Source of the DNA: Micavibrio sp.
GTDB lineage: Bacteria; Pseudomonadota; Alphaproteobacteria; UBA9219
Assembly (NCBI GenBank): GCA_020718105.1
Contig: DYDA01000001.1
Location: 1 to 62,757, forward strand
Length of the DNA stretch: 62,757 bases
Direction of reading: 5' to 3'
Shown piece after piece: positions 1 through 62,757 of this stretch. Position 1 is the stretch's first letter, and every line of letters starts with the position of its first letter. The translations under genes and the position numbers were made by a program. Under the pieces are notes generated by a model. The model ran no database searches and was not told where the DNA came from. It worked only from the letters and a program-made list of their open reading frames with translations.

Positions 1-207
1 TATATCATATGCTTACACAATTTCCAGCCACACAATTTTGTCCATTATGCCGTTTTTAACCATAAAACGTCTATAGGCGGTGGTTAACGATGTCGAAAAA
101 ACACAACATATAGTGGGTCAAAACCTAACTTCCGCCAAAAGCAAAAATGCGTGACGAAGGAGGGGGTGGTTATTTAAAAAGCAACTCTTGAAGTGTGATC
201 AGTCTAT

Positions 208-1680
208 TTATCGAAACGCTACTTCGCTAAAGCTGCGAAGTTTGCGGCTGTGCAGGGTTTCAAACCCGATTTCGCGCAAAAGGTCGATGGCCTTAAGGCC
301 GATGGCCAAATGCTGGTTGACTTGTTTTTGATAAAAGTCGGTGGCCATGCCAGGCAGTTTAATTTCGCCATGCATTGGTCGATCCGACACGCATAAAAGG
401 GTGCCATAGGGCACGCGATAGCGATAGCCGTTGGCCGCAATGGCGGATGATTCCATATCCAGCGCGATGGCGCGACTTTGGCAAAATTGCTCCACCAGTT
501 TTGTATAGCCTGCTATCTCCCAATTACGATTGTCGGTGGAGACAATCGTGCCTGTGCGCATGACGGATTTCAGATCATACCCCGCGTGTCCCGTGACGTG
601 TGCGACCGCGCTTTCGATGGCGCGTTGCACTTCGGCTAGCGCGGGAATGGGAACCCATAAGGGCAGTTCTCTATCCAAAACATGATCGTCGCGGACATAG
701 GCGTGAGCCAAAACATAGTCGCCTAATTTTTGTGAACGCCGCAGCCCCGCGCAGTGGCCCAGCATAATCCATGCATTGGGGCGCAAGACGGCCACGTGAT
801 CCGAGATCGTGCGCGCGTTGCTGGGGCCGACGCCTATGTTGATCATTGTGATGCCTCGCCCATCGGCGCGTTTCAGGTGATAGGCAGGCATTTGCGGCAA
901 GGTCTGGCGCCCACTGGGGGCCGTGAGCAAGGTGGGTTGCATCATTTCGGTATAACGGCGCGTGGGGTGTTCGATTTGATCGGGAAGCGGGTTTTCGATC
1001 ATTTCTTTGCCCTGCCGGACAAACTCATCAACATAGAATTGATAGTTGGTATAGATCACGAAGCTTTGGAAATGCTCGGCATCCGTTCCGGTGTAATGGC
1101 GCAGACGTTGCAAAGAATAATCGACGCGTGGCGCGGTGAAAAGCGCCAAGGGCATGGCCTCAGCCTTTTCGGAAAACCATGTGCCGTTCGCGATGGAATC
1201 ATCGATGACGGATAAGTCAGGCACATCGAAGATTTCTCGTAATAAAGTAAGGCGCTCAGGCGACAGGCCGCCTTCGACATGCGCGCCATTTTGAAAGGCG
1301 AAGTGAATGGGAATCGGCGTCGCGCTAAGCCCGATTTCTAGGGGCACGTTGTGGTTTTTAAGGAGCTGTTGAAACTGTTCCAAATAATAAGAGGCAAAAA
1401 TATCGGGGCGTGTCAGCGTGGTGGTATGGCGATGTGGTTCTGTCACAAAGCCATAGGATAAGCGCGTGTCGGGGAGCGTTAATTGCGTTGTTTTCATCGA
1501 TAGGCAAGGATAAAAAGCCTCCACCTTTGTAAGCGGCGTTTGGCCTTCGACGAAATTAGCAAAAGCGTCGCGAATGGCCGCGATGTTTGAGGCATAAAGC
1601 TCAGTGACATAGGCCAGCGCCTCGATCGCGTCTGTAAAAAGACGGGAAGGCAGCGGCATAAAGGGTGAGGAAGAAGACAT
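208..1680 (-). CDS. amn: AMP nucleosidase
   Basis: Cytoplasmic enzyme that hydrolyses AMP to adenine and ribose 5-phosphate, a purine salvage and AMP-level control step. The 490 residues match the usual length (the E. coli enzyme is 484). The first ~170 residues resemble the AMP-nucleosidase-specific regulatory domain. The C-terminal half is a nucleoside-phosphorylase fold, shown by INIGVGPSNARTISDH, the ribose-binding stretch ALDMESSAIAANGYRY, and VSDRP, whose Asp is the expected base-protonating residue. It is the last gene of a leftward run and lies 72 bp beyond the penicillin-binding protein gene. I see no clear Shine-Dalgarno before the ATG at 1680, so the exact start is slightly uncertain; the family assignment is not. 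Confidence 0.95.
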   Translation of the reverse strand: MSSSSPFMPLPSRLFTDAIEALAYVTELYASNIAAIRDAFANFVEGQTPLTKVEAFYPCLSMKTTQLTLPDTRLSYGFVTEPHRHTTTLTRPDIFASYYLEQFQQLLKNHNVPLEIGLSATPIPIHFAFQNGAHVEGGLSPERLTLLREIFDVPDLSVIDDSIANGTWFSEKAEAMPLALFTAPRVDYSLQRLRHYTGTDAEHFQSFVIYTNYQFYVDEFVRQGKEMIENPLPDQIEHPTRRYTEMMQPTLLTAPSGRQTLPQMPAYHLKRADGRGITMINIGVGPSNARTISDHVAVLRPNAWIMLGHCAGLRRSQKLGDYVLAHAYVRDDHVLDRELPLWVPIPALAEVQRAIESAVAHVTGHAGYDLKSVMRTGTIVSTDNRNWEIAGYTKLVEQFCQSRAIALDMESSAIAANGYRYRVPYGTLLCVSDRPMHGEIKLPGMATDFYQKQVNQHLAIGLKAIDLLREIGFETLHSRKLRSFSEVAFR

Positions 1681-1752
1681 GGGCGGGATGTTATTATTAA
1701 GGAGGAGGAATCAACTATACGGCTGCCTTGCCTTAAAATCTAATAAAGATTT

Positions 1753-3729
1753 TTATCTTCCTGTCAGATTGCGGATAAGGTCGCCTAAAGAATCGGTTTT
1801 TTCTTCTTCTTGTCCATCAGAGGGAACCTCGTGGAAAGGTTCAACCGTTGGCGCGTTTTGTGGTGAGGCTACGCTATCAAAAGCGCGCGCTGGTTGGCCG
1901 TTTTCGGCCTCGATCATATAGTCGTGCCACAAGATGGCGGGAAGGCTTCCGCCTGTCACTTTTTTCATGGGCTTGTTGTTATCGTTGCCCATCCATACGC
2001 CCGTGACCAGATTGCCTGTAAAGCCGACAAACCACGCATCGCGATAATCCGAACTTGTGCCCGTCTTCCCTGCCACGGGGCGATCCAACGCGGCGCGGGT
2101 TCCTGTTCCGTAACGCACGACATCGCCCATCATAGACACCAAAGACGCAACGGCTTGCGGCTCTACCGTGACGGGCAGGGTGACATCTTCGCGGCGATAA
2201 AGAACCTTGCCATCGTGGCTGCGGATTTCTTTGATGCCATAAGGGGTGACGGCGCGGCCGCCCGTGGCAAGGGCGGCATAAACGCCCGTCAGCTCTAGCG
2301 GCGTCATAAGATTCGTTCCCAGCGCTAAGGATAAATCAGGATCAAGTGACGATGTGACGCCCAACGCTCTTGCCGTATCCAGCACGTTGTTCAGCCCCAC
2401 TTTTTGTAAGATGCGCACCGCGACGGTGTTGATGGATTGCGCCAAAGCTTGCCGCGCAGAAACCATGCCGCGATATTTCTCATCATAGTTGGCGGGTGCC
2501 CATTTGCCTATTTTGATGGGCGCGTCCTCAAAAACATCATCAGGCGATAAGCCTTGGCGTAGAGCGGCGAGATAGATGACGGGCTTAAAGGCTGAGCCGG
2601 GTTGGCGCATGGCCTGCGTTGCGCGATTGAACTGGCTTTCGCCGTAATCGCGGCCTCCCACCATTGTGCGTACAGCGCCATCGTGAGTCATAGAGATCAG
2701 TGCCGCTTCGGAAACTTTCTTGGCCGCGCCTTCGGTAGCCAAAATGCCATCCAGTTTACGTTCAGCCACGCGCTGCATTTTAAGATCGATGGTTGTCATC
2801 ACGATGATATCTTGCGGCGCGTTTTCAAGCAAAGCGTTGACTTGATCGACAATCCAATCTGCAAAATAATGCCCATCGCCGCCCGCGCCTGGTTTGCGGC
2901 GGGGCAAGGGGATAGAGGCTTCGGCAAGGGACTTATCGGATTCGGCGATATAGCCCGCATCGGCCATGGCTCCCAATACGACGCGGGTTCGCGCAGCGGC
3001 TTCAGCCGGATTGTTCGTGGGCGCATAACGAGACGGTGCGCGAAGAAGGCCCGCAAGCAAGGCGCATTCGCGTAAATTAAGAGCGCTGATGGGTTTATTG
3101 AAATACACCTCCGCCGCCGCATCGACGCCATAAGCGCCCGCGCCAAGATAAACGCGATTGAGATAAGCGGTCAGAATCTGATCCTTGCTATACGTATGTT
3201 CCAGCCAAAGAGAAAGGAGCATTTCTTGCACTTTGCGTCGTGCGGTGCGTTCGGGCGTGAGAAATAGATTTTTGGCAAGTTGTTGCGTAAGCGTAGAGCC
3301 TCCCTGCACCACGCGCCCTGCGATGACGTTTTGAACAAAGGCGCGAAGAAGGCCAAAAACATCAACGCCGAAATGACTGTAAAAGCGGCGATCCTCAATT
3401 GCTAAAATAGCGTTGACCAAATGGGTAGGAACGTCCTTGAGCGTCACCCGTTGCCCTGCCAGATCGCCATAGCGTTTAAAGACCGTTCCGTCATCGGCCA
3501 AAAGCGTGATGGCGGGGCGGCGCTCTGGCTGCGCGATTTGGCGAATGTCCGGCATATCATAGGCGTAATAAGCGACGACCGCGCCGCCCAAAAGCGTCCC
3601 CCAAATCATTAAAAGGACAACAGCCTTTCCGATGAAGGACACTGTTTTTTGCGCGGAATCCCCCATTCCTTCCCATGAGAAAAAAGAGCGTAGCGTAAAA
3701 GTCTTTTTGGGCGGTCTGCGGGGCATCAA
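1753..3729 (-). CDS. mrcA: Penicillin-binding protein 1A family (class A bifunctional transglycosylase/transpeptidase)
   Basis: Inner-membrane peptidoglycan synthase that polymerises glycan strands and cross-links peptides in the periplasm. After a basic N-terminus there is one membrane anchor (residues ~34-57). The GT51 domain follows, with its catalytic Glu in AIEDRRFYSHFGVD (E112) and the GGSTLTQQLAKN motif (~143-154). The transpeptidase domain has the Ser nucleophile in GSAFK (S379, K382), an SxN motif in QSINT and KTGTSSDYRDAWFVGFT near residue 545. At 658 residues it is shorter than many Gram-negative PBP1A proteins, and I see no room for the OB-fold insertion between the two domains. 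The C-terminal ~40 residues are acidic and Pro-rich. The mrcA symbol is by family; an organism-specific name may differ. Confidence 0.93.
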   Translation of the reverse strand: MMPRRPPKKTFTLRSFFSWEGMGDSAQKTVSFIGKAVVLLMIWGTLLGGAVVAYYAYDMPDIRQIAQPERRPAITLLADDGTVFKRYGDLAGQRVTLKDVPTHLVNAILAIEDRRFYSHFGVDVFGLLRAFVQNVIAGRVVQGGSTLTQQLAKNLFLTPERTARRKVQEMLLSLWLEHTYSKDQILTAYLNRVYLGAGAYGVDAAAEVYFNKPISALNLRECALLAGLLRAPSRYAPTNNPAEAAARTRVVLGAMADAGYIAESDKSLAEASIPLPRRKPGAGGDGHYFADWIVDQVNALLENAPQDIIVMTTIDLKMQRVAERKLDGILATEGAAKKVSEAALISMTHDGAVRTMVGGRDYGESQFNRATQAMRQPGSAFKPVIYLAALRQGLSPDDVFEDAPIKIGKWAPANYDEKYRGMVSARQALAQSINTVAVRILQKVGLNNVLDTARALGVTSSLDPDLSLALGTNLMTPLELTGVYAALATGGRAVTPYGIKEIRSHDGKVLYRREDVTLPVTVEPQAVASLVSMMGDVVRYGTGTRAALDRPVAGKTGTSSDYRDAWFVGFTGNLVTGVWMGNDNNKPMKKVTGGSLPAILWHDYMIEAENGQPARAFDSVASPQNAPTVEPFHEVPSDGQEEEKTDSLGDLIRNLTGR

Positions 3730-3806
3730 TGTCCTCAGCTAAACAGGATTAGGCTTTCTTGTTTGGCAGGTGATGGCAGAAGAATAAAGCAAAAAAAGGG
3801 CGAAAG

Positions 3807-3845
3807 AAAAAAAGCCGCCGGCTCTTTCGAACGGGCGGCCTTTTT
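3807..3845 (-). terminator. Rho-independent terminator of the acetate transporter gene
   Basis: Arms GCCGCC (3814-3819) and GGCGGC (3834-3839) are flanked by an A-run on the left and a T-run on the right, so the hairpin could work in both directions. On the minus strand it lies 24-60 bases past the satP stop codon and ends in a U-tract. It separates satP from the penicillin-binding protein gene. Confidence 0.75.
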
Positions 3846-3868
3846 CATCACGCTTTTAAAGGGACGGT

Positions 3869-4474
3869 TTAGTGCCCTCTTTTCTTGACATAGTAACCCA
3901 ACGGCCAAACGACTTTGCCAATCACCTCGTTCAAAACTTGGGCGAGGCCTGCATAAATGGCCGAAAAGCCGCAAGCAATGCCAACCCAACCCGCAAGACG
4001 CGTGACCGATTCCAAACCCGTTGCATCGCCCAAGGCCAAAAGAAAGAACAAAAGGGTCAGCGTGCCGAAGGCAAATTGCAGGGCGCGATTCAGCAGGAAG
4101 GTGGCTTTGAACATGCCCAAAGTGAACAACCCCCAAAGCGCTAGAAAGAGCGCCATAGAGACATCTTTTTCTGGCGCGGCGATGCCCAAATCTGTCTTGG
4201 GCAAAAGGATTAACGTGACAAGGATAAGCCAGAAAAAGCCATAACTGATAAAGGCCGTTGTGGCGAAGGTATTCCCTTTGCGCCATTCCATGATCCCCGC
4301 AATAATTTGCGCGATGCCGCCATAAAAAAGCCCCATCGCCAAAATCATGGAATCAATCGGATAAAAACCGGCATTGTGAAAGTTCAACAGCACCGTTGTC
4401 ATGCCAAAACCCAGCAGCCCAAGCGGCGCGGGATTACCCGTCTTATCGGTTATTGTCATCTTTGTCTCGGTCAT
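3869..4474 (-). CDS. satP: Acetate uptake transporter, GPR1/FUN34/YaaH (SatP) family
   Basis: Small inner-membrane transporter for acetate or succinate uptake, probably with H+. The 201 residues are typical for the family. The N-terminal signature [11 protein letters not shown] is present, followed by about six hydrophobic helices, for example [20 protein letters not shown] and [19 protein letters not shown]. The family FxxYGxFW-type motif appears as FISYGFFWL. It ends in a Lys/Arg-rich cytoplasmic tail (YYVKKRGH). The gene stands alone, with 82 bp to parE upstream and a strong hairpin terminator downstream. Family membership is clear; substrate preference is inferred from the family. Confidence 0.93.
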
Positions 4475-4556
4475 GGGGATCGCTCCTTTTGTGAAGAGGA
4501 AAAGAGAGAGGAAGCGAAAGTATGAACGGAAAAGGTTAACGGTTTATTCTCTGGCC

Positions 4557-6551
4557 TTAAATATCAACTTCACGGACGAAGCGAGCATTTTCTTGTATGA
4601 ACTGAAAACGTAATTCAGGTTTGCGACCCATCAGTTTTTCGACAAGAGCTTCCGTTTCCTTGATGTCGTCAAGACGGTCGGGTGAGTCCGGTTCGGTGAT
4701 GATCACGCGCAAAAGAGAGCGCGAGCGCGGATCCATCGTGGTTTCACGCAATTGTGCGGGCATCATCTCGCCAAGGCCTTTAAAGCGGCTAATCTCAATC
4801 TTGCCGCGCCCACTAAAGGTCGTCTCTAACAATTCTTCTTTATGGGCGTCGTCACGGGCATAAACCGTGTTGCTGCCTTGCGTGATGCGGTAAAGAGGCG
4901 GCTGTGCCAAAAACAATTTTCCGCCCGTGATCAGCGCGGGCATCTCGCGATAGAAAAAGGTCATGAGGAGTGAAGCAATATGGGCACCGTCCACATCGGC
5001 ATCGGTCATGATGATAACGCGTTCGTAGCGTAATTTGTTGAGCTCAAACGTGCCGCCCATACCGCAGCCAAGGGCCAGCGTTAAGTCAGAGATTTCCTGA
5101 TTGCCGCGCAGCTTATCGGCGCTGGCCGATGCTACGTTGAGGATTTTGCCGCGCAGGGGCAAGATTGCTTGCGTTTCTCGGTTGCGCGCTTGTTTGGCGG
5201 AGCCGCCTGCGCTGTCGCCTTCGACTAAAAACAATTCAGTATTTTCTGCGCTGGTGGCCGAACAATCGGATAGTTTGCCTGGAAGGCGCAGCTTGCGCGT
5301 GGCGGTTTTCCGCGCCATTTCTTTGGCTTGTGAAAGACGCGCTCGTTCCTCGGCTTTCAGGGCAAGGTAATCCAAAAGAGCCTTGCCGTTGATAGGATCG
5401 GCAGAAAGCCAATGATCAAAATGATCCTTGATGACTTGATCAACAAGGCGCGTGGCTTCGGTTGTGGCGAGCTTGTCTTTTGTTTGACCTTGAAATTGTG
5501 GATCGTGAATAAACAGCGAAAGAAGCGTCGCGGCATCGCCAAAGGCTTCATCGCCCGTGATGATGGCGGCGCGGCGATTGCCCAAAAGTTCTCCGTGACC
5601 CCGCACCCCTCGCAAAAGGGCAGAGCGCATACCGGATTCATGCGTGCCCCCTTGCGGCGTTGGAATAGTGTTGCAATAGGAATGGCAAAAGCCGATGCCG
5701 TCCTCTGGCCACGCGACGGCCCATTCGACTTTGCCCTTGCCGTCGGGCAGTTCCGCCATGCCGCTAAAGATTTGTGGTGTGACGGTGGCGCGTTCCCCTA
5801 GCGCGGAGGTCAAGTAATCGGCAAGACCATTGGGAAAGTGCAAGGTCGCTTCAGCGGGCGTGTGATCCTCTGCTTTGATCAACGAAGGCTTGCACGTCCA
5901 GCGAATTTCGACGCCTCGAAACAAATAGGCCTTTGACCTTGCCATGCGATAGAGCAAAGAAGGCTTAAAGCGCAACTTCGTGCCAAAAATTTCTGTATCA
6001 GGTCTGAAAACAACGGTGGTGCCGCGCCGATTGACGGTGCCCAGTTTTTTAAGTTTGCCTTGTGGCGCGCCGCGTGAGAAATTTTGCGCAAAAAGGTGTT
6101 TATCGCGTGCGACTTCAACGGTCATTTCTTCGGACAGAGCGTTGACAACGGAAATGCCGACGCCGTGCAGCCCGCCTGATGTCTGATAAACCTTGTTGGA
6201 AAATTTACCCCCCGAATGAAGGGTGGTGAGGATAACTTCTAGCGCGGATTTGCCCGGGAACTTCGGGTGATTGTCCACGGGAATGCCGCGTCCGTTATCG
6301 CGCACCATGATCCGGTTGTCCTCGCCCAGCTCTAGCTCAATCCTATTGGCAAAACCGGCAACGGCTTCATCCATCGCGTTGTCCAATACTTCAGCGACAA
6401 GGTGATGTAAGGCGGCTTCGTCTGTCCCGCCGATATACATGCCGGGACGGCGGCGCACAGGCTCTAGCCCTTCTAGGACTTCGATATCGTTGGCGTCATA
6501 GGAATCTTGTTTGCGCGGAGAGGCAGAAGCAGAGGGAAATAAATCAGACAT
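4557..6551 (-). CDS. parE: DNA topoisomerase IV subunit B
   Basis: ATPase subunit of topoisomerase IV, which decatenates daughter chromosomes together with ParC. At 664 residues it has the compact ParE form. The GHKL ATPase motifs are visible: VLDNAMDEAVAG, the Mg2+ and Gly-rich element VRDNGRGIPVD, and TSGGLHGVGISVVNALS. The TOPRIM domain holds LFLVEGDSAGGSAKQARNR and IIMTDADVDGAHI. The motif QTSGGLHGVG followed by a short C-terminal domain without a GyrB-type insertion favours ParE over GyrB. parC is not in the window. The start at 6551 gives the expected N-terminus ending in YDANDIEVLEGLEPVRRRPG. Confidence 0.93.
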   Translation of the reverse strand: MSDLFPSASASPRKQDSYDANDIEVLEGLEPVRRRPGMYIGGTDEAALHHLVAEVLDNAMDEAVAGFANRIELELGEDNRIMVRDNGRGIPVDNHPKFPGKSALEVILTTLHSGGKFSNKVYQTSGGLHGVGISVVNALSEEMTVEVARDKHLFAQNFSRGAPQGKLKKLGTVNRRGTTVVFRPDTEIFGTKLRFKPSLLYRMARSKAYLFRGVEIRWTCKPSLIKAEDHTPAEATLHFPNGLADYLTSALGERATVTPQIFSGMAELPDGKGKVEWAVAWPEDGIGFCHSYCNTIPTPQGGTHESGMRSALLRGVRGHGELLGNRRAAIITGDEAFGDAATLLSLFIHDPQFQGQTKDKLATTEATRLVDQVIKDHFDHWLSADPINGKALLDYLALKAEERARLSQAKEMARKTATRKLRLPGKLSDCSATSAENTELFLVEGDSAGGSAKQARNRETQAILPLRGKILNVASASADKLRGNQEISDLTLALGCGMGGTFELNKLRYERVIIMTDADVDGAHIASLLMTFFYREMPALITGGKLFLAQPPLYRITQGSNTVYARDDAHKEELLETTFSGRGKIEISRFKGLGEMMPAQLRETTMDPRSRSLLRVIITEPDSPDRLDDIKETEALVEKLMGRKPELRFQFIQENARFVREVDI

Positions 6552-6617
6552 GGATTGGGAACACTCATAAAAACGTATAAAAACCTCGCGAATCGAGGAC
6601 GCGTGAGTGTAATCGGA

Positions 6618-7580
6618 TTAAGGGGTAGGGGCAAGAACGGTGGTGAGGGCGCGTAGCTTGGGTTTTGCTTTTTTGTAATCCGACGTTGAATGTAAAACAT
6701 AATTGACGGGATCAAGGAAGTCGTTTCTTAGCCCTTGAGGCCTTGTTTCGATGGCCGTTTCAACTTTGCTAATAAGGCGGTTATACCAACGCTTGAGGCG
6801 TGGATTGATGTTCAACGCGCTGACAACGTGAAGGCGCTCTTCAAAATACGCACGAAAGCGTTCTTCGGAGCCAAACGGCATTTCACCGTTCAGCAATGTT
6901 GTGTAATCGCGATTCAGCGTGCTGAGTTTATCACAAAAACGGATATGAGCCACAAGGCCAGAGGGATCCTCGTGATTGGCGACGCGAATTTGTTCTTCAT
7001 GACGCGCCGCACCGTATAAGGAAGGGGGATCTGTTATCTTTTCAAGAGTATCGATAAGAAGCGCCTTCCACTGGGCTTTGCCTTTCCAGCAGCGCTTGAC
7101 CACAAACTCGGCTTCCATTTCTGGCGAGTCTTGCGCAAAATCTTCGACAAGGTCATGGGCATAAGCGGCAAAAGCAATCACTTCATGCGGCAGGTTGAGA
7201 TGGCCGTTGAGGTTGACGGCCAAATCGGCGGTTTCAATGTAATGCGTGCAAGTGGGAACCGCGCCGAATTTGCGAAAAGCTTTTGTCGCGTTGATATAAC
7301 GTGCCGTAAAAGTGCGAAGTTTTATGATGCTGGAATTGTGGAGCCAGTCATGATTGCTGTGGGGCACAAACTGAGATGTTTGGTTGGTTCGCAAAATATG
7401 GTTGAGTTGGTCAGTGGGTAAGTTGGTTTTAAAAGGTTTTTGGGTTAAGACGACAAATTGAGCTTCAAGGGGTTGGTTTTTGTGTTGATGACAACAAGCG
7501 GCAAAATAGGTCACACGGCTTCTGTCGCTGTGCCCAAAGCGCTCGGCAAAGGATCCAAGAGGTTTTTTAGTGGCTGGCAT
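6618..7580 (-). CDS. HD-domain protein, SpoT/Mesh1-like phosphohydrolase candidate
   Basis: I do not recognise a named family. In the 320-residue form starting at the ATG at 7580 (a TTG at 7625 would add 15 residues), the middle shows an HD-type metal site: a His in CTHYIETADLAVNL, then AAYAHDLVEDF, then AHIRFCDKLSTLNRD. This order resembles the H...HDxxED...D layout of RelA/SpoT hydrolase domains, where the last block is usually KLADRLHNM. No synthetase, TGS or ACT domain is present. The ~90-residue N-terminal part is polar and His/Gln-rich and gives no clue. It could hydrolyse (p)ppGpp or another nucleotide; this is inference. It sits upstream of parE on the same strand and borders the DnaA-box region. 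Confidence 0.6.
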   Translation of the reverse strand: MPATKKPLGSFAERFGHSDRSRVTYFAACCHQHKNQPLEAQFVVLTQKPFKTNLPTDQLNHILRTNQTSQFVPHSNHDWLHNSSIIKLRTFTARYINATKAFRKFGAVPTCTHYIETADLAVNLNGHLNLPHEVIAFAAYAHDLVEDFAQDSPEMEAEFVVKRCWKGKAQWKALLIDTLEKITDPPSLYGAARHEEQIRVANHEDPSGLVAHIRFCDKLSTLNRDYTTLLNGEMPFGSEERFRAYFEERLHVVSALNINPRLKRWYNRLISKVETAIETRPQGLRNDFLDPVNYVLHSTSDYKKAKPKLRALTTVLAPTP

Positions 7581-8014
7581 GATGCTTTTGCGTGTTTGTT
7601 GAGGCGTAAGCTTCAAAAAGTTCAAATAGGGACACAGCGTTCTATAAAAGGGAAATGGTTGATGTCATTATGAGACGACCTATACGTAAAAAGTTGTGGA
7701 TAAGCGAATCAATTTTTTTCTTTCAAGGCTCATTTTCGCGCTTTGTCCACATGTGCATAAGGTGAAATCGTGAGCTTTCTCCAAATGGTTAAGAAACTAT
7801 ATATAGATGTTAATGAAAGGTTATCCACAAAATCGTGATGAGGCTAGAATCACCCTCGCATATCTGGTATGTATCTTCCTTATGAACCACAACATCTTGT
7901 GCCTTCTGCTGAGGTGTTTGGTTAATCTTTGACGGCACGCTTTCGGAATCGTAACGGGATTTTGTAGGCGCTTACCGCCAAACCAATGAACTTTTTTCAG
8001 GGGAGCTACGCACC
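7581..8014. promoter_or_regulatory. DnaA-box cluster with CtrA-type half-site upstream of gcrA (possible origin-like region)
   Basis: Non-coding gap of about 430 bp between divergent genes. It holds TTATCCACA on the minus strand (7695-7703), TTGTCCACA (7743-7751, one mismatch), TTATGCACA on the minus strand (7752-7760) and TTATCCACA (7821-7829). Three of these fit the DnaA consensus TTATNCACA exactly, within 135 bp. A minus-strand TTAACCAT at 7785-7792 matches the CtrA half-site, and an AT-rich patch lies at 7796-7815. GANTC methylation sites fall at 7706, 7847 and 7946. In Caulobacter DnaA activates and CtrA represses gcrA, so a gcrA control region is the simplest reading. A chromosomal origin is a possible alternative because transcription diverges here. 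Confidence 0.7.
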
Positions 8015-8584
8015 ATGGTCTGGACCGATCAACAAATCCAAACACTCAAACAAATGTGGGGCAATGGGTACAGCGCCAATGATATCGCCAAAAATCTGGG
8101 TGGCAGCGTAACCCGCAATGCGGTTATTGGGAAGGCTCATCGGCTTAAGCTTTCAGCTGGCCTTGCCGCTTCTGGGCGCGCCACGGTTGAACCAACCTCT
8201 AAGACAAGGGGGGTCGTGATGGCCTCCATCACGAAGATCAGCAAGCGACGAGCGGCTTTGCGTGCCATGCCGCCTGTTCAATCCGAAGCGCCCGCGCGAT
8301 CAATGGTGATCCCCGATCCTCTTCTAAGGCCGATTGAAATCGTTCGCCGTAGTGAAGGCATCCCCGTCACCAAGGCGGGTGAGCGTCATTGCCGTTGGCC
8401 TATTGGCGATCCACGTTCGCCTGATTTTCGTTTTTGTGGTTGTGAGACGCAAGAGGGGCTTCCCTATTGCTCGCATCATGCCCGCATCGCCTATCAAACG
8501 GTATCGCGTAAATCCCGTGCGAATGCCAGCGCGGATGCCGTCGCGGTAAGCTTTGGTAAAAGCAAGACCGAGGAAAAAGAATAA
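8015..8584 (+). CDS. gcrA: GcrA cell-cycle regulator
   Basis: Alphaproteobacterial transcription regulator that binds sigma-70 RNA polymerase and acts at promoters carrying N6-methylated GANTC sites. The N-terminus MVWTDQQIQTLKQMWGNGYS with AKNLGGSVTRNAVIGKAHRL is the diagnostic GcrA helix-turn-helix. The C-terminal part CRWPIGDPRSPDFRFCG followed by LPYCSHHARIAYQ is the conserved sigma-interacting region, with a Cys/His pattern typical of the family. The 189 residues are normal length. The ATG at 8015 follows GGGGAGC (SD) by about eight bases. It lies directly downstream of a DnaA-box cluster, which fits DnaA-dependent expression. A hairpin without a U-tract follows the stop codon. Confidence 0.96.
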   Translation: MVWTDQQIQTLKQMWGNGYSANDIAKNLGGSVTRNAVIGKAHRLKLSAGLAASGRATVEPTSKTRGVVMASITKISKRRAALRAMPPVQSEAPARSMVIPDPLLRPIEIVRRSEGIPVTKAGERHCRWPIGDPRSPDFRFCGCETQEGLPYCSHHARIAYQTVSRKSRANASADAVAVSFGKSKTEEKE

Positions 8585-8618
8585 GCCAATTTTTGTTCGC
8601 CTCCACCGTCACGGTTTT

Positions 8619-8654
8619 ATCAAATCCAGCGTCGTCTAAGGCGCTGGATTTGAT
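8619..8654 (+). other. Perfect 12-13 bp stem-loop downstream of gcrA
   Basis: Arms TCAAATCCAGCG (8620-8631) and CGCTGGATTTGA (8642-8653) enclose a 10-base loop, with one more A-T pair outside. No T-run follows on the plus strand, so this is not a classical intrinsic terminator. It may protect the gcrA 3' end or act with a termination factor. Confidence 0.6.
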
Positions 8655-8701
8655 GAGGCGTTGACAGAAAGCAACACATCTGTTGAAAGGGTGGTGGGGG
8701 C

Positions 8702-8781
8702 TATAATCGATTGATTCGATTATAATAAGGCTTTCTGTGCCCTGTGTGGAATTTTTTGGCTCCATCGTCATAATAAGGCTT
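8702..8781. promoter_or_regulatory. Palindrome and direct repeats upstream of the type I secretion operon
   Basis: A perfect inverted repeat, TATAATCGA (8702-8710) and TCGATTATA (8716-8724), contains GATTC in its centre. The 12-mer ATAATAAGGCTT occurs at 8722-8733 and again at 8770-8781, so the first copy overlaps the palindrome arm. The block ends 30-40 bp before the first secretion gene, a suitable place for an operator or promoter. The regulator is unknown. Confidence 0.45.
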
Positions 8782-8810
8782 ATTGGTTTTGGACGTCTTT
8801 GGTTTAAGGG

Positions 8811-10727
8811 ATGCCTCTTGGTATGCGGTTTTACGCTCCAATCAGAAGGGTAAACGGCCAATCTGCGTTTTTTAAAACGGCGGCGGTTTTGATTATTTCT
8901 TTTATGGGGATGACGTCTGTCAAGGCGGCGGATGGTTTGATTGTTCAAACCCCATCAGCTCAAAAGTGTGACGAAATTTTGCGTCAAGCGCGTGAGCATA
9001 CAAAAGCGCTTATAGCGCAGGGCGCGCGCGGGGCAACAGGGCTTGGATCTGTTGCGTCAACGCCTTCTGCAGAAACGCAACAAACGCGTCTTCCTGTTCT
9101 TGAGGAAATAGATATTGACGTCAGCATGCTGCGCGATCAGAAAAAAATTCAAGCGCCGCAGCTTGCAAAAAAAGAGAGTCTTGTTGTCCCTGTTTCAGAA
9201 CAACCTGTTTTGAGCAAGGTTGGAGCAGGCGCGGCTCTTGTTTCTCCTGCGCCGCCTGCTGTGACTTTCGTAGAGCCAGTGCGTCCAATAGAGCCAAAAA
9301 AAGAGGCGCTGCAAGACGTATCGCCCGTTTTGCCAAAACGTGTGGATCCGCCCGCGCCGTCCCAGACTCTTGCTGATTTTTCTGAGCGCGACGCCATGCC
9401 GGTTAATCCCGTGGTTGATGGGGCTATCAAGCCGGATATTATGGGCACGCTTGGCCTTCAGGAAGCCGTGACCTATGCGTTGAAAAACAACCATGAGATT
9501 CAAGCTTTCGATGCTCGTAAGGACAGCGCTTTTTGGGATCATGCGGGCGCTTATGCCCAATATGTGCCATCGATTGAGTTTACTGTTGCGCAAGGTGCGG
9601 AAACATCGACGCCGGGATCGTACAATGGCCCTGATGGAAGTCGGATAGATAAAACGACGCACAACAGGCGGGATCGTAGCCTTTTTGTTCGTCAACCGCT
9701 GATTGATCTTGCGGTTGTCGCCGATATTGTCAAAACGGGAAAAGCCCTGACCCTGACGGATATGGAAAAAAGGGAAATGCAAGAGACGACGGCTTTTGGA
9801 ACCGTCAGCGCCTATCTAAAGTTGCTGCAATCCCAAAAGGCGATTGAGTTGGCCGAGGCGTATAAGGTTTCGTTGGGCGGTGTCCTTGATAGGATGCAGG
9901 CTCGTTTGGATGGCGGCGGCGCGACAGCAGCTGATTTGGATCGGGTAAAAAGCCGTATATCGGTTGCGGAAGCCAAGAGGCTTGAGGCTTTGGCTGAATA
10001 TGGCGCAACGCTTTCCGAGTTTAAGCGGTTGACGAAGGTTGTTCCCGCAAAGCTTCGGGCGATAGAGCCGCTTGTTCCCGCTATGCCGCCAACATTGCGC
10101 GAGGCGATGGAAGTGGCTTTAAAAATGAGCCCTTCCTATCAGGCAAGTTTGCAAAAGGTTGATCTAGCGCGTGGCGATAGGGACAAATCCATCGCGCTTC
10201 CTTTGCCGAAGGTGTCTTTAGAGTATTCAAATATCTATAACTATAACGCAGGCGGTGCGGCTCACGGTAATCCCATTGATGGTGTTTATCCCAATCAGGA
10301 AGATAGCCGAGTCATGGTCGTTGCGCGGTGGTCTTTGACCGGTGGAACGTCGCTGACTTCCGCGCTTTCTGGTAGCGCCAAGATGCGCGAGATGAGCCAA
10401 AAATCTTTGGACGCTCGCGGGCGATTGGAGCAAGGGCTTTCTGTGGCGTATGACGCTGTGCGTTCGGCTCGCCGCCGTAAGGCGGTTTTGATGGAGTCTT
10501 ATGAAACTGATGCGCGTTCGCTTGCAGGACTTGAAGAACAATTCATGCAGGGCGAGCGATCCTTGTTTGAGATTCTTGATGCGCAAGATCGATTTTTTGC
10601 TACAAAACTTGACTTAATGCGCACCCTTTATAGTGAGGCGTTGGCCGCGTATCAGATACGTTTGCAAATGGGCGAGATTGCCAAGGCCGTTCTGAGCGAA
10701 CAGGCGAGGAACAATGGAGGGCAGTAG
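8811..10727 (+). CDS. TolC-family outer-membrane efflux/secretion channel
   Basis: Outer-membrane exit duct of the type I secretion operon. A hydrophobic signal peptide ends near VKAADGLI (about residue 43; a second ATG at 8823 would drop four residues). Next come ~150 residues rich in Pro, Ala, Lys and Glu that look disordered. The OEP/TolC region begins at LGLQEAVTYALKNNHEIQAF (~residue 217) and shows the two-fold repeat of amphipathic helices: RDRSLFVRQPLIDLAVVADI in the first half, RVMVVARWSLTGGTSLTSAL in the second. At 638 residues it is longer than E. coli TolC because of the N-terminal extension. Its 3' end overlaps the MotB-like gene by 14 bp, so the two are co-transcribed. Family call is firm; the tolC symbol is withheld. 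Confidence 0.88.
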   Translation: MPLGMRFYAPIRRVNGQSAFFKTAAVLIISFMGMTSVKAADGLIVQTPSAQKCDEILRQAREHTKALIAQGARGATGLGSVASTPSAETQQTRLPVLEEIDIDVSMLRDQKKIQAPQLAKKESLVVPVSEQPVLSKVGAGAALVSPAPPAVTFVEPVRPIEPKKEALQDVSPVLPKRVDPPAPSQTLADFSERDAMPVNPVVDGAIKPDIMGTLGLQEAVTYALKNNHEIQAFDARKDSAFWDHAGAYAQYVPSIEFTVAQGAETSTPGSYNGPDGSRIDKTTHNRRDRSLFVRQPLIDLAVVADIVKTGKALTLTDMEKREMQETTAFGTVSAYLKLLQSQKAIELAEAYKVSLGGVLDRMQARLDGGGATAADLDRVKSRISVAEAKRLEALAEYGATLSEFKRLTKVVPAKLRAIEPLVPAMPPTLREAMEVALKMSPSYQASLQKVDLARGDRDKSIALPLPKVSLEYSNIYNYNAGGAAHGNPIDGVYPNQEDSRVMVVARWSLTGGTSLTSALSGSAKMREMSQKSLDARGRLEQGLSVAYDAVRSARRRKAVLMESYETDARSLAGLEEQFMQGERSLFEILDAQDRFFATKLDLMRTLYSEALAAYQIRLQMGEIAKAVLSEQARNNGGQ

Positions 10728-11370
10728 AGAACAAAATTATTGGCCCGGTTTTGTGGATGCGCTCAGCAACGTTGTTTTGACGCTTGTGTTCGTTTTGGTT
10801 GTTTTTGTTTTCGCTTTGGTGATGGCCTCAAACAAGGTGGAACGTAAGGCTGCGGAAATGGTTCAGGCCGCGCATGAAAAGGCTGAGCTTGCTGCTGCGA
10901 CAGCAGGTGATCCGACAAAGACGATCATAACGTTACGCGAAAAATTGACGCAAGCGGAAGCGGAAATTAAAAATTTGAAACAAAAACTGCCATCGGAAGA
11001 AAGCGAGAGATCATCGGATAAGCCTAGTTTGGTTGTTTTTGGTGCGGTCAAGATCATTCAAAGTCTTGGGAAAATCACGGTGTATTATCCTAACGCGGTT
11101 TCTGATCTTGATGAACGATCCCGTGTTGAGCTGGTGGGCATCCTTGATAATTTAAAAGCGGTGATGAAAGGAAAAAAGATTACTCTTTATTCTCACACAG
11201 GCATTGAATCGTTCAGTGCGGCGCGACGGTTAGCTTATTATCGTGCGATGGGAATTAGGAATTTGTTGTTGGGGCGCCCTGAACTTTCCTCTGCGCCGAT
11301 AGCAAGTCGCATCGAACAATCCAAGGAGTCTGGTAATGGCCGTGTGGAGATTGTTTATGGCGAGAAATAG
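10714..11370 (+). CDS. MotB/OmpA-like single-pass membrane protein in a type I secretion operon
   Basis: 218 residues with a MotB/ZorB-like plan. A short N-terminus ends in YWPGFVDALSNVV; D15 lies at the start of the only membrane helix (~14-37), in the place of the proton-carrying Asp of MotB. A charged coiled-coil stretch follows (~40-90), then a periplasmic OmpA-like domain (~100-216) recognisable from ITLYSHTGIESFSAARRLAYYRAMGIRNLLL and the terminal GNGRVEIVYGE. In a typical OmpA domain the HTG would be followed by D; here it is HTGIE, so peptidoglycan binding may be altered. It overlaps the TolC gene by 14 bp and the HlyD gene by 35 bp. Its presumed partner is the MotA-like protein two genes on. 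Role in secretion is inferred from context. Confidence 0.78.
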   Translation: MEGSREQNYWPGFVDALSNVVLTLVFVLVVFVFALVMASNKVERKAAEMVQAAHEKAELAAATAGDPTKTIITLREKLTQAEAEIKNLKQKLPSEESERSSDKPSLVVFGAVKIIQSLGKITVYYPNAVSDLDERSRVELVGILDNLKAVMKGKKITLYSHTGIESFSAARRLAYYRAMGIRNLLLGRPELSSAPIASRIEQSKESGNGRVEIVYGEK

Positions 11371-12643
11371 CGCCTTATGCCGATGGCGTGGTGCGTTAGA
11401 AGCGCCGACGCTCTATATCGTTGCTGTGATCACTTTGCTTGTGACGACGGTTGGGTGGGCCTCGGTTTTTCAGATTGATAAAGTTGTTCGGGTGGAAGGA
11501 AAGATTATTCCAACCGGCCATAGCCGCCCGATCCAGCATTTGGAAGGCGGCATCATCTCCTCAATCGCTGTGCATGAAGGGGATAAAGTGAAAGAAGGCG
11601 ATTTGTTATTGACCATCGATGCGACGGCGGCGGGGGCCAGTTTGAACGAAACAAACGTCAAGCTTATCACGCAGCGTGTGCGCGCTGTTCGCCTTAAAGC
11701 CGAAGCGGCGTTGCTTGATAGCCTTGTTTTTCCTGATGGCCTGGCTGCCGAAGGGGCTGTTTTTGCAGAGCGCAGCCTTTTCTTGACCCGTAAGAGCAAG
11801 CTTTCTTCGGATTTGCATGTGCATGAACAAACCATCAGTCAGCACACGGTGGCGTTGACCGAGATTGATATGAAGCAAAAGGATCTGACGGCCGAACTTG
11901 CTGTCGCGCAAAAGCGCAGAAGTATGCTTGAGGGCATGGCGGCACGTAAAGCGGCTTCGCAGATTGAGCTTCTTGAGGCGCAAAGTCGCGAGCGGCGGCT
12001 TGAAACAGAATTGCGCGAGGCGGAAAATACAAAGCCAAAAATCAAGGCGGCGCTAGCCACTGAACAGGCGCGCCGCGCCGCTGTTTTGGCAGAGTTCAAG
12101 TCAACGGCGCAGACCGAGCTGGTTGTGACGCTTGCCGAAATTGATCGCCTTAATCAGACGGTTGCCGCCGCGCAAGACCGCATGAAACGCACCGATATTC
12201 GTGCCCCGATTGATGGAACGATCAATCGAATTTCTGTGGCCACGGTCGGGGCGGTTGTAAAATCGGGGGAAGCGATCATTGAATTAACGCCCGCTTCAAG
12301 CGAGATTTTTGTTGAAGCGCGTGTGCTGCCACAAGATCGTGGTGAGTTGCATTCGGCTATTGTGGCTAAAGTGCGCGTCTCCGCTTACGATTTTGCGATG
12401 CTTGGCTCGCTTGAAGGACGCTTGACAGAAATCAGCGCCGATACGATGCAAGACTCACAAGGTGAGGCTTACTATAGAGCTAAAATTTTAATCGATGGTG
12501 TTCCTGCCAGTTATGCGGGGCGGCCTATCATGCCGGGCATGACTGTAACCGGCGATCTTGTCACAGGCCGCCGAACGATCCTAAGCTATCTTCTTTCGCC
12601 GCTTTTTAAGTTCACTCAAACCACGTTGAGGGATTCCCGATGA
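11336..12643 (+). CDS. HlyD-family periplasmic adaptor (membrane fusion protein) of a type I secretion system
   Basis: Bridges the inner-membrane ABC transporter and the TolC channel. One membrane helix lies at residues ~25-45 (LYIVAVITLLVTTVGWASVF). The first half of the lipoyl/barrel-sandwich follows (VEGKIIPTGHSRPIQHLEGG, then DKVKEGDLLLTIDATAAGA). A long alpha-helical hairpin spans ~90-275, and the second lipoyl half is ADTRAPIDG-like: KRTDIRAPIDGTINRISVAT. The C-terminal beta domain ends in GMTVTGDLVTGRRTILSYLL. The 435 residues match PrsE/HlyD proteins. The start overlaps the preceding gene by 35 bp; ATG at 11357 is an alternative. Its stop overlaps the next gene in an ATGA. Confidence 0.93.
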   Translation: MAVWRLFMARNSALCRWRGALEAPTLYIVAVITLLVTTVGWASVFQIDKVVRVEGKIIPTGHSRPIQHLEGGIISSIAVHEGDKVKEGDLLLTIDATAAGASLNETNVKLITQRVRAVRLKAEAALLDSLVFPDGLAAEGAVFAERSLFLTRKSKLSSDLHVHEQTISQHTVALTEIDMKQKDLTAELAVAQKRRSMLEGMAARKAASQIELLEAQSRERRLETELREAENTKPKIKAALATEQARRAAVLAEFKSTAQTELVVTLAEIDRLNQTVAAAQDRMKRTDIRAPIDGTINRISVATVGAVVKSGEAIIELTPASSEIFVEARVLPQDRGELHSAIVAKVRVSAYDFAMLGSLEGRLTEISADTMQDSQGEAYYRAKILIDGVPASYAGRPIMPGMTVTGDLVTGRRTILSYLLSPLFKFTQTTLRDSR

Positions 12644-14292
12644 TCAAACTCCCCCCCTTTCTCCGCTATGACTTGCCCGTTATCATCAAGATGCTTTTGC
12701 CAACGGTGTTTATCGTGGCGGTTGGCTTTCATTTTGAAGGGTTCGTTGTCAATGCCGTGAAGGCCAACGTGGCGATTAATTGCGGCATTATGCTAACGGC
12801 TTTTTATGGCGTTATCATCATCATGTTCCGCCTTCTTGATGTGCAAAGAGACATGCGGGGGTTGGATCGTTTTAGTCATGAGGCTCGCGCCACGGGCGAT
12901 ATGAAAGAGCTTCTTCAGGCGGACTGGCTTAAGGGGCGTTCTATTCGGCATTACCTTGAACATCTTGCTCACACGGAAGGCCGTTTGGCTTCTCAGCTTG
13001 ATCAAGATGCGATTCAAAATGAGTTGGGGGCGCTTCAAGAAGAATATAATAGTAAGATGGAGATGCCGCAGTTCTTGGTCGGCTTCATGATCGCGATGGG
13101 GCTTCTTGGGACATTTATTGGTCTTCTTGAAACGCTCACCGGCATCTCTGGCATGCTTGATGGGATGGGGCATGGCGGCGATATTGAAAAAGAATTCTCG
13201 AAGTTGATCGTTGAATTGCGTAAGCCTCTTTCAGGAATGGGGATTGCGTTTTCGGCTTCTATGTTTGGGTTGATTACCAGTTTGCAGTTATCGATCATGA
13301 TGATCTTTTTGCGCCGCTATACAAGTCGCGTGATGGAAAAAGCGCGCAGCGTCATGCACAAGCTGATTACCCGCATCAAGGTTCGTCATATTGCCGCTGA
13401 AGGCAGCGAGGAAGATGGCGTTACCTTGGCTGGCGGAGAGGGCGGTGGTTCTGGTGGCAGCGGCTCGCACGTCGATATGTCCTTTATGGGCTCGCATGAG
13501 CTGGAAGGCGGATATGCCAGCGCGGGCGGTGGTGGCAGTGGATCAAATGTTGCTGATATGATTACGGATGCCTATTTTCGATCACAAGACGCCATCGCGA
13601 CGATGGCGACCAATGTCACGATGCTTAGCAAACGGCTGGAATCGGTTTCAAAGGCGATCGAGTCAGGTATTGAGGTGACGCAAAAGACGAATGCGCTGCT
13701 CAGTTTTGGCCCCCGCATGACAGAGGCGCAAGATCAGTTAATCGAAGAAGTCAAAAGCCTCGCGACATCCCAATCTGATGGACAAAAACTGGTTCAAAAG
13801 ATTATCAGCAGCATGATCCAGATTGATCAATCTCTTTATGCCATTAACACCAAAGATATCGTGTTGGGGCAGCGCGAGGTGATAGCGACGCTTAGCGAGA
13901 TGTTCAATAACTCGCAAACGCACACCCGAATGAACAGTGAAATGATCGAGGCGCAGCGCGAGGGAAGCCACGAACTTGTGAATGCTCTTAAGCTTATACA
14001 GGATCGGATGAAAAAGCAGGACGAAATTAGCGCCGCGACCTCTGATCACATCCGTGAGATCAAAGAAGCCCTTGGCAAGGCTTTGGCCTCCTTTTCTTCG
14101 GTTGATTTGATTACAGAGACGGTCAGCAGACAGGCAACCTTGATTGAAGCGTCTTTGGCTGAAGAGCGTACGACTCAAAAGGTGATGATTACGACTTTCC
14201 AGAAGGAGTTGCGTGCCATGACGGAAGATTTGCGTCATGTTTTAGAGAAGCCCCAACCTCAACCTTTAGGTCAGGAGCCACCCAAAGCTTAG
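12640..14292 (+). CDS. MotA/TolQ/ExbB-like proton-channel protein with long coiled-coil tail
   Basis: Four membrane helices are visible at residues ~13-33, 45-65, 145-165 (QFLVGFMIAMGLLGTFIGLL) and 199-225 (GMGIAFSASMFGLITSLQ), with a long cytoplasmic loop between the second and third as in MotA/TolQ. GLLGTFIGLLETL and the GMGIAFSAS..GL pattern are the family signatures. A Gly/Ser-rich linker (~264-302) joins a ~235-residue helical tail with heptad-like spacing. Total length is 550, about twice ExbB or MotA, and closest in plan to ZorA of the Zorya defence system. No ZorC, ZorD or ZorE gene is nearby; the neighbours are secretion genes. It starts in the ATGA overlap with hlyD and presumably pairs with the MotB-like protein. 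Energising or gating secretion is an inference. Confidence 0.8.
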   Translation: MIKLPPFLRYDLPVIIKMLLPTVFIVAVGFHFEGFVVNAVKANVAINCGIMLTAFYGVIIIMFRLLDVQRDMRGLDRFSHEARATGDMKELLQADWLKGRSIRHYLEHLAHTEGRLASQLDQDAIQNELGALQEEYNSKMEMPQFLVGFMIAMGLLGTFIGLLETLTGISGMLDGMGHGGDIEKEFSKLIVELRKPLSGMGIAFSASMFGLITSLQLSIMMIFLRRYTSRVMEKARSVMHKLITRIKVRHIAAEGSEEDGVTLAGGEGGGSGGSGSHVDMSFMGSHELEGGYASAGGGGSGSNVADMITDAYFRSQDAIATMATNVTMLSKRLESVSKAIESGIEVTQKTNALLSFGPRMTEAQDQLIEEVKSLATSQSDGQKLVQKIISSMIQIDQSLYAINTKDIVLGQREVIATLSEMFNNSQTHTRMNSEMIEAQREGSHELVNALKLIQDRMKKQDEISAATSDHIREIKEALGKALASFSSVDLITETVSRQATLIEASLAEERTTQKVMITTFQKELRAMTEDLRHVLEKPQPQPLGQEPPKA

Positions 14293-14371
14293 AGCCGGAG
14301 GAGCTTGGTGATTGTTTAACTATTTGACAATAAAATTGAGCCGTTAAATCAAGGGATAGAAAGATAGCCCT

Positions 14372-17300
14372 ATGGCCGTGCAGAGTACGATCATCCAACA
14401 AAAAGGCAATGAGGGTTATGCCCTTGGCTTTGCGCGTGAGCAAGTGGCGGAAGTTCATTTTGCCGATGTTGATCTCATCATCATTACAAAAGACAACCAA
14501 AGATTCGTCCTTCCGGGGGCCGCGTTGGCCGCCATGGAAAATGCGCCGCCTAAGATCCAGTTTTTGGATGCCGCGACCTCGGCGGATAAGCTCCTTTCCA
14601 TCGTTGGCATTGTGTCCGATCCTTCTTTGAACACGCATACGATCACGAGTCTTTTACCGATTGATGAAAGAACCCTTGAGACTGAAAAGGTAGATACAGA
14701 TAAGCTTCAAAAAGAACTGCAAAGCATAAAAACGAAGGCTCAAGAACAGGCGGAGACTGTAGAAGAGCAAGCCCATCAATTGGAAGCGCTTGAAAAGAAG
14801 CTTGAAGAACAAAAAGAACAAGAAGAAAAAATTAAAGAGCAAGCTCAAAAGCTTGAAGAAGCCAAAGAGCAAATTGAAACGCAAGACCATCAGGCTCAAG
14901 AAAAAGAAGTTCAGCAAAGCGAAGAAAAAACAGCCGAAGCTTTTGCGGAAAAAATAGAAAAAGTCGTCGAGCAGCTGCACTCAAAAGATTATGATTATGT
15001 GCCGCCTCAGGAATATAAGCCGCCGCCTGCGCCCTTTTCGGGGCCTGCAGGCGTTCCTGCGCCTATCAGCATGACGCCGCTTGTTCTTCTGACAATGGGC
15101 AATGTCGTCGGGACAACAACATCGGGCGCCGATATTTACGGCGGCGGCGGGGTTGTTGGTTCTGACGCGACGGCTAAACTTGGGCCTCGTGATGCTTTGC
15201 AGTTTTCCGCAACGACGATTGAGGGAACCGCTGGTGATGATGTGATTTATGCAGAAGGGCCTTTAGTTGGGAATACCAATCCTGCTGTTGATACCAGTCT
15301 TTATGCCAAGCAGTTCCTTTTGCGCGTGGCTGGTTATTTTACAGAGTTGAACGACATTGTTATTCGCGGCCTTCCTTCCTATATGACGATAACGGGGGCG
15401 ACTTTACAAGGTGACGGTTCATGGGTTTTGCCCTCGGCGTATGTCGTTTCGCAGCAAGCTTTCGAAATCATTTATGATAAGGACGCATGGCGCGCAGGTG
15501 GTGACGCTATTGTCGATATGGCTGTTGAAGTCAGCGGCACGATGCGCGGTACGACCTTTAGCAATTCAGAAAATTTTAGATTCCAGTTTATGGATGTGAC
15601 CGATGCCAGTCAGGTCACCAATCCCTATTTGACCTATTGGGATGAAGGACAAAACAAACATATTTATGTGCTGCAAACGCAAGATCAGCCTAACACCATC
15701 AATGCGGGCGCAGGCGATGATATCGTTTATGGAGGACGCAATCACGACACGATTGATGCGGGTGATGGCGATGATGAGGTTTGGGCCTATGGCGGCGATA
15801 ACAACGTAACCGGCGGTCTTGGTAACGACCAGATAACGACGGGTGATGGCAACGACACGATCGATGCAGGCGAAGGAAATGATACCGTTGTGGCTGGCGA
15901 TGGTGACGATAGCCTTTATGGTGGCGATGGAGATGACTCGCTTGATGGCGGCGATGGCGACGATCTTTTGCGCGGTGGTCTTGGCACCAATACGCTGACG
16001 GGCGGCGCGGGCACGAACACGGCGGACTATACGGGAATCGGCGTTGCCATGACAGCCTCTCTTGTTGCCGGAGCCGCGACAGGCGCGGGGGTCACTGATA
16101 CGCTTATTCAGATAGAGAATCTTACGGGAAGCGCCTTGGCTGACATTCTTACGGGCGATTCCAACAACAACGTCCTTTCTGGTGAAGAGGGAAATGATAC
16201 AATTGTTGGTGGAGGCGGTGATGACACTTTATATGGCGGCGATGGTGATGACATCCTGACGGGAAACATTGGCAATGATACGATATATGGCGGTGCGGGC
16301 GTTGATACGATCAACGCAGGTGGCGGCGCGGGGACGGATTATCTTTACGGAGGCGATGGCGACGATATCTTCACCAATCATGGTGTCATGGCTACTTATG
16401 ATGGTGGTGAGGGGTTCGATAAGGTTGATTATACGGGGTATGGATCAGCTCTTACAATTGATTTGTCTACCGGATCAGGCAATGTCGGAACAACGCGCAT
16501 TGCAAACTATTCGTCCGTTGAATGGATTGTTGGTGGCAATGGAAATGACACGCTGACGGGTGGAAGTGCTGATGAAACGCTGGATGGCGGCGTGGGGAAT
16601 GATACTTTGCGGGGTGGTGCGGGGAGCAATACGCTGATCGGTGGCACAGGGAATAACTATTATTATATGGGAACCGGCGCTGATTTTATCCAAGCTAATA
16701 ATACGACGAATTGGGATGAGGTTAATTATAGCGCGGCGACGAGAGGGGTTGTTGTCAACCTTGCTTCGGTCGTCAATTCCTTTGTGAATTTGCTTGGCAC
16801 GACGATATCGGTTGATGCGCTTAGCGGCGGCAACAGGCAAGAAACGGCGGCTGATGCGAACGCCTGGTCCGTGGGGGATAGTTATGCCGCAGATGGGGTC
16901 GATTATGTTATCGGCTCCAATTATAATGATGTCGTCTTTGGCGGCGATGTCAGGGAATACTTCTATCTTGGCGGAGGTAATGATGAAGTCTACGCCGGTA
17001 GCGGTAATGACTACCTTTATTTTAGCGCAGGCAGTGATCGCTGGGACGGTGGCGTAGGCAGTGATTTATTTTACACAGGCTATACTGGTAATAACATCAC
17101 GGTTTGCTTGGACGGAACGGCGGATGCAAACGGCAACGGCACAGCGGATTACATCGAAAAGAACGCCGTTGGCTTTTTGGGTTCAGGCTTTACGGGATTT
17201 GCGAACGGCTGGAGCGGTACGTCTCTTTTAAATAATGTAGAAAATATCGTCGGGGGCAATGGATCAGATTATCTGGCCGGTAATGCTTCTGATAATGAGA

Positions 17301-18181
17301 TTAACGGACAAACAGGCAACAATGCTCTTTATGGTTTAGCGGGCAACGATATTATTCATGCTCAATTGGGAAACAATACCGTTGATGGCGGCATTGGAAC
17401 GGACACAATCAGCTTTAGCAGTGTGAACGCCAGCCTGTCTGGCACCATGGCGGGGGGCTGGGGCTATAATTCATCGATTGCCGCTGAAATCTATCTGGTT
17501 GATACGGATTTAGACGGCAACGGGGCCTTGGATCGTGCGGGAACGTGGGGTATTAATGCTGGCTACAACGCCAGAACCTTGCTGTCGAGCGCTTATTCTT
17601 ATAGTTCAGTTTCAAACGTAGAAAACATTGTTGGCACCATCAATGCCGACAAGCTGGCGGGCGATGGCAACGCTAACATCATTCGCGGTTACAGTGGGGA
17701 CGACCTCATCAGTGGTAATGGTGGGGCGGATTCACTTTATGGCGATAATGGTAACGATACCTTTGTTATCAATTCGGCGCATATGGCTGGCGTGACTCTT
17801 TTTAGCGGCGGATCGAACACCGACACGATCAAAAGCGCAGGCTATACCTTTGCCGCCGGAAGCTTTCACACGGATAACGCTAAATATACCAATATAGAGG
17901 CGCTCGATGTCCGCAATTCAACGGCGGGCGGCGCTTATGGTATCAACGCGAATGATATTCGTGCGCTTGTTGATGCGGGCAATTCCTCTGTGTTGCAACT
18001 TTCTTTGGACAGCGGGGATGTGTTGTCTTGCGTTGCGGATTCGGGGTCTGGCGCGTTGACTTGTTTGCAAACAACGGACACGGCAACCGACGATGTTTAC
18101 AAGTTTTATTCGGATGCAGGGCATGTGGTGGACAACGCCACAAACCTTGTCGCCATTTTGAACGTGCATTATGGAGCATGA
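14372..18181 (+). CDS. RTX-repeat type I secretion substrate
   Basis: 1269-residue, probably Ca2+-binding, secreted or surface protein. Residues ~1-100 form a non-RTX domain (AEVHFADVDLIIITKDNQRF). Residues ~105-200 are a highly charged Glu/Lys/Gln coiled coil, followed by a Pro-rich hinge (~210-230). GGxGxD nonapeptides begin at ~443 and recur in blocks at ~443-545, 586-670 and 720-760, with sparser sets later (GNDTIDAGEGNDTVVAGDGD, for instance). The hydrophobic end VVDNATNLVAILNVHYGA fits an uncleaved C-terminal secretion signal. There is no catalytic motif I can name, so adhesin or matrix protein is more likely than protease. It lies 79 bp after the MotA-like gene; a TTGACA at 14324 may mark a weak internal promoter. 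Confidence 0.88.
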   Translation: MAVQSTIIQQKGNEGYALGFAREQVAEVHFADVDLIIITKDNQRFVLPGAALAAMENAPPKIQFLDAATSADKLLSIVGIVSDPSLNTHTITSLLPIDERTLETEKVDTDKLQKELQSIKTKAQEQAETVEEQAHQLEALEKKLEEQKEQEEKIKEQAQKLEEAKEQIETQDHQAQEKEVQQSEEKTAEAFAEKIEKVVEQLHSKDYDYVPPQEYKPPPAPFSGPAGVPAPISMTPLVLLTMGNVVGTTTSGADIYGGGGVVGSDATAKLGPRDALQFSATTIEGTAGDDVIYAEGPLVGNTNPAVDTSLYAKQFLLRVAGYFTELNDIVIRGLPSYMTITGATLQGDGSWVLPSAYVVSQQAFEIIYDKDAWRAGGDAIVDMAVEVSGTMRGTTFSNSENFRFQFMDVTDASQVTNPYLTYWDEGQNKHIYVLQTQDQPNTINAGAGDDIVYGGRNHDTIDAGDGDDEVWAYGGDNNVTGGLGNDQITTGDGNDTIDAGEGNDTVVAGDGDDSLYGGDGDDSLDGGDGDDLLRGGLGTNTLTGGAGTNTADYTGIGVAMTASLVAGAATGAGVTDTLIQIENLTGSALADILTGDSNNNVLSGEEGNDTIVGGGGDDTLYGGDGDDILTGNIGNDTIYGGAGVDTINAGGGAGTDYLYGGDGDDIFTNHGVMATYDGGEGFDKVDYTGYGSALTIDLSTGSGNVGTTRIANYSSVEWIVGGNGNDTLTGGSADETLDGGVGNDTLRGGAGSNTLIGGTGNNYYYMGTGADFIQANNTTNWDEVNYSAATRGVVVNLASVVNSFVNLLGTTISVDALSGGNRQETAADANAWSVGDSYAADGVDYVIGSNYNDVVFGGDVREYFYLGGGNDEVYAGSGNDYLYFSAGSDRWDGGVGSDLFYTGYTGNNITVCLDGTADANGNGTADYIEKNAVGFLGSGFTGFANGWSGTSLLNNVENIVGGNGSDYLAGNASDNEINGQTGNNALYGLAGNDIIHAQLGNNTVDGGIGTDTISFSSVNASLSGTMAGGWGYNSSIAAEIYLVDTDLDGNGALDRAGTWGINAGYNARTLLSSAYSYSSVSNVENIVGTINADKLAGDGNANIIRGYSGDDLISGNGGADSLYGDNGNDTFVINSAHMAGVTLFSGGSNTDTIKSAGYTFAAGSFHTDNAKYTNIEALDVRNSTAGGAYGINANDIRALVDAGNSSVLQLSLDSGDVLSCVADSGSGALTCLQTTDTATDDVYKFYSDAGHVVDNATNLVAILNVHYGA

Positions 18182-18185
18182 GCCG

Positions 18186-19859
18186 ATGCAAGGCTTAAGC
18201 GAAAGCGTTTGGGCGTTCTATCGCCGTTATAAAAAGCCTGTTTTGCAAATACTGGCTTGTGGCTTGCTTCTCAACCTGTTCGCGCTCTGCTTGCCGATCT
18301 TCGCAAGCTTTGTATATGACAAGGTGTTGGGGAATAATATCCACGAAACTTTGTGGGCGCTTGTGATTGGCCTTATGATCGTGGCGGCGCTTGAGTTATC
18401 GATCCGCGCCCTTCGCCTTTTACTGGCCGAGAGGTTTGCCCAATCGAGTGAAGCCGAGATTGACCATCATATTTTTCAAGGTCTTTTGGTGGCGCGACTG
18501 CAAAACGTGCCATCGGCGGGGCGTTTTCTTGATCGTTATAAGCGGCTTTTATCCAATCGCGATCTGCTGTCCTCCACTTATCTTCTTTCGTTGGTGGATT
18601 TGCCGTTTCTGGCGCTCTTTTTGATTGTGGTGGCCGCCGTTGGTGGCGCGATCGTTTTTATCCCGCTGCTGCTTGGCGCGTTAATCCTAGCCGCCAATGG
18701 GCTCGCTTCAATCCCTGCGTTTGCGTATGACCGTGAGCAACGAAAACACGATGAACAACGCTTCCGTGTTCTGATGGACATGCTGACGGGGCACGAGGCT
18801 GCTGTTAGCAGTGCGCTTGGCCTCGAGCTTGCCGCGAGGTGGGGCGCTTCTTGTGCCCAAGCCACAAATCGCCTGAGCCTCTCACGCTATTGGCGCGGCC
18901 TTGGACAATCGCTTTCGGCCAGTGGTTCATTCTTAAGCTATGTTTTTGTGATCACGGCAGGCGTTTATATGGTTGATGAGCGCATGCTCACCTCTGGGGG
19001 GCTGTTGGCTGTGAGTATGCTTTCCTCGCGTGCCATTGCCAGTTTTTCCTCGGTCGTGACCGTTGTTATGCGTTATCATGATTTTAAGGTAGCGCTACGC
19101 GAGATGAACGCTTTGTTGCCACCACCGCGCGTGGATGCAGAAAACAGTGCTTCTGCGCCCGCTGCGCTACGTGGGACGATCTTGTTCAACAATGTCACTT
19201 GCATGTTGGGGGAGGGCAAAAAACCTGTTCTTTCCGGTGTTAGTTTTAAGGTTGAGCATGGCGAGATGATCGGGATCGCGGGGATTCCGGGGTCTGGTAA
19301 AACGACACTGCTTCGTTTAGTGGCCGGTCTTTTCGTGCCGGAATCGGGGAATGTGCTGATTGATCATTATCCCGTCTCCACGCTTTCGGCGGACGATCTT
19401 GCGCGTACGGTGGGCTATAAGCCGCAGGATCTTTGTCTGATGGAAGGAACGATTGAGGATAATGTCCGTGCAGGCGGTGCCCCGTTGACACCGGAGGAGC
19501 GGGCTCGGAGCCTCGATCTCTCTGGCCTTGGCTGGGTGTTTCAGCAGGGGGATTTGAATTGGCATAGCGAAGTCGGTGCGCGGGGACAGTGTTTGTCCGG
19601 TGGGCAGCGACAGATGGTTGCGCTTGCGCGGGCGCTGTTGCGTGAGCGTCCCATTTTGCTTCTTGATGAACCAACGAATGGCCTTGATGTTAATTTGGAG
19701 ACTCATTTGGCTAAGGTTCTTTTAGCACTGAAAAAGAAACATACCATTCTTGTCTGTACGCATAGCCGTGCGCTTTTGTCCGCTTGTGATCGCATTATTG
19801 TTGTCGGTGATGGCCGTATTCTTGCCAACGGCCCCCGCGATAAGGTTCTTGTGGCCTAA
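18186..19859 (+). CDS. Type I secretion ABC transporter (permease-ATPase fusion)
   Basis: Inner-membrane engine that exports the RTX protein. An N-terminal six-helix membrane domain (~15-300) includes QILACGLLLNLFALCLPIFA and DLPFLALFLIVVAAVGGAIV. The ATPase domain has Walker A GIPGSGKTT, signature LSGGQRQMVALARAL and Walker B ILLLDEPTNGLD. There is no N-terminal C39 peptidase-like domain, so it resembles PrtD/PrsD rather than HlyB. The ATG at 18186 has GGAG eight bases upstream and gives 557 residues; an ATG at 18171 overlapping the RTX stop is less well placed. The ABC gene comes last, whereas most type I loci put ABC and adaptor genes side by side. Confidence 0.92.
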   Translation: MQGLSESVWAFYRRYKKPVLQILACGLLLNLFALCLPIFASFVYDKVLGNNIHETLWALVIGLMIVAALELSIRALRLLLAERFAQSSEAEIDHHIFQGLLVARLQNVPSAGRFLDRYKRLLSNRDLLSSTYLLSLVDLPFLALFLIVVAAVGGAIVFIPLLLGALILAANGLASIPAFAYDREQRKHDEQRFRVLMDMLTGHEAAVSSALGLELAARWGASCAQATNRLSLSRYWRGLGQSLSASGSFLSYVFVITAGVYMVDERMLTSGGLLAVSMLSSRAIASFSSVVTVVMRYHDFKVALREMNALLPPPRVDAENSASAPAALRGTILFNNVTCMLGEGKKPVLSGVSFKVEHGEMIGIAGIPGSGKTTLLRLVAGLFVPESGNVLIDHYPVSTLSADDLARTVGYKPQDLCLMEGTIEDNVRAGGAPLTPEERARSLDLSGLGWVFQQGDLNWHSEVGARGQCLSGGQRQMVALARALLRERPILLLDEPTNGLDVNLETHLAKVLLALKKKHTILVCTHSRALLSACDRIIVVGDGRILANGPRDKVLVA

Positions 19860-19879
19860 AAGGATGTGATCCGTTGGTA

Positions 19880-21019
19880 TTAGGCTTGATCTACTGTCGC
19901 TTGCGCCGCATCGGCTATTCTATAAACATCACTGGGGTCAACCCGCCAGCTTTGCACCATCGCCTCGGCCATGACAGGGGTTAGGCGGTCAAAGGTCTGG
20001 ACGGCGACACTTAATTCGCGGGGATGGACGACTTGTTCGTCGGGGCGGCCGCCTCTGGCCATTAAGAAGATAGAGATAAAAGCCCCTTTATCAATAGCCA
20101 ACGCGCGACAAAGCGCCACCAGCATCCGGCTTTCTGCCTTCTCGGTCATAACATCGATAAGGGAGAGGTCAAGCCTATTCAAACGGCTGAGCGTGATGTT
20201 AAACAACCGATAATGCCCCATGCGCAGCATAGGGGGGATGAGTTTGGTTGTGAGCGCGTCTCTTTCCTCAAGCCAATCGGCAAGAACCAACATGGCTTCA
20301 TCGCTCCCGCTTTCGAAGATATGGGCTTTCAGTTTTTCTTCGACGGCTTGATCTAAAGCGGCTTCAAGACGTCCCGGCCCATACCCAAAGCGTTCCATGG
20401 TTGCGCGGCGCAGGTCTTTTTCAACCCACCAGAAAAGGCGCATGGCGCTATCGGCGGTGAGTTCTGGTCTTGCAAGGATAGGTTTTTGCAAAACGGAGGA
20501 AAGTCTTGCCGCTTCGACCATCACTTCAACTGCATGAGGTGATAAGTGGGCGCCTAGATTCTCAGCCACCAAAGACATAATCTGAAGGCTGCCCGTTGTC
20601 ATCAAGGCATCCGCAACGGCTTCACTAATACTCGCCCTTGATGCGATGGCGAGCGCGTGATCACTAGGTTTTGTTTTCGTGATCATGATCAAATCGTCAT
20701 CACTAAGATTTTCGTTGATCATCAAAATATCGCGCGCGATTTCGATGGGGCCTTGCGCAATGCGCACGGCGATTTCGCGTGGCGCTTGAACGGCTTTGGC
20801 AAACTCGCTAATAAGCGCCTGACGAACAGAAACGTTCTCGTGCGTGATCAAATCTTCGATCAGCTTTGCGACAAGGGTTTCTTCTTTGTGCGTGAGTGAT
20901 GCGAGGGGATTTATAAAAACCTCAGAGAGTTTACCGGCAAGCAAAAGGCGGCCTTCTTCGCTGCGGTCATGAGCCATAGCAAGAAGGGCGGGTAATTCTT
21001 TATGAAGGCTGCTGTCCAT
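19880..21019 (-). CDS. DUF2336 domain protein
   Basis: 379 residues, almost all alpha-helical, matching the alphaproteobacterial DUF2336 family by its HEAT-like repeats: VRQALISEFAKAVQAPREIA, RDILMINENLSDDDLIMI and AIASRASISEAVADALMTTG. No enzymatic motif or membrane segment is visible, and the molecular function is not established. The ATG at 21019 follows GAGAG and starts MDSSLHKELPALLAMAHDRS, which fits the family N-terminus better than the upstream in-frame codons at 21181 and 21055, which would overlap the promoter of the next gene. It converges on the type I secretion operon with a 20-bp gap. Confidence 0.75.
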   Translation of the reverse strand: MDSSLHKELPALLAMAHDRSEEGRLLLAGKLSEVFINPLASLTHKEETLVAKLIEDLITHENVSVRQALISEFAKAVQAPREIAVRIAQGPIEIARDILMINENLSDDDLIMITKTKPSDHALAIASRASISEAVADALMTTGSLQIMSLVAENLGAHLSPHAVEVMVEAARLSSVLQKPILARPELTADSAMRLFWWVEKDLRRATMERFGYGPGRLEAALDQAVEEKLKAHIFESGSDEAMLVLADWLEERDALTTKLIPPMLRMGHYRLFNITLSRLNRLDLSLIDVMTEKAESRMLVALCRALAIDKGAFISIFLMARGGRPDEQVVHPRELSVAVQTFDRLTPVMAEAMVQSWRVDPSDVYRIADAAQATVDQA

Positions 21020-21175
21020 CTCGCTCTCGTGTATGATGATGTGATTGTGTATCATTTGTTTAAAATATCCCCAATTATATTTAATCATAGAAGGGTTAAG
21101 AAAATGTTCATTGCGAAGGCGTAATATTGTGGTAAGGTTCCTTTGTCTTTTGAGTCTCCCCAAAGGGGGTTCCCT

Positions 21176-21421
21176 ATGCAAATCGCTCAGATCCCTATTC
21201 CACCAACCTCAAACGTCGTGACGCAGCCACAGACGCTGACCAACACGCTGCCTCAAGTTTTGACGCAAGCTGTTGCGCCCATAAGCCAGAAGGCCATTGC
21301 CCCCATGGACAAGCTTGATAGAGGGCAAAAGGCGCGTCGGCGCAGCGGTGATAAAGAGCGGGAAAAGGAACAACCCCAAGCTCAAGAAGGTCGTGGAGAT
21401 TTTGTAAATATCAGCGTTTGA
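21176..21421 (+). CDS. Small Pro/Gln-rich protein with GRGxxVNIS C-terminus
   Basis: 81 residues, not recognised. The ATG at 21176 has AAGGGGG six bases upstream; an in-frame ATG at 21143 lacks such a site. The N-terminal half is rich in Pro, Thr, Gln and Val, the next part strongly basic (GQKARRRSGDKEREKE). It ends in EGRGDFVNISV. The same C-terminal pattern GRGxxV(N/D)(I/V)S closes the unlinked 57-residue protein at 46157, which suggests a shared small-protein family or sorting tail. No signal peptide or membrane helix is evident. A strong terminator follows 35 bp after the stop, so it is probably its own transcript. Confidence 0.6.
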   Translation: MQIAQIPIPPTSNVVTQPQTLTNTLPQVLTQAVAPISQKAIAPMDKLDRGQKARRRSGDKEREKEQPQAQEGRGDFVNISV

Positions 21422-21455
21422 CATTCAATAAGGCTCCTTTTTTTAAAAACATTAT

Positions 21456-21479
21456 GACCCTTTTAGGGGTCTTTTTTTT
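21456..21479 (+). terminator. Rho-independent terminator
   Basis: GACCC (21456-21460) and GGGTC (21467-21471) pair around a 6-base loop and are followed by eight T residues. It ends the transcript of the small protein gene at 21176 and insulates the hem operon. Confidence 0.85.
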
Positions 21480-21640
21480 GTGCAATGTTCTTTTTGTGGG
21501 CACATGAAGGATTATACACGATTTTCATGAAACTAATTCGTTGATTCTATGGTAAAAAAATTGTTAATGTTATTTTGCCTGTTTTTGAGATCGATTCTGC
21601 CCCCTATGGGTAAGAACTTCCTGTTTTTTGGTAGGGTGAG

Positions 21641-22588
21641 ATGAAAAAAATTTTTCGACTGGGAACGCGTGGGAGTCCTTTGGCTCTTATTCAAGCACAA
21701 ATTGTGCGTGAAGAACTCATACGCGTGCGCGATTCAGCGCACCAAGAGTGTGATATTGAGATTGTTCCTATTCGAACGACAGGGGATTGGAAGCCAAGTG
21801 ATAAAGAGCAAAGCTTTTTAGAGCTAGGCGGAACCAAGGGGCTTTTTACCAAAGAGATTGAAGAGGCTCTTTTTAGTGGAATGATCGATTGCGCCGTTCA
21901 TTCGATGAAAGATGTTGCGATTCAGGGGCCTGATGGGTTGGCGTTTGCGGCGATTTTGGAACGTGCCGATCCGCGTGATGCGCTGCTTTCACCGATTGCG
22001 CCGCGCCTTGAAGATTTACCCAAGGGGGCGCGCATTGGCACGTCAAGCTTGCGGCGTCGCGCTCAGCTTTTGGCTGTGAGGCCTGACCTGACCATTGTGC
22101 CGTTGCGCGGCAATGTTGATACGCGCCTTCGTAAATTGGCGGCGGATGAGGCAGACGCCACGGTGTTGGCGGTTGCCGGACTCATGCGCCTTGGCGTTTT
22201 AGAGCGTGCGGCGTCTATTTTTGATACAAAGGTTATGCTTCCTTCGGCAGCGCAAGGCTGTTTGGGACTTCAAACACGCGCTGATGATGCCGAGATGTAC
22301 GCATGGGCGCGTCAAATCAATCATGCGCCCAGCGAGACATGCGCTCTTTGCGAACGGTTTGTTCTGGGCGTTTTGGATGGTTCTTGCCGCGTGCCGATTG
22401 CCGCTTTAGCCACGATCAAAGAGAATGGCCGCCTGCATCTTGAGGCGCTTGTGGCGCGGCCCGATGGCACATGCGTCATCCGCCGTGAAAAAGAAGGCGT
22501 GGCGACGGATTTTGAATCGATAGGGTATGATCTGGGCCAAAGCATCAAAACGGAAATGCCGCCTGACTTTTTTGGCGACGAGGCATAA
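21641..22588 (+). CDS. hemC: Porphobilinogen deaminase (hydroxymethylbilane synthase)
   Basis: Condenses four porphobilinogens into hydroxymethylbilane in haem biosynthesis; cytoplasmic. The 315 residues are standard. Visible motifs are RLGTRGSPLALIQAQ at the N-terminus, VPIRTTGDW, CAVHSMKDVA, GTSSLRRRAQLL and RGNVDTRLRKL, which bind substrate. The dipyrromethane-cofactor Cys lies in LDGSCRVPIAALA. GTAGGGTGAG places a plausible SD before the ATG. It is the first gene of hemC-hemD-mic60-hemY, an arrangement characteristic of alphaproteobacteria. A 216-bp upstream gap holds the operon promoter. Confidence 0.97.
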   Translation: MKKIFRLGTRGSPLALIQAQIVREELIRVRDSAHQECDIEIVPIRTTGDWKPSDKEQSFLELGGTKGLFTKEIEEALFSGMIDCAVHSMKDVAIQGPDGLAFAAILERADPRDALLSPIAPRLEDLPKGARIGTSSLRRRAQLLAVRPDLTIVPLRGNVDTRLRKLAADEADATVLAVAGLMRLGVLERAASIFDTKVMLPSAAQGCLGLQTRADDAEMYAWARQINHAPSETCALCERFVLGVLDGSCRVPIAALATIKENGRLHLEALVARPDGTCVIRREKEGVATDFESIGYDLGQSIKTEMPPDFFGDEA

Positions 22589-22597
22589 GGCAGCTTT

Positions 22598-23329
22598 ATG
22601 CGGGTCGTTCTCCTCACACGCCCTTTGCTTCTTTCTTCGCCATCGATGGCAAGGCTTCGCCAACTTGGCTATGGCGTTTTTCATGAACCGCTTTTGACAA
22701 TTCGGCCTTTGGCCGCGCCACGCCCATCTTTTACGACGCGGCCTGTGGTTATCATAACAAGCCGTGTCGTGTTTGACGTCTTAGCTTCGCGTAAAGAGGA
22801 TGTTGACGTTTTTCTTGATGCTCCTTGTTATTGCGTAGGGGAAAAGACCGCGCAGGCGGCGCGTTCTTTCGGTTTTACGGATATTCGCCGTGCGGTAAGC
22901 GATAGCGAAGAATTGGCCCGTTGTTTGATAAGGCAAGAGTCAAAGAACCTCCCTATCCTTCATATCGGCGGCGAGGATCGTAAGGAAACTTTTTATGACA
23001 AACTGCGCGAAGCTGGATGGCCAGAGATTCGCGTGTGGCGCGTCTATAAAGCCGAAGCGGCAAAAGTGTTGTCGCAGGAGCTTCTCTCGCTTCTTTTTCA
23101 TAACAAGATTGATGCGGCGCTTTTTTATTCCTCGCGCACCGCATGCGTTTTTTCAGAGCTTATCCGCCAAAACAAGGTAGAGTCTTGCTGCTCTAGCCTA
23201 ACCGCGATAGGCTTAAGTCCATCGGTTCTTTTATCGCTGACGCCGCTTTCCTTTAAGGCGTTGCTTGCGGCAAGCGTGCCGACGGAAACGGATCTTATGA
23301 CCTGCCTTACAACGCACGTTCCTCTTTGA
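22598..23329 (+). CDS. hemD: Uroporphyrinogen-III synthase
   Basis: Cyclises hydroxymethylbilane to uroporphyrinogen III with D-ring inversion. The 243 residues have the weakly conserved bilobed HemD pattern: VVLLTRPLLLSSPSMARLRQ at the start, PVVIITSRVVFDVL, YCVGEKTAQAARSFGFTDIR in the linker region, and the second-lobe FYSSRTACVFSEL and LTAIGLSPSV. HemD proteins diverge strongly, so the call leans on position 9 bp after hemC as well as on these motifs. The gene ends at TGA 23327-23329 just before the mitofilin-like gene. Confidence 0.9.
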   Translation: MRVVLLTRPLLLSSPSMARLRQLGYGVFHEPLLTIRPLAAPRPSFTTRPVVIITSRVVFDVLASRKEDVDVFLDAPCYCVGEKTAQAARSFGFTDIRRAVSDSEELARCLIRQESKNLPILHIGGEDRKETFYDKLREAGWPEIRVWRVYKAEAAKVLSQELLSLLFHNKIDAALFYSSRTACVFSELIRQNKVESCCSSLTAIGLSPSVLLSLTPLSFKALLAASVPTETDLMTCLTTHVPL

Positions 23330-23334
23330 GGTTT

Positions 23335-24225
23335 ATGATGACGGAAACGACCGAAACAGAAAAAGAAGGTGTGAGCGCCACGCCCTCGTCCATGGCGCGG
23401 GGTCTTATAATGATTCTGATCGCGCTGGTGGCTTTGTGCGCGGGCGCTTTAATACAAAGGGGGATGACATCTATCTTGCCTGTTGCTTCTGTTGTTTCTG
23501 CTCCGCCTATTGTGGATCGCGCCTTGCCTGAGCCGGTGGCGCCAAAGCTTATGCCCGTGGAAGAAGAAAAGCCGCAGGCCTCTGGGTTTCAAGAAGGACA
23601 AAAACTAAAAGAGGAAATAAGCGCGCTTGCGGCGGCTCTTGCGGCGATACAAGCGAAGTTGGATCAATCGGTTCAGCTTGTTGATGCTGGGCGCATGGCG
23701 GCCAGCATCGATGCGGCTTCGGCCATCGCGTATGTTCAGTTGCAAGGGGCGGCTCTTTCTGGTCTGCCGTTTGAGGCCGAGCGTCAGCTTATGCTTAAAA
23801 CAATCGCATCTGATGCCAAGCTTGTCGAAACACTCACGGCGTTAGAGCCTTTGGCGCAAAGCGGCGCAACGCCGCTCACTCTTCTTCGTGCGCAGTGGCG
23901 TGACCTTGCCGCGCCAGCACGGGCGGCGTTGCGGCAGGAAGCGGCGCAAACGTGGCTGGATCGCCTTATCGTGGCGCTTGAAGGCGTGGTGTCCATCAAA
24001 TCCCTGAAAAATCCGCTTGGCGATGATTTGGCTTTTGCTGAAGTTGACCGTGATCTTGAGCAAGGTCATCTGGTCGCTGCTTTAGAAAAAGTTGCCGCCA
24101 TGCCTGCCGTCGTACAAACGGTTGTGGCCGATTGGAAGTCACGCGCGGCGGCAAGGGCAGGGGGGCAGGCGCTGCTCTCAACGCTTGCAACGCGTTTGAT
24201 TGAACGCGCTATGGTTTCTCCATGA
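23335..24225 (+). CDS. Mitofilin/Mic60-like inner-membrane protein
   Basis: Bacterial relative of the mitochondrial crista-junction protein Mic60, encoded in the haem operon as in many alphaproteobacteria. A short cytoplasmic N-terminus precedes one membrane helix (LIMILIALVALCAGALIQRG), then a Pro-rich stretch, a short coiled coil (~90-125) and a C-terminal mitofilin-signature region whose core is VDRDLEQGHLVAALEKVAAM and DWKSRAAARAGGQALLSTLA. At about 296 residues it is shorter than typical family members because the coiled coil is brief. ATG at 23335 or 23338 is preferred over a TTG at 23326. The stop overlaps the hemY start in ATGA. Membrane-remodelling activity is inferred from the family. 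Confidence 0.82.
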   Translation: MMTETTETEKEGVSATPSSMARGLIMILIALVALCAGALIQRGMTSILPVASVVSAPPIVDRALPEPVAPKLMPVEEEKPQASGFQEGQKLKEEISALAAALAAIQAKLDQSVQLVDAGRMAASIDAASAIAYVQLQGAALSGLPFEAERQLMLKTIASDAKLVETLTALEPLAQSGATPLTLLRAQWRDLAAPARAALRQEAAQTWLDRLIVALEGVVSIKSLKNPLGDDLAFAEVDRDLEQGHLVAALEKVAAMPAVVQTVVADWKSRAAARAGGQALLSTLATRLIERAMVSP

Positions 24226-25559
24226 AGACAATTGGGTTTCTTTTTCGTCTCCTTCTTGTCATCGGCTTGGTCGTATGGCTGGCCGAGCGTCCGGGAACGG
24301 CACAAATTGTGTGGCATGATACGGTGATTGAAACTTCAGCCGCTGTTTTGGCTGTGATCGTGGTGGCGGTTCTTTATGTGCTGCTCTTGCTATATCGTTT
24401 GTGGCGCATGATCGTGGAAGGCCCTCGCTTTTGGCGATTAAAACGCAAGATGAGCGCGATGGAAGAGGGACAGAGCGAGCTTGCCAAAGGCTTCGCTTCG
24501 TTGGCGGCGGGGCAAGCGGCACAGGCGGGGCAGCATGCTGTTAAAGCGCGTAAGCGTCTGGGCGAGACTCCAGTGACGCAGCTTTTGCTGGCACAGGCGG
24601 CGCAATTAGCGGGCGATCATCAAACGGCGCAAAGGCTATTTCAGGCGATGACGCACGATCCCAACACGGCGGTTTTAGGCTATCGCGGACTGATTACGGC
24701 GGCGCTTCGCGCTGGTGATTATGATGAAGCCACGCGCCATGTGCAGTTGTTGGAGGGGCTTAAAAAAGATGTGCCGTGGTTGCATCTGGTGCGTTTTGAG
24801 GCGGCGGCGAAGGTGGAAAACTGGGGCGCGGCGCAAGGCTCTTTGGAAAAGGCGCGTAAGGGAAAAGCTCTTCCGGCTCTCGTGGCCGATGAGCAGCAAG
24901 CCGCCTTACTGTTGGCGGAAGCTAAGAACGCGCTGCGAGAGTCATTGCCAAAAAAAGCATTAAAGTTTGCAGAAAAGGCCAAGAGGCTCAGGCCCGATTG
25001 GTTGCCGGTGATGCTTATTCTGGCCGAGGCGCAAATCGTGGCAGGGCAGGCTCGCACAGCGCTGCGCGGCCTTGAAAGAGCGTGGGAGCGTAAGCCCAAT
25101 GGACAACTTGTGCCCTTGGTTCTTTGGGCGGCGGGCGCGCAAAAGCCAATGGATGCGGTTAAGGTGGTGGAGCGGTTGACGCGCCACACGCGCGAAACGG
25201 TGGAAAGCCGCCGTGCGATGGCCGAAGTGGCGCTTAAGGCCGATTTATGGGGCGAGGCGCGGCGGCATTTGATGGCGCTTGTGGGGCAGGGGAGGGCAAC
25301 GGCGCAGACGTATCAAACTTTGGCGCGGTTAGAGCAAAAAGAAAAAAACGATGAAAAAGCAGCCGCCGCATGGCTGGCCAAGGCTATAAGCGCACCCGCT
25401 GAGGCGCGTTGGCAGTGCGCCGCCTGTGGTGAGATTCATGAAACATGGGAGGCAACGTGTTCTCATTGCGAGGCGTTCAATCGTCTTGAATGGGGCATGG
25501 CGGGACAAGCCCGCGCTTCTGGTCGTAGCCGTCCTTTGGCTTTAGAGTTTCTATCATGA
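24222..25559 (+). CDS. hemY: HemY-type TPR inner-membrane protein of the haem operon
   Basis: 445 residues. Two N-terminal membrane helices (IGFLFRLLLVIGLVVWLAE and AAVLAVIVVAVLYVLLLLY) are followed by RLWRMIVEGPRFWRLKRK and a long array of TPR-like helical repeats (~90-380), the HemY_N plus TPR plan. The role in haem metabolism is known only by genetic association; it is not the protoporphyrinogen oxidase also called HemY. The C-terminus carries two CxxC pairs, WQCAACGEIHETW and CSHCEAFNRLEW, a small zinc-ribbon-like module seen in many alphaproteobacterial members. Translation is probably coupled to the Mic60-like gene upstream and the HAD gene downstream through ATGA overlaps. Confidence 0.88.
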   Translation: MKTIGFLFRLLLVIGLVVWLAERPGTAQIVWHDTVIETSAAVLAVIVVAVLYVLLLLYRLWRMIVEGPRFWRLKRKMSAMEEGQSELAKGFASLAAGQAAQAGQHAVKARKRLGETPVTQLLLAQAAQLAGDHQTAQRLFQAMTHDPNTAVLGYRGLITAALRAGDYDEATRHVQLLEGLKKDVPWLHLVRFEAAAKVENWGAAQGSLEKARKGKALPALVADEQQAALLLAEAKNALRESLPKKALKFAEKAKRLRPDWLPVMLILAEAQIVAGQARTALRGLERAWERKPNGQLVPLVLWAAGAQKPMDAVKVVERLTRHTRETVESRRAMAEVALKADLWGEARRHLMALVGQGRATAQTYQTLARLEQKEKNDEKAAAAWLAKAISAPAEARWQCAACGEIHETWEATCSHCEAFNRLEWGMAGQARASGRSRPLALEFLS

Positions 25560-26146
25560 TGGATCATCAGCCTCGTGTGATTGTCTTTTTTGATTTTGAT
25601 GGAACCTTGGTCAAGGGCGATAGTTTGTGGCCTTTTTTGATCAAAGCCGTTGGTGCAAGGCGTTGTCTTTATGCTATGGCCGCCGCGTTGATTGTTTATG
25701 TTTTGACGCCTCAAACAACGGATCGGCGCACCTTGATCAAAGCGGTTCTTCTTGAAAAAGCTTTAAAAGGGCGCAGCCTCAAAAGCCTTGCGCCCGCCGT
25801 TGATCGCTTGCGCCTTTGGCCCTGTTGGTTGGAATCGAGGAAGGCTCTGCAACGTCACGCTGACGCAGGTCACCATATAGTGATTGCCTCAGGCAGCCTT
25901 GATATCTATCTGGAATCTCTTTTGGCTGACGTGCCGCATAACGCCCTTCTTTGCACCGAGATGGAAAGCGAAAACGGCGTTCTAACGGGGCGAATGAAAA
26001 ACGGCAATTGTGTGCGTGAGACAAAGGCCGAGCGCGTCGCGGCCACAATGAAGGCCTTTGGCCCCGTTGATGAAAGCTGGGCTTATGGCAACGCGCCGCA
26101 CGATTTGCCGATGATGAAGCTTGTGACTCATGCCGTGATTGTATAG
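25556..26146 (+). CDS. HAD-IB family phosphatase
   Basis: Cytoplasmic haloacid-dehalogenase phosphatase of the SerB-like IB subclass, 196 residues. Motif I is VFFDFDGTLVKGDS (Asp nucleophile), motif II is VIASGS, the Lys motif is RETKAERV, and motif III is WAYGNAPHDLPMM, where the family normally has GDSxxD; the N in GNAPHD is common in this subclass. A cap domain with a hydrophobic stretch (CLYAMAAALIVYVLTP) occupies residues ~35-60. The substrate cannot be read from sequence; phosphoserine, phosphatidylglycerophosphate or a lysophospholipid are possible. It begins in the ATGA overlap with hemY and looks part of the same operon. Confidence 0.85.
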   Translation: MMDHQPRVIVFFDFDGTLVKGDSLWPFLIKAVGARRCLYAMAAALIVYVLTPQTTDRRTLIKAVLLEKALKGRSLKSLAPAVDRLRLWPCWLESRKALQRHADAGHHIVIASGSLDIYLESLLADVPHNALLCTEMESENGVLTGRMKNGNCVRETKAERVAATMKAFGPVDESWAYGNAPHDLPMMKLVTHAVIV

Positions 26147-26155
26147 GTGTAGCTT

Positions 26156-26599
26156 ATGAAAAAGAAAATCTGTCTTCTTTTGCTTGTCTCCCTTTCTCTT
26201 GGAACGTCGTTTTTTATGACGTCTTTCGTTTTTGCGGCTGTCCTGAACGTCAAGAAACAGCGCCCCTCTGTCGTGGGGGCGCAAGCGCCAGAGGCGCGTT
26301 TTGCCAAATCAATCGAAGATTTGCCGTTAATGGACGGTTTAGAGGTTGTTGAAGATAAAGATGTCCTTTTCATTTTTGGGTCTGAGCGCATCGCTCAAAC
26401 AACGGCCAAGGGGCGCGTCGATATTGATAGCGTTTATTATTTCTATCAGCAAAGCCTTCCCCAGATGGGGTGGAGCGAAATCACGGCGCGTCTTTATGAG
26501 CGGGCGGGGGAGCGTTTGCATGTTGATGCCAGCTGCGCCAATAATGACGGCATGACCTACGTTCGCTTTGCCGTAGAACCGATGACGCGTGAGAAATAG
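26156..26599 (+). CDS. Exported hypothetical protein, last gene of the hem operon
   Basis: 147 residues with a clear signal peptide (KKKICLLLLVSLSLGTSFFM, cleavage probably after VFA near residue 27). The mature part contains IEDLPLMDGL, VLFIFGSERIAQT and VDSVYYFYQQSLPQMGWSE, a pattern I associate with an uncharacterised alphaproteobacterial periplasmic family found beside hem genes, but no DUF number is claimed. The compact fold with a Gly-Trp near a helix recalls small lipid- or protein-binding domains; function unknown. The start is nine bases after the HAD stop with GTGTAG upstream. It converges on atpA. Confidence 0.75.
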   Translation: MKKKICLLLLVSLSLGTSFFMTSFVFAAVLNVKKQRPSVVGAQAPEARFAKSIEDLPLMDGLEVVEDKDVLFIFGSERIAQTTAKGRVDIDSVYYFYQQSLPQMGWSEITARLYERAGERLHVDASCANNDGMTYVRFAVEPMTREK

Positions 26600-26654
26600 C
26601 TTTTGGGAGCCTGACCAATCCTACAAGTTGGCTGGCCTTCTTGAATCGCAGGCC

Positions 26655-28184
26655 TTACGCGAATTCGCGGACTTGCTGCTCCATAAAGGCTTTCAACTTT
26701 TCTTCGGTCTCTGGCTTGATTTGCTTGTCCGCCTTGATCGCGGCAAGGATCGCCGCGCCATGGCTACGCAAAGCGATCAGCAAGCTTTGTTCAAACCGCG
26801 CAATGTCATTGACCTTGATGGTATCCAAATACCCCTTAACGCCAGAATAAATAGACACAACCTGTTCTTCAACAGGCATAGGCCTATATTGGGGCTGCTT
26901 TAAAAGCTCTGTCAGGCGTTGCCCACGGCTAAGAAGCTGTTTCGTCGTCGCGTCCAAATCGGATGCGAACTGCGAGAAAGACTCCATCTCACGGAACTGC
27001 GCTAAGTCTAACTTGATCGAACCCGCGACCTGCTTCATCGCTTTGATCTGTGCGGCTGAGCCAACGCGGCTGACCGATAAACCAACGTTGATGGCAGGAC
27101 GCACGCCCTTATAGAACAAGGCGGTTTCAAGGAAAATCTGCCCATCCGTGATCGAAATCACGTTGGTAGGAATGTACGCCGATACGTCGCCCGCTTGCGT
27201 TTCGATGATCGGCAGCGCCGTCAAAGAACCGCCGCCCAGCGTATCGTTCATCTTCGCGGCGCGTTCCAACAAGCGCGAGTGAAGATAGAATACATCGCCC
27301 GGATAAGCCTCACGACCAGGAGGACGACGCAAAAGCAAGGACATCTGGCGATACGCCACAGCTTGCTTCGACAAATCGTCATACACGATGACAGCGTGTT
27401 GCCCATTGTCGCGGAAGAACTCGCCCATCGCACAACCGGTATAAGGCGCGATAAACTGTAAAGGCGCGGGTTCAGACGCGGTAGCGGCGACCACGATGGA
27501 GTATTCCATCGCGCCAGCATCTTCCAGCGTCTTGACAATTTGCGCCACGGTTGAGCGCTTTTGTCCAATGGCGACATAGATGCAGTGCAACTTTTTCTTA
27601 TCATCGCTGCTATCGTTGATGACCTTCTGGTTGATAAAAGTATCAATGGCCACGGCCGTCTTGCCCGTTTGACGATCACCGATGATCAGCTCACGTTGGC
27701 CGCGCCCGACAGGAACCAAAGAATCAATAGCCTTCAGACCCGTTTGCATCGGCTCACTGACCGATTGGCGGGGAATGATACCGGGCGCTTTGACTTCCAT
27801 GCGCTTCATCGCGACATTTTTCAAAGGCCCCTTGCCATCGATAGGGTTGCCAAGCGCGTCTACAACGCGCCCCAAAAGGCCAGCGCCTACGGGAACTTCT
27901 ACAATCGCAGCAGTGCGTTTGACGGTATCGCCTTCGCGGATCGAGCGGTCATCGCCAAAAATCACAGCGCCAACGCAATCGGTTTCAAGGTTGAGGGCCA
28001 TGCCTTTAATGCCGTTTTGAAATTCAACCATTTCACCGGCACGCACATTGTTCAGACCATAAATCAAGGCCACACCATCACCGATGGACAGAACTTGCCC
28101 AACTTCGGCCATCTCGGTCTCAAGACCAAGCGACGAAATCTGTTGTTTTAGAACCGAAGAAATCTCCGATGCGCGAATATCCAT
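26655..28184 (-). CDS. atpA: F1F0 ATP synthase subunit alpha
   Basis: Non-catalytic nucleotide-binding subunit of the F1 hexamer. All 509 residues match the standard protein. The P-loop is [13 protein letters not shown], followed by [15 protein letters not shown], and the conserved region around [19 protein letters not shown] and [15 protein letters not shown]. The N-terminal helix [16 protein letters not shown] docks the delta subunit. It is immediately preceded by atpH (no gap). Downstream, where atpG, atpD and atpC would normally follow, the strand is instead occupied by the convergent end of an exported-protein gene, so the F1 operon is split here. Confidence 0.98.
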
Positions 28185-28772
28185 TTACGCTGCCTCCTGT
28201 TGCGATTTGAGTTGACGCTCTAGGCGCGCCAGCTTTCCTTGAATGGATGCGTCGATCAGACGCGACCCTAACTTGATGGTGATGCCGCCGATCAACGCGG
28301 CATCTTCTTCAACAATCAAACGAACCGATCCGCCCGTCATCTGCCCCAACTGAGACGCCAATTGCGCTTCTTGCGCGGGGGTCATTTTCTGCGCCACAGT
28401 CACCACAGCGACTTGCTCACGGCGCAGAGCGGCCAACTTGTTTTTAAAGACTTCGATTATCAGGCTAAGATAAGCAAGGCGACGCCCCCGCACGACCTGC
28501 GTTAAAAACGAAGCCGTCAGCGCATGAAAATGAGAACCGTCAATGATGTTTTTGATGGCTTTTTGAATGGCGTGGTGGGGAAGGCGTGGATGCGTGGCCA
28601 TGACGCGAAAAAGAGGGGTTGTATCAATGGCTTCTTGCAAAGCGCGCAAATCGGCTTCAACAGGCTCCATAACGTCCTGTTCCTGCGCCAATTCAAACAC
28701 CGCCGCCGCATAGCGGCGTGCCAAAACAGCTTGCTCTCCAGCTATAATCTTGGGCATGTCTGATGAGGGCAC
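28185..28772 (-). CDS. atpH: F1F0 ATP synthase subunit delta
   Basis: Stalk subunit linking F1 to F0. The N-terminal helical bundle is seen as LARRYAAAVFELAQEQDVME and AIQKAIKNIIDGSHF; the C-terminal signature is DAALIGGITIKLGSRLIDASIQGKLARLERQL. The 195 residues include a short extra N-terminus; an internal Met at residue 6 is also possible. It ends where atpA begins. A 90-bp gap separates it from tag upstream and should contain the promoter. F0 genes are absent, as usual in alphaproteobacteria, where they form a separate operon. Confidence 0.96.
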   Translation of the reverse strand: MPSSDMPKIIAGEQAVLARRYAAAVFELAQEQDVMEPVEADLRALQEAIDTTPLFRVMATHPRLPHHAIQKAIKNIIDGSHFHALTASFLTQVVRGRRLAYLSLIIEVFKNKLAALRREQVAVVTVAQKMTPAQEAQLASQLGQMTGGSVRLIVEEDAALIGGITIKLGSRLIDASIQGKLARLERQLKSQQEAA

Positions 28773-28862
28773 GATTCGTCTCCAAAAGCTCGATTCCTAA
28801 GTCACGAGGGGAGATAGCAGAGGTTGAACGACGGCGCAAGCAGACATTAAAGGAAAAAACGG

Positions 28863-29402
28863 TCAATGGCCACAAAGACCGGCCTTCCTCGCCTTTTTAA
28901 GCTTCTTATACACCCAGCACTGCGGCGTATGGGCCCCTTCCAAATAGCCAAGGCTCATCAAAAACTCGCCAACGATCTCGCTGCCTGTAAAGCGAAAGGT
29001 TTTTTTAAATAAAGTGACCCACGCGGCCTTGGGTTGGGGATGGTGCGCGTCCAGCCAACGCGCAAAGCCCCCATGTTCTTTGCGGATTTGCAAAATGATC
29101 CCCGCATTGGCAATGATCGCCTCAATCTTGCGGCGATTGCGGATAAGGGAAGGGTCAGCCAAAAGCCGTTGAATATCCGCTTCACTATAGGCAGCAACTT
29201 TGGCAACCTTAAACCCATTGAAAGCTTTGTTAAGCGCGTCGCGTTTTTTTAACACGATCTCCCATGAAAGGCCCGCTTGCATAATCTCAAGCGCCAAGCG
29301 CTCAAACAGCACGCGCTCATCGCGGGACGGAAAGCCATATTCCGTATCGTGATACGGCTCGTGCAAAGGATGTCCCTTGGCTATGGCGCAATAATCCGGC
29401 AT
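28863..29402 (-). CDS. tag: DNA-3-methyladenine glycosylase I
   Basis: Base-excision repair enzyme that removes 3-methyladenine from DNA. 179 residues. The N-terminal YHDTEYGFPSRDERVLFERL corresponds to the Tag YHDxEWG motif (Trp replaced by Tyr). LEIMQAGLSWEIVLKKRDAL and NRRKIEAIIANAGIIL form the HhH-GPD core, and GYLEGAHTPQCWVYKK carries the C-terminal His/Cys region that, with Cys5 and an N-terminal His, gives the zinc snap of this family. It lies 15 bp after metF on the opposite side of atpH, all leftward. Confidence 0.95.
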   Translation of the reverse strand: MPDYCAIAKGHPLHEPYHDTEYGFPSRDERVLFERLALEIMQAGLSWEIVLKKRDALNKAFNGFKVAKVAAYSEADIQRLLADPSLIRNRRKIEAIIANAGIILQIRKEHGGFARWLDAHHPQPKAAWVTLFKKTFRFTGSEIVGEFLMSLGYLEGAHTPQCWVYKKLKKARKAGLCGH

Positions 29403-29417
29403 GGCGGTTTTTCCTTG

Positions 29418-30290
29418 TTAGAACCCAGCGCGGAGCCAAGCGCATAAATGCCGCGTGAGGCGCGTTTCGTTCATCGTATAAAAATGAAAGTGCGTGACAC
29501 CATGCTCCACCAACCTTGTGATTTGATGAGAAAGAACATTCATCGCCAGCAAATCATGATCCAGACTTCCCGCTGCCGCGTCTTTAAACATGGTGTGAAG
29601 AAAGGCCGGAAGAGAAGCCTTGCAACGTTGCGCCATGGCGCAGGTGTGAGGAAAATCAAGGATGGGCAGCAAACCCGGAATAAGCGGGACATGGATGCCG
29701 CGCTTTTCAACCTTATCGCGCCAACGCAAAAAAAGTTCGGGATCAAAGAAAAATTGCGTCAAGACCGCATCAGCGCCTGCATCAACCTTATGCTTGAGAT
29801 GATCAAGATCAAACGATTCCGATGGCGATTCAGGATGCGTTTCGGGATAGCCTGCGACATAAACCAATCGGTCAGGATGATTGCGTTTAAGCGCCGCGAC
29901 GAAATCATACGTCATGGCATAGCCATCGGGATGCGGCGTATAGGGGGCGCCATGACCAAACATATCGCCCCGCAGTGCTACAAAATGCGACACGCCATCA
30001 ACAATTCTTTCCTCAACAAGGGCATCCACTTCATCGCGAGAACGTCCAGCGCAGGTTACATGCGCCACCACGGGAACATCGGTATGCTGCCTGATCCGCG
30101 CAATCACGGCGCGAACATTTAAGTCTTCATCCACGCCGCCCGCTGCCCCAAACGTCAGCGTGATCGCTGCAGGCTTCGTTGCCGCAAAAGAATCCACAGC
30201 CTGCAAAAGATGTTCCACCCCTTGCGACGTTTTGGGCGGATAAACCTCTAACGAAAAGGAAATATCGGATGGGATAAACCTCTCGATCAT
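29418..30290 (-). CDS. metF: 5,10-methylenetetrahydrofolate reductase
   Basis: Flavoenzyme that makes 5-methyltetrahydrofolate for methionine synthesis. With the ATG at 30290 it has 290 residues, typical for bacterial MetF; an in-frame upstream ATG at 30365 would lie deep inside metE and is not needed. Motifs: SFSLEVYPPKT with the catalytic Glu, ITLTFGAAGGVDED, VAHVTCAGRSRDEVDA, HFVALRGDMF (FAD) and ADAVLTQFFFDPELFLRW. The start ATG overlaps the metE stop in an ATGA, so translation of the two is coupled and the methyl donor and acceptor enzymes are produced together. Confidence 0.96.
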   Translation of the reverse strand: MIERFIPSDISFSLEVYPPKTSQGVEHLLQAVDSFAATKPAAITLTFGAAGGVDEDLNVRAVIARIRQHTDVPVVAHVTCAGRSRDEVDALVEERIVDGVSHFVALRGDMFGHGAPYTPHPDGYAMTYDFVAALKRNHPDRLVYVAGYPETHPESPSESFDLDHLKHKVDAGADAVLTQFFFDPELFLRWRDKVEKRGIHVPLIPGLLPILDFPHTCAMAQRCKASLPAFLHTMFKDAAAGSLDHDLLAMNVLSHQITRLVEHGVTHFHFYTMNETRLTRHLCAWLRAGF

Positions 30291-32578
30291 AAGCCCCCGT
30301 ACTTGCCGCGCAAAGCTTTGGCCGCGACAACCATGCGGCTTAAGGACAGCCGCGTTTCTGGCCAATCGCGTGTTTTAAGGCCGCAATCGGGGTTGATCCA
30401 AACCTGCCACGGTTCTAACTTCTCGCACGCTTTATCAATAAGGGTCACGATTTCCTCTTCCGGTGGCACGCGCGGGCTATGAATGTCATAAACGCCCGGC
30501 CCGATTTGGTTTGGGTAGTGGAACGTCGCAAAAGCGTCCAAAAGTTCCATTTGTGAACGGCTGGTTTCGATCGACAAAACATCCGCATCCAAATCCTTGA
30601 TCGATGCGATAATGTTGTTGAAATCGGAATAGCACATATGCGTGTGAATTTGCGTCTCATCACGAACGCCCGATGAAACAAGCCGGAAAGCTTGCACTGC
30701 CCACGCAAAATAAGCACCCCACGCGCTGCGTCGCAAAGGCATGCCTTCCCTAAAAGCGGGTTCATCAATTTGTATCACTTTTAAACCCGCCGCCTCTAAT
30801 TCCAAAACCTCGTCTTGTAAGGCAAGAGCAATTTGATGCGCTGTCTCATGGCGCGGCTGATCATCGCGCACAAACGACCATTGCGTAATTGTCAAAGGCC
30901 CCGTGAGCATACCTTTAACAGGTTTGGGCGTCAGGCTTTGCGCGTAATGCGACAACTCAACCGTCATAGGCGCAGGGCGCAAAACATCGCCATAGATAAG
31001 AGGGGGTTTGACCACACGCGTGCCATAAGATTGCACCCATCCGTGCTCTGTGAAGGCAAAGCCTTTCAGCTTGCTTGCAAAAAATTCAACCATGTCGTTG
31101 CGTTCAAACTCACCATGCACCAAAACGTCCAACCCAACACTTTCTTGGAATTTGATGCAGCTGGCAATTTGCTCTTTGACAAAGTGATCATAGCTTTCTT
31201 GCGTGATTGAGCCAGTGTGAACAGCCGCCCTTTTTTTCCGCACTTCCGCCGTTTGCGGAAAGGAGCCGATGGTCGTTGTCGGAAACAACGGTAGCTCCAA
31301 TGCTTTTTGCTGAACTTCGCGGCGTTTGGCAAAGGGCGAGGCTCTTCCCGCGCTTATTAACGGTTGTTCAACCATGCGCTCATGCACAGCAGGTTCATGA
31401 AGCGCCTGCGCGACTTTGCGGCTCTCCATCGCTTGTGAGCTGGCCACCAAAGCAGGGGCAATAGCGTCACGCCCTTCGTTCAAACCACGCGTTAGTGTCG
31501 TGATTTCTTCCATCTTTTGATATGCAAACGCCAACCATTTTCGTAACGAAGAGGGGATATTCTTTTCGCTTGAAACATTATAAGGAACATGAAGCAGGGA
31601 GCAAGAAGAGGTCACCCAAAGGCGGTTGTTTCCGATTTTCATGGCGGCGCGTTCCAAAAGTTGGAGCGATGCTTCAAGATTATTGCGCCAAACATTGCGG
31701 CCATTGACGACGCCAAGCGCCAAAATCATGGTCTCTGGCAAGGCGGCAAGGACGGCCTCCACTTGGTTTGCCCCACGCACCGCATCAATATGAAGGGCGT
31801 CAATAGGCAGGGCGACCACCATATCCAGATTGTCGCCAAGCTCTCCAAAAGGCGTTGTCACAAACAGTTTTAACGAAGAAGCGGCGCGCAAAGCCGCATA
31901 AGCTTTAACATAGGCGGCCTTGGCGCGATCATCCAAATCGGTCACCAAAAACGGCTCATCCAACTGAACCCATTGAGCTCCCTCTTCCTCTAAACGGCGT
32001 AGCACTTCGGCATACGCTTCCAGCAGTGAATCCAGATGATCCAACGGCGTGCCGTTTTCATGGTCTTTTCCCAACAACAAATAACTAACAGGGCCAATCA
32101 AGACAGGGCGCGTTTCAACGCCAGCGTCCGCAGCCTCACGATACTCTCTGAAAAGTTTTTCGCAGGAAACTTTAAATTTTTGTCCTTTTTCAAACTCTGG
32201 CACGATGTAATGATAGTTCGTATCAAACCATTTCGTCATTTCAGCGGCAGGCACGTCAACGCCGCCGCGCTGCTCGCCTCGCGCTATCGCAAAATAGGTT
32301 TGAAAACACACCATCCCCCCGCCCCAGCCATAGCGCACAGGGATAGCGCCCAGCAAAGCGGACATATCCAAAACCTGATCATAAAAAGAAAAATCGCCAG
32401 AGATTAAACTCTCGATCCCTGCGTCTTTTTGCATGGCGCGGTGCGCCGCGCGTTGCTCAACGCCGACTTGCTTTAAGCCCTCGGCTGAGATTTCTTCGCG
32501 CCAGTAACGCTCTGTCGCAAACTTCAGCTCACGATAAGCTCCAATACGAGGGAACCCGATGATCGTCGATTTGGCCAT
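30287..32578 (-). CDS. metE: Cobalamin-independent methionine synthase
   Basis: Transfers the methyl group of methyltetrahydrofolate polyglutamate to homocysteine without B12. All 763 residues are present. The N-terminal barrel has IGFPRIGAYRELKFATERYW. The catalytic C-terminal barrel has TTIGSFPQTAEVRKKRA, VHGEFERNDMVEFF, QIDEPAFREGMPLR, and the zinc ligands in THMCYSDFNNI and INPDCGLKTR. A large palindrome lies about 43 bp upstream of the start. No cobalamin riboswitch is visible there. It is followed by metF in an ATGA overlap. Confidence 0.97.
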   Translation of the reverse strand: MAKSTIIGFPRIGAYRELKFATERYWREEISAEGLKQVGVEQRAAHRAMQKDAGIESLISGDFSFYDQVLDMSALLGAIPVRYGWGGGMVCFQTYFAIARGEQRGGVDVPAAEMTKWFDTNYHYIVPEFEKGQKFKVSCEKLFREYREAADAGVETRPVLIGPVSYLLLGKDHENGTPLDHLDSLLEAYAEVLRRLEEEGAQWVQLDEPFLVTDLDDRAKAAYVKAYAALRAASSLKLFVTTPFGELGDNLDMVVALPIDALHIDAVRGANQVEAVLAALPETMILALGVVNGRNVWRNNLEASLQLLERAAMKIGNNRLWVTSSCSLLHVPYNVSSEKNIPSSLRKWLAFAYQKMEEITTLTRGLNEGRDAIAPALVASSQAMESRKVAQALHEPAVHERMVEQPLISAGRASPFAKRREVQQKALELPLFPTTTIGSFPQTAEVRKKRAAVHTGSITQESYDHFVKEQIASCIKFQESVGLDVLVHGEFERNDMVEFFASKLKGFAFTEHGWVQSYGTRVVKPPLIYGDVLRPAPMTVELSHYAQSLTPKPVKGMLTGPLTITQWSFVRDDQPRHETAHQIALALQDEVLELEAAGLKVIQIDEPAFREGMPLRRSAWGAYFAWAVQAFRLVSSGVRDETQIHTHMCYSDFNNIIASIKDLDADVLSIETSRSQMELLDAFATFHYPNQIGPGVYDIHSPRVPPEEEIVTLIDKACEKLEPWQVWINPDCGLKTRDWPETRLSLSRMVVAAKALRGKYGGL

Positions 32579-32590
32579 GTTTCTGCCCCG

Positions 32591-32647
32591 CTGTTATTTT
32601 TCACCTTTATTCTTTTTAGGCCTAAAGTATGAAAAGGAAGATAACAG
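32591..32647. promoter_or_regulatory. Palindromic element upstream of metE
   Basis: A perfect 12-bp palindrome TTTAGGCCTAAA (32615-32626) sits inside a looser inverted repeat whose outer arms are CTGTTAT (32591-32597) and ATAACAG (32641-32647). Its centre is about 43 bp upstream of the metE ATG, a suitable place for an operator or an RNA leader hairpin. It could also serve as a terminator for truA-side transcription. The regulator is not identified. Confidence 0.45.
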
Positions 32648-32719
32648 AAGGGCAGCGAACGCAACCGTATGCAACATCAAATGGTTATAGGCAGAAAAAC
32701 GGACAGGCGGCCATGCCTT

Positions 32720-33460
32720 TCAATACTCTACACTGACAAAATAAAGACCATCGGACGGAGCGGTGGGGCCGCCCTTAACACGTTCGGCAGCGGCAAAAGC
32801 GGCGGCGAATTCGTCCACACTCCATTGCCCCGTTCCAACCTTGGCCAATGTGCCGACCATATTACGCACCTGATGATACAAAAAAGAACGTGCTTTCACG
32901 TCGAAAAAGAAAGTCTCATTGATCTGTGTAATGGTAAGCTCATCCAGCGTGCGCACAGGCGATGTTGCCTGACACCTTTGAGCGCGAAAGGTGGAGAAAT
33001 CGTGCGTCCCTATCAAAAGCGTTGCCGCTTTTTGCATTGGCTCTAGCGATAGGGGGCGCACAACATGCCACGCTTTCCCCTCCATCAACGCAAGCGGCGC
33101 CGAGCGATTGATAATCTGATAGCGATAGCGCCGCGAGAGTGCCGAAAACCGCGCATGAAAATCCATCGGCGCTTCCTCGGCCTTCACGACCACAACCCGA
33201 TGGGGGCGGGCATGATAATTGATCCCGCCCAACACCTCTACCGCTTTGACCCCTTTTTCCAAATCAAAGTGCGCGACTTGCGCTAGCGCATGCACGCCCG
33301 CGTCGGTTCGCCCCGCGACATGCAGCCTTGCAGCTTCCCCAGAAAAAGCATGAATGGCCGTTTCGATGATTGCCTGCACCGTCACGTCCTCAGCCTGTCT
33401 TTGCCATCCGCAAAAACCAGCGCCGTCATATTCCACCGTTATTTTCCAGCGCGTCGTCAT
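32720..33460 (-). CDS. truA: tRNA pseudouridine(38-40) synthase
   Basis: Isomerises uridines 38-40 in tRNA anticodon stems. With the ATG at 33460 it has 246 residues and starts MTTRWKITVEYDGAGFCGWQ, as expected. The catalytic Asp is in VAGRTDAGVHALAQVAHFD. DFSTFRAQRC and FLYHQVRNMVGTL are further conserved blocks. The start overlaps the fmt stop in an ATGA; an upstream ATG at 33574 lies within fmt and is rejected. It is the third gene of the def-fmt-truA set common in alphaproteobacteria. Confidence 0.97.
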   Translation of the reverse strand: MTTRWKITVEYDGAGFCGWQRQAEDVTVQAIIETAIHAFSGEAARLHVAGRTDAGVHALAQVAHFDLEKGVKAVEVLGGINYHARPHRVVVVKAEEAPMDFHARFSALSRRYRYQIINRSAPLALMEGKAWHVVRPLSLEPMQKAATLLIGTHDFSTFRAQRCQATSPVRTLDELTITQINETFFFDVKARSFLYHQVRNMVGTLAKVGTGQWSVDEFAAAFAAAERVKGGPTAPSDGLYFVSVEY

Positions 33461-34386
33461 GAAAAACGCGTCCCCACGGCAAGGCGCAGGCCGCGCAAAG
33501 CGTCCGCGCCGCTGGCGGGTTTTTTGCCCTCGCGCTGCACAAGCTCCAGCCGCAAAGAGCCACCACCGCCGCACGCCACCGTCATTTGATCGTCAAGAAG
33601 TTCGCCCGCCGCGCCCATTGCGTTATCAATCAAAGATGCCTTCAGCACTTTGATCTTTTCCTTCTCGCACAAAAAGAAACTGCTGGGCCACGGGTGAAAG
33701 GCTCTCACCTGCCGCGCCAAGTCTTGCGCTGGTTTTTTCCAATCAATACGGCCTTCTTCGCGGGAAAGTTTGGCGGCATAGGTCACGCCATCGGACGGTT
33801 GCGTTGTGGCCTGCAACGTCCCGGCCGACAAAGACTCCAGTGCCGTTACAATCATCCTCGCGCCCATCGCCGCCATCGCATCGTGCAGGCTTTGCGCGGT
33901 TGTCTCCTCCGTAATGGACAAGGCTTCCTTCATCAGCATTGGCCCCGTATCCAGCCCCGCATCCATTTGCATGATAGTGATGCCCGTTTCCCTATCCCCC
34001 GCCAGTAAAGCGCGATGAAGGGGAGCCGCGCCGCGCCAGCGCGGTAACAGCGAGCCATGAATGTTCAAACAGCCCATGGGCGGTATGTCCAAAACCGCTT
34101 GCGGCAGAATAAGGCCATAGGCCGCCACAACGATCACGTCGGGATGGAGCGCCTTAAGCGTTTCTTGTTCTGCCGGATCGCGCAATGTCGCAGGCGTTCG
34201 CACGTCAAGCCCCAGCGCCTCAGCCGCTTCATGAACCGGCGTTTTGCGAACGGCTTGGCCGCGTCCCGCTGGCTTGGGCGGCTGGCAATAAATGGCCACA
34301 AGATTATGCCCCGCTCTCTGCAGCGCCAGCAAAGCGGGCACGGCGAAATCAGGCGTTCCCATAAAAACGATACGAAGCTTAGGCAT
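33457..34386 (-). CDS. fmt: Methionyl-tRNA formyltransferase
   Basis: Formylates initiator Met-tRNA. 309 residues. N-terminal RIVFMGTPDFAVPALLAL, the catalytic region GCLNIHGSLLPRWRGAAPLH (Asn-His), and DRETGITIMQMDAGLDTGPM are all present. The C-terminal OB-like domain includes AAKLSREEGRIDWKKPA and VRAFHPWPSSFF. It lies 15 bp after def and overlaps truA. def and fmt act at opposite ends of the formyl-methionine cycle. Confidence 0.97.
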   Translation of the reverse strand: MPKLRIVFMGTPDFAVPALLALQRAGHNLVAIYCQPPKPAGRGQAVRKTPVHEAAEALGLDVRTPATLRDPAEQETLKALHPDVIVVAAYGLILPQAVLDIPPMGCLNIHGSLLPRWRGAAPLHRALLAGDRETGITIMQMDAGLDTGPMLMKEALSITEETTAQSLHDAMAAMGARMIVTALESLSAGTLQATTQPSDGVTYAAKLSREEGRIDWKKPAQDLARQVRAFHPWPSSFFLCEKEKIKVLKASLIDNAMGAAGELLDDQMTVACGGGGSLRLELVQREGKKPASGADALRGLRLAVGTRFS

Positions 34387-34401
34387 AGGAAAGAATACCC
34401 C

Positions 34402-34953
34402 TTATAACGGCTTTCCGTCACCCATAGCGCGGCGGAGTTTTTCAATCTTCTTCATAATCATCCCGCGCTTAAGCGCCGAGAGATGATCCACAAATAAAAT
34501 GCCGTCAAGATGATCAATCTCGTGCTGGATACACTGGCTAAACAGCTCTTGTGCTTCCAACTCGCGCACGGCGCCCTTTTCATCGAGATAGCGCACGCGA
34601 ATAGCCTTAGGCCGCGTCACATTCGCGTACAAATCCGCCGAGGATTCCGAAGAGCAAGGTCTCACCGAAAGGCAGCCTTCGCGGTACGTGAATGTCTCAT
34701 CGCTGGCCCATGTTATTTCAGGGTTCGCCATCATCAAAGCTTCGTTGCCATCGCGGCTGTCCGATACATCGATCACGATCACGCGGGTCAAAACCCCAAC
34801 CTGATTGGCGGCAAGACCAATGCCATCGTCGGCATACATCGTCTCCAGCATATCTTTCATCAATGTGATGGTCGCGGCATCCACGGCGAGGACAGGCAGC
34901 GCTTTTTCACGCAGCACAGGATCAGGAACAGTTCGCACAAGGAGTTTGGTCAT
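34402..34953 (-). CDS. def: Peptide deformylase
   Basis: Metalloenzyme that removes the formyl group from nascent proteins. The three family motifs are intact: GIGLAANQVG, EGCLSV (Cys ligand) and QHEIDHLDG (two His ligands and the catalytic Glu). The 183 residues are slightly longer than E. coli Def; the extra residues fall after EGCLSVRPCSSESSADLYAN, where an insertion between motif 2 and the beta-strand is seen. It begins 13 bp downstream of rmuC, so it may be co-transcribed with it. Confidence 0.96.
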   Translation of the reverse strand: MTKLLVRTVPDPVLREKALPVLAVDAATITLMKDMLETMYADDGIGLAANQVGVLTRVIVIDVSDSRDGNEALMMANPEITWASDETFTYREGCLSVRPCSSESSADLYANVTRPKAIRVRYLDEKGAVRELEAQELFSQCIQHEIDHLDGILFVDHLSALKRGMIMKKIEKLRRAMGDGKPL

Positions 34954-34966
34954 TATCGTTATCCTT

Positions 34967-36169
34967 TTATTCGTTACTGGCTAAAATCTTTTTAGGCGTT
35001 GGCTCTATCACGATCAGGCGAGGCTCGCGCTCGATCACCGCTGGCGCTTCGATTTCTTTTTCGCTAGAGCCAGCGCCAAAGACAGCCAGCTGCCGCGCCT
35101 TGGCCAGCACGTTCTTTTCCAACGAGCGAACGGTTTTGTTATACGCCTCAACCGCGCCGCCTAGCTTCGAGCCCACGGTGTCCATTTGCTCGGCAAACAC
35201 ACCTAAAGCGGCATGAAGAGCGCGGCCCAAATCTGCCACCTCGCGCACATTCTGGTGCATCGCTTCCTGCCGCCAGCCATAAGCCACGGTGCGCAGCAAG
35301 GCGATGAGCGTCATGGGCGTGGCCAGAACGACTTGGTTAGCTGCGCTGTATTCCATCAAATCAGGATCGCCATCCAAAGCCGCTGACAGAAAATGCTCCC
35401 CTGGTAAAAACAAGACGACGAATTCAGGCGTGCCTTCAATCTTGTCCCAATATGCCTTGTTACTCAGGCGCTTGATATGGTCTTTCAATTGCCGCGCATG
35501 CTGACGAATGGCGCCAGCGCGCGCGCCCTCATCGCCCGACTGCACAAAATCCAAGTACGCCGATAGAGGAACCTTGCTGTCAATAATCACGCAACGCTGA
35601 CCCGGCAGCGCGACAATCACATCGGGGCGGATAGCGGTATCCTCGCCCACTACGGTTTCCTGCGTCGTGAAATCACGGGCGTGCGCGGACATGCCCGTCA
35701 TCTCTAAAAGACGTTGCAGCTGAAGCTCCCCCCACCGCCCACGCCCTGTGGGCGCGCGCAGCGCTTGCAACAATTGGCTGGTTTCTTGCCTCAACTGGAT
35801 TTGCGTTTCGCGAGACGCCGTCACCATTTCCGCCAGCTCACGATAAGCGCCTTCGCGCTTGACCTCCATCGCTTGCAACTGCTTATCCATTTTGTGCAAG
35901 GTTTCCTGCACAGGTTTAATCATCGCATCAATCGCCACCGTCTTTTTATCCAACGTCGCGCTGGCTGCTTGCTCACGCTGCGTCAGCTTGCCTTCTGCCA
36001 ATTGCAGGAAAGCGGCGCTGTTTTGGTGCAGCGTGTCGGCGGCCAAGGCTTTGAATGTATCAAGAAGATCGGCTTGCGTCGCGCCGCGTCCGCGCAATAA
36101 AGCGTAAGCGATCGCGCATCCAAGAGCCGCACCGCAAAGAAAAATCAAAACAGGAAACAGTGAAGCCAT
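34967..36169 (-). CDS. rmuC: DNA recombination protein RmuC
   Basis: Membrane-anchored protein of the RmuC family, linked to limiting inversions and to DNA-end processing. An N-terminal helix (LFPVLIFLCGAALGCAIAYA) anchors it. A coiled coil covers ~35-130. The nuclease-like core follows: GRWGELQLQRLLEMTGM, RPDVIVALPGQRCVIIDSKV and EFVVLFLPGEHFLSAAL. YGWRQEAMHQNVREVADLGR is the typical late block. 400 residues. The ATG at 36169 gives the membrane anchor directly; the gene is separated by 13 bp from a DUF465 gene upstream. Confidence 0.94.
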   Translation of the reverse strand: MASLFPVLIFLCGAALGCAIAYALLRGRGATQADLLDTFKALAADTLHQNSAAFLQLAEGKLTQREQAASATLDKKTVAIDAMIKPVQETLHKMDKQLQAMEVKREGAYRELAEMVTASRETQIQLRQETSQLLQALRAPTGRGRWGELQLQRLLEMTGMSAHARDFTTQETVVGEDTAIRPDVIVALPGQRCVIIDSKVPLSAYLDFVQSGDEGARAGAIRQHARQLKDHIKRLSNKAYWDKIEGTPEFVVLFLPGEHFLSAALDGDPDLMEYSAANQVVLATPMTLIALLRTVAYGWRQEAMHQNVREVADLGRALHAALGVFAEQMDTVGSKLGGAVEAYNKTVRSLEKNVLAKARQLAVFGAGSSEKEIEAPAVIEREPRLIVIEPTPKKILASNE

Positions 36170-36182
36170 TTAACCCGTCTTT

Positions 36183-36383
36183 CTATGCAATAATATCGGG
36201 CAAAAGCTCGCTTTCAAGGCGCAAAATATCGTCCCTAAGCGCCAATTTTCGCTTTTTCAGCCGCGCCAATTGCACCATGTCGGGAACCGACCGTTGTGCC
36301 AGCGCCAAAATGGCATCGTCAAGATCGCGATGCTCGGCCTTAAGGATTTCTAATCGTTCGAGGAGTTTTTCTTGCTGGCTCAT
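36183..36383 (-). CDS. DUF465/YdcH-like small coiled-coil protein
   Basis: 66 residues, wholly helical and charged: EKLLERLEILKAEHRDLDDA followed by LARLKKRKLALRDDILRLES. The AEHRDLDDAI and LKKRKLALRDEI-type motifs identify the DUF465 (YdcH) family, whose role is unknown. It ends 13 bp before rmuC on the same strand. The ATG at 36383 follows AGAACC at a reasonable distance. Confidence comes from the motif and length. Confidence 0.85.
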   Translation of the reverse strand: MSQQEKLLERLEILKAEHRDLDDAILALAQRSVPDMVQLARLKKRKLALRDDILRLESELLPDIIA

Positions 36384-36461
36384 AAGGGTTCTTCAATACC
36401 TGATTGGAAAAGGAGCAGCATTATAGCAAAAAAGAACGCCTTGCGCCATGATTCCCTTTTT

Positions 36462-36866
36462 TCAGGGGGCAGCTGCCGTTGCGCCGCCCTTGCAGCCCAT
36501 CAGCCATAAATCATAAACGGGATGCTCCATCGCTGATAAAGCGGGGCTAGAGGCGAACATCCAGCCCTTAAAAACCCCTGCTTCCGTTTGGCCTGCCTTT
36601 ATTTCGCTGACTTCCAAAAAAGCCGCCGATTCGGGTGTTTCATCGGGTGTCGTTTCGCGGCAGCTATGCGCCGTAACGAAAAGCGTGCCGAACTTATAGG
36701 GCGTTTCCGTTTGAACATCGATTTCTTCAACCCGTGCCGTCACCTTATCCAAAACGCGCAAAACCGCCATGGGTTTTTCCACGCTAGGCACAGCCGCCAG
36801 GACGGGCAGAGAAAGCAAAGTTGCCAAAGCCCCCATCACGCCACAAACAAGCAAGCGCACCCTCAC
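36462..36866 (-). CDS. DUF2155 periplasmic protein
   Basis: 134 residues with a signal peptide (LLVCGVMGALATLLSLPVLA). The mature part contains VLRVLDKVTARVEEIDVQTE, FGTLFVTAHSCRETTPDETP and GWMFASSPALSAMEHPVYDLWLMGCK, which is the DUF2155 pattern with its conserved Cys pair. The family is alphaproteobacterial and usually sits next to NDUFA12 and MlaD genes, as here. Its role is unknown; a link to cell envelope integrity is only inferred. Starts in an ATGA overlap with the mlaD-like gene. Confidence 0.88.
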   Translation of the reverse strand: MRVRLLVCGVMGALATLLSLPVLAAVPSVEKPMAVLRVLDKVTARVEEIDVQTETPYKFGTLFVTAHSCRETTPDETPESAAFLEVSEIKAGQTEAGVFKGWMFASSPALSAMEHPVYDLWLMGCKGGATAAAP

Positions 36867-37417
36867 GGCAATGTCGGCTCAGCCACGGGCGCAGCGATGG
36901 GCGCGATGGCAGGGACAGAAGGCGTTGCAGGAGCGGCTGGAGCGGCAGGCGCAGCCTCAGCCTTTTTGCTGTAGATGAGTTGGCCAATTAAATCATCAAG
37001 GCGCATCGGCGCTTGTGTGCGGGTGAGCTTGCCACTACCGTCCGTTGGAATTATGTCTTCTTCGACGCCAATCTCAAGCGACAGATACTTGCCCCCCAAA
37101 AGGCTTTCACTGGCCACCATCGCAATGGTATCGGTCGGCAATTCCACAGAAGGCAAAAGGGTCATTTTCATACGAACAAGATATTGCGCAGGGCCTGGTT
37201 CGGTGATCAACTTCATTTCAGCAATCGAGCCAACCTTCACGCCGTTGATCTTGACGTCGCCGCCCTCTTTCAGGCCATCCACCATCGGGAAATTCGCTGA
37301 AACGGTGTAACCCTCAACCTTACGCAAATCCGCGCTGGAATAGGCAAAAACCAGAAAAAAACCGGCCACGATAAGAACGACGGCTCCCAGCACGGTTTCA
37401 ATTGCATTGCGTCCCAT
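36863..37417 (-). CDS. mlaD: MlaD-family phospholipid transport protein
   Basis: Membrane-anchored MCE-domain protein of the outer-membrane lipid asymmetry system. The ATG at 37417 follows AAGGAG by six bases and gives 184 residues. One helix (IETVLGAVVLIVAGFFLVFA) anchors it. The MCE domain follows: VSANFPMVDGLKEGGDVKING with VKVGSIAEMKL, then ASESLLGGKYLSLEIG. The last ~40 residues are an Ala/Pro repeat tail, unusual for MlaD. mlaE and mlaF are not in the window, so this may be an orphan component encoded here with NDUFA12 and DUF2155, a conserved alphaproteobacterial trio. Confidence 0.9.
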   Translation of the reverse strand: MGRNAIETVLGAVVLIVAGFFLVFAYSSADLRKVEGYTVSANFPMVDGLKEGGDVKINGVKVGSIAEMKLITEPGPAQYLVRMKMTLLPSVELPTDTIAMVASESLLGGKYLSLEIGVEEDIIPTDGSGKLTRTQAPMRLDDLIGQLIYSKKAEAAPAAPAAPATPSVPAIAPIAAPVAEPTLP

Positions 37418-37443
37418 AACCAACTCCTTCATTTTATTTTTGT

Positions 37444-37851
37444 TCACGCAGGCGGTTGCCACGCTTCAACCTTTTGAGGGCAAGGCTCTGCCTCTTTTTT
37501 CAGCCAAAGCCCCATCACGCGCCCCGACGGAAAAGAAGCCGCCACAGTTCCTGTAAGATTCGGATGATGCTTCTTATCTTTACCATAACGGCTTCCCCCA
37601 CCTTTCGGCAAGGGTTGATCGCACAGATGATGAAGCCACGCGAAATTTTCTGGCGGAACCTTGGTCGCTTCAGGCTCTCCCGCGTACAAAACCCATCTTT
37701 TTTCGGTTTTCTTTGGCCCGCGCCACGATTTGCGCACAACATAGTAACGGTTGCCATAGGCATCCGTGAAAGCCAATCGCCCGAACAGCGCCACCGTTAG
37801 CACAGTCCCGATTTGAGCCAGTCGCCTTATCCATGAAAATGCTTCGTTCAT
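37444..37851 (-). CDS. NADH:ubiquinone oxidoreductase accessory subunit, NDUFA12 family
   Basis: Homologue of the mitochondrial complex I 17.2-kDa accessory subunit, found in alphaproteobacteria and mitochondria. With the ATG at 37851 it has 135 residues. Diagnostic patches: GRLAFTDAYGNRYYVVRKSW, KRWVLYAGEPEATKVPPENF and AWLHHLCDQPLPKG. HHPNLTGTVAASFPSG is the usual C-terminal region. An upstream in-frame ATG at 37890 adds a basic stretch with no family support. It stabilises complex I peripherally; this is established for the mitochondrial protein and inferred here. Confidence 0.92.
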   Translation of the reverse strand: MNEAFSWIRRLAQIGTVLTVALFGRLAFTDAYGNRYYVVRKSWRGPKKTEKRWVLYAGEPEATKVPPENFAWLHHLCDQPLPKGGGSRYGKDKKHHPNLTGTVAASFPSGRVMGLWLKKEAEPCPQKVEAWQPPA

Positions 37852-38003
37852 TTTGTTTCTGTCTTTCTTTACTTTTCTTCTGCCACCCAATTCCTAAAAA
37901 AGATGTGAACAACTTTTAACAAAGCTTCCCTTAAAAAGGGTTTTATCAAGGATTTACCAAGGTCTGCCGCAACCGCCCCCTGTGAGTATCTTTTTCTTTA
38001 AAT

Positions 38004-38054
38004 TCACTATATTTTGTGCCATAAAATGATTGCACCACATCATCTTGTGGATAA
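38004..38054 (+). promoter_or_regulatory. Tandem NrdR boxes with an overlapping DnaA box
   Basis: Box 1 (38004-38019) reads TCACTATATTTTGTGC, close to the NrdR consensus acaCwAtATaTwGtgt. Box 2 (38035-38050) reads CCACATCATCTTGTGG, weaker but with perfect CCACA/TGTGG ends. The boxes are offset by 31 bp, the spacing known for NrdR tandem operators. TTATCCACA on the minus strand (38046-38054) overlaps box 2 and is an exact DnaA box. All lie 34-84 bp upstream of the NrdJ-like gene. NrdR and DnaA both control ribonucleotide reductase genes in other bacteria. Confidence 0.7.
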
Positions 38055-38087
38055 CTTTGATTTTGCTGAAAAACAAAGGTTTCCCCC

Positions 38088-40229
38088 ATGTACTTGGAAC
38101 GACTTTTCACGACGGGCGCGCTCCTTCCTTGGAATGCCATGCATTTTGTCACGGCAGGCAGTAAGGACGCCGTTCTTAATCCCCCTCTTCAAGTGCCCGC
38201 GACTTGGAGCCTTGAAGCGGCTCAGTCTTTTCAAGAAGCTTTGTGCCTTGCGGCGCCCACCACACGCCGCGTGGTTGAGGAAAATACGATCCCTTCATGG
38301 TTGTGGCAGCATCGCGCCAATGGGCACGCCATGGCCCCCGAACGATCGGTTATGGATGTTTTGAACCGCGTGGTGGGCGCGGCAACTTATCGTGGCTGGC
38401 AACAAGGCTTTTGGCCGGACGAAGCGACAGCCAGCGTCTTTTATGATGAAACCCGCGCCGCGATGCTTACGGGCCGCCTTGTGATCGATCCGCGCATACT
38501 GAAAACCCTTGGCCTTGATTGGGCCTATGGCCAAGCGGCAGTAACAACCAAAACAGCAGCGCCTAGCGCTTCCTTACCCCAAACACTTATCGTGCAAAAC
38601 GAAACCATTGATGCCCTGCTGCGCGAAGAGCAACCCGCCACACGTGAAAAATGGCAAAGCTTCTTTGAAAAAAGCCTAAGCCATACCACGAGCACGCTGG
38701 CCTTTGCCGATACCATGGCGCAGTGGGGATCGGGGCCAAGCGCTTCAACGGAAGCCCCCAGCGCAACCCTTAATCTGCTGGCTTTCCGACAAGACGATGG
38801 AGGGATTGATGCGACAGGCCTTCGCCACGCCACGAAGTTGGCCGTTCTTTTGTGTGAGCTTTTCTATAACGAGATGGTCGTAACGGTCTCTGCCGAACGG
38901 CCGCTTGCGATTAATATGGGCAATCTAGCCGCTATGCTGATGAGCCTCGCCTTGCCTTATGATAGCGCTTCTGCGCGGGGCACGGCGGCTTCTTTGGCGG
39001 CCATCGTCACGGCGACGGCGGCCTCAACCTCGGCGCGGATCGCCCAAAAAGTTGGAAGCTGTGCCGCTTTTGCCGGTGACCGCGAGACAACTTTACGCGC
39101 CATGAGTAACAGGCTGCGGGCAACTTTTAATGAAAAGACCGATTATGACCGCCTTGCGGTTTTGCCTCAAACAATCCGGATCGACTCTGGCGCGGATTTG
39201 GTTCTTATCGCCACGGCGCGTTATGCCAGCGAGGAAGCCTTGCACCTCGTCAGGCAGCATGGCCTTCGGCATCTTCACCTCACCACGATCACGCCTGTTC
39301 CCTCTCTTGCGTCATTGCTGGACAGCGCAAGCGTAGGCGTGATGCCCGAAACAGCCTTGGTTTGCGACTATGCCCTTGGCGAAGAGTTGTTTGAGCGCCG
39401 CGCACGCCCTGCGTTGAGGATAGCGCTGGAAGAGCTAGGCTATGCGCCAGAGGATCAAAAGGCCATTCTTGATCACATCACGGGCTATCGCACCTTGAAA
39501 GCTGCGCCCGCTATCAGCCTTACGACGCTGAGCGACAGAGGGTTGCCCGATGAGGCGTTGGAGCGCATCGAAGCCGCGTTGCCCTTCGTGAGCCAGCTAC
39601 GCCTTGCCGTTACGCCATGGGTGATCGGCCTTGATTTATGCCGCATCAACCTTGGCCTGAGTGAGCAAGAGCTTCAAAATCCCGCTTTTGATATGCTGCA
39701 TCATCTAGGGTTTTCGACGCAAGAAATCAAAATCGCCAACGCCTTTTGTTGTGGCCATAATACCCTTGATGGCGTGAGTGAGCTTAAAGAGGAACATCGC
39801 ACGCTCTTTGAAACGGTGAAAACCATTCCGCTTGATGCCCCCCTTGCTATGGCAGCGGCCATGCAAAGCTTTATCACGGACGATGTTACGTTGACGCTTG
39901 CTTTGCCAGCCACGCTGGATGCGAAGGCTCGCGCTTCACTGGTTTTGCGCGCATGGGAATTGGGCTTGAAAAGCCTGAAGCTCACGCAACAAACCTCGGC
40001 TACCGTTCCTCTTCATCAAGCAAAGCGGGCCACCTTACCAACAGCGGCGCGGGTCATGAAGCGCAAGACGCCAAGCCTTAGCGCCACGCACCCTGTTCTT
40101 AATCGCAAAAAACAAACGGGCGAGAGCGCGGCTAAACCTAAGGCCAAAGCGACAGCCCGTGCCGTTAGCTTGCATCGCAAAGCCGCACCCTTAACAGGAA
40201 AAACAACCCTGCCATCAAAACGGGGATAA
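38088..40229 (+). CDS. Degenerate class II (B12-dependent) ribonucleotide reductase paralogue lacking the catalytic core
   Basis: 713 residues, related to NrdJ at both ends. Residues ~35-150 match its N-terminal region (VPATWSLEAA, then ERSVMDVLNRVVGAATYRGW and TLGLDWAYG, equivalent to the NrdJ TGLHWAYG). The next ~65 residues replace some 300 that in NrdJ hold the Cys residues and the NPCSE radical-site motif. Homology resumes at LNLLAFRQDDGGID and continues through LMSLALPYDSASARG, ALEELGYAPEDQKAI, GYRTLKAAPAIS, FDMLHHLGFSTQEIKIAN and MQSFITDD. The Gly-rich TGTIG loop has become VPSLASL. It ends in a basic Lys-rich tail. It therefore cannot be a functional reductase, but is intact and preceded by NrdR boxes. 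A weak hairpin at 40235-40248 follows. A regulatory or scaffold role is inference. Confidence 0.75.
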   Translation: MYLERLFTTGALLPWNAMHFVTAGSKDAVLNPPLQVPATWSLEAAQSFQEALCLAAPTTRRVVEENTIPSWLWQHRANGHAMAPERSVMDVLNRVVGAATYRGWQQGFWPDEATASVFYDETRAAMLTGRLVIDPRILKTLGLDWAYGQAAVTTKTAAPSASLPQTLIVQNETIDALLREEQPATREKWQSFFEKSLSHTTSTLAFADTMAQWGSGPSASTEAPSATLNLLAFRQDDGGIDATGLRHATKLAVLLCELFYNEMVVTVSAERPLAINMGNLAAMLMSLALPYDSASARGTAASLAAIVTATAASTSARIAQKVGSCAAFAGDRETTLRAMSNRLRATFNEKTDYDRLAVLPQTIRIDSGADLVLIATARYASEEALHLVRQHGLRHLHLTTITPVPSLASLLDSASVGVMPETALVCDYALGEELFERRARPALRIALEELGYAPEDQKAILDHITGYRTLKAAPAISLTTLSDRGLPDEALERIEAALPFVSQLRLAVTPWVIGLDLCRINLGLSEQELQNPAFDMLHHLGFSTQEIKIANAFCCGHNTLDGVSELKEEHRTLFETVKTIPLDAPLAMAAAMQSFITDDVTLTLALPATLDAKARASLVLRAWELGLKSLKLTQQTSATVPLHQAKRATLPTAARVMKRKTPSLSATHPVLNRKKQTGESAAKPKAKATARAVSLHRKAAPLTGKTTLPSKRG

Positions 40230-40271
40230 CCGGCGCCTTGCGTAAGGCTGCCCCAATGAAGCGAACCAGCG

Positions 40272-42209
40272 TTAGGCTGTCTTTAATGCCGTAAGGAAAG
40301 TTTCAAATTCAGTCTTCAGTTGGCTGGCTTGTTGCGTCAAATCTTGAGCCGCGACCAAAACACGATGAGAGGACGCACCCGTGTTGCCTGCCGCTTCCGT
40401 GACAGAGGCAATGTTACGCGTGACTTCCTGCGTCCCTTGGCTTGCATCTGTTGCGCTGCGCGCAATTTCTTGTGTGGCCGCTGTCTGTTGTTGCACAGAG
40501 GCCGAAATAGAACCTGATATGCAGCTCATCTCCTCAATGATGCGACATATATCCTTGATCGCCTCAGCAGAGGCTTGGCTTACTTGTTGGACAGAAGCGA
40601 TTTGGGTAGAAATTTCTTCCGTTGCTTTAGCCGAGCTATTGGCAAGGTTTTTGACTTCAGCGGCAACGACAGCAAAGCCTTTGCCTGCGTCTCCGGCTCT
40701 TGCCGCTTCTATCGTCGCATTAAGCGCTAAAAGGTTTGTCTGTGCCGCGATGCCAGAAATCATGCTGGTAACTTCGCCGATTTTCTTGGCCGCATCGATC
40801 AACGCTCCCACGCGCGCGCCTGCCTTTGTGGCATCTTCAACCGCTTTGATGGAAACTTGAGACGACCTTGCAACTTGTCCCGCGATTTCATTAATGGATG
40901 CCGTCAGCTCCTCACTTGCGCTGGCAACTGTCTGGACATTGGCGGTGGCCGCTTCTGAAGCGGTGGCGACAATCGTTGAGCGATTAAGCGTATCTTCTGC
41001 CGTAGAAGCAAGCGATTGGGCGGCGGTTTGAAGCTCTGCCGCTGCATGAGAGATAGATGTCACAATTTCCATCATCGCACGTTTGAATTGTTCCGTCGCG
41101 GCATCAACTTTTTTCTGGCGCTGTTTCACCGCGTCTTCTTGCGACTGCGCATCCTCAAGCTCTTTTGCTTTAATCAAACTCTCTTTAAACACCTGAGCCA
41201 TTTTGGCTATCTCACCAATCTCATCGTTCGATTTTACGTCTATTGTTACATTTGTATCGCCAGCGGCCAAAGATTCTAACGTCCTGACAACACGGGACAA
41301 TGCAGCAAAAGAGCCCATCAGCATCCGCGTTAGAACGCCCATGGATAAAAGAAAGACGATTAGCGCTCCGCCAAACGTCAACAGACGCATGTTTTTTTCA
41401 TAAAGATGGCTGTCCGTCTGATCCGTTGCCATAACGAGATGGGCTAAGGGCGTTTTATCAAAACTTAAAACAGGAACAAGGCTCGTCGTAAACAGTTTCT
41501 GTCCTGAAGGAACGATAGCGGAAATTTGCTTTCCAAGGGTTGGTATATCTAAAGAAAACACGGAAAAGATTTCTTTGTTTGTATCATAAAGAGGGCGGCC
41601 ACCTGAATCGGCCATCATAAAATCAGCGCCTGTCTCACCTTTTAAGGCTGTCATGGCATTAAGGGGTGAGGCAGCAAAAACAGAAGCACCTACAAGTTTC
41701 CCTCGTTTATAAAGCGGAAAAACGACAAAGGTTTTGATCTTGCCATCGGCATCCATCCCCATGCCGCGCTGTAATTTTCCTGTCTTAAAGGCAAGCTCTA
41801 TAAGATTGACAGGATGCTTTGTCCCTTCGTATTGACCGGATGTGGCATAAAGAATAGAGCCGCCGTCATTCACAATATACAGATTGCTGATAAGCCCAGA
41901 AGAAAGCATGAAGCGTGCTGAGTTTTCAAGAAACTCTGTCATCTTGGGCTTATCATTGATGCTCACTGAATCGAGAAAATCGCGATCCCGATTAATGGCA
42001 GAGGCATTAAATTCGACATGATCCATGTTGGCAGAGATCGTTTTCTGCCATAACGTGGCTATATTAATCAGACTTGTTTCGCTACACCGCGTTTGCACGC
42101 TTTGATATAAAAACAAGGCCGCCCCAATGAGAACCCCCGCCACGATAAGCGTGGAGGACACAGAAAGAAGGATAATACGCGTTTTCAACGATACGGTATT
42201 AGCTGTCAT
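40272..42209 (-). CDS. Methyl-accepting chemotaxis protein
   Basis: 645-residue transmembrane chemoreceptor. Helix 1 (~12-35) and helix 2 (~280-302) bracket a ~240-residue periplasmic Cache-like sensor ([37 protein letters not shown]). A HAMP domain (~303-355) ends in [19 protein letters not shown]. The signalling domain has the hairpin tip [20 protein letters not shown] and [16 protein letters not shown], which binds CheA and CheW. No CheR-tethering pentapeptide is seen at the C-terminus. The ligand is unknown. No che genes are in the window. It lies 51 bp beyond the rhodanese gene on the same strand. Confidence 0.95.
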
Positions 42210-42260
42210 CTTGAGCCTTCTTTGGTGCGTGGGCGGGGGTAAAGCACAAGCCTTAATTCC

Positions 42261-42722
42261 TTATTCGACGGCATAACCAGCTTCTTTCCATGCGGGATAG
42301 CCCACACGGAAATAGTAAACCTTCTTGTAGCCCCATTCGATGGCTTTGGCGGCCATCGCTGCACTTAACGGACACTTAATGCCCTGACAATACATCACAA
42401 CAGGCTTATCCGCTGTTGTCAGTTTTTCAAGGCTCGCCTTAACAACGGCGAAATCGGCATCCGTAGGCGTTTTGGAGAGGGGAACATTTTCGGCACCAGA
42501 AATGCGGCCTGAATCAAACGCCGCCTTGCTGCGTGAATCAACAAAAAGGACACCGGCATCAAAAAGCTCTTTGGCTTTTTTGACATCGATTGTTTCAACG
42601 CCTGCTACAGATTCAACCGATAATTCTTCTGCTTGGGCTGCTTGAGGGGCGCTCATGGAGCATAGCGCCATGAAGGCCAACATAGACAAAGACAAAAAAC
42701 GCTTGGTTTTTAAGAATAGCAT
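42261..42722 (-). CDS. Periplasmic rhodanese-domain protein
   Basis: Single-domain rhodanese with a signal peptide (FLSLSMLAFMALCSMSAPQA). The ATG at 42722 follows GAAGGAGA by six bases, so 153 residues; an in-frame upstream ATG at 42737 is worse placed. VLFVDSRSKAAFDSGRISGA is the rhodanese beta-alpha region, and VVMYCQGIKCPLSAAMAAKA holds the active-site loop Cys with a second Cys six residues on. Thiosulfate or persulfide sulfur transfer in the periplasm is the family role; the substrate is not known. The start region shares a divergent, CtrA-motif-rich promoter with the TPR gene. Confidence 0.92.
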   Translation of the reverse strand: MLFLKTKRFLSLSMLAFMALCSMSAPQAAQAEELSVESVAGVETIDVKKAKELFDAGVLFVDSRSKAAFDSGRISGAENVPLSKTPTDADFAVVKASLEKLTTADKPVVMYCQGIKCPLSAAMAAKAIEWGYKKVYYFRVGYPAWKEAGYAVE

Positions 42723-42755
42723 GAGATTCTCCTTCAATAAGGGGGGGGAGTCTTT

Positions 42756-42922
42756 ATGGTTAAAGCGGCATTGGTTAATAATTCTTAAATGAGGCGCATA
42801 CAGAAAAAAAGCAATGATCGGATTAAGAGGATTGAACCTGAGCGCTTTTTGATGAGCGATAAGAATTATTGCTGTTTTTTTTCTTGCGCATGGGCTAAAT
42901 GGTTAAGGTCTCTCTTAACCAT
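42756..42922. promoter_or_regulatory. CtrA-type TTAACCAT cluster between rhodanese and TPR genes
   Basis: ATGGTTAA (minus-strand TTAACCAT) lies at 42756-42763. A perfect inverted pair, ATGGTTAAG (42899-42907) and CTTAACCAT (42914-42922), is separated by six bases and spans 24 bp. TTAACCAT is the CtrA half-site; the full CtrA box is TTAA-N7-TTAA, and here the TTAA centres are N8 apart, so the fit is close but not exact. Two further TTAA pairs (42775-42778, 42785-42788) lie between. The region serves two divergent genes. It could also form a hairpin in RNA. Confidence 0.55.
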
Positions 42923-42932
42923 GTTTTTCGCT

Positions 42933-45900
42933 ATGTCGCGAGCTATCCTTGTTATTGCGTGTTTTGTTGTCGCCCTCTTTGGGGCGTCTTTGTCGTTGGC
43001 TGCCGTTGAAAAAACAGGGCAAGCGGAGGGGGGGGGCGCATCCGTTGTTTTAAGGACGGGGCAGCATCCATCGTTTGATCGTGTCGTTTTTGATGCGCCC
43101 GCAGGCATGAGCTATAAGATCGAGCGCGCAGGAGAGCGTGTGATCGTTCGTTTTTCAAAGGCGGCGAAGGCCGTTCTGCCTCCTTCCAACTTATTGCGAG
43201 CCAAAGGTTTTCAAGTCGCAACCGATGGTGATGGCGCTGCACCTCTTGCTGTTTCCTTTTCTGTTGCGCAGCGTGCGATCTTAAAAGACTTTATGAGCGA
43301 TCGATCCATTGTGATCGATATAACAGGGCCACAGGCCAATGCCGCTCCCCCTTCCGCGCCGCCCTCTGCCCCCCCTTCCACGCCTGTTTTATCTTCGCCT
43401 CCAGTGGTTGCCGCCCCGCCGCCTGTTGCCCCGCCAGAAGCCAGTGAGCCTGTGCCGCCTTCGGTAAGCCAGCAGCAGGCTACGGAAAAGCCGGAGGCTG
43501 CCTTGCCAGAACCGGAAGCGACAGCCAACCAGCAGCCTGAAGAGATGGCTGTTCCTTCGCCTGTGCCGTCCCCTGTTGTTGAAGAAAAATCAGAAGCCCT
43601 CCCCTTGCCAGAGCAGCCCGTCCTTAATTGGCCGCCCGCCGCAACGGTCAGGCTGGACGTTAAGACTGAGCGTGAAATTATGGCTATAGCGCAAGAGCAG
43701 CCGCCGATGCCTGTTGCCGTTTTGGATCCTAAAATCGAAATTGGGACAGCCATTTTTGTGCGTGCGGGCTATGTGAACATTGTCTTTGATCGCAAGCTGG
43801 TGGGGGATGCTCTTGTGACATCGCCGTCGCCTCGCGTTAAGCTAGAGCCTATGGCGCTGCTGCGACAAACGGGGTTTCGGATTGCCGTTCCTGATCAAGT
43901 TGGCGTTCGTGCCACGCGCAAAGGCACGGCGTGGGAGGTTTTTTTGGTTCCACTCGGCGACACGACGCCTCTTTCAACCGAGTTTCTCTCTCAACCTAAT
44001 TTTGCCTTAGGGGCGCGTCTGTTGCTCCCTTCCTCCAATCCGCCAGAGCCCGTGATGATCCGTGATCCCGTCGTTGGGGATGATTTAATCGTGATTCCGT
44101 TTAAAGAGACGGGCGCTTTTACGTTGAAAAGAAGGCTGTCTGATTTCCTGATTATTCCCGCCGCGCAAGGTTTGGTGATCAAGCCGTGGCATGAAAAAGT
44201 CACAGCGCGCATTGTCCCCGATGGAATTGAGATTTCGGCGGAAGGCGGGCTAAAACTTTCGCCGTTGCAGGATATGGGACGGGATCCTCGCGCAGGACGT
44301 AGAGGCGGCGCTAACGAAAAGCCGTTGTTTGATTTTGAAAGATGGGCAGGCCAAGTGGGGGAGACCTTCACGCAAACGCGACAAAAACTAATGCAGACGA
44401 TTATTGCTGTTTCCGAAGAAGAACGGGCTCTGCCTCGCCTTGATATGGCGCGCCTTTATTTCTCGCATGGCATGGGGCATGAGGCTTTGGCCACTCTTGA
44501 CTTGCTTCGTAAAACCTTGCCGGAAATTGAGGTTTATCCCGAATATCTTGCGTTGCGTGGCGCGGTTCGTTTGCTGACGGGACGTGTCCAGGAGGGAACA
44601 ACTGATTTATCGCAGCCCTTTTTAAAGGATCAGGTCGATGTTGTCCTTTGGCGCGCTTATGGCGCTGGGCTTGCGCGTGATTTTACAGCGGCAAGGGAGC
44701 TGTTTAATTTATCACGCGGTGTGCTTGATCAATACCCCGATCCGTTGTTTTCGCGCTTTACAATTCTGGCGGCTGAGGCGGCGATTGCCGTTGATCAAGA
44801 CAAGGAGGCTTCAGAATGGCTCTCGCGCCTAGGGGACAGGAAAGGTCTTTCTCCGGCAGCCTTGGCAGCGATGAGGTATTTGCGCGGCGTCCTGTACAGC
44901 AAAACGGGACACGCCGATAAGGCCGAGATGCTTTGGCGGCAGGTTGTTCGTGGCGCGGATCGCCTTTATAAAATTCGTGCGGAGCTGGCTCTTATTGATC
45001 TGGGCGTTGCGACGAAATCTTTAACCCCCAAGCAAGCCGTCGATCGTTTGGAAGGTTTGCGCTATGCTTGGCGCGGCGATGATCTTGAGCTTGATGTTTT
45101 AAAGCGCCTTGGTGGGTATTATATGGAAGCCAAAGATTTTCAGGCGGGTTTTGCTGTTTTAGCGCAGGCTTTGCGCCTCTTCCCTTCGTCGCCCCAAACA
45201 ACAGCGTTGCGAACAGATATGATCAAGACATTTCATGATGTTTATATGACTGATCTCGGTCATGATTTATCGCCCATTGATGCGCTGTCTCTTTATACCA
45301 ATCATCAGGATTTAATTCCGGCGGGGGAGGAAGGCAACGCTGTGCGTCTTAATTTGGCGGAGCGTCTTGTTGATATAGATTTGCTGGATCAGGCTGCCAA
45401 ACTTCTTGAGACGTTGATTAAGAACAGCACCAAGCCAGAAGAAAAAGCGAAAACGCTGACCCGCCTTGCGGGGGTCAGGCTTTTGGATCACAAGGCTGAG
45501 GCCGCCCTCGCTTTGTTGGATCAAAGCCAAGGCGATGCGGCGGCTTTGTCTCAGAAAACAAAGGATGAGCGGTCCCTTTTGCGTGCCCGTGCCTTATCAG
45601 AATTGGGAAAATATCAAGAAGCTTTGGCCGCGCTGCCAGAGAGTGGGGGGCAGCCCGCCTTGTTGCTTCGCGCCGATATGGCTCTTCGCGCTAAGCAATG
45701 GGGCGATGCGACAAAGGCGTTGTTGGCTCTTGTTGGCTCACCTAAAGGGGGAGAAGGTTTGAGCGAAGAAAAGGCGACGTGGCTTGTTCATGCGGCGGTG
45801 GCTATGGCGCAAGGTGGAGATATAACGGGGCTTGATCGTGTGGCAGCCGAATACGGGGCGGCTATGGATAAAACCAGCAAGGCAGGCGTGTTTCGCGTCC

Positions 45901-46019
45901 TAACAAGTCCCGAAAAAATGACGGGCATGAAGGATATTTATGCGGTTCAAGGCCGTTTATCCGATGTTGATATGTTTCACAGCGTTTTGGATTCCTACAG
46001 AAAAGACAAGAAAAACTGA
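42933..46019 (+). CDS. Large exported TPR-repeat protein
   Basis: About 1028 residues from the ATG at 42933, which starts a good signal peptide (MSRAILVIACFVVALFGASL); in-frame ATGs at 42921, 42852 and 42789 are possible but lack a Shine-Dalgarno, and 42921 falls inside a palindrome. After the signal comes an AMIN-like beta domain (SFDRVVFDAPAGMSYKIERA), then ~180 residues of Pro/Ala/Glu repeats. A globular region (~245-490) follows, then TPR-like helices from ~510 to the end, such as ALPRLDMARLYFSHGMGHEA and KQWGDATKALLALVG. This plan occurs in an uncharacterised alphaproteobacterial family; a cell-envelope or flagellar scaffold role is inference. Confidence 0.8.
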   Translation: MSRAILVIACFVVALFGASLSLAAVEKTGQAEGGGASVVLRTGQHPSFDRVVFDAPAGMSYKIERAGERVIVRFSKAAKAVLPPSNLLRAKGFQVATDGDGAAPLAVSFSVAQRAILKDFMSDRSIVIDITGPQANAAPPSAPPSAPPSTPVLSSPPVVAAPPPVAPPEASEPVPPSVSQQQATEKPEAALPEPEATANQQPEEMAVPSPVPSPVVEEKSEALPLPEQPVLNWPPAATVRLDVKTEREIMAIAQEQPPMPVAVLDPKIEIGTAIFVRAGYVNIVFDRKLVGDALVTSPSPRVKLEPMALLRQTGFRIAVPDQVGVRATRKGTAWEVFLVPLGDTTPLSTEFLSQPNFALGARLLLPSSNPPEPVMIRDPVVGDDLIVIPFKETGAFTLKRRLSDFLIIPAAQGLVIKPWHEKVTARIVPDGIEISAEGGLKLSPLQDMGRDPRAGRRGGANEKPLFDFERWAGQVGETFTQTRQKLMQTIIAVSEEERALPRLDMARLYFSHGMGHEALATLDLLRKTLPEIEVYPEYLALRGAVRLLTGRVQEGTTDLSQPFLKDQVDVVLWRAYGAGLARDFTAARELFNLSRGVLDQYPDPLFSRFTILAAEAAIAVDQDKEASEWLSRLGDRKGLSPAALAAMRYLRGVLYSKTGHADKAEMLWRQVVRGADRLYKIRAELALIDLGVATKSLTPKQAVDRLEGLRYAWRGDDLELDVLKRLGGYYMEAKDFQAGFAVLAQALRLFPSSPQTTALRTDMIKTFHDVYMTDLGHDLSPIDALSLYTNHQDLIPAGEEGNAVRLNLAERLVDIDLLDQAAKLLETLIKNSTKPEEKAKTLTRLAGVRLLDHKAEAALALLDQSQGDAAALSQKTKDERSLLRARALSELGKYQEALAALPESGGQPALLLRADMALRAKQWGDATKALLALVGSPKGGEGLSEEKATWLVHAAVAMAQGGDITGLDRVAAEYGAAMDKTSKAGVFRVLTSPEKMTGMKDIYAVQGRLSDVDMFHSVLDSYRKDKKN

Positions 46020-46055
46020 TTGTTAGAGGGACATCTTCAGTCCCTTCATGAATTG

Positions 46056-46063
46056 TTAACCAT
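46056..46063 (+). promoter_or_regulatory. CtrA-type half-site TTAACCAT upstream of a small protein gene
   Basis: TTAACCAT lies 94 bp upstream of the ATG at 46157 in an AT-rich gap. It is one of about six copies I count in the window, all intergenic. A single octamer is weak evidence; the clustering of copies at 42756-42922, 46056 and 46523 is what makes it worth marking. Confidence 0.4.
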
Positions 46064-46156
46064 TTTATTGCAGGCAGGACGCAATCTTATTCATTTCGAA
46101 ATCATTATAAGGCATAATAGTAATTATAAGAGGATTCATAGTTTGTGGAGATAATC

Positions 46157-46330
46157 ATGACCAGTATAGGAGCCATTGCCCAGCAGGGCGCTATATCGAC
46201 GCAAGTTGCCAGTGCTGCCAGCAGTGCTCCTGTTGTTGTCGCGGCTCCCGTTGTTGCGGCGGCTTCGCCCCCACCGCCCCCTCCACCTGTTGAATCGGGG
46301 CGTGGCGCGACAGTTGATGTAAGCGCATGA
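46157..46330 (+). CDS. Small Ala/Pro-rich protein with GRGxxVDVS C-terminus
   Basis: 57 residues starting at the ATG at 46157, which has GGAG seven bases upstream (GTGGAGATAATC). Composition is extreme: Ala, Ser, Val and Pro dominate, with a seven-Pro run in the second half. It ends ESGRGATVDVSA, matching the end of the unlinked small protein at 21176 (EGRGDFVNISV) at G-R-G-x-x-V-x-x-S. No signal peptide or membrane helix. The stop is followed by a clear terminator, so it is a monocistronic transcript, which supports a real gene. Function unknown. Confidence 0.55.
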   Translation: MTSIGAIAQQGAISTQVASAASSAPVVVAAPVVAAASPPPPPPPVESGRGATVDVSA

Positions 46331-46360
46331 TCTAAAGGTATAGGTAGGAACAGGGAAGAG

Positions 46361-46397
46361 GCGGCCTTCGCGCGGATGGTGCGGAGGCCGTTTTTAT
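46361..46397 (+). terminator. Rho-independent terminator
   Basis: CGGCCT (46361-46366) pairs with AGGCCG (46385-46390), followed by TTTTTATT. It lies 30 bases after the stop of the small protein at 46157 and ends that transcript. Confidence 0.8.
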
Positions 46398-46399
46398 TG

Positions 46400-46696
46400 G
46401 GGCTTTCCCAAAACTTCGTCCCAATTAGCTTCCGCAAAACGATGATTCAGAAAATCGTTTGTTTTCAATTGGATGCCTGGGGTCATCGATTTGTTAACTA
46501 TCCTTATATTTCATGGACTTATATGGTTAAAGCTCTCAAGCAGACTCGAAAAGCGTCTCTTAGTAGGCATGAATCGCACCACAGAGGCCTTTTTTGACAA
46601 GATTCGTTGATTCTAAAGGATTTTTTATTGGTTTTCTGGCATGCTTTTTTGGGGGGGGTGAGGCGCCCTTAACGTGGATGATATAGGAATTTTGTT
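46400..46696. other. Non-coding gap upstream of the Nudix/lpt operon
   Basis: Together with the preceding terminator this is the 366-bp stretch between the small protein gene and the Nudix gene. It contains TTAACCAT on the minus strand at 46523-46530, and the 14-mer ATTCGTTGATTCTA (46602-46615) that also occurs at 21536-21549 upstream of hemC. The sequence from 46601 holds two GATTC (GANTC) sites. A G-run occurs at 46652-46659. An open frame at 46376-46597 overlaps the terminator and looks spurious. No tRNA or conserved RNA is recognised. Confidence 0.6.
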
Positions 46697-47557
46697 ATGA
46701 CTGATCCTTCCGGTTTTATGCGGCATGTCCGCGCTTGCACGCATCACAATTTATCGTTGTTGATGCCCTTTGTCGTGGGTGGTCTTTCTGTGGGCTGGGT
46801 GCGGCGTGAGATCGGCTTGTTTTTAGGGCAAGAGGAAGGCTTTGTCCTACAGGATGATCGCTTGATCCTTGCGCCGCCTCATGATGCGTTAGAGCCGCGT
46901 ACCGTTGCTTTGTGGAAGGCCAGCTGCCTCCTTTCGGATTTTCATGGCGTGCCCCTTCACGGTGAGATTTACCCCGTTCTTCAGAAATGGGGGGATGAGC
47001 CGCTGGCACGGATCGACCGCGCCGCTATTCCTTGGTTTGGAGTCAGGGGGCATGGTGTTCATGTAAACGGCTATGTTCGTCGTGCTGACGGCCTCCATTT
47101 GTGGATTGCCGAACGCGCTAAGGATAGGCGGGTTGATCCCGGTAAACTTGATAACATGATTGGCGGCGGGTTGCCCCTTGGCCTTAGCATAGAGGCCAAT
47201 TTGGCCAAAGAGGCTTGGGAAGAAGCGGGGCTATCCGCAGCGATTGTTAAAAGCGCCTGCGCTGTTGGCGCGTTGAGCTATAAGGTTGAAAAGATGAAGG
47301 GGTTGCGTAACGATACGCTCTTTATTTTTGATTTAGAGATGGAAGAGGGTGTTATCCCCAGCAATACAGATGGTGAAGTGGAACGCTTTACCTTGATGCC
47401 TGCACAAGAAGTTCTTGCTTTGGTACGAGAAACGGATCGGTTTAAGTTTAATTGCAATCTGGTGTTAATTGACTTCTTTTTGCGCCACACTATGATTGCT
47501 CCGAATGATCCGGAATATGTCTCTCTTCAAACGGCGATGGACGGGATAAGGGCTTAA
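46697..47557 (+). CDS. Nudix hydrolase with DUF4743 domain
   Basis: 286 residues. The N-terminal ~110 residues are the DUF4743 helper domain (FMRHVRACTHHNLSLLMPF, PFVVGGLSVGWV). The C-terminal half is a Nudix fold with the box GGGLPLGLSIEANLAKEAWEE followed by AGL; the usual Arg of REUxEExGU is Lys here. VHVNGYVRRADGLHLWIAER is the preceding strand. Relatives act on thiamine- or nucleoside-diphosphate-type substrates in plants and yeast; the substrate here is not known. It is separated by 17 bp from lptC and probably shares its transcript. SD before the ATG is weak (AGGAAT). Confidence 0.88.
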   Translation: MTDPSGFMRHVRACTHHNLSLLMPFVVGGLSVGWVRREIGLFLGQEEGFVLQDDRLILAPPHDALEPRTVALWKASCLLSDFHGVPLHGEIYPVLQKWGDEPLARIDRAAIPWFGVRGHGVHVNGYVRRADGLHLWIAERAKDRRVDPGKLDNMIGGGLPLGLSIEANLAKEAWEEAGLSAAIVKSACAVGALSYKVEKMKGLRNDTLFIFDLEMEEGVIPSNTDGEVERFTLMPAQEVLALVRETDRFKFNCNLVLIDFFLRHTMIAPNDPEYVSLQTAMDGIRA

Positions 47558-47574
47558 AGTTTATAGGGAACGAC

Positions 47575-48282
47575 ATGACACAGCCACCCTCTGCGATGGA
47601 ACCTTTCGAAGAGAAAAGGGACGCGCTTGCGATGCTTCGTCCGCGTGATACGACGCGGGCCAGAGCCGATAGCCGTGGCTATAGTCGTTTTGTCAGCCTT
47701 TTTCGGTGGCTTTTACCAGTGATGGTGTTGTTGGGGTTGGCTTTGCTTTTTTTGTGGCCCTTGTGGAGTGCCAACATTGTTTCTCTGACTGTCGTTGATA
47801 ATGTTCCTAACTTGATGATCGAAAAGCTTAATCTCAATGGACTGGACGCTAAAAACCATCCTTATACGCTTACGGCAGACAGGGCGCTTCAAGCAGCAAA
47901 CAACAAAAACATGATTGATTTAGAAGGGCCTAAGGGGGAATTAGCCTTGGATAACGGCGCATGGCTGGATGGTCGGGCGGATCGTGGTCGCCTTGATCAA
48001 AGCACAAAGCAATTATGGCTTGGCGGTAATGTTGAGTTTTTTCATGATAAGGGGTATCGCTTTTTTTCTAGTGAAATGAATGCGGATATTCCCAAAGGCC
48101 TCGCGTGGGGATATCAACCAGTTGTAATTAATGGCAACTTTGGAATTATTCGGGGGGCTGGCTTTCGGGCGTTGGATTCGGGACGCACGATTGTAATCAC
48201 AGGGCCAGCCACAGCCACGCTTCATTTGCAGGAATCTCCCCGCTCTGATAAACCGAATATCAATCATTCCCGATCACGATAG
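47575..48282 (+). CDS. lptC: LPS export ABC transporter periplasmic protein LptC
   Basis: Bitopic protein that passes lipopolysaccharide from LptBFG to LptA. 235 residues, with a ~45-residue cytoplasmic N-terminus, one helix (FRWLLPVMVLLGLALLFLWP), then a beta-jellyroll of the LptC type: LMIEKLNLNGLDAKNHPYTL, TKQLWLGGNVEFFHDKGYRF. Length is near the usual 190-220 plus a charged N-terminal extension. LptF and LptG are not in the window. It precedes lptA by 5 bp. Confidence 0.92.
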   Translation: MTQPPSAMEPFEEKRDALAMLRPRDTTRARADSRGYSRFVSLFRWLLPVMVLLGLALLFLWPLWSANIVSLTVVDNVPNLMIEKLNLNGLDAKNHPYTLTADRALQAANNKNMIDLEGPKGELALDNGAWLDGRADRGRLDQSTKQLWLGGNVEFFHDKGYRFFSSEMNADIPKGLAWGYQPVVINGNFGIIRGAGFRALDSGRTIVITGPATATLHLQESPRSDKPNINHSRSR

Positions 48283-48287
48283 GCTTT

Positions 48288-49127
48288 ATGGTTTTGCACA
48301 TACCTTTTTTTCTTGTCGTTTCTCTTGGCTTATTTCTTGGGGCTGTGCTGCCTTGCGCCGCGCAAGAAGGCCCTCTTGAGATTTCAGCTGAGGAAAGTCT
48401 TGAGTGGTATCAAGACACGCAGCTTTATGTGGCTCGTGGACGGGCCAAAGCTGTGCGTGGCGATAAGACGATTGAGGCCGATGTTTTAACGGCGCATCAA
48501 CGTGATACGAAGACGCCCCTCTCTAAAGGCACAGGACAAAACAAGACGCAACAAACCAGCGGCGACATTGATCGCATGACGGCCGAAGGCAACGTCCATT
48601 TTTATGATTCCAAAAATCAGGTTTTTGGCCAAAAGGCCGTGTATGATGTGGATAACGGCCTTATCAAAGTAACGGGCGATAATCTTAAGTTGATCACGGA
48701 AAAGAACGTCGTGACGGCCAAAGAATCGTTGGAATATGACGAGAATAAGAAAACGGCTGTTGCACGAGGCCATGCCATTGGCGAACAGGGAGGCAGCCGC
48801 GTTGAGGCCGATGTTTTAACCGCGCACTTTGCGCCGTCTTTGCAAGGTTCCTTGGCGATGACGGATATGGTGGCTAAAGGTAACGTCATCATTGTGACCA
48901 AGGATGGCGGCATTTCTCGCGGGGATGATGGCGTGTATGACACCCAAAAGAACAGCGCTGTTTTATCCGGTCATGTGCGTATCACACGCGGGCAAACGCA
49001 ACTGGCGGGTGATAAGGCTCTTGTCGATTTTACAAGCGGGCAAAGCCGTTTGATCAACAGCGGATCGGGTCGCGTGCGCGCCCTTCTTCCCGCATCAAAC
49101 GAGAAGAAAAAAAAGGCCGCACCATGA
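48288..49127 (+). CDS. lptA: LPS transport periplasmic protein LptA
   Basis: Periplasmic bridge for LPS. 279 residues with a signal peptide (FFLVVSLGLFLGAVLPCAAQ) and OstA/LptA repeats: EESLEWYQDTQLYVARGRAK, ADVLTAHQRD and the second copy ADVLTAHFAP. It is longer than E. coli LptA (185) because it contains an extra repeat, which is common in alphaproteobacteria. The basic C-terminal tail (LLPASNEKKKKAAP) ends in the ATGA shared with lptB. Confidence 0.92.
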   Translation: MVLHIPFFLVVSLGLFLGAVLPCAAQEGPLEISAEESLEWYQDTQLYVARGRAKAVRGDKTIEADVLTAHQRDTKTPLSKGTGQNKTQQTSGDIDRMTAEGNVHFYDSKNQVFGQKAVYDVDNGLIKVTGDNLKLITEKNVVTAKESLEYDENKKTAVARGHAIGEQGGSRVEADVLTAHFAPSLQGSLAMTDMVAKGNVIIVTKDGGISRGDDGVYDTQKNSAVLSGHVRITRGQTQLAGDKALVDFTSGQSRLINSGSGRVRALLPASNEKKKKAAP

Positions 49128-49924
49128 AAACAAAACCTGTTGGAAAGATTATTCCGTTTGCGGGAGCCTCTGCCGTAGAGGCCAAGCCTTCTTCTGATTT
49201 GGGGACGGGTCTTGCTGCGGCGCATTTGGGCAAACAATATCGTGGCCGTCCGGTTTTGCATGATGTCAGCCTGACCTTGCGACGAGGCGAGGTCGTTGGT
49301 CTTCTGGGGCCAAACGGCGCGGGAAAAACAACGTGCTTTTATTTACTGACGGGGCTGATTACGCCCGATATGGGCACGATTGCTATTGATGGGATGGACG
49401 TTTCCTCTTTGCCCATGTATCGCCGCGCTCGCCTTGGCCTTAGCTATTTACCGCAGGAGGCCTCGATCTTTCGCGGCCTTAATGTGGAGGACAATATCCG
49501 CGCCATTTTGGAAGTGATCGAGCCGGATCGTGATACGCGTGAGGCGATGTTGGATGACCTTTTGGTTGAGTTCGGCATCACGCATCTGCGCCGCGCCCCT
49601 GCCATGGCTTTATCGGGCGGTGAGCGCAGGCGCGTTGAAATTGCGCGGGCGCTGGCCTCACAACCGCATTTCTTGCTGCTCGACGAACCGTTTGCGGGCA
49701 TTGATCCTATTGCTCTTGGGGATATTCGCGATTTGGTTGTTCACCTGCGTGATCGCGGGCTTGGCGTTCTTATTACCGATCACAATGTTCGCGCAACGCT
49801 GGAAATTGTGGATCGCGCTTCGATCATTCACGATGGGCGCGTTTTGATGGAGGGCGTGCCTGATGAGATCGTCGCGCATGCCGATGTTCGCCGCGTTTAT
49901 CTTGGCGACGAGTTCCGGATGTAA
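49124..49924 (+). CDS. lptB: LPS export ABC transporter ATPase LptB
   Basis: Cytoplasmic ATPase of the LptBFG transporter. 266 residues. Walker A is GPNGAGKTTCFYLLTGL, the Q-loop is LSYLPQEASIFRGLNVEDNI, the signature is ALSGGERRRVEIARAL, and Walker B with the D-loop is LLLDEPFAGIDPIALGDI. The H-loop is ITDHNVRATLEI. It has a ~25-residue N-terminal extension before the ABC domain. It overlaps lptA and is followed by rpoN after 6 bp, a long-standing gene order. Confidence 0.97.
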   Translation: MKTKPVGKIIPFAGASAVEAKPSSDLGTGLAAAHLGKQYRGRPVLHDVSLTLRRGEVVGLLGPNGAGKTTCFYLLTGLITPDMGTIAIDGMDVSSLPMYRRARLGLSYLPQEASIFRGLNVEDNIRAILEVIEPDRDTREAMLDDLLVEFGITHLRRAPAMALSGGERRRVEIARALASQPHFLLLDEPFAGIDPIALGDIRDLVVHLRDRGLGVLITDHNVRATLEIVDRASIIHDGRVLMEGVPDEIVAHADVRRVYLGDEFRM

Positions 49925-49930
49925 GGCGCG

Positions 49931-51382
49931 ATGACTTCCTCTCCTCGCCTTGATCTTCGCACCGCTCAAACCCTTGTGATGACGCCGCAGTTGCAGCAGG
50001 CGATTAAACTGTTGCAACTATCCAATCAGGACTTATGTGATTTTGTTACCAGCGAGATTGAGAACAATCCGTTTTTGGAAAGCGGCGAGGGCGGCGATTT
50101 TGCTGCTGATACGATGGTGCCCTTTAAGCAAGAGGGGAGCGCCCCTCTTGGCGCTGCGTCATCGGGCGATGATGACAAGAAGACCGAGGGCGAGGCGCGA
50201 GACGAAAACACCTTTGATACCTATGACCAGCAAGGGCCTGGCGGCGGCGCGTATGATCCTTCCGCCCCGCATCGTGATTGGGCGGAAAATGTGGCCGAGG
50301 CTCCCAGCTTGCGGAATCATTTGCTCAGCCAGATTCATATGGATTTTCCCGATCCGGCGGAATGCATGATGGCCGCCGCGATGGTTGAATTGCTAGACGA
50401 TGCGGGTTATTTGCCTGCCGATCTTGACGTTATCCGTGCGCAGCTTGGCGTGACGCCTGCCTTTTTTGAATCGATCATTACGCGCTTACAGCGCCTTGAC
50501 CCCTTGGGCATTTTTGCGCGATCGCTGAAGGAATGCTTGACCATTCAGTTGCGCGAAAAAAATAGGTTGGATCCCGCCATGGCGACATTGTTGGATCATC
50601 TTGACCTTTTAGCCAAGCGCGAACGCGCTGCGTTGATGCGCCTGTGTGGTGTTGATGGCGAAGACCTTTCCGATATGATGACGGAAATCCGCGCCTTGAT
50701 GCCCAAGCCCGCTTTGGCCTTTACGGCGGATGTTGCGCCGCCCATTACACCCGATGTTTTGCTTACGCCAATCGCAGGCGGCGGCTGGCATGTTGAGTTG
50801 AACAATGACACGCTGCCTCGTGTTTTGGTCAATGAACCTTTTTATGAAAAAATCATCGGGGGCGCGCGCGTGCCTGTGGATAAGGCCTACTTTTCCGAAA
50901 AGTGGCAACAAGCCAACTGGCTTGTCAAAGCCTTGCACCAACGTGCCACCACGATTTTGAAAGTCGCTTCGGAAATCGTCAAGCAACAAGACAAATTCTT
51001 TATTTACGGAGTTCAACATCTTAAGCCGCTGATCTTGCGCGATATCGCCGATGTGATCGAAATGCACGAATCCACCGTCTCACGCGTGACGCAAAACAAA
51101 TACATCGCCACGCCGCGTGGTCTGTTTGAGCTAAAGTACTTTTTCACAGGTTCTTTGCCGACAACGGGCGGCGTTGAGGGCGTTTCGACCCTTGCGGTGC
51201 GCGAGCGGATCAAGGCGTTGATCGATGCTGAAGAGACAACGGCGATTTTATCGGATGATCGTTTGATGGAATTGCTCCGCGCCGAAGGCATTGATATTGC
51301 GCGGCGCACCGTTGCCAAATACCGCGAGAGCCTGCATATCCCCACATCGGCGCAGCGGCGGCGAGAGAAGCGGGATGTTTAG
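49931..51382 (+). CDS. rpoN: RNA polymerase sigma-54 factor
   Basis: Sigma-54 for enhancer-dependent promoters. 483 residues. Region I is Gln/Leu-rich (LDLRTAQTLVMTPQLQQAIK, then LLQLSNQDLCDFV). Region II is acidic. The DNA-binding domain has TTILKVASEIVKQQDKFFIY, MHESTVSRVTQNKYIATPRG and the RpoN box ARRTVAKYRE near the C-terminus. Downstream, the usual hpf and ptsN follow only after an inserted 2.4-kb block. In this class sigma-54 often drives flagellar and nitrogen genes. Confidence 0.97.
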   Translation: MTSSPRLDLRTAQTLVMTPQLQQAIKLLQLSNQDLCDFVTSEIENNPFLESGEGGDFAADTMVPFKQEGSAPLGAASSGDDDKKTEGEARDENTFDTYDQQGPGGGAYDPSAPHRDWAENVAEAPSLRNHLLSQIHMDFPDPAECMMAAAMVELLDDAGYLPADLDVIRAQLGVTPAFFESIITRLQRLDPLGIFARSLKECLTIQLREKNRLDPAMATLLDHLDLLAKRERAALMRLCGVDGEDLSDMMTEIRALMPKPALAFTADVAPPITPDVLLTPIAGGGWHVELNNDTLPRVLVNEPFYEKIIGGARVPVDKAYFSEKWQQANWLVKALHQRATTILKVASEIVKQQDKFFIYGVQHLKPLILRDIADVIEMHESTVSRVTQNKYIATPRGLFELKYFFTGSLPTTGGVEGVSTLAVRERIKALIDAEETTAILSDDRLMELLRAEGIDIARRTVAKYRESLHIPTSAQRRREKRDV

Positions 51383-51386
51383 GCCA

Positions 51387-52718
51387 TCACTTCGTTGGGG
51401 CATAGGGCGTGGTACGAACGCCTAGAATGGGGGAGGCCTCTGGTCGTGGCGGCTCTGGTGTTGGGGGCCACGGTTTTCCTACGGCTTGACGAAAATGATC
51501 CATGGCGTCAATGGCTGCCTTGGCAAGGGTGAGCGCATGGGGATTGGCTGCTTCGCCTTTTTCAACAAAGGTGCGCAGTATCGCTTCTCGCCCATCGGTG
51601 CGGCCTATCTCAAGGTTGCCTTCAAAAAGGACGCTGACATCTTTATACGCTTGAAGAATTTCTTTTTCCGAAAGATCATGAAAAGGAGAGGTGGCGGCGG
51701 AGGGGACTATCGTTCCATAAAATTCAGAAACGGCTTTTTGTGTCGCATGGGCAGGGTCTCCTTGAAAAACTGTGCCAGCGGTTCTTAGTAGGGCGAGCTC
51801 ATAAGAAAGCTTCTCTTTTGTGTCTTCGTTGCGCATGTGATCAGGCAGTTGATGCAACGCCTTGATGGCACCGTGATCCGCTTTGGACTCTTCGCCATTG
51901 ATAAACGCGGTTATTTGTTTTTGTTTGGCTTGAAGATATTCCTCTGTGGGGGGAGAGGAAACAGTAAACTTCTTTGAGTCTAGGATGATTTTTTTAACCT
52001 CTTGCTCAACAAACATCGTCGATCCGGCATGTCCTGCCTCATGAAGTAAAATAAACTCATGGATGGTCTCTGGGCTAAAGCCTAAGGCAGACTGAAGGCC
52101 TGGCAGGTTAAGGATGTTATCAAACAGCGTGGCATCAAAAACGGAAACACTTCCAACGCGTCCCGATGGTAAAGAGATGATCGAATAAGGCCCTTGTTGA
52201 TTGGTAGAAATAGCATAAGTGATTGGCTCCGATCCTCGCTCTTCTAACTCAAGAATCGCCGCAAGGGCGAGAAGATGGCATCCATTCGTATCCTCTACTT
52301 TCTCTAAAAACGCAGGCGCATTGTTGATGTGTTCTTTGGACATCTTTTTCAACCCGTCTTCAAAAAGAGCCGTTGCGTTTTCCTCAAGCTCTTCTTTTGA
52401 AAGGGGTCGTTCCTGCTTTCTTTGGCTATTGATGACGTATTGAACAGAGGTCATAAGCTCAAGAAAGTCCCTTGATGAAACAACAATGGTGGGCGTGCCC
52501 TCTGTAATCACTTCGGCTTGTTGCATCACCCATTGCTTTTCATCGCCTGAGAGATCGATAAGGCTTTGTGCATTGGGAGGGGCGGCATGATGTTTTGCGC
52601 AGCCGGTACACGCAACGGCTGAGGAAATCACAACAAAGGGAAGAACGCGCTTAAGCGCCTTTTGAAAAGGCGAAGAACTAATGATTTCTTTCGCGGTTGC
52701 TTTAAAAAAACACTTCAT
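51387..52718 (-). CDS. Putative zinc metallopeptidase lipoprotein
   Basis: 443 residues, no close family recognised. The N-terminus has a hydrophobic stretch (RVLPFVVISSAVACTGC) with Cys residues that could form a lipobox, so outer- or inner-membrane lipoprotein is likely. The motif HEAGH (226-230, FILLHEAGHAGS) fits HExxH, and EESKADHGA (276-284) could supply the third Glu/Asp ligand, as in gluzincin-type peptidases. The rest is helical with no other recognised domain; the C-terminal ~40 residues are Pro-rich. It runs opposite to rpoN and ends four bases from it, so it looks like an insertion in the rpoN-hpf region. Activity is inferred from the motif alone. Confidence 0.6.
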   Translation of the reverse strand: MKCFFKATAKEIISSSPFQKALKRVLPFVVISSAVACTGCAKHHAAPPNAQSLIDLSGDEKQWVMQQAEVITEGTPTIVVSSRDFLELMTSVQYVINSQRKQERPLSKEELEENATALFEDGLKKMSKEHINNAPAFLEKVEDTNGCHLLALAAILELEERGSEPITYAISTNQQGPYSIISLPSGRVGSVSVFDATLFDNILNLPGLQSALGFSPETIHEFILLHEAGHAGSTMFVEQEVKKIILDSKKFTVSSPPTEEYLQAKQKQITAFINGEESKADHGAIKALHQLPDHMRNEDTKEKLSYELALLRTAGTVFQGDPAHATQKAVSEFYGTIVPSAATSPFHDLSEKEILQAYKDVSVLFEGNLEIGRTDGREAILRTFVEKGEAANPHALTLAKAAIDAMDHFRQAVGKPWPPTPEPPRPEASPILGVRTTPYAPTK

Positions 52719-52885
52719 GAATAAAGCCCTTTTTCAAGTTGGCTTAGTGTAGAGTATCACAAAATAATTGAGAAAAGCTTGTTCTGCCCGTAGCAAGGGA
52801 CCCTTTTTAAGGGGGCGTGAAAAAAGTGCTGACAAAGGGGTGGGGCCTTGTTAAGAATATTTTTACCAATGATGGAGCGCCCTTC

Positions 52886-53200
52886 ATGCCTTTTCGCTTT
52901 CAAAAACGGTTTAAACTCATGCGAGGTCTAACGCTGAACTTAAGCAAGGGGGGCGCGTCAGTGACGGTGGGGCAAAAGGGCGCTGGCATCAATATAGGTA
53001 AGGGCGGCATTACAGGTAACGCGGGCATTCCAGGCACGGGTTTGTCTTACCGCGAGAAGCTTACTGGAAAACCGTTGTCTGCTTTAGGGAAGTCCCTTGT
53101 TGTGTTGTGTCTTTTTGCCTTCGCAGGCCTTGTTCTGGGGGGGGAATCGCTGGGTGTCGTTCTTCAAAAAATAAGCTCTCTGCTCAACTCTTCATTCTAA
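52886..53200 (+). CDS. DUF4236 small membrane protein
   Basis: 104 residues from the ATG at 52886, with GGAG nine bases upstream; a GTG at 52817 would add 23 residues. The N-terminal half has the DUF4236 pattern: MPFRFQKRFKLMRGLTLNLS, GGASVTVGQKGAGINIGKGG and GIPGTGLSYREKLTG. One membrane helix follows (LVVLCLFAFAGLVLGGESLG). The family is found in phages and bacteria and has no known function. It lies 10 bp upstream of mscL and may share its transcript. Confidence 0.75.
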   Translation: MPFRFQKRFKLMRGLTLNLSKGGASVTVGQKGAGINIGKGGITGNAGIPGTGLSYREKLTGKPLSALGKSLVVLCLFAFAGLVLGGESLGVVLQKISSLLNSSF

Positions 53201-53210
53201 AGGAGTGACC

Positions 53211-53618
53211 ATGTTTCAAGAATTCAAAGCTTTTATTGCAAGGGGGAACGTTGTTGACCTCGCTGTTGGCATTATTATGGGGTCGGCTTTTACGGCTATT
53301 GTTTCTTCGTTGGTAAGCGATGTTATTATGCCTCCCCTTGGTCTTTTATTGGGAGGCATTGATTTCTCGGATTTCTTTGTTAGCTTGAATGGCACCCATT
53401 ATGCCACTTTAAAGGCGGCTAAGGATGTTGGTGCGGCGACTCTCAATTATGGTCTTTTTATCAATGCCATTATTAAGTTTCTGATTGTTGCGTTTGCTGT
53501 GTTTATTTTGGTGAAGCAAGTTAATCGGCTGCAAAAGAAAGAAGAGGCCGCCACAACGTTGACGACAGATCAAGTCCTGTTGACAGAAATACGGGACGCT
53601 CTTCAAAAACGCCTTTGA
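53211..53618 (+). CDS. mscL: Large-conductance mechanosensitive channel
   Basis: Pressure-release channel that opens under osmotic downshock. 135 residues. The ATG at 53211 follows AAAGGAG by seven bases. MFQEFKAFIARGNVVDLAVG and IIMGSAFTAIVSSLVSDVIM form the first helix; the second is FINAIIKFLIVAFAVFIL. The periplasmic loop and the charged C-terminal helix bundle (QKKEEAATTLTTDQVLLTEI) are standard. It sits in the insertion between rpoN and hpf. Confidence 0.95.
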   Translation: MFQEFKAFIARGNVVDLAVGIIMGSAFTAIVSSLVSDVIMPPLGLLLGGIDFSDFFVSLNGTHYATLKAAKDVGAATLNYGLFINAIIKFLIVAFAVFILVKQVNRLQKKEEAATTLTTDQVLLTEIRDALQKRL

Positions 53619-53640
53619 TTTTTCAATAGAATCAAAGGAT

Positions 53641-53723
53641 GTCGCCCCTTGTCGCTGACAACGCTTGACTCCTTGGGGCAAGCGGCTATCTTGGTTCCCT
53701 TGCTAAGGATACGTTTCCTTGGC
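53641..53723 (+). other. Structured intergenic segment between mscL and hpf
   Basis: The 198-bp gap between mscL and hpf holds two hairpins: CGCTTG (53662-53667) with CAAGCG (53679-53684), and GCTAAGGA (53702-53709) with TCCTTGGC (53716-53723) around a 6-base loop. Neither has a T-run, so these are not simple terminators. A small RNA or an hpf leader is possible; no known family is recognised. Confidence 0.35.
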
Positions 53724-53816
53724 GCAGGTGAGCCCACTCAAGACCTCTTCTTGTCATAAGGGAGCGTCTCTTAAAAACAGGGCTTTTTCGTAACGATCAA
53801 CTTTTCAGGTTCTTTC

Positions 53817-54392
53817 ATGCAACTTTCCGTTAAAGGCAAGCAAATTGATGTTGGCGACGCTTTGCGTCAACATGTTGAAACACAGCTCGGTGACATCATT
53901 GGTAAATTCTTTAGTGAATCGCTTGATGCCAATGTTTCTTTTTCACGCGAAGCCCATATGTTCCGCGCCGATATCACCGTTCATGCGGGGCGCGGCCTTG
54001 TCTTGCAAAGCAACGCCAGCGCGGCAGAACCTTATCCCGCCTTTGACCAAGCGGCTGAAAGAATTGCCGAGCGTCTTCGTCGTCACAAAAACCGCTTGAA
54101 AAAGCATCATCAAGAACAGCCCGCTGACCAGGCCGTTATTGCCCAAGCTTTTGTGTTGAACGCTGAACAGGCTGATGACATGGATGCGGGGCATGATAAC
54201 CCGCTTGTCGTGGCTGAAATGACAACGCCGATTGAAATGCTCACCGTCAGTCAGGCTGTGATGCGGTTGGATTTTGGCGATCTGCCCGCTTTGATGTTCA
54301 GGAACAAGGCGCATGGTGGCCTTAACATGATCTATCGTCGCGCCGACAACAACATTGGCTGGGTTGACCCTAGCGATCGTTCTAAAGCGTAA
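53817..54392 (+). CDS. hpf: Ribosome hibernation promoting factor, long form
   Basis: Binds 30S subunits and dimerises 70S ribosomes into inactive 100S particles in slow growth. 191 residues in the long-form plan. The N-terminal S30AE domain is LSVKGKQIDVGDALRQHVET through AAERIAERLRRHKNRLKKHH. The C-terminal dimerisation domain is VVAEMTTPIEMLTVSQAVMR and DLPALMFRNKAHGGLNMIYR. It precedes ptsN by 11 bp. The long form is the only hpf gene type in most alphaproteobacteria. Confidence 0.96.
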   Translation: MQLSVKGKQIDVGDALRQHVETQLGDIIGKFFSESLDANVSFSREAHMFRADITVHAGRGLVLQSNASAAEPYPAFDQAAERIAERLRRHKNRLKKHHQEQPADQAVIAQAFVLNAEQADDMDAGHDNPLVVAEMTTPIEMLTVSQAVMRLDFGDLPALMFRNKAHGGLNMIYRRADNNIGWVDPSDRSKA

Positions 54393-54403
54393 GGGCGCAG
54401 GCG

Positions 54404-54880
54404 ATGAACAAGCCCGCCTCGTTTTGTGATTTGCTCGGCTCTAGGGCTGTTTTGATCGACGTTGAAGCAACGGACAAAAAACAAACCATCCAAGCCCTCG
54501 CGCAGCATGCGGCTGCGCAACTGGGCTTGGAAGAGCATGTTGTGTTTGATGTTTTGTGGGAACGCGAAAAATTGGGCACGACAGGGGTTGGGCAGGGCAT
54601 CGCCATCCCTCATGGACGGGTGGCGGGGCTTGAGAAGGTTTGCGGCTTTTTTGTTCGGTTGAGGGCTCCTGTTGATTTTGATTCCGTTGATCAGCGCCCC
54701 GTTGATTTGGTGTTTCTTTTGTTAGCGCCAGAATCGGCGGGGGCTGACCACCTTCATGCCTTGGCCGCTGTCTCACGCGTTTTGCGTGATGAAAGCCTTT
54801 GTGAAAAGTTGCGCACGGCTAAAAATGTTGAGGCTCTCTCTTCTCTTCTTTGCAAGACTTCGACGGCTGAGGCGGCCTAG
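54404..54880 (+). CDS. ptsN: Nitrogen PTS enzyme IIA
   Basis: Phospho-acceptor protein of the regulatory PTS branch, which affects K+ transport and nitrogen or carbon balance rather than sugar uptake. 158 residues. The phosphorylated His is H70 in GVGQGIAIPHGRV; VDLVFLLLAPESAGADHLHA is the downstream family block. Its gene position after rpoN and hpf is the classical arrangement. ptsO and ptsP are not in the window. Confidence 0.96.
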   Translation: MNKPASFCDLLGSRAVLIDVEATDKKQTIQALAQHAAAQLGLEEHVVFDVLWEREKLGTTGVGQGIAIPHGRVAGLEKVCGFFVRLRAPVDFDSVDQRPVDLVFLLLAPESAGADHLHALAAVSRVLRDESLCEKLRTAKNVEALSSLLCKTSTAEAA

Positions 54881-54928
54881 CGCTTAGACCCTCTTGACAA
54901 AAAGAAGGGGGTAGAGTGTCATGCCCCC

Positions 54929-55114
54929 ATGCAAAAGCAGAACAAGAAAAAAGAACCTGAATGGCCATCCTTTGTTTTTGGTATGATTTTCATCGCGGCG
55001 GTTTTATTTGTTATTGTTTATTTGGTCATGAACGCCTCGCCAGAAAAACCGTGGGTATGCGACACGGCTGGTCGCTCTGCTTCCCTGACGCGCTTTGGCT
55101 CTTGCCATAAATAA
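54929..55114 (+). CDS. Small single-helix membrane protein
   Basis: 61 residues, not recognised. A charged start (MQKQNKKKEPEWPS) is followed by one strong membrane helix (FVFGMIFIAAVLFVIVYLVM) and a Cys-containing end (WVCDTAGRSASLTRFGSCHK). The two terminal Cys could pair in the periplasm. GGGGGT upstream of the ATG is 13 bases away, so the start is uncertain; a nearby ATG at 54921 is out of frame. A TTGACA at 54894-54899 might be a -35 element. It is likely a real small membrane protein, but the evidence is length and hydrophobicity. Confidence 0.5.
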   Translation: MQKQNKKKEPEWPSFVFGMIFIAAVLFVIVYLVMNASPEKPWVCDTAGRSASLTRFGSCHK

Positions 55115-55143
55115 GAAAAGAAACGAGAGCGTGCCAATGGCTT

Positions 55144-55554
55144 TTATACCATCGTGTTGAGCAGCGTTTCTTCGTTGCGTTTTTCTGCCGCGATCACTTT
55201 GGCATTCGCCTTATAGGCAAGCTCCGCCATCATCGTATCGACAATCTCTTTTGTGATATCCACGTTAGGCGCAGCGATCAACCCATCCGCGTTGGCGTGG
55301 GGCGATGTTTCGTCACGCGCAACAACATAAGGATGATCACGCAGAACAGTGGTTGTGGTAACGCCCAAATGATGATCGCCAACATCGTTGGAAAGCGTGA
55401 TGACATCGGTTGGTTGATACGATGTTGCCTTTTCTTCGGAAGAATTCGGCAAGCGTCCTGTTGACGAAGCATTAACGATATTCGTCACCGCATTTGAAAA
55501 ACGAGTGGCCGCCGCGTTCATGCCGGAAATAGCGCTAGAAAAAATACTGGACAT
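55144..55554 (-). CDS. flgC: FlgC-like flagellar basal-body rod protein
   Basis: 136 residues in the FlgC plan. The N-terminal helix MSSIFSSAISGMNAAATRFS matches the rod-protein start (SGMNAAxxR), followed by NAVTNIVNASSTGRLP, which is the NIANxxT motif in divergent form (NIVNASS). The C-terminus APNVDITKEIVDTMMAELAY and KANAKVIAAEKRNEETL is the conserved rod C-terminal helix. The central insert is short. No other flagellar gene is adjacent, which is unusual because flgB, flgC and fliE normally cluster. It may be a FlgC paralogue rather than the main rod protein. Confidence 0.7.
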   Translation of the reverse strand: MSSIFSSAISGMNAAATRFSNAVTNIVNASSTGRLPNSSEEKATSYQPTDVITLSNDVGDHHLGVTTTTVLRDHPYVVARDETSPHANADGLIAAPNVDITKEIVDTMMAELAYKANAKVIAAEKRNEETLLNTMV

Positions 55555-55740
55555 ATTTGTTTTCCTTACACAATTGGTCCGATCACCTTTTCACGTTTAC
55601 TTATTATACACGATTACGGTTAATAGTTTGTCAATAAAACCTTCGAAAACACTAAGGTTTCAGCCAAAAATTCGTACTTTTTCTTCAAAAAAAGTGCTTC
55701 CTATTAACTTCAGATTCAGCAATGCGCGCTAAGGTGAATA

Positions 55741-55796
55741 TATCAAGAGGGACGCACTCAACTGAGTCGCTTTTGATAAGGAGCCGCTAAAAGCGG
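55741..55796 (+). promoter_or_regulatory. Two-hairpin 5' leader upstream of a small protein gene
   Basis: Outer arms TATCAA (55741-55746) and TTGATA (55773-55778) enclose an inner ACTC/GAGT stem (55756-55759 and 55764-55767). A second hairpin, CCGCT (55784-55788) and AGCGG (55792-55796), follows with a 3-base loop. AAGGAG at 55778-55783 lies between them, 40 bases before the next ATG and not aligned with any start I can find. The arrangement could be a riboregulator or attenuator. No known riboswitch class is recognised. Confidence 0.35.
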
Positions 55797-55822
55797 GTGA
55801 ACTCAAACCAAAGAGAACTACC

Positions 55823-56062
55823 ATGGCACAGGAATTTGACTATCAGTATCTTGCTCCGTCAACCGATGAAACCTTAGAGAGGCTCATCGCGATGACCAAC
55901 CAGACCAATCTGGTTGCGCTTGACAAGACTCTGTCCGCCATTCGTCGCTCAACCGGAAGCTACGCCGCCGCTGCCGCCCGTGTGGGCAGCATTGGTGAAC
56001 GTATGGTCCGTGCGGTGCACGAGGTGGGATTGACCCTGCCAGCGCATCAGCGCGCGGTTTAA
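55823..56062 (+). CDS. Small helical hypothetical protein
   Basis: 79 residues, not recognised. The start is EFDYQYLAPSTDETLERLIA; the remainder is amphipathic helix with an Ala-rich stretch (RSTGSYAAAAARVGSIGERM) and ends LTLPAHQRAV. No Cys, no signal peptide, no membrane segment. The ATG at 55823 has AGAGAA upstream. The strong terminator at 56111 and structured leader before it support a real, independently expressed gene. A DNA- or protein-binding role is only a guess. Confidence 0.6.
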   Translation: MAQEFDYQYLAPSTDETLERLIAMTNQTNLVALDKTLSAIRRSTGSYAAAAARVGSIGERMVRAVHEVGLTLPAHQRAV

Positions 56063-56110
56063 GAACCGGCCTCCTTCATCGAGTTTCGGCTGCAGCTTTT
56101 TGCAGCTTTC

Positions 56111-56145
56111 GATAAGGGCCCGCGAAAGCGGGCCCTTATCTTTTT
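56111..56145 (+). terminator. Strong Rho-independent terminator
   Basis: A perfect 13-bp stem, GATAAGGGCCCGC (56111-56123) and GCGGGCCCTTATC (56128-56140), with a GAAA tetraloop and five T residues. A weaker hairpin, GCTGCA (56089-56094) and TGCAGC (56101-56106), precedes it. It ends the small protein gene at 55823. Confidence 0.93.
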
Positions 56146-56249
56146 GTAAAAAGTTACGAATTCCTTTGGTTATGGTTAGCAAATCCTTTGAATCCGGTTA
56201 CGAATGGCTTAATCTTACCCACGCGTGAATCGTTTTAAAGGAATTGCCC

Positions 56250-57002
56250 ATGTCCTACTCCAATGTTTTGATCGGAACGCCTTGCTATGGCGGTCTTGTA
56301 ACCCATGTTTATATGGAATCTGTTCTAAGGTTATTGGCCTATGGCGCCTCGCGTAACATTATGTTCACGCTTGGTCTGCTGGCGCACGACTCTCTTGTGC
56401 CACGCGCGCGCAATACGCTTATGGCCAAGTTTTTGGATACGCCCAGTTTGACCCATCTTTTCTTTATCGATGCCGATATTGGCTTTCCACCAGAGGCGTT
56501 GTCTCGCATGCTGGACATGGATCAAGAGGTCGTGGCGGGCATGTATCCTTTGAAAGTTGTCCATTGGCCTCAGGTTGCCAAACATGCGGCCACAACCAGC
56601 GAAGAGGATCTTCCCCATGCGGGATTGAATTACGTCGGTATTCCTTGCAAAGGCGAAGAGCTAGAGGAAACGAACGGGTTCGTGACGGGGAGTTATGCGG
56701 GGACGGGCTTTATGTTGATCAAGCGCAGCGCGGCGGAGAAGATGGTGGCCGCTTATCCTGAAACGAAATACAAAATGGCGCAAACGTATCCTATCCCGAA
56801 GAATCCTAGCCAAAATAATTATAATTTATTTGATTGCGTGGTGGATCCAGAAACAGGCACGTATTTAAGCGAGGACTTCACCTTTTGTCATCGTTGGCGT
56901 AAAATCGGTGGCAAGATTTGGCTGGATCGTGAAACAAAACTTATGCATATCGGTAATTTTCAGTTCCAAGGCAATCCTGCGGATTCCTTGCGCTTTGTTT
57001 AG
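56250..57002 (+). CDS. GT-A type glycosyltransferase-like protein
   Basis: 250 residues starting at the ATG at 56250, which has AAAGGA seven bases upstream; a TTG at 56244 is less likely. The DxD motif is in LTHLFFIDADIGFPPEAL (HLFFIDADI). VLIGTPCYGGLVTHVYMESV is the N-terminal nucleotide-binding strand, and RARNTLMAKFLDTP follows. CVVDPETGTYLSEDFTFCHR with the acidic ED resembles the acceptor-binding region. No membrane helix. This small family is common in bacteria and phages; donor and acceptor are unknown. It is convergent with yraN across a tandem hairpin repeat. Confidence 0.75.
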   Translation: MSYSNVLIGTPCYGGLVTHVYMESVLRLLAYGASRNIMFTLGLLAHDSLVPRARNTLMAKFLDTPSLTHLFFIDADIGFPPEALSRMLDMDQEVVAGMYPLKVVHWPQVAKHAATTSEEDLPHAGLNYVGIPCKGEELEETNGFVTGSYAGTGFMLIKRSAAEKMVAAYPETKYKMAQTYPIPKNPSQNNYNLFDCVVDPETGTYLSEDFTFCHRWRKIGGKIWLDRETKLMHIGNFQFQGNPADSLRFV

Positions 57003-57015
57003 AGAAGCCCCCCCG

Positions 57016-57076
57016 TCACGCCGCCCTTGCGGCGTGCGAAAAGACAAAGCGCTCACGCCGCCCTTGCGGCGTGCGA
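57016..57076. repeat. Tandem hairpin repeat between convergent genes
   Basis: Two 23-base units (TCACGCCGCCCTTGCGGCG followed by TGCG and A) start at 57016 and 57053, 37 bp apart. Each contains the perfect stem CACGCCGC/GCGGCGTG around CCTT (57017-57036 and 57054-57073). They lie between the stop codons of the glycosyltransferase and yraN genes, so they probably act as a bidirectional terminator pair; no T-run follows. The sequence resembles REP-type elements, but only two copies occur here. Confidence 0.7.
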
Positions 57077-57089
57077 GAAAATGAGTTTT

Positions 57090-57479
57090 TTAAAGCTGTG
57101 GCTCAAAGGCGTTTTGAATGTGGATGGGCCAGCGCCATGGCAGAACCAGCATCACATCAAAGCGAATGTCAAAACGTGAAAACCCGCGTTGTCGCGCTAA
57201 AAACAATGACCCTGTCCGCGCAAGACGCGCCTTTTGATGCTCTGAGACAGCCTCACTTGCTTGCCGCACATCGGGGCGCGCTTTCACCTCGATAAACGCC
57301 AGCGTTCCGCCGCGTATAGCGATCAGGTCTATTTCACCTTGATGCGTTTTATAGCGCGAAGCGATGATGCGATACCCCTTAAGCCACAGCGCGACGCGGC
57401 AAAGGGCTTCGGCTCCGTGGCCGCGCTTATAGGCTGTTAACCCGCGCTGTTCCTTTTTTTCTTTGGGGTGAGGCTTCAT
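57090..57479 (-). CDS. yraN: YraN family (UPF0102) nuclease-fold protein
   Basis: 129 residues from the ATG at 57479, which overlaps the dnaJ-family stop in an ATGA. GHGAEALCRVALWLKGYRII is the N-terminal YraN pattern. QGEIDLIAIRGGTLAFIEVKA is the PD-(D/E)xK-like core with D and the ExK pair. The family is of unknown function; structural relation to Holliday-junction resolvases is known. It is the last gene of a leftward pair. Confidence 0.92.
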   Translation of the reverse strand: MKPHPKEKKEQRGLTAYKRGHGAEALCRVALWLKGYRIIASRYKTHQGEIDLIAIRGGTLAFIEVKARPDVRQASEAVSEHQKARLARTGSLFLARQRGFSRFDIRFDVMLVLPWRWPIHIQNAFEPQL

Positions 57480-58402
57480 GCCCACCCCAGCTTTTTACGA
57501 GGGTTATACGCCTTCTTTTTTGCCCATTTTTCGATAAGCGTTGCAAGGTCGGCATCCTCGCCATCGGGCAACATGATTTTAAGCGTCGCGAACATATCGC
57601 CCGCCTCGCCCTTAGGATTGGGAATGCCCTTGCCCTTCAAACGCATAACGCTGCCCGTATTCGCGCCTTTATGCACGCGCAAGGCCACCGAACCATCCAA
57701 TGTTGGGATCGTTACTTTTTCGCCTAAAAGAGCTTCTGGCAAGCTAATGGGAACATCAAGGTGTAAAGCATTGCCTTCACGCCGAAAGAAGGGATGCGGC
57801 GCAACCTTGATCTCGATGATCGCAGCGCCTGAACCACCCACGCCTGCATGGCCAAGCCCGCGCAAGCGCAGCTTATGGCCGTCCTCGGTTCCTGCTGGAA
57901 TGGTGACGTCGATGGTTTTTTTACTGTCCAGAGTCAGGCGTTTGGTGCCCCCCAAACAAGCCTCAACAAAAGGAACCGTCATGGTATAGGCAACGTCCGC
58001 GCCTTTTTCCGCAGGGGCAGCCTCGCCGCTTTGCCTTGTTGTCCCACGAAAAAACTCGGACAGGATGTCGTCCATCCCCATGCCGCCGCCAAAACCAAAG
58101 GGGCTGCTGCCACCGTTTCCGTTGCTGCTGCTGCGCGTTCCATACCGCGCTCCGCCGCGTGGGTGAAAGCCGCGTTCTTGCCCCTGTTCATCAATCTCGC
58201 CGCGATCATACTTTGCGCGTTTGGCGGGATCGCTGACAAGGTCATAGGCGGCGGTGATTTCCTTAAACTTTTGCTCAACGCCCTTGCTGCCGCCCTGATT
58301 AAGGTCAGGGTGATATTTTTTTGCAAGCTTGCGGTACGCGCTTTTGATTTCGGCAGCGGTTGCCGAACGCGTCACGCCAAGGGTTTGATAAGGATCGCTC
58401 AT
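57476..58402 (-). CDS. DnaJ-family co-chaperone (CbpA-like, type II)
   Basis: 308-residue J-domain protein that stimulates DnaK ATPase. The J-domain holds the HPD triad in AKKYHPDLNQGGSKG; a Gly/Phe-rich linker (~85-115) follows, then two C-terminal beta-domains with VTIPAGTEDGHKLRLRGLGH and KVTIPTLDGSVALRVHKGAN. The CxxCxGxG zinc repeats of canonical DnaJ are absent, so this is a type II (CbpA/DnaJ-like) protein. dnaK is not adjacent. It precedes yraN, with a 25-bp gap to the surface-antigen gene upstream. Confidence 0.93.
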   Translation of the reverse strand: MSDPYQTLGVTRSATAAEIKSAYRKLAKKYHPDLNQGGSKGVEQKFKEITAAYDLVSDPAKRAKYDRGEIDEQGQERGFHPRGGARYGTRSSSNGNGGSSPFGFGGGMGMDDILSEFFRGTTRQSGEAAPAEKGADVAYTMTVPFVEACLGGTKRLTLDSKKTIDVTIPAGTEDGHKLRLRGLGHAGVGGSGAAIIEIKVAPHPFFRREGNALHLDVPISLPEALLGEKVTIPTLDGSVALRVHKGANTGSVMRLKGKGIPNPKGEAGDMFATLKIMLPDGEDADLATLIEKWAKKKAYNPRKKLGWA

Positions 58403-58427
58403 GCCCTAACTATAGAACAAAAACGGC

Positions 58428-58901
58428 TTATTGCACAATCTTCCATGAGCCATCACGTTGTTGGCAAGCGCGGCCATAGCCTTGTTGCTTTTGTCCGCCT
58501 ACCGTTATGGTTTGCTGGAACTCGCGGCAATACGCGCCGTCATTGGCATAGCCATCGCGCACAGGGGTGATGGTTCCGGCGTTCCCGCTTTGAGGATTGT
58601 TCCAAGTAATTTGCTGCCCGACTGGCGCTGTATAGGCGCGAGACGTTGCCCCACCCATAGCGGAACGGTCGGCGTTATCCAGTGAGGAGCCTATCTCATT
58701 GCCAAGCCAGCCGCCCAAAACAACGCCCGCCGCTGTGGCTGCCAAACGGCCAGAGCCTTTACCGATGTTGCTGCCCAACAGGCCGCCAACAGCTGCGCCG
58801 CCAAGAGTTCCAACACCTTCTTTTGTGCCCATATTTTCCGCCTGACAGGCAGAAAGAAGAAGAGCGATAGAGAGAATGCCAAGTAAAGAACGATGAAACA
58901 T
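58428..58901 (-). CDS. RT0821/Lpp0805 family 17-kDa surface-antigen lipoprotein
   Basis: 157 residues, outer-membrane lipoprotein. The lipobox LLLSAC ends the signal peptide (cleavage before C19). A glycine-zipper region follows: GTLGGAAVGGLLGSNIGKGS and AAGVVLGGWLGNEIGSSLD. The C-terminal beta part has TPVRDGYANDGAYCREFQQT and GRACQQRDGSWKIV, typical of the rickettsial 17-kDa antigen family, with two Cys. Role is not known; membrane-integrity functions are inferred for relatives. It lies in a divergent pair with the cation transporter. Confidence 0.9.
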   Translation of the reverse strand: MFHRSLLGILSIALLLSACQAENMGTKEGVGTLGGAAVGGLLGSNIGKGSGRLAATAAGVVLGGWLGNEIGSSLDNADRSAMGGATSRAYTAPVGQQITWNNPQSGNAGTITPVRDGYANDGAYCREFQQTITVGGQKQQGYGRACQQRDGSWKIVQ

Positions 58902-59080
58902 GGGGAAACCTCATCCAAGATGGTTGCATAAAAATTCTGAAGAGAAGCATAGCCTATTCCATAATCAAGGCGCAACTGTGACCAAAAAAGGCTGTCAAAA
59001 AAAGGGAAGGCCGTTAATGTAGAGCCTCATCGCAGCCTTGTCCCTGATTCGCCTTGGGGCAATCGTTAAGGAATAGGATC

Positions 59081-60052
59081 TTGATAAAGAAATCGTCGCG
59101 CGTCTTTCTTTCTGCCAATCAACTTCGTCAAGCGACAGCCTATGCCAGCGTGACGGTGGCGCTTTCTTTGATCGCGGCCAAGTGGTTTGCCTATTTAGCC
59201 ACGGATTCCGTGGCTCTTTTATCTTCTTTGGTTGATTCTGGTGTTGATTTGCTCGCCTCGCTGATAACGGCGTATGGCGTTTTTGTGGCCATGCAACCCC
59301 CTGACCGTGACCACCGTTTTGGTCACGGCAAGGCCGAAGCGCTGGCGGCGTTGGCGCAGGCGATCTTTATCTTTTTATCCTCCGGCCTTTTGATCAAAGA
59401 AGCGCTCCATCGTTTTTGGAATCCTGCCCCGCTTCAACGGCTGGACTTGGGTTATGAGGTGATGGGCCTGGCGGTGGTTTTAACGGGTGCCCTTTTGGTG
59501 CTGCAAACCTATACGATCCGGCGCACGCAATCCTTGGCCATTGTTTCGGATCGCTTGCATTACGTCGGGGATATTCTCATCAACCTCGCGGTCATGGGTT
59601 CTTTTGCGCTAAGCGAAGTTGCGGACGTTCTTTGGCTTGATCCCCTTTTCGCGGTGTTGATTGCGGCTTCCATGTGTGTTGGCGCGGCGAAAATCTTGCG
59701 GCAGACATTGCTTGTCCTTATGGATGCCGAATTGCCAGAAAAAGAGCGTGAGGCCATTGTGGCGTTAGCGATGGCCGTTAAAGGCGTCTTGGGCGTTCAT
59801 GATCTGCGTACGCGCTCTAGCGGTGAGAGCCCCATCATCGAAGCCCATATCGAGATGAAGAAAACGCTTTCCCTTATTGAATCGCACGACATTGCTGAGG
59901 CCGTGATGGCGAAGATTGAAAAGAAATACCCTAAAGCCGATATTTTGATTCATCAGGATCCTGCAGGCGTTGAAGAACAGCGGCTTGATACCATCATCGA
60001 ACAAAACGATCCCGTTCAAGAACAGGAAGGCCAAGGGGCAGACCATGCTTGA
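59081..60052 (+). CDS. fieF: Cation diffusion facilitator transporter
   Basis: Exports divalent metals (Zn2+/Fe2+) in exchange for H+. 323 residues from a TTG at 59081, which follows AAGGA by eight bases; a TTG at 59054 is the alternative. There are six membrane helices. The metal site residues are in DSVALLSSLVDSGVDLLASL and in SDRLHYVGDILINLAVMGSF (HxxxD). DHRFGHGKAEALAALAQ is the CDF histidine signature. The C-terminal cytoplasmic domain has GVHDLRTRSSGESPIIEAHI and ends at HDIAEAVMAKIEKKYPKADI with HQDP. It overlaps the next gene by eight bases. Confidence 0.92.
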   Translation: MIKKSSRVFLSANQLRQATAYASVTVALSLIAAKWFAYLATDSVALLSSLVDSGVDLLASLITAYGVFVAMQPPDRDHRFGHGKAEALAALAQAIFIFLSSGLLIKEALHRFWNPAPLQRLDLGYEVMGLAVVLTGALLVLQTYTIRRTQSLAIVSDRLHYVGDILINLAVMGSFALSEVADVLWLDPLFAVLIAASMCVGAAKILRQTLLVLMDAELPEKEREAIVALAMAVKGVLGVHDLRTRSSGESPIIEAHIEMKKTLSLIESHDIAEAVMAKIEKKYPKADILIHQDPAGVEEQRLDTIIEQNDPVQEQEGQGADHA

Positions 60053-62414
60053 TCTTCTTTTAACGCCCGCCGCTTTTTTACACGCGCTGGTTCTTATCGG
60101 CCTTCTTCTTTGGACCGGCCAGAAAAAGCGGTTGCCGTGGCGTGATGCGCCCTTTTTTGTTGTTATTCTTTTATGGGCAACCTTGGTTTTGGCGGCGCAC
60201 TTTGCTGGCGCGTTTCAAGCGTTGGGCCAGCTGGCGGTTTATGTCCCCATGAGCTTTGCCGCGCTGGGGCTTATGGTGGCCATCGCTTCTTTCCTTTGGC
60301 GGATTCCTTGCGCGGTGCCGCTTCTGGCTAAGCCAGCGCTGCCTTTTTCGACGATTGAACATAAGAAAACGCGTCGGATCGTGTTTTGGTTTTTAATTGT
60401 GACGCTGACGCTGTTTGCGCTTATCAGCCTTGTCTTAGGGCAAGGTGTTTATCCTGACAACGCGGACTCGATGATCTATCGCCTGCCTCGCGCCATTTGG
60501 TATGTTAGCCATGGCAACTTATTGCATCCCTTTGACGCGCCCGATAATCGCATTTTGTATTACCCGCTTGATGGCGTAGCCCTTTATATTCCGCTTGTTC
60601 TTTATAACCTGCCCGGAACATGGCACGCGATGCCGTCCTTTTTGGCGTGGCTCATGATCCTCTATACAACCTATCGCTTTGGGCGCGCCCTTGGCGGTGA
60701 TCGGCTGCTGGCGCTTCTCTCCGCATGGCTTGTAGGGCTAACGCCCAGCATTTTGGCGCAGGCGACTTCAACAAATGATGAGATTATAACCGCTGCCATT
60801 TTGCTGTGCTCTTTTTACATGGGGTGGCGTTGGCTGGTGACAGGCAGGCACGTCTATTTCTTGATGGCGGGGCTGGCACTTGGGCTCAGCGCGGGGACTA
60901 AGCTGCATATTGTCTTTTTGCTGCCTATCGCGTTTGTCGCGGTTCTGGTTGCGTTGTGGCCGCCACGCCAAATCCCGCAGCGCCTTCAGGCGTGGGGCAA
61001 GGCCATAGGCTGGAAAACAGCGCTTGTGACGACGTTGATGGTGGCCGTCATGTTCGCCCCGTTTTTGTTTTACAATTATGCGTCGGTGGGACGTTTTTAT
61101 TTTTTCGATGATTTCAAAAAAGACGTTTTCAATTTGTCGGCCAGCTTTCAGGTAGGCCTTCAAAATCTTCTGATATACCTAAGCCAGATGATCCTTTCGC
61201 CGATTGCGGACATGAATATGTGGCCCATCGCCAATGACAGACAGGGGTTTAACACGGCGCTGAACAATTTATTTAATCCGCTGATCAAACCGTTGCTCAC
61301 GCAAGATCCGGCGCACTATCATTTAAACTATCGCTTTGTCGGCGTGACCCTTCCCGTTTCGGTGCGCTTTGTTGAGTTTTCCCTGTGGTCGGCTTTCGTG
61401 TGGCTTCTTTGGCCATGGCAGGGCGTTTTGGCCTTAAGGCAAAAATTTCCCTTGCGTATCCTCTTCTTCCTTTTTGCGATGACGCCGCCGTTATGGTTGC
61501 TGTTGTGGTCGTTTTCGACGCTTTATATGGAAGGAACGGCAACCTATTTCACCTTTTATTTGGTCTGCGCCGCGCCCGCCGCCATCATGATTTTTACGCC
61601 GATCAAGAAAACCGTGTGGCATGAGCTTCGTTGGGTCGCGCTTGTTTTCGTCGTATTCTCCAACCTGATTATCTCTCACAATTTGGTGATGTACAGCGGC
61701 TTTCGCGCCTTGCCGGATTTGGTTTTTGCGCGCAAAATCCCTTATGATTGGCTTCTTGCCGAAGATCGCGTTATCGATGAAATTCGCGCAGCGGACAGAA
61801 TCCGCGTTGTCATGACGCATGAGAAAATGCCGTATTTCGGTTATATGCATTGGAACCCCAAGGCTACTTATTATTCGCCGTTCCAAATCAAAGATCCCTC
61901 TTCGATTCCCAATTATCAAGATGTTCTCCAGATACTCCCTATCTCCGGCCTTTCTATGTATGGCTATATGCCCGTCAAGATTCCGGACAAAAAAACCGTG
62001 GGGCCAACCTATCTTGGTTCGGTGCGCGCCATTGGCCGTGAGGCCGTTTTTGCCGTAGGCCACGGGATAGAAAAAAAATACCCTGAAGAATCAAATTATA
62101 TCATCATGCAGGCCAGAGTTGAGCAGAAGAGCAGGGAAATGTGGGACATCATCATGGATTCGAACCCCATGGGCTTTTCGCCTGATGATCAAGTGACGTT
62201 GGGGTATGACATCATGCTTGATGGTGAGCTTTTGGCGCGGCGCGATCCCATCAAAGATCCCGCGTTTAAAATCACGCTTCCCTTTAATCCTGCAAGCAGA
62301 AAACTAGCCGTGACCATTGTGGTCGGCTCGGCCTGGAGCGGGAAAGAGCTAACGCGCGTGACGTATCCCTTGGGGGGAAACAGCAGCTGGCTTCCTGAAG
62401 GCGGCGAGTATTAA
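60045..62414 (+). CDS. GT39/ArnT-like integral-membrane glycosyltransferase family protein
   Basis: 789 residues from the ATG at 60045, with AAGGGGC nine bases upstream. About eleven membrane helices span residues ~1-580, e.g. FFVVILLWATLVLAAHFAGA and WALLIL-type runs. The first long loop has YPDNADSMIYRLPRAIWYVS, the equivalent of the acidic DxD/DE motif of GT39 enzymes (PDNADSMIYR). Residues ~580-789 form a soluble beta-rich domain. Family membership is by helix plan and this motif; substrate unknown. Overlaps the cation transporter by 8 bp, suggesting coupling. Confidence 0.75.
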   Translation: MLDLLLTPAAFLHALVLIGLLLWTGQKKRLPWRDAPFFVVILLWATLVLAAHFAGAFQALGQLAVYVPMSFAALGLMVAIASFLWRIPCAVPLLAKPALPFSTIEHKKTRRIVFWFLIVTLTLFALISLVLGQGVYPDNADSMIYRLPRAIWYVSHGNLLHPFDAPDNRILYYPLDGVALYIPLVLYNLPGTWHAMPSFLAWLMILYTTYRFGRALGGDRLLALLSAWLVGLTPSILAQATSTNDEIITAAILLCSFYMGWRWLVTGRHVYFLMAGLALGLSAGTKLHIVFLLPIAFVAVLVALWPPRQIPQRLQAWGKAIGWKTALVTTLMVAVMFAPFLFYNYASVGRFYFFDDFKKDVFNLSASFQVGLQNLLIYLSQMILSPIADMNMWPIANDRQGFNTALNNLFNPLIKPLLTQDPAHYHLNYRFVGVTLPVSVRFVEFSLWSAFVWLLWPWQGVLALRQKFPLRILFFLFAMTPPLWLLLWSFSTLYMEGTATYFTFYLVCAAPAAIMIFTPIKKTVWHELRWVALVFVVFSNLIISHNLVMYSGFRALPDLVFARKIPYDWLLAEDRVIDEIRAADRIRVVMTHEKMPYFGYMHWNPKATYYSPFQIKDPSSIPNYQDVLQILPISGLSMYGYMPVKIPDKKTVGPTYLGSVRAIGREAVFAVGHGIEKKYPEESNYIIMQARVEQKSREMWDIIMDSNPMGFSPDDQVTLGYDIMLDGELLARRDPIKDPAFKITLPFNPASRKLAVTIVVGSAWSGKELTRVTYPLGGNSSWLPEGGEY

Positions 62415-62475
62415 GAATTCCGCAAGGGGAGGGCGCTTTTAAGGCCAACGTGTAAACTGTTTTGGGTATAACTTT

Positions 62476-62757
62476 ATGACACTTCCTTTTTTGTTTGTTG
62501 CGGCGGTGGCGCTGGTGGATCCGCACGGGCGCGTGCTTTTGGCGCAGCGTCCGGCGGGTAAGGATATGGCGGGCCTGTGGGAGTTTTCGGGTGGCAAAAT
62601 AGGCCCGCAAGAAACGTCCGAAAGCGCTCTGGTGCGTGAATTGCGCGAGGAGCTGGGCATCAGTGTAAGGGAGGAAGATTTAATCCCGTTGACGTTTGCC
62701 AGCCACGCGTATGAGGCGTTTCATTTGTTCATGCCCCTTTTTCTGTGCCGCGTATGG
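62476..62757 (+). CDS. mutT: MutT-type Nudix hydrolase, truncated by window edge
   Basis: First 94 codons only, from the ATG at 62476. It begins TLPFLFVAAVALVDPHGRVL, the usual 8-oxo-dGTP diphosphatase start (VAAxALVDxxGRVLLAQRP). LLAQRPAGKDMAGLWEFSGG and KIGPQETSESALVRELREEL contain the complete Nudix box (GX5EX7REUXEEXGU). The rest, including the final helices, lies outside. It probably cleans oxidised nucleotides. I see no ribosome-binding site that is convincing. Confidence 0.88.
   Translation, partial: MTLPFLFVAAVALVDPHGRVLLAQRPAGKDMAGLWEFSGGKIGPQETSESALVRELREELGISVREEDLIPLTFASHAYEAFHLFMPLFLCRVW

Follow-up and report, generated by a model that had tools for sequence, protein, structure and literature searches.

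A class II ribonucleotide reductase homologue without its catalytic core, conserved in an alphaproteobacterial order and preceded by a predicted NrdR operator

The locus and its descent from nrdJ

Here, we analysed a stretch of 62,757 nucleotides from Micavibrio sp. (Alphaproteobacteria, UBA9219; contig DYDA01000001.1 of assembly GCA_020718105.1), referred to in its entirety as the window, with a focus on a gene for a coreless protein related to NrdJ, the class II ribonucleotide reductase (RNR). The open reading frame of this pseudo-nrdJ begins with ATG and runs intact through 713 codons (Table 1). In most orthologues for which sufficient flanking sequence is available, the gene adjoins a divergent NDUFA12 gene, an MlaD gene and a small conserved gene, and a full-length nrdJ occupies the matching NDUFA12-MlaD site in Kordiimonas marina (L161), a Sphingomonadales MAG (L168) and the MAGs L133, L135 and L172. 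As judged from sequence and gene order, the window gene is nrdJ itself, eroded in place. Transfer by a phage or plasmid was also considered and rejected, given that only distant RNR matches were obtained. A search of window positions 36500-42300 for Rfam elements, including the cobalamin riboswitch, found none. Elsewhere in the window, the forward strand between 8811 and 19859 encodes an outer-membrane efflux protein, an HlyD-type adaptor, a MotA/ExbB-like protein, a 1269-aa RTX-repeat protein and an ABC transporter, an arrangement reminiscent of a type I secretion cluster together with the secreted substrate.

Table 1. Features of the pseudo-nrdJ locus, in window coordinates
Feature	Position	Strand	Basis
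MlaD gene, syntenic marker	36863..37462	-	domain match, synteny
NDUFA12-like gene, divergent neighbour marking the ancestral nrdJ site	37444..37890	-	domain match, synteny
Predicted NrdR box 1, TCACTATATTTTGTGC	38004..38019	+	tandem pair, C4/G13
Predicted NrdR box 2, CCACATCATCTTGTGG	38035..38050	+	tandem pair; 37 bp from box end to start codon
DnaA-box sequence TGTGGATAA, overlapping NrdR box 2	38046..38054	+	identical 9-mer upstream of 17/29 orthologues
Pseudo-NrdJ, coreless NrdJ-like protein, 713 aa	38088..40229	+	ORF and domain matches
N-terminal NrdJ domain, aa 1-150	38088..38537	+	PF08471, alignment of close orthologues
Shrunken core remnant, aa 159-224, ~NrdJ 391-485, NPCSE finger loop excised	38562..38759	+	hhalign E 4e-8
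Second half-barrel and C-terminal part of NrdJ barrel, aa 225-640, phosphate loop decayed	38760..40007	+	profiles, alignment, structure
Disordered basic tail, aa 641-713, net +17	40008..40226	+	replaces NrdJ linker, TSCPD, zinc finger

A class II RNR that has lost its active site

The NCBIfam model of NrdJ (NF005736) matches the protein with 281 bits, residues 225-638 corresponding to model positions 489-918 of 1222, a score that falls below the curated cut-off of 1737 bits for the full protein. The class II N-terminal domain (PF08471, Pfam) is recognised at residues 77-127, and the RNR barrel profile (PF02867, Pfam) is matched over positions 230-447, which represent its second half, plus a C-terminal piece. 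Alignment of the retained parts with NrdJ yields an hhalign E value of 2e-182, and the closest solved structure by sequence is the NrdJ of Rhodobacter sphaeroides (7b9p). The initial annotation of this locus had described a long, intact frame with blocks from the beginning and the latter half of NrdJ, and these matches bear it out.

To follow the active site, we aligned 28 coreless orthologues, which belong to family f1 (that of the window protein) and the sister families f2 and f3, with 43 full-length alphaproteobacterial NrdJs. The radical-site cysteine of the NPCSE finger loop is present in 43/43 NrdJs and in 0/28 coreless proteins, the first redox cysteine (HACFIQS) is deleted in 28/28, and the second is replaced in 27/28, with a single f2 protein still carrying Cys at this position. 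The PTGTIG phosphate loop reads PVPSLA in the window protein, and none of the 28 coreless proteins retains both glycines. Of the NrdJ-conserved positions, about half are retained in the N-terminal domain, where the EENTxPSWLW and WAYG motifs persist in all close orthologues or nearly all of them. The fraction is about 0.35-0.65 for the retained barrel if the phosphate loop is excluded, 0.23 for this loop itself and 0.04 for the core. Thus, the absence of the NPCSE region and the decay of the TGTIG loop, both pointed out in the initial annotation, hold for the window protein and for the aligned orthologues alike, and the active-site residues that it had named as evidence to the contrary were looked for in the central region, where none of the full set is present.

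The same annotation had also proposed that some 65 residues replace about 300 residues of the enzyme. The core is indeed missing; the segment, however, is not a replacement but a shrunken remnant, given that residues 159-240 correspond in the alignment to NrdJ 391-503 without its finger loop (hhalign, query 145-240, E 4e-8). What has truly been lost is therefore the finger loop and approximately NrdJ 170-390, a region with the first redox cysteine and a large part of the first half-barrel. A foreign insert in the middle of the protein is ruled out by this alignment. Lacking every residue known to be necessary for nucleotide reduction, the window protein is, by its sequence, a catalytically dead class II RNR.

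The protein is predicted to fold. An AlphaFold2 model computed with 20 orthologues as input (mean pLDDT 80) is ordered over residues 1-636, except for a short stretch at 157-164, and disordered over the last 77 residues. It superposes on R. sphaeroides NrdJ (7b9q) over 591 residues with Z 38.7 and 2.6 A (VIA-align 2; Foldseek was also run), and on other RNRs with Z ~29, well below this value. The basic tail, likewise part of the initial annotation, carries a net charge of +17 over 73 residues and ranges from +8 to +18 in 20/20 close f1 orthologues, as opposed to a mean of -2.8 in the matching linker of NrdJ; the tail sequence itself is poorly kept across f1. Such a strongly basic tail suggests an acidic partner or nucleic acid.

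Conservation across the order

Our sample of the order consisted of 33 genomes, 30 of which match the protein; one of these matches (G015) is a 134-codon fragment, leaving 29/33 genomes with the coreless gene, nearly all of them with intact frames. The f1 proteins (~680-730 aa) are devoid of the TSCPD domain, whereas it is still present in most proteins of f3 (~810 aa) and f2 (up to 1089 aa); the coreless proteins shorten progressively across families. In a survey of the class, NrdJ-like matches were obtained in 254/386 genomes and, outside the order, the NrdJ-like frames among the matches listed span about 900-1345 aa. All 83 full-length, NPCSE-bearing NrdJs fall outside the order and all 23 loci without NPCSE fall inside it, a split that covers loci from the class and from named genomes and in which NPCSE itself was the criterion of full length. 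In the phylogeny (FastTree), the coreless proteins form one clade with a support of 1.0.

For a single pair, the window gene and its 83%-identical orthologue in G029, dN/dS equals 0.109 (NG86), compared with 0.111, 0.175 and 0.367 for three flanking genes. By this criterion, the pseudo-nrdJ gene is under purifying selection and its product is a pseudoenzyme. Both the orthologue search and the dN/dS comparison had been suggested by the initial annotation, which took a lack of orthologues as the mark of a decaying pseudogene; what we found is a coreless state shared across the order and a signal of purifying selection. The gene has been lost in two nearly complete genomes, G010 and G003, and hence is dispensable there.

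The C-terminal ~120 residues of the f3 orthologues L027, L028, L029 and L031 correspond to the TSCPD domain (PF12637) and are nearly unchanged between species. Between G008 and G009, the domain shows 0/118 amino-acid changes at a dS of about 1.1, which suggests that, even in these dead proteins, it has a function independent of nucleotide reduction. An AlphaFold2 model of the sister-family domain has a mean pLDDT of 44.

A predicted NrdR operator and a DnaA-box sequence

Binding sites of the RNR repressor NrdR consist of a pair of boxes spaced by about 31-32 bp (PMC2892513), in which the protein contacts conserved GC pairs (PMC9110341). The two boxes upstream of the window gene have a period of 31 bp and each contains both GC pairs (C4/G13); an equally good tandem pair was obtained in 0/200 shuffles. 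Tandem box scores exceed those of shuffles (p <= 0.05) in 22/29 orthologue upstream regions, namely, 18/21 in f1, 3/3 in f2 and 1/5 in f3, with no recognisable boxes in four of the five f3 genomes. In f1, no other period between 18 and 60 scores as high as 31, and the conserved block of the intergenic region consists of the two boxes and the sequence immediately flanking them.

In the same genome, nrdD is preceded by ACACTACATTTTGTGT and CACCTTCATCTTGTGG, with a period of 32, and similar pairs occur upstream of most of the other nrdD and nrdA genes inspected, although in G002 none scored high enough to be reported. A strict pattern derived from both sites of the window's own 1.9-Mb genome, which these two match by construction, has exactly two matches there, at pseudo-nrdJ and nrdD; across the 33 genomes, it retrieves 8 sites, 4 upstream of pseudo-nrdJ and 4 upstream of nrdD, as opposed to 0 matches for reversed-pattern controls. 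We considered whether the boxes could be a property of the divergent NDUFA12 gene and rejected this, because the NDUFA12 side is without boxes where pseudo-nrdJ has been lost (G010 and G003) and the boxes accompany the gene where it lies away from NDUFA12 (G002). NrdR is encoded in the window's own genome (G000:C19:23845-23970, 1.5e-20) and in 30/33 genomes of the order, and we infer that it binds at 38004-38050.

Given the overlap between box 2 and the DnaA-box sequence, part of the conservation of box 2 may reflect DnaA, and control by the cell cycle is possible. The Salmonella nrdAB promoter also shows a DnaA box (PMC2892513). A weaker element, TGTGAGTA, is located at window position 37981.

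Other RNRs and vitamin B12 in the lineage

The window's own genome is 96% complete, and the only working RNR found in it is the class III enzyme NrdD, encoded at G000:C36. The full nrdJ that the initial annotation proposed to look for was not found in this genome, which yields no second PF02867 match and no match to the class I small subunit (PF00268); the essentially complete genomes G028 and G026 similarly contain no other PF02867 copy. Genomes with pseudo-nrdJ encode NrdD only, NrdAB only, or both, and no correlation of the gene with any one RNR class was seen across the order genomes. One genome (G030; contigs C173, C12, C192 and C31) encodes an extra full-length NrdA-type RNR (928-aa frame, E 8.6e-147), in addition to several class I small subunits, NrdD and pseudo-NrdJ.

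The B12-binding domain PF02310 scores above the cut-off in 3/33 genomes of the order as opposed to 12/14 control genomes, and the loss of B12 in the order is plausibly why the enzyme died. The window also encodes MetE, the cobalamin-independent methionine synthase (30287-32578, reverse strand), which fits an order nearly without B12-binding proteins.

Discussion

Given that the gene still carries the switch of working DNA-precursor enzymes, it is probable that the dead protein continues to contribute to the supply of DNA precursors, by non-catalytic means. Thus, we propose, with a probability of about one half, that pseudo-nrdJ encodes a dead class II RNR that is made when dNTPs are low and acts as a protein partner in dNTP supply. 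In this scenario, nrdJ would have descended in place after the order had largely lost its B12-dependent enzymes. As dATP falls, NrdR would release the operator, and pseudo-NrdJ would be made together with NrdD or NrdAB. The remaining body of NrdJ, that is, the N-terminal domain and the second half-barrel, would then contact proteins and act in dNTP supply as a scaffold or a modulator, the likeliest contact being an active RNR or another former partner of NrdJ, and the basic tail of f1 would localise the protein or attach it to an acidic partner. Since class II RNRs have their canonical dimer face and dNTP specificity site in the first half-barrel, contacts would be likely to involve the N-terminal domain and the outer side of the second half-barrel. 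Tentatively, pseudo-NrdJ could be a regulator of the remaining RNRs that, induced through NrdR at low dNTPs, tunes or assembles them by binding to NrdD or NrdA, although we would not put this version at even odds. The initial annotation spoke of a former enzyme repurposed as a regulator, decoy partner or structural protein. That a former enzyme has been kept is supported by the orthologues, the selection, the folded model and the operator, whereas "repurposed" may overstate the case: the nearly unaltered TSCPD domain of two sister families points to a non-catalytic function that was retained and not newly acquired.

Such a retained function might also lie outside dNTP supply as such, for instance, at replication forks or the nucleoid, which would involve the N-terminal domain, the basic tail (or the TSCPD domain of the sister families) and an RNR-type promoter with its DnaA-box sequence. 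The consistent charge of the tail, so different from that of the NrdJ linker, the TSCPD domain of f3 with its 0/118 changes and the occurrence of TGTGGATAA upstream of 17/29 orthologues are all in line with such an old job. However, the tail sequence is not conserved and TSCPD is absent from f1, so that no single domain explains all members, and a nucleic-acid-binding fold was looked for in pseudo-NrdJ and none was found; on balance, we consider this explanation unlikely. An even less probable one casts the half-barrel as a nucleotide-binding sensor or sink, in which the ligand would be bound unreduced and a signal passed on to a partner. The retained half-barrel does contain invariant polar residues (N279, R337, N341, R344, D352 and D370), several of them also conserved in NrdJ, but with the phosphate loop decayed and the specificity-loop half-barrel largely deleted, none of the known RNR nucleotide sites is left.

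The remaining two explanations hardly merit credence. Losses of the gene in G010 and G003 and the progressive shortening across families are what one would expect of a decaying pseudogene that by chance is still open; yet the dN/dS of 0.109, the frame that is intact in almost all of the 29 genomes, the 57 invariant columns among 20 orthologues and the conserved operator speak against decay, and orthologue conservation and dN/dS rule it out for practical purposes. It is just as improbable that pseudo-NrdJ is one part of a split class II RNR, the core of which is supplied by another gene. Split enzymes of this kind exist in Pseudomonas (PMC4520616), but no other PF02867 match is present in the window's own genome, G028 or G026, an NPCSE-bearing partner is absent, and the retained part itself is without the phosphate loop and the redox cysteines. 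Thus, a core encoded elsewhere is contradicted by these genomes, of which the window's own is 96% complete.

Among characterised proteins, the NrdJ of R. sphaeroides (7b9p/7b9q) shares with pseudo-NrdJ the N-terminal domain, the second half-barrel and the overall fold, and the likeness to alphaproteobacterial NrdJ extends to the gene position and the NrdR-type promoter. Most of the first half-barrel, the finger loop, all catalytic cysteines and the phosphate loop have been lost and, in the window protein, the TSCPD domain and the C-terminal zinc finger as well. The Pseudomonas aeruginosa NrdJa/NrdJb pair (PMC4520616) is similar in that a class II RNR is not one full-length chain, but these chains jointly keep all catalytic parts, whereas the genome with pseudo-NrdJ is without the core. 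Similarity to PRK06948, the "ribonucleotide reductase-like protein" (NF005401), is weak and C-terminal (41 bits against a cut-off of 906), and pseudo-NrdJ is not a member of this family.

RNR pseudoenzymes are known from betaherpesviruses, in which an inactive homologue of the large subunit, R1, is retained (M45 of murine cytomegalovirus and its relatives) and kept for protein binding (PMC12282084), a role that pseudo-NrdJ could share. R1, however, is viral, derived from class I and directed at proteins of the host cell, whereas pseudo-NrdJ is bacterial and derived from class II, has a large internal deletion and appears to be controlled by the host's own RNR repressor. A search of the full text of the open literature, that is, outside subscription journals, found no bacterial RNR pseudoenzyme.

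The retention of a dead enzyme and of its dNTP-sensing switch after B12 had largely been given up implies that class II RNRs do more than nucleotide reduction. If correct, the regulator reading would give pseudo-NrdJ, as a cellular RNR pseudo-subunit, a position of its own in the circuit that controls dNTPs. For the folded IscU-like domain at the C-termini of class II RNRs, of which TSCPD is a candidate equivalent, no role has been reported (PMC9669993), and the role of the domain can be tested in the dead proteins, where catalysis cannot confuse the result. In G003, an f2 genome that has lost pseudo-nrdJ, a stand-alone TSCPD protein of 190 aa is encoded away from the nrdJ site (L082:1366-1938, reverse strand).
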